Origin: Bacillota bacterium
Lineage (GTDB): Bacteria; Bacillota_E; JAJZYS01; JAILZS01
Length of the DNA: 8,510 bases
Reading direction: 5' to 3'
NCBI GenBank assembly: GCA_021817625.1
Contig: JAKASY010000059.1
Span: 1 to 8,510 of the forward strand
The notes under the pieces were generated by a model. The model did not search any database. It was not told where the DNA came from and was given only the letters and a program-made list of their open reading frames with translations. Of the stretch, positions 1-8,510 are shown one piece after another; the first letter of the stretch is position 1; each line of letters begins with the position of its first letter. A program made the position numbers and the translations under genes.

Positions 1-1
1 C

Positions 2-82
2 CTGGGGGAGCGCACGGCCCAGCACCTGACGGAGGCGCGGGCGATCGAGTGGGAGATCCACCAGGAGAGGGTGCACGCCTAG
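2..82 (+). CDS. C-terminal fragment of an unrecognised protein (5' end outside window)
   Basis: A reading frame is open from the window edge and ends at TAG 80-82, giving 26 residues that start LGERTAQHLT and end EIHQERVHA. The composition (Glu, His, Gln, Arg, one Trp) is that of an amphipathic, probably helical C-terminus and is less Gly/Arg/Pro-dominated than non-coding frames here. I do not recognise the family. The same frame stays open past the TAG for 39 more codons, to TGA 200-202. Only the first 15 or so of those (EREQYLDSLQDVLPGG) look protein-like; the rest is Gly/Arg-rich like untranslated high-GC sequence, so I take the TAG as the natural stop. The coding call rests on composition alone. 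Confidence 0.4.
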   Translation: MGERTAQHLTEARAIEWEIHQERVHA

Positions 83-308
83 GAGCGCGAGCAGTACCTG
101 GACAGCTTGCAGGATGTCTTGCCCGGCGGCGAAGGCGCTCACCGGCACGGCCGCGCCGGCCGGGCGGGCGGCGGTAGGCGCGCAGGCCGCGCTCGCCCGT
201 GACCGTCCTTTCGGACGCGCCGCTGTCCTCGGTCGTGCCTTCCAGCCCGGCAGGAACGCGTCGGGGCGGCGCGAAAGGTGGCGCCAGGGTCGGCGCCCGG
301 TCCATTCT

Positions 309-336
309 CCCGTCCGGCCAACGGGTGCCCGCCCGT
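309..336 (+). promoter_or_regulatory. Competing short hairpins in the leader of the CMD-family gene
   Basis: ACGGG at 321-325 can pair with CCCGT on its left (309-313, 7-nt loop) or with CCCGT on its right (332-336, 6-nt loop), so the two hairpins exclude each other. They lie 37 to 65 bases before the start codon at 374. This could be a leader switch, but 5-bp GC stems arise easily in DNA of this composition. No U-run and no known riboswitch core were seen. I see no convincing sigma-70 promoter in 83-373 either; TATTGT at 345-350 lacks a matching -35 box. Confidence 0.15.
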
Positions 337-373
337 GTGGTGGGTATTGTCGTGCGCAGGGAGGAGGAGTCCG

Positions 374-994
374 ATGCCGCGCATAGCCTATCCGGATCTC
401 GCATCGATCGGAGATCCGGAAATCCGTGCCTATCTGGAGACCGCCCGCACCCGCAGCACGCCGCGGCCCGAAAGCCAGGCGATCCGCGCCCACAACCCGG
501 CGGTGATCCGCGCCTTTTCGCAGGCCTGGGAGCTCACGTTCCATGGCGGCGTCCTGGAGCACCGAGTCAAGGAGCTGTGCCGCGTGTATGTGTCCCAGTC
601 GCTCGACTGCGGCTACTGAGGGGCGCAGCGCTCTGCCCAGGCTGGGCAGCAGGGGTTGTCCGAGGAGGCGTACTCGGAGGTTTTGCAATTCGCAGACTCC
701 GATCGCTTTAGCGCGCGCGAGAAGGCGGCGCTCACCTACACGAGCGCCATCCTGTGGAATCCAGACCTCGCCGACGACGCACTGTGGGACTCCTTGTAGC
801 AGCACTTCACGGTTCCCGAGATCGTGGAGCTGGGATTCTTCGTCGCGCTCACCTCGGGCCAGCAGCGGTGGATCAAGACCCTAGGCATCCGCAACGGCGA
901 GTTTCTCGCTGACACGCGCACGGGCCTGTCCCCGGCGTTGCAAGAGCCCGGGGGCGAGGCGCGCCCGGGCACGGCCGGCGCGCCGGCTTCATGA
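374..994 (+). CDS. AhpD/CMD-family candidate selenoprotein (CxxU), with a second in-frame TAG
   Basis: The AhpD/CMD superfamily are small all-helical proteins, many acting as thiol peroxidases or disulphide reductases through a CxxC pair. The ATG at 374 follows a strong Shine-Dalgarno (AGGAGG at 362-367, 6-nt gap). Codons 1-81 end in SQSLDCGY, then TGA (617-619), then the same frame continues GAQRSAQAG and stays family-like (EKAALTYTSAILWN, VPEIVELGFFVALTSG, RWIKTLGI) to TGA 992-994, 206 codons in all. The TGA takes the place of the second Cys of CxxC in a CxYCGxQRS-type motif, so the natural reading is selenocysteine: C79-G-Y-U82. CxxU AhpD/CMD-like selenoproteins are known from metagenomes. 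The hairpin at 633-649 supports recoding. Against an intact gene, codon 142 is TAG (797-799). If that is a real stop, the product has 141 residues and lacks the C-terminal helices. The alternative is a decaying pseudogene with two nonsense changes. No selA, selB or selC is in the window. Confidence 0.65.
633..649 (+). promoter_or_regulatory. SECIS-like hairpin downstream of the in-frame TGA
   Basis: CTGCCC (633-638) pairs perfectly with GGGCAG (644-649) around the loop AGGCT (639-643); an added A-U pair would leave a three-base GGC loop. The loop guanines at 640-641 lie 21-22 nt after the last base of the UGA (617-619). Bacterial SECIS elements sit inside the coding region just 3' of the UGA and present guanines in a small apical loop to SelB; in E. 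coli fdhF the equivalent GG is about 19-20 nt downstream. Distance, stem and loop all fit. There is a U at 632 just 5' of the stem, but I cannot assign the bulged U of the E. coli element with certainty. Confidence 0.5.
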
Positions 995-1027
995 CGGCGC
1001 CGAACAGGCCGGCTCAAGCGGGCCGGC
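974..1027 (+). terminator. Possible GC hairpins at the 3' end of the CMD-family gene
   Basis: A 14-bp perfect palindrome, GCCGGCGCGCCGGC (974-987), overlaps the last codons. Two copies of GCCGGC (1008-1013 and 1022-1027), a self-complementary word, can pair across an 8-nt loop just after the stop at 992-994. No T-run follows, so intrinsic termination is not demonstrated, and such words are common at this GC content. The remaining 117 bases before the next ATG at 1145 show nothing else besides its ribosome binding site. Confidence 0.2.
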
Positions 1028-1144
1028 AGGCGCGCTCGCCGCGCTCGCCATCGGCAGGGGCGGCGGGGGCGGGTGTGCAACCAGGCTGGGCGGCTGCGCG
1101 GCGGCTCCAGCGCCCGGAATCCAGGACGCAAGGGGGGCGGCGGG

Positions 1145-2542
1145 ATGTCGGGACGAGGTGAGGGCCAGCTGGACCTGCGCCCGGTGCCCGGCGCGGAGCG
1201 CGGCGCACGGCTGTTCGAGGCCCTGGGCGCCGTGTGTTCAGGCGATCGATTGTGGGTCGACGGCGACGGTGAGCCGGAGCGTCTGTACATGGCCCTTCTC
1301 GAGTCGGGCTACAAGTTCTCTCTCGCCGAGCGCGCGACCGATCGCTGGCGGCTTCGCGTGGACGGCGCCGACTACCATCCCCAGGGCATGGGCGTGGGCC
1401 TTCACAGCCTCGTGGTCGATCCGGCTGCGCCCTGGCTCGTCGCCTGCGACCGGCGGGACGCGCTCTTCGCCATCGATTCCGCGCACGGGAGCGTCGGGCT
1501 GCGCGTGAACGTCGGCGGGGCGCCGTCCCACGTCGCCATGCACCCGCAGGGCACGTCGGTGGCGGTGGCCAACTTTGCGCAAGGCAGTGTGCTCCACGTC
1601 CATCTCGACGACCTCCTGGCCGCCGGCCTACCGGCGGACGGAGCGGACGCCACCTCCGCTGCGCTGCCCGGCCCCGGCGTCGTGCACAGCCTGCCCATCG
1701 GCTGCGGTCCGCATCTCCCCGCGTTCTCGGCCGACGGGCGGTTCGTGTGCGCCACGGGCACCGTGTCCGGCGATGTGGCGGTCATCGACGTCGAGGGCGA
1801 GCGGGTGGTCGACGTCCTGCCCGTCGGGCACGAGCCCCACGATCCGATCTTCTCGCCCGACGGGGAGCGGGTGTTCGTGGCGGTTTCCGGCCAGTCGGAG
1901 GTGGCGGTCGTCGCCCTGCCGCCGCGTGGGCGGTCGGGGCGGCGGGGTCGCCCGAAGGTGGCGGGCCGCATCGCCGTCGGGCGTGGCCCGAGCCATCTGG
2001 CATGGACGCCCGATGGCGCCCGCCTGGTGGTTGCCAACGCCTACGACGCGAGCGTGAGCGTTCTCTGCGCCGATGCGACCGAGGCCTGCGGTTACCGGCT
2101 CGAGGGTCGCGTCGCCGCGGGTCGCGGCGCCCACGTGCCCGAGGTGACCGCCGACGGAGCCCTCCTCGTCGTGGCAAACTTCCTGGACGACACGCTCAGC
2201 CTGATCGAACTCGCCACCGGCCGGACGCGCGCGACAGTGCCGGTGGGCCCGTATCCGCATTCGTTCGGCCTGTCGCCGGATGGACGGCTCGCCGTGGTTG
2301 CGTGCTGGGGCGGGGAGGAGAGCTACATCGTCTCGCTGGCCGACGGCAGGGTTGCGGGCACGGTGCCCACGGGGCCGGGAAGCTCGCACGTCGCGTTCTC
2401 GCCCTCGGGCGCGGTCGCGTACGTGACGAGCAGCCTGGCCGATACGATCAGCGTCGTCGATCTGGCGCAGCAGCGCGTGATCCGCACCGTGATGGGTGGG
2501 CGGCCGCTACCGCCGCGCAAGGCTGCGTGCGGCCCGGCCTAG
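1145..2542 (+). CDS. DUF2249 domain fused to an eight-repeat YVTN/cytochrome-d1-like beta-propeller
   Basis: The 465-aa product starts with a DUF2249-type domain (about residues 8-72: LDLRPVPGAERGARLFEAL, later GDRLWVDGDGEPERLY and RWRLRV). DUF2249 proteins are often found near hemerythrin-like and nitrogen-oxide genes. Residues 85-452 form a beta-propeller of about 42-residue repeats with the YVTN signature (FSPDGERVFVAVSG, TPDGARLVVANAYDASVSVL, LSPDGRLAVVA). I count eight repeats, each opening with a histidine: H87, H129, H190, H232, H284, H330, H372, H415. Eight blades is the fold of the cytochrome d1 haem domain (NirS/NirN/NirF). There is no signal peptide and no CxxCH haem c site, so the protein is probably cytoplasmic. 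ATG 1145 is preferred over the in-frame GTG at 1073 because AAGGGGGG (1130-1137) lies 7 nt before it and the extra 24 residues are low-complexity. Cofactor or substrate is unknown; a lactonase-like or structural role is also possible. Confidence 0.85.
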   Translation: MSGRGEGQLDLRPVPGAERGARLFEALGAVCSGDRLWVDGDGEPERLYMALLESGYKFSLAERATDRWRLRVDGADYHPQGMGVGLHSLVVDPAAPWLVACDRRDALFAIDSAHGSVGLRVNVGGAPSHVAMHPQGTSVAVANFAQGSVLHVHLDDLLAAGLPADGADATSAALPGPGVVHSLPIGCGPHLPAFSADGRFVCATGTVSGDVAVIDVEGERVVDVLPVGHEPHDPIFSPDGERVFVAVSGQSEVAVVALPPRGRSGRRGRPKVAGRIAVGRGPSHLAWTPDGARLVVANAYDASVSVLCADATEACGYRLEGRVAAGRGAHVPEVTADGALLVVANFLDDTLSLIELATGRTRATVPVGPYPHSFGLSPDGRLAVVACWGGEESYIVSLADGRVAGTVPTGPGSSHVAFSPSGAVAYVTSSLADTISVVDLAQQRVIRTVMGGRPLPPRKAACGPA

Positions 2543-2879
2543 CAAATCCCTTGCACAGTGGTGCGCGCCTCCTGGCTGCGCTGAGAGGGTCACGTGTCCA
2601 TGGGGCGGAGTGGCATCTACGCCGCTGAGACCAAGAACTGACGCAAGGCATTACGTGGCGGCCACGATGTCTGGCACATGAAGCAGCGTGGGCGCACACG
2701 GCCGCAGACCCGCCCCCTTTGCCACCGTGTCCCGAACCACCAACTCCGTCGGCGAGCGCGCCGCCCGAACCTCGGTCCGTCACACGAACACCCAAGACCA
2801 CGCGTCGGCTGGAGTGCCGGTAGGATTGGTCGATGGCGGAACGAATGCCTTCGGCAAGAATCGCGACAAGGAGGGGCCC
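2543..2879 (+). other. 337-base gap before the BREX-like operon
   Basis: This gap must hold the end of the propeller transcript and probably the promoter of the following operon. I find no convincing gene on either strand; the open frames here are Arg/Pro-rich shadows. There is a very small hairpin (GCAC 2553-2556 / GTGC 2561-2564) but no terminator-grade stem with a T-run. TAGGAT at 2821-2826 resembles a -10 box but has no credible -35 partner 16-18 bases upstream. The only firm signal is the ribosome binding site AAGGAGGGG at 2868-2876. Confidence 0.5.
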
Positions 2880-3674
2880 ATGGATCAGTCGCTCTTCGTC
2901 GCCGGCGTCGACGCTGCGCCGGACACGCCTTCACAAGCGCTCGAAACGGCCCTCACGGCGCTCTCGGACCAGCTCAGGGCCCTACGCTCCGCTACGGGCC
3001 GTGTGCTCCGCGCCAGGGATGGCATGGACGTTCTCGCGCTGCGCGCCCGGGTGCCGTCGCTGCCGGACGTCCTCGACGCTACCCGGCTCGCCGTCGCAGA
3101 TGCCCAGGCGGCGCTTTCGGCCACGCCGCCCGGCGCGGCACTGAGCGAGCGTTACCCCCAGGCCCTCGAAGCTGAGTTCCGGCGCGCCGGCCTCGAGTTC
3201 GAGGGAGCGTTTCCCGAATACGAGATCTTCCCCCTGACCGTACGGGTCAACGTGGATGGCGAGAGCGTGCGGATCGGACGGCGCACCGTTCAGACGCTCG
3301 ACCCCCGCGCCGCCGCACTCGCGGTACAGAAGGATCACCGCCGCCTGCACGGGTCGAGCTTCAACGCCCCACGCTTTCTCGACGCTCTGGCGCTGTGCTA
3401 TGACGCGCTCTCCGGCGGCCAGTCGGGCAGTCCCGTGCCGCTCATCGACGTCTACCGCCTGCTCAGCGCTCGCACGGGCGCTACCGGGTACACACGTCAG
3501 GAGTTCGCGTTCGACATCTACCGGGTCCGCCGTCAGTCTGACCTCATCGTGAAGGGCCGCACAGTCGAATTCAGCCACGGCAAGTCGGGTACGCAGTTCG
3601 CCGTGCCGCGAGCGCAGGGGGGCGCGGAGATCTTCAGAGCGCTGGTCTTGCGGAAGGCGCTGCCCGGTGGCTGA
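2880..3674 (+). CDS. Gene A: unrecognised 264-aa protein opening the BREX-like operon
   Basis: ATG 2880 is chosen over the upstream in-frame GTG 2688 because AGGAGG (2869-2874) sits 5 nt before it and the added 64 residues look non-coding. Residues 18-80 are Ala/Leu/Arg-rich and helical, possibly coiled coil. A linker (about 82-92) leads into a mixed domain from about residue 92: RYPQALEAEFRRAGLEFEG, then FPEYEIFPLTVRVNVDG, then a helical stretch with FNAPRFLDALALCYDAL, then a C-terminal part with YTRQEFAFDIYRVRRQSDL and GRTVEFSHGKSGTQFAVP. There is no P-loop, methyltransferase motif, CxxC or membrane segment. I do not recognise the family. Its frame overlaps the next ATPase gene by 8 nt, so it is very probably a stoichiometric partner of the downstream ATPases, for example a DNA-binding, adaptor or small BrxA/BrxB/BrxF-like accessory protein. 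That role is inference from position only; none of those families was recognised in it. Confidence 0.85.
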   Translation: MDQSLFVAGVDAAPDTPSQALETALTALSDQLRALRSATGRVLRARDGMDVLALRARVPSLPDVLDATRLAVADAQAALSATPPGAALSERYPQALEAEFRRAGLEFEGAFPEYEIFPLTVRVNVDGESVRIGRRTVQTLDPRAAALAVQKDHRRLHGSSFNAPRFLDALALCYDALSGGQSGSPVPLIDVYRLLSARTGATGYTRQEFAFDIYRVRRQSDLIVKGRTVEFSHGKSGTQFAVPRAQGGAEIFRALVLRKALPGG

Positions 3675-4842
3675 CCCAGTGGCCGCGCGCGCGTTCGTCG
3701 ACCCCGCAGGCCTCGTCGCGTTCTGGCGCCAGGCCTACCTCGAAGACTACGTGCGCGATGGCGGCGCCTCGGTGAAGTGGCTGCGCGGCAGCGAGGGCAG
3801 CGGCAAGACGCGCGTGCTGGAAGCCGTGGAGGACACGGCGCGCCAGCTCGGCTACACGACCGCCCGGATCGACGCCGGAACCGTGCCCCTCGGGCGCTTC
3901 GACGAAGTGTACCGGGCCGTCATGCGTGAGATGCCCGTCGAGCGTCTCGCCCAAGCCGTGGCCCAGCGGGCGGCTCGTGCCGTGGGCGCCGCCCCTTGGT
4001 CCGCCGGCGGCCAGCTGAGCGTCCAGGACTACCTTGTCCACGAGGGCCGGCCCCTTGCCGCCATCGAGGACGGCCTCGCCCGCTGCCTCGATTTTCTGTA
4101 CGCCAGTCACGAGCTCGAGCCCCCGGTCGCGGCCGCGGCGCGTCGCCTGGCCCTCCCCTACCTCACGGGCAGCGACGTCGCTCGCACCGAAGCCGCCGCC
4201 GCCGCGCGCTGGCTGCGTGGGGAGCGCCTACCAGCCGCGGAGCGGCGGCGCACAGGCATCTACCTTGCCGTGGATCGCTACAGCGCGCGTGACATCCTGC
4301 GGTCGCTCCTGTTCCTGATGCGCATGTGCGGCATGCCGGGCATGGTCTGGACGGTCGACGGACTGGAGCGCTTGCTCGTGACCCGCCGCCTCGAGCGCCT
4401 GGACGGAGCTGGGGCCTCACCTCCCACCGCCGTCCGCTATACGGCCACGAGGCGCCTCGACGCGTACGAGGGGATCCGCGAGCTCATTGACGAGACGGGG
4501 TCCCTCCCTGGCCTCCTCGTCGTCTACGCGGGGCGCCCGGAGGCGTTCGACGATGAGCGCGCCGGCCTTATCACCTACCCGGCCCTGGCGATGCGCGTTC
4601 AGACGGAGGTCGAGGCCGACGCGATCAATCCGTATAACGATGTGCAGGACCTGGACCGCCTGTGGCAGAGCGACTGGCCGCGCCACCAGCGCGCCCTGGT
4701 GACGGCCTACCGCAACGGCGCCGACGTGGCAGAGCTCGACCTCTCGACCGCGCTGGCCAGCGCGCACATCTCACCCGTGCGGCGCTTGGTGGAGCTACTT
4801 ACGGCAGGCAGCAGCACGGGGGACGGTGTCGCCCATGCCTGA
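3667..4842 (+). CDS. Gene B: divergent P-loop ATPase, likely BrxD/DUF2791-related paralogue
   Basis: The 391-aa protein starts at GTG 3667, overlapping the end of gene A in GTGGCTGA; GGAAGG (3652-3657) lies 9 nt upstream. A clear Walker A motif, GSEGSGKT, is at residues 41-48, followed by a helix and a strand (LGYTTARIDAGTVPLGRFDEVYRAV) laid out as in BrxD-like ATPases, where the segment after the P-loop leads to VYRxV. The likely Walker B is MVWTVDGLERLL (residues 226-237). It keeps the Asp (D231) but has Gly where the catalytic Glu normally follows, so hydrolysis may be weak or absent. LLVVYAGRPEAF (283-294) occupies the place of a sensor strand. The two ATPases of this operon share this layout but little sequence, so a BrxD relationship is inferred from architecture and context. 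It may act as the regulatory half of a hetero-oligomeric ATPase with gene C. Confidence 0.85.
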   Translation: MADPVAARAFVDPAGLVAFWRQAYLEDYVRDGGASVKWLRGSEGSGKTRVLEAVEDTARQLGYTTARIDAGTVPLGRFDEVYRAVMREMPVERLAQAVAQRAARAVGAAPWSAGGQLSVQDYLVHEGRPLAAIEDGLARCLDFLYASHELEPPVAAAARRLALPYLTGSDVARTEAAAAARWLRGERLPAAERRRTGIYLAVDRYSARDILRSLLFLMRMCGMPGMVWTVDGLERLLVTRRLERLDGAGASPPTAVRYTATRRLDAYEGIRELIDETGSLPGLLVVYAGRPEAFDDERAGLITYPALAMRVQTEVEADAINPYNDVQDLDRLWQSDWPRHQRALVTAYRNGADVAELDLSTALASAHISPVRRLVELLTAGSSTGDGVAHA

Positions 4843-6070
4843 GACATCGCGCGTCGTCGTCGAGCACCTGCGCTCGGGGGTGCCCTCACCGGAGGTCGCT
4901 GCCGCCCTGAGCGGCGCCCGTGAACCCCTCCTCCAGGCGCTCGAGCGCGACATGGAGGCACGGTCCCAGGGCGACTCGACGCGGCCGTTTCAGACGATCA
5001 CCGCAAACTACGGCGATGGCAAGAGCCACGTTCTCAACGCCCTATGGCTCAGGGCGCGTCAGCGCGGCTGGCTGGTCAGCACGGCAACCGTGAGCCGCGA
5101 GTCGCCGCTGGATCAGGTCGAGCGCGTGTACCGCAAGGTGGCCGCCCGCACATTCATGCCCGGGGTCGGCCGACCGGGCCTGGGTCCCCTGCTTGACGCG
5201 GTGAGCGTACGCCCCGACACCGTGGAGCGCCTCATGGCCCAGGCGTGGCGCGACCTCCACCCCAAGGTGGCACTGGCACTGGAGGCGCGCCTGCGCGGTC
5301 GCGGCGACCCCGTAACGGTGGACGAGGACCTGCATGGGTACCGGCGCTCGGTGGCGGACATCCGCCGCGCCTACCACGAGCGTACCGGCGACGCGCCGCC
5401 GAAGGTCGATCGGTACCGAGTCGGCGAGCACGCCTTCGACTACTTTCGCCTCGTCGACGCGCTGGTCCACGCCCTCGAGCTGCCGGGCTGGCTCCTCCTG
5501 TTCGACGAGGTGGAGATGGTGGCGAGCCTCGGGCGCCTGGGCCGAGCGCGCTCGTACGCGTTCATAGGCCAGGTGACCGACGGGCGCCTCCTCCCACATG
5601 CGTTCAGCGTCTGGATGGTGTCCACGAACTTCCGCACGCGCGTGGTGGACGAGCTGGACGATGCGGCGAATCTACCGGCCTGGCTGGCCGAGCGCGGACA
5701 CGAGGGGCTTGTGCGCCAGGTGGCCCGTCCGCTCGCCGCTCTGGTAGGTGCCGCGGCCCTGCCGCCGCTCGGCGCCGATGACCTACGGCGCACGTTCGAG
5801 GCCATCCTTGCCGCCCACGCGGCCGCCCTCTCCTGGCAGCCGCCGCTCGACGGCGCGGCCCTCCTCGAACGCATCCGCGCCCAGATGCCGGAGCGGGACG
5901 CCAAGGTGCGCCAGCTCGTGCGCGCCGCAGTGCAGTACCTCGACCTCCTGCAGCGCTACGGCACCGAGCCCCGCCTGGTCGTAAGGTCGGTGGCCGAGGC
6001 CACGGTGCGGCCCGAAGAGGAGGAGCCGCCGGAAGGCACGGTGGTGTCCCGCGACTGGCCGGACGCCTGA
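4835..6070 (+). CDS. brxD: Gene C: BrxD-type ATP-binding protein of BREX systems (DUF2791-like)
   Basis: This 411-aa P-loop ATPase opens with a stretch typical of BrxD: VVVEHLRSGVPSPEVAAAL (residues 7-25), a helix, then TITANYGDGKSHVLNAL carrying the Walker A at 57-64 (ANYGDGKS, with Ala in place of the first Gly). VSTATVSRESPLDQVERVYRKV (two parts, about 81-102) is also BrxD-like. Walker B is LLLFDEVEMV (221-230) with an intact Asp-Glu pair D224/E225, so it should hydrolyse ATP. A sensor-like strand, VWMVSTNFR, is at 259-267. The C-terminus is helical and ends in an acidic tail (EEEEPPEG). BrxD is found in BREX types 2 and 6. ATG 4835 is chosen over GTG 4826: the GGGGGA stretch (4818-4823) is too close to the GTG, and ATG 4835 recreates the same 8-nt stop/start overlap (ATGCCTGA) as the previous junction. 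Expected to be cytoplasmic, working with the other operon products. Confidence 0.88.
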   Translation: MPETSRVVVEHLRSGVPSPEVAAALSGAREPLLQALERDMEARSQGDSTRPFQTITANYGDGKSHVLNALWLRARQRGWLVSTATVSRESPLDQVERVYRKVAARTFMPGVGRPGLGPLLDAVSVRPDTVERLMAQAWRDLHPKVALALEARLRGRGDPVTVDEDLHGYRRSVADIRRAYHERTGDAPPKVDRYRVGEHAFDYFRLVDALVHALELPGWLLLFDEVEMVASLGRLGRARSYAFIGQVTDGRLLPHAFSVWMVSTNFRTRVVDELDDAANLPAWLAERGHEGLVRQVARPLAALVGAAALPPLGADDLRRTFEAILAAHAAALSWQPPLDGAALLERIRAQMPERDAKVRQLVRAAVQYLDLLQRYGTEPRLVVRSVAEATVRPEEEEPPEGTVVSRDWPDA

Positions 6071-6071
6071 G

Positions 6072-8087
6072 ATGAGCCGGGCGGAGCGTGACGCCCAGGT
6101 CGAGCGCGTCTTCGGCGCCCTCGGTACGCCCGTCATCCTGCCCAAGGGCCTCGTGCAGGAGGTGCCTGCCTTGGCGCGCGTCCCGCGCTACGTGGCAGAG
6201 TTCCTCCTGGCTCGGCAGCGCGACCCCGCCGCTGCCGTGGGTCAAGTCGCCGACTACGTCGGCCAACTTCACCCGGCGCCCGAGGACCGCTCGGAGTGGC
6301 GCTATCGCCTGGTGCGCGACAACCGTCTACGTCTCCTCGACGAGATCCTGGTGCAAGTGGACGTGTACCACGGCGTCTACACGACGCGCATCCCATCGAT
6401 TGACCTCACCGTCCTCGTCGACAGCGACGTGGTCGAGGCGCACAAACAGCTCTTGTCCGGCGGTCTCTGGGGCTTGTGCGAGCTTACGAGGGAACCCGAT
6501 CCCGGTGCGGACGACGGGGGCTACCTCGTGCAGCTGAGGGACTTTCACCCCGTCCAGGTGCGGGCGCGCCTCGACCCGTTCGTCGACAACCGCTTCTACT
6601 TCACGACGGCCGACTGGATCGACCTCCTGCTCGTCTCGTCGGGATACGACCCGGACGTCATGGTCGAGGACTGCCCCGACGACGGTGCCGCTTTGCGCCG
6701 CAAGCTGCTCCTCCTGTGCCGGCTTGCGCCTGCCGTCGAACCGAGCCTCCACCTTCTGGAGCTCGGGCCGCGCAATACGGGCAAGACATACCTCCTGCGC
6801 AGCCTCTCGAGCCGCGTGTTCGTGCTGTCGGGGGCGAGAGGCACGCCGGCCAGCCTGTTCGTCAACTTGACGACCCGCGCACCGGGCATCCTCGTGAACC
6901 GCGCCGTGGCCGTGTTCGACGAGGTGGCGCGCCTCGATCTTGGCAGCGCGGAGACCGCGGCCACCATGAAGGACTACCTCGAGGCCGGCCGCTTCACCCG
7001 CGGCGGTCTGGCCTTCACGACCGCTTGCTCGTCGGTGTTCCTCGGCAACATCGACGTGGACCAGGGTCAGCCCGCGCGCCGATACCGCAGCCTGGTCGAC
7101 CCACTGCCCCCAGATCTGCGGGACGCAGCCTTCCTCGACCGCATCCACGGCTACCTGCCGGGTTGGGAGATTCCCAAGATGCGGCCGGCCTCGTTTGCGC
7201 AAGGTGTCGGCTTCATCTCGGACTACTTCGGCGAGGCTCTGGTGCGCCTGCGCGACCTGCCGTTCGAGAGTGCCTTTCGCGAAATGGCCGGCGCGTACGA
7301 CCTCGAGCCGGGCATGACCCAGCGCGACCGCGTCGCCGTGGAGCGCGTCGCCCGTGCCCTGCTGAAGCTCGTGTTCCCCCACGGTCGCACGGACGCCCCC
7401 GGCGACGAGACGGTTGTTGCGGCGATCCTGTCAGTGGCTGGGGAGTTGCGCCAGCGCATCCACGGCGCGCTTGTGCGGTTGGCGCCAGGTGAGTACCAGG
7501 AGCGCGCGATCGGCTATGCGGGCGCGCCGCCCACCCCTGCCGCCGACCTTGCGCTGGGGGAGCGCGCGGACGCCCGCCTATCCGTTGCACCCGGTGCCGC
7601 CTACTATCTCGACATCGGCGTCGAGGGCATGGAGGGCGGCGGGGAGATCCGGGCCATAGAGGTGACCGTGCTGCCCGCACCAGGGCTACACGTGCACGGC
7701 GACGCAGCGGTGGCGCGCGTGGCACGAATGGTCCGCGACTACTTACAGGCGCATATGGCCCTCCTCTCCCTGCCCACTGGCTGGCTCGACGAGCGCGGCC
7801 TGGCCGTCCAGGTTCCCGAGAGTGTGCGCGACCCGGAGGCGGCGGCCCTCGCCATCCTGATCGCCATGGCGAGCGCGCTACGCAAGGTGCGGGCGGATCG
7901 TCCGCGGGTGGCCGTTGGCGCGGCGACGCTTCACGGCCGACTCGACTGCCCGCCGGACCTTGCCGCACGGCTGCGCGGCCTGCCGCCGGGCGTGCACCTG
8001 GCCCTGCCGACGGCGGCGGTGCTGCTCGGCATCGACGTGAGCCGCTACCGTTTGGTCGAAGACTTCGAGGCAGCGCTCCAGCTGTGA
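6072..8087 (+). CDS. brxL: Gene D: BrxL-type AAA+ protein with Lon-like C-terminal domain
   Basis: BrxL is a DNA-associated AAA+ effector of BREX types 1 and 4. The 671-aa length is normal for BrxL. The N-terminal domain (about 1-225) has the expected VPRYVAEFLLA, QLLSGGLWGLCEL and FTTADWIDLLL blocks. The AAA+ core follows: Walker A GPRNTGKT (232-239), VLSGARGTPASLFVNL (251-266), Walker B VAVFDEV with D283/E284, DYLEAGRFTRGG (301-312), sensor-like FLGNID (323-328) and the hallmark DRIHGYLPGWEIPKMRP (356-372). LLKLVFP (430-436) matches the conserved end of the core. Residues about 500-671 resemble the Lon protease fold, but the stretch aligning with the Ser loop (VPESVRDPEAAALA, 581-594) has no Ser at the catalytic place, and the Lys region (TLHGRLDCPPDLAARL) has no Lys, so proteolysis is unlikely. 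It starts one base after gene C with no strong Shine-Dalgarno, so translation is probably coupled. Confidence 0.93.
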   Translation: MSRAERDAQVERVFGALGTPVILPKGLVQEVPALARVPRYVAEFLLARQRDPAAAVGQVADYVGQLHPAPEDRSEWRYRLVRDNRLRLLDEILVQVDVYHGVYTTRIPSIDLTVLVDSDVVEAHKQLLSGGLWGLCELTREPDPGADDGGYLVQLRDFHPVQVRARLDPFVDNRFYFTTADWIDLLLVSSGYDPDVMVEDCPDDGAALRRKLLLLCRLAPAVEPSLHLLELGPRNTGKTYLLRSLSSRVFVLSGARGTPASLFVNLTTRAPGILVNRAVAVFDEVARLDLGSAETAATMKDYLEAGRFTRGGLAFTTACSSVFLGNIDVDQGQPARRYRSLVDPLPPDLRDAAFLDRIHGYLPGWEIPKMRPASFAQGVGFISDYFGEALVRLRDLPFESAFREMAGAYDLEPGMTQRDRVAVERVARALLKLVFPHGRTDAPGDETVVAAILSVAGELRQRIHGALVRLAPGEYQERAIGYAGAPPTPAADLALGERADARLSVAPGAAYYLDIGVEGMEGGGEIRAIEVTVLPAPGLHVHGDAAVARVARMVRDYLQAHMALLSLPTGWLDERGLAVQVPESVRDPEAAALAILIAMASALRKVRADRPRVAVGAATLHGRLDCPPDLAARLRGLPPGVHLALPTAAVLLGIDVSRYRLVEDFEAALQL

Positions 8088-8101
8088 CGGTGCAGCCAAC
8101 T

Positions 8102-8130
8102 GACCGGCGTGGTGAAGGCATAAGCCGGTC
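8102..8130 (+). terminator. Possible hairpin 3' of brxL
   Basis: GACCGGC (8102-8108) pairs perfectly with GCCGGTC (8124-8130) across a 15-nt loop, starting 15 bases after the brxL stop. No T-run follows, so if it ends transcription it would need Rho or act mainly as a 3' stabiliser. It could also be an operator for a downstream gene. Confidence 0.3.
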
Positions 8131-8212
8131 GGCCGAACACTTGGAGTGCGAGCGGACGCAGCCTTCGGGCCCGATCATGCCCAAATCGAAGTTACCCGCC
8201 TGGATTAGTCGG

Positions 8213-8241
8213 GCAAGGCCTCCACCTAGCCTCGCAAGGCC
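8213..8241 (+). repeat. Pair of GCAAGGCC direct repeats 21 bp apart
   Basis: GCAAGGCC occurs at 8213-8220 and 8234-8241. The 21-bp period is two helical turns, a spacing seen in binding sites for dimeric regulators, and they lie upstream of the possible zinc-ribbon frame. Eight-base repeats in 200 bases of GC-rich DNA can be chance. Confidence 0.15.
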
Positions 8242-8292
8242 CGATGCTGACACCATCAGCAACATCACGTGCAACCCGTGAAAGTGGCGCCG

Positions 8293-8510
8293 ATGTGCCC
8301 AAACTGCCACGGCCGCGACCTGCGCGCAGCCAGGAACGACGCCGCAACGGGCGCCCGATCTGTCAACCAGATCAAGCGCTGCCGATGGTGCGCCCGCTCT
8401 GGTGCCGCCCGCGACGCGGGCTGCCCCCGAGTCGGAGGCATCGGATGCCTCGCGCTCCAGGTCGTGAAGGTAGTCGGTCCACAAATGCCTAGCCTCGATT
8501 TCCACGTGTC
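8293..8510 (+). CDS. Possible small zinc-ribbon protein, 3' end outside window
   Basis: A + strand frame is open from 8251 to the window edge. From ATG 8293 it reads MCPNCHGRDLRAARND and continues to NQIKRCRWCARSG, giving two CxxC knuckles about 27 residues apart, the layout of a C4 zinc ribbon. Further Cys residues follow (DAGCPR, GIGCLAL). GTG 8269, 8278 and 8284 are alternative starts; none has a clear Shine-Dalgarno. It lies about 200 bases after brxL on the same strand, so it could be an associated DNA- or RNA-binding accessory or regulator, or the start of an unrelated gene. The two palindromes inside it argue partly against a plain coding region. Confidence 0.35.
   Translation, partial: MCPNCHGRDLRAARNDAATGARSVNQIKRCRWCARSGAARDAGCPRVGGIGCLALQVVKVVGPQMPSLDFHV
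8407..8421 (+). repeat. Perfect palindrome GCCCGCG-A-CGCGGGC
   Basis: Seven-base arms flank a single central A (8414). As RNA the loop would be too tight without opening the inner pairs, so a protein-binding DNA site is as likely as a hairpin. Its centre is 29 bases from that of the next palindrome. Confidence 0.45.
8435..8451 (+). repeat. Perfect palindrome GAGGCATC-G-GATGCCTC
   Basis: Eight-base arms flank a single central G (8443). This is the longest odd-centred palindrome I noticed in the window. Unlike most repeats here it is not built only from G and C words, which makes chance less likely. Possible roles are a dimeric regulator site or a recombination half-site pair. Confidence 0.5.

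Follow-up and report, generated by a model that had tools for sequence, protein, structure and literature searches.

In the 8,510-base stretch analysed here (the window), positions 2880-8087 hold four genes, A, B, C and D, packed into a single tight operon; like them, all features of the window given below are on the + strand. A and B overlap by 8 nt and B and C by 17 nt (8 nt if C starts at the ATG at 4835), with a spacing of 1 nt between C and D. Upstream of A lies a gap of 337 bases (2543-2879), within which a ribosome-binding site, AGGAGGGG, can be read directly at 2869-2876. The homology of the operon proteins is far beyond chance, and the four-gene operon described in an earlier note on this DNA, as well as the length of its upstream gap, was confirmed. 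The possible 3' hairpin of that note does exist (8100-8108 pairs with 8124-8132), though a T-run is missing; terminator prediction found nothing, and 8085-8180 folded no better than shuffled sequences (z -0.43).

The four proteins

Gene D (6072-8087, 671 aa) is a BrxL, as the profile search proposed earlier establishes: it scores 337.7 bits against TIGR02688, above the cut-off of 329.3, and carries a BrxL N-terminal domain (BrxL_N, 6138-6485; PF20442, 7.7e-19), a BrxL_ATPase domain (6531-7505; PF13337, 5.8e-83) and both Walker motifs. Across 24 aligned sequences, including the window, G232, P233 and N235-T239 of the Walker A motif GPRNTGKT (6765-6788) are invariant, as are F282, D283 and E284 of the Walker B motif FDE (6915-6923). 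In a tree, D falls within a distinct BrxL branch of 26 proteins (the D clade; support 1.0, stem 0.91), and its local identity to matches outside this clade is 37-45% among the matches listed. The Lon-like C-terminal region (7632-7943) is matched by PF05362 only at E 0.084 and lacks PSAG, which we take to be the catalytic serine motif of that region and which is present in none of the 26 clade members. D matches the BrxL of known structure 8emc at E 5.9e-56, and its E284 aligns with the residue mutated to Q in PDB 8emh.

Genes B (3667-4842, 391 aa) and C (4826-6070, 414 aa) encode BrxD-like ATPases, matching PF10923 (BrxC_BrxD) at 4.6e-26 and 1e-15, respectively, so that the operon does combine two BrxD-type ATPases with a BrxL, as had been claimed. 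Against the BrxD equivalog model NF033438, with its cut-off of 350 bits, B scores 91 bits and C 45 bits (44.8), which places both far below BrxD proper, as members of the wider PF10923 family. It is B, not C, to which strong BrxD hallmarks were ascribed earlier, that is closer to BrxD; B also matches the PADLOC model SngB (9e-11). The P-loop of B, GSEGSGKT (3787-3810), is intact in the window and in three of 27 readable relatives and is lost in the other 24, so a pair of active loaders is not general. In the window, B lacks the usual glutamate directly after the Walker B aspartate. C carries a P-loop core, GDGKSH (5012-5029), and, by sequence, a Walker B motif, LLLFDE (5492-5509); among the 27 relatives with C, all 14 that were read have a GKSH or GKTH core.

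Gene A (2880-3674, 264 aa) belongs to no known family, with no match at E 1 in Pfam, NCBIfam or PADLOC; its close relatives number 11, with identities of 40-91%. An AlphaFold2 model (pLDDT 89.3) predicts an N-terminal hairpin of two long helices, coiled-coil-like in appearance (residues 17-81, 2928-3122), and a C-terminal winged-helix-like domain (residues 160-263, 3357-3668); structural matches span residues 9-86 only. Going by this predicted fold, A may be an adaptor that binds DNA through its winged helix.

Relatives of the A-B-C module

A survey in the phylum of an Anaerolineae genome gave 30 A-B-C loci in 29 genomes. G756 (E 4.8e-4, with an in-frame TAG) was left out before counting; neither A nor B nor C was found in L155. 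B adjoins A at all 30 loci and C comes next at 27, the contigs of the other three ending before C; the order A, B, C, adjacent and on one strand, is thus found in the window and in 27 of 30 relatives. A-B-C is a conserved module in its own right. What follows it varies. The slot after C, at these 27 loci, holds a helicase in 19 cases (16 SNF2, two XPB-type and one BrxHI/Shango-type), a linker gene followed by the end of the contig in one, the contig end alone in four, and no motor in three (L094, L103 and L158). At L160, two BrxD-like ATPases lie beside a SngC/BrxHI-type helicase. BrxL follows C in none of the 27 relatives, and the four-gene order, whose conservation the earlier note proposed to survey, is kept only as far as A-B-C. 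Since A-B-C is conserved, helicases follow C elsewhere and the D clade is separate, we regard BrxL as the occupant of a motor slot in the window. The long, separate branch of D and the BrxHI/Shango, XPB and SNF2 helicases of the A-B-C relatives likewise make "BREX-derived", the earlier description of the operon, too strong.

The gene content of the window points the same way as the earlier note: no pglZ, methyltransferase or brxC was found in the readable 8.5 kb. For the self-DNA modification gene of BREX, either PglX or a PAPS reductase, the PglX model found nothing in the window, and the Pfam and NCBIfam scans covered six window proteins; no BrxC/PglY of ~1,200-1,300 residues was found either, the only PF10923 proteins in the window being those of 391 and 414 aa. 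One alternative, which we consider improbable, is that the operon forms the end of a larger BREX-like locus, with pglZ, a modification gene and others on the rest of the contig. The window stops 423 bases past D on a contig of 15,167 bases, of which 8,510 were read and ~6.7 kb lie beyond view, and the published excerpts at hand describe BrxL as a protein specific for types 1 and 4 of BREX. However, the gene upstream of the operon encodes a YNCE/lactonase-like propeller that Pfam places in no BREX family, the D clade stands apart from other BrxLs in the tree, and PglZ and PglX models matched none of the 30 A-B-C stretches fetched, in agreement with the earlier idea of a module free of both. Among the matches listed, 80 BrxL loci (26-30% identity) searched alike held PglZ in 77 and PglX in 58 cases, and A, B and C of the window's type occurred in none of these BREX loci.

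Distribution and function

The exact order A-B-C-D was found at one locus only, the window. Relatives of A and D appear to share two other contigs: P0009 (A) and P0137 (D) both lie on contigs of 322,858 bases, and P0006 (A) and P0135 (D) both on contigs of 14,835 bases, each pair with at least two sources in common. The D relatives P0133 (13,020-base contig) and P0134 (10,646 bases) have no partner on a contig of the same size among the A relatives, and the A relative P0002 (15,925-base contig) has none among the D matches listed; contig ends or loose linkage could be the cause. The phylum of G001, searched in one draw and class by class, held distant relatives of A only and no close one, and the D clade profile reached 1e-150 in none of 400 genomes, at most two candidates per genome being scored. 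Plasmid records gave no matches to A or C, two to B, from Streptomyces and Rhodococcus (brxD, at 29.3 and 27.5%), and 312 to D, the best at 31-41%. Viral contigs held no relative of A or B; a BrxL profile, built on the D clade and others, found 17 viral loci, none of them with A.

Slightly less probable than a larger BREX locus is a role outside defence, as an accessory unit of DNA replication, repair or maintenance in which ORC/Cdc6-like loaders serve an MCM-like ring. ORC/Cdc6 and MCM are replication folds, A has a winged-helix-like domain, and the flanking genes carry no clear defence signal (71 flanking proteins from seven loci showed no clear enrichment in defence matches relative to 94 control proteins). 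Against this, A-B-C is patchy in occurrence (the draw of 400 genomes from the phylum had it in 13), the SNF2, SNF2-Mrr and BrxHI/SngC-type motors of the relatives match models of defence proteins, and BrxL is known, from the published excerpts, for phage restriction. About as improbable is a helper or add-on unit that serves, in trans, a BREX or Shango system encoded at another place in the genome: G139, which holds the motor-less L094, does have a BrxL next to a PglZ-like gene on a separate contig, but most A-B-C loci readable past C have a motor of their own, and BrxL_ATPase occurs in only two of the first 13 A-B-C genomes, both times on other contigs.

Known systems and proposed working

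Several known systems resemble the operon in part. As in BREX types 1 and 4, D is a BrxL with BrxL_N, BrxL_ATPase and a Lon-like end, and BrxC/BrxD-family ATPases are encoded in the operon; unlike in those types, there is no PglZ, methyltransferase or 1,200-residue BrxC in the window, and D sits in its own clade. The BrxD-BrxHI dyad of BREX type 2 likewise places a BrxD-type ATPase beside a DNA motor, and L160 even has a BrxHI-type helicase, but the scores of B and C fall short of the 350 bits of BrxD, and the motor in the window is BrxL, with no other BREX gene. Shango, which consists of a TerB-like protein, an ATPase and a DEAD/DEAH helicase, shares the plan of a small protein, a PF10923-type ATPase (SngB, in the case of B) and a motor with no modification gene in view. 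It differs in that the window has two ATPases instead of one and BrxL in place of SngC. A drew no match at E 1 in Pfam, NCBIfam or PADLOC, TerB-like models included as far as these libraries hold any. PbeABCD is also a four-gene cassette and was rejected: the parts of the literature at hand, PMC6459918 among it, describe PbeA as an HKD nuclease-SF2 helicase, PbeC as a CxC ABC ATPase and PbeD as DndE, none of which is in the window.

We lean towards reading the operon as a member of a modular family, in which a DNA-binding adaptor (A) and ORC/Cdc6-type AAA+ ATPases (B and C) are joined to an exchangeable DNA motor, most likely acting against invading DNA. The window falls within A-B-C plus a DNA motor, the ATP-dependent motor after C being BrxL, and its four-gene operon probably has an anti-phage role. 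We infer that A, through its winged helix, would recognise or mark DNA that is entering the cell or being replicated; B and C would engage it with ATP and load or release a BrxL ring around double-stranded DNA, which could then block replication with no dedicated nuclease. In the window the motor would be this MCM-like ring, and in most readable relatives an SNF2(-Mrr), XPB-type or BrxHI/Shango-type helicase. Loading of BrxL by the ATPases, as proposed earlier, agrees with the literature as far as the excerpts go: BrxD and BrxC are likened there to ORC/Cdc6 and BrxL to MCM, BrxC-BrxL are said to resemble ORC-MCM, and BrxD may load BrxHI. A point against it is that published tests of BrxL have not conclusively demonstrated helicase activity.

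BrxL has no settled role in BREX, and the analogy to ORC loading MCM, proposed in the literature for BrxC or BrxD with BrxL or BrxH, is hard to test in multi-gene, DNA-modifying systems. A small operon that combines BrxL with two ORC/Cdc6-type ATPases, and in which no modification gene is in view, would offer a direct test bed for BrxL loading. According to the same excerpts, BrxL and helicases substitute for each other within BREX; outside BREX, this swap is repeated behind A-B-C, where BrxL and motors of the SNF2, XPB and BrxHI types take one another's place. The A-B-C-helicase operons, in turn, are a candidate defence family, and PADLOC 2023, Pfam and NCBIfam contain no model for gene A, its marker.

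A bolder and, in our view, unlikely version of the modular-family reading would make the operon a pared-down immune version of the MCM loader of eukaryotes and archaea, in which two ORC/Cdc6-like ATPases and a coiled-coil/winged-helix adaptor put an MCM-like BrxL double ring on foreign DNA, with neither modification nor nuclease, as a defence family apart from BREX. As one loader goes with SNF2(-Mrr), XPB-type and BrxHI-type motors, the system would then have the loader as its core and the motor as a plug-in. In this MCM-loader comparison, the predicted A is Cdt1-like in layout only.

The four-gene operon and its BrxL

The compact, coupled four-gene cassette described in the earlier note is upheld, with genes A (264 aa; 2880-3674), B (391 aa; 3667-4842), C (414 aa; 4826-6070), and D (671 aa; 6072-8087) all on the + strand, a strong ribosome-binding site preceding A, overlaps of 8 nt between A and B and of 17 nt between B and C, and a spacing of 1 nt between C and D. 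A is unassigned to any family, with zero matches at an E-value of 1 in Pfam, NCBIfam, or PADLOC. The BrxD identity previously claimed holds at the level of the Pfam BrxC_BrxD family (B, 4.6e-26; C, 1e-15), but not at that of the BrxD equivalog, against whose cut-off of 350 bits B and C score 91 and 45. D, by comparison, was correctly recognized as BrxL (337.7 bits versus a cut-off of 329.3), and its residues 21-631 align with a BrxL whose structure has been solved (PDB 8emc; E 5.9e-56) over a region that includes the Walker B glutamate, which is a glutamine in 8emh. The contig recorded for D (P0132) is 15,167 bases long, with ~6.7 kb of it outside the window.

Judged from its sequence, D belongs to a BrxL clade apart: in a FastTree phylogeny of 166 BrxL sequences, it forms one group with 25 relatives (P0133-P0157; support 1.0, stem 0.91). 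The 23 of these 25 relatives that were aligned show 44-76% identity, and no Walker A or Walker B residue varies across the 24 aligned sequences, window D included. PSAG, which we take to be the Lon serine motif, occurs in 0 of the 26 clade members. This agrees with the published view that the active site of Lon is not preserved in BrxL (PMC10164562). Indirect evidence, covering A and D but neither B nor C, suggests that A and D relatives occur together on two other contigs; specifically, P0009 (A) and P0137 (D) are both on 322,858-base contigs, and P0006 (A) and P0135 (D) both on 14,835-base contigs, each pair with two or three common sources. P0133 and P0134 (D) and P0002 (A) show no such pairing.

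A-B-C as a module with a variable motor slot

With a profile of A, relatives were found in 13 of 400 genomes drawn from the phylum of G001 (contig titled Anaerolineae; phylum taken as Chloroflexota). Class-wise searches, in genome sets overlapping with that draw, yielded 5/29 (all known), 5/110 (2 new), 2/41 (known), 12/245 (10 new), 5/190 (all new, one dropped), and 1/177 (known), and none in two other classes (0/47 and 0/158). Across the resulting 30 loci from 29 genomes, B adjoins A in every case and C comes next in 27, the contig ending there in the other three (L093, L104, L159). A-B-C is a module in its own right. One genome, G676, carries two such loci, L157 with an SNF2 helicase and L158 motor-less.

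BrxL follows C in none of the 27 relatives, and the conserved four-gene order that had been envisaged is thus not borne out. Instead, C is followed by a ~190-residue gene (here E) and an SNF2 helicase in 12 (L095, L096, L099, L100, L101, L105, L129, L141, L144, L145, L148, L150), by an SNF2 helicase with no E detected in four (L147, L149, L157, L161), by E alone before the contig stops in one (L098), by a 510-aa XPB-type helicase in two (L102, L130), and by a helicase with BrxHI and Shango SngC matches in one (L160); four contigs end at or within C (L097, L142, L143, L146), and three loci have C without an adjoining motor (L094, L103, L158). Pfam scans of eight SNF2 proteins revealed an Mrr nuclease domain in three (L095, L096, L100) and none in the other five (L099, L101, L105, L129, L161). 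E itself is conserved between C and the SNF2 helicase, being present at 13 of the 27 loci (e.g., L095 12281-12766; L096 4122-4706), in one of which the contig stops short of the helicase, and none of five E proteins scanned had a Pfam match. At L160 (6884-11870), A, two PF10923 ATPases both with P-loops, and a BrxHI/SngC-type helicase form a single operon, whose B matches PADLOC BrxD at 6.2e-42; this operon possibly links the A-B-C family, Shango, and the BREX type 2 dyad. At motor-less L094 (7132-10439), a convergent gene directly follows A-B-C, and at L103 (12567-14624), the convergent gene past A-B-C encodes a nuclease domain of the PLD type and shows weak matches of the AAA type.

In each of the 14 relatives (out of 27) whose C was read, the protein retains an acidic Walker B along with a GKSH or GKTH core; window C has alanine in place of the P-loop's first glycine. 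The P-loop of B is lost in 24 of 27 readable relatives (a count that leaves out L159, L161, and L150, the last of these read as L140), which suggests that most of the family pairs one active with one inactive-looking ATPase. It is intact in the window and in three relatives (L094; L142, read as L132; L160). The window operon has P-loops in both B and C, and the Walker B of its B reads D-G-L-E, a motif that may favor binding more than hydrolysis.

A proposed loader with a plug-in motor, and its probable role

The best-supported reading is that A-B-C would act as a loader and the motor as a plug-in part, here BrxL, given that ORC/Cdc6-type proteins, an MCM-like protein, and a predicted winged-helix adaptor are the only components of the system in view. 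In published work, BrxD is placed among the AAA+ ATPases of ORC/Cdc6 type, with BrxHI as the motor that it may load (PMC12839542); BrxL is described as a ring that encircles DNA and whose ATPase and N-terminal regions resemble those of MCM (PMC10164562); BrxC-BrxL is likened to ORC-MCM (PMC11842806); and the part of BrxL in restriction is called unresolved (PMC13326643). Shango, in its own make-up, comprises a TerB-like protein, an ATPase, and a helicase (PMC10250203). We take the operon to be a variation on an already known pairing, a BrxD-type ATPase plus a DNA motor. Within the literature searched (few subscription journals, no supplementary tables or preprints), neither BrxL with BrxD-like ATPases outside BREX nor A-B-C with SNF2 was found described.

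The window was also rightly described as free of pglZ and pglX, models of both having found nothing there, in the 30 A-B-C stretches, or in seven control stretches; the A-B-C stretches are shorter than the BrxL loci (median, 13.2 versus 17.6 kb; shortest, ~3 kb). The same models found PglZ at 77 and PglX at 58 of 80 BrxL loci, somewhat flattering figures, as these loci both built the models and served as the positive control. A, B, and C of the window kind occurred in 0 of the 80. BrxL was present elsewhere in two of the first 13 A-B-C genomes, on other contigs and both times beside a PglZ-like gene (in G139, a match of 23.3 bits, slightly below the Pfam cut-off of 25). G139 is the genome of motor-less L094, and its BrxL and PglZ-like gene adjoin each other on the contig of L108.

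The motors present (matching models ZorD, DpdE, BrxHI, and SngC) and the patchy occurrence lead us to infer a role in phage defense. The neighborhoods show no clear excess of defense matches: at a threshold of 1e-15, 71 proteins flanking seven of the 30 loci gave 45 families, versus 33 for 94 control proteins. Among the 25 of 45 flanking families listed were a type I restriction subunit, HEC-06, PDC-M57, PDC-S11, and ZacA, ZacB, and ZacC (a single match each); among the 25 of 33 control families listed were HEC-05, PDC-M05A, PycC, and methyltransferases.

Other genes of the window

A carboxymuconolactone-decarboxylase family gene (374-979) contains an in-frame TGA (617-619) precisely at the second cysteine of its CxxC motif and an in-frame TAG (797-799). 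Its Pfam match extends either side of the TGA, which possibly reflects selenocysteine, a pseudogene, or sequence errors; the RNA 3' of the TGA folded no better than shuffled sequences. Upstream of the operon, with 337 bases between, a gene at 1073-2542 fuses an N-terminal DUF2249 to a YNCE/lactonase-like beta-propeller.
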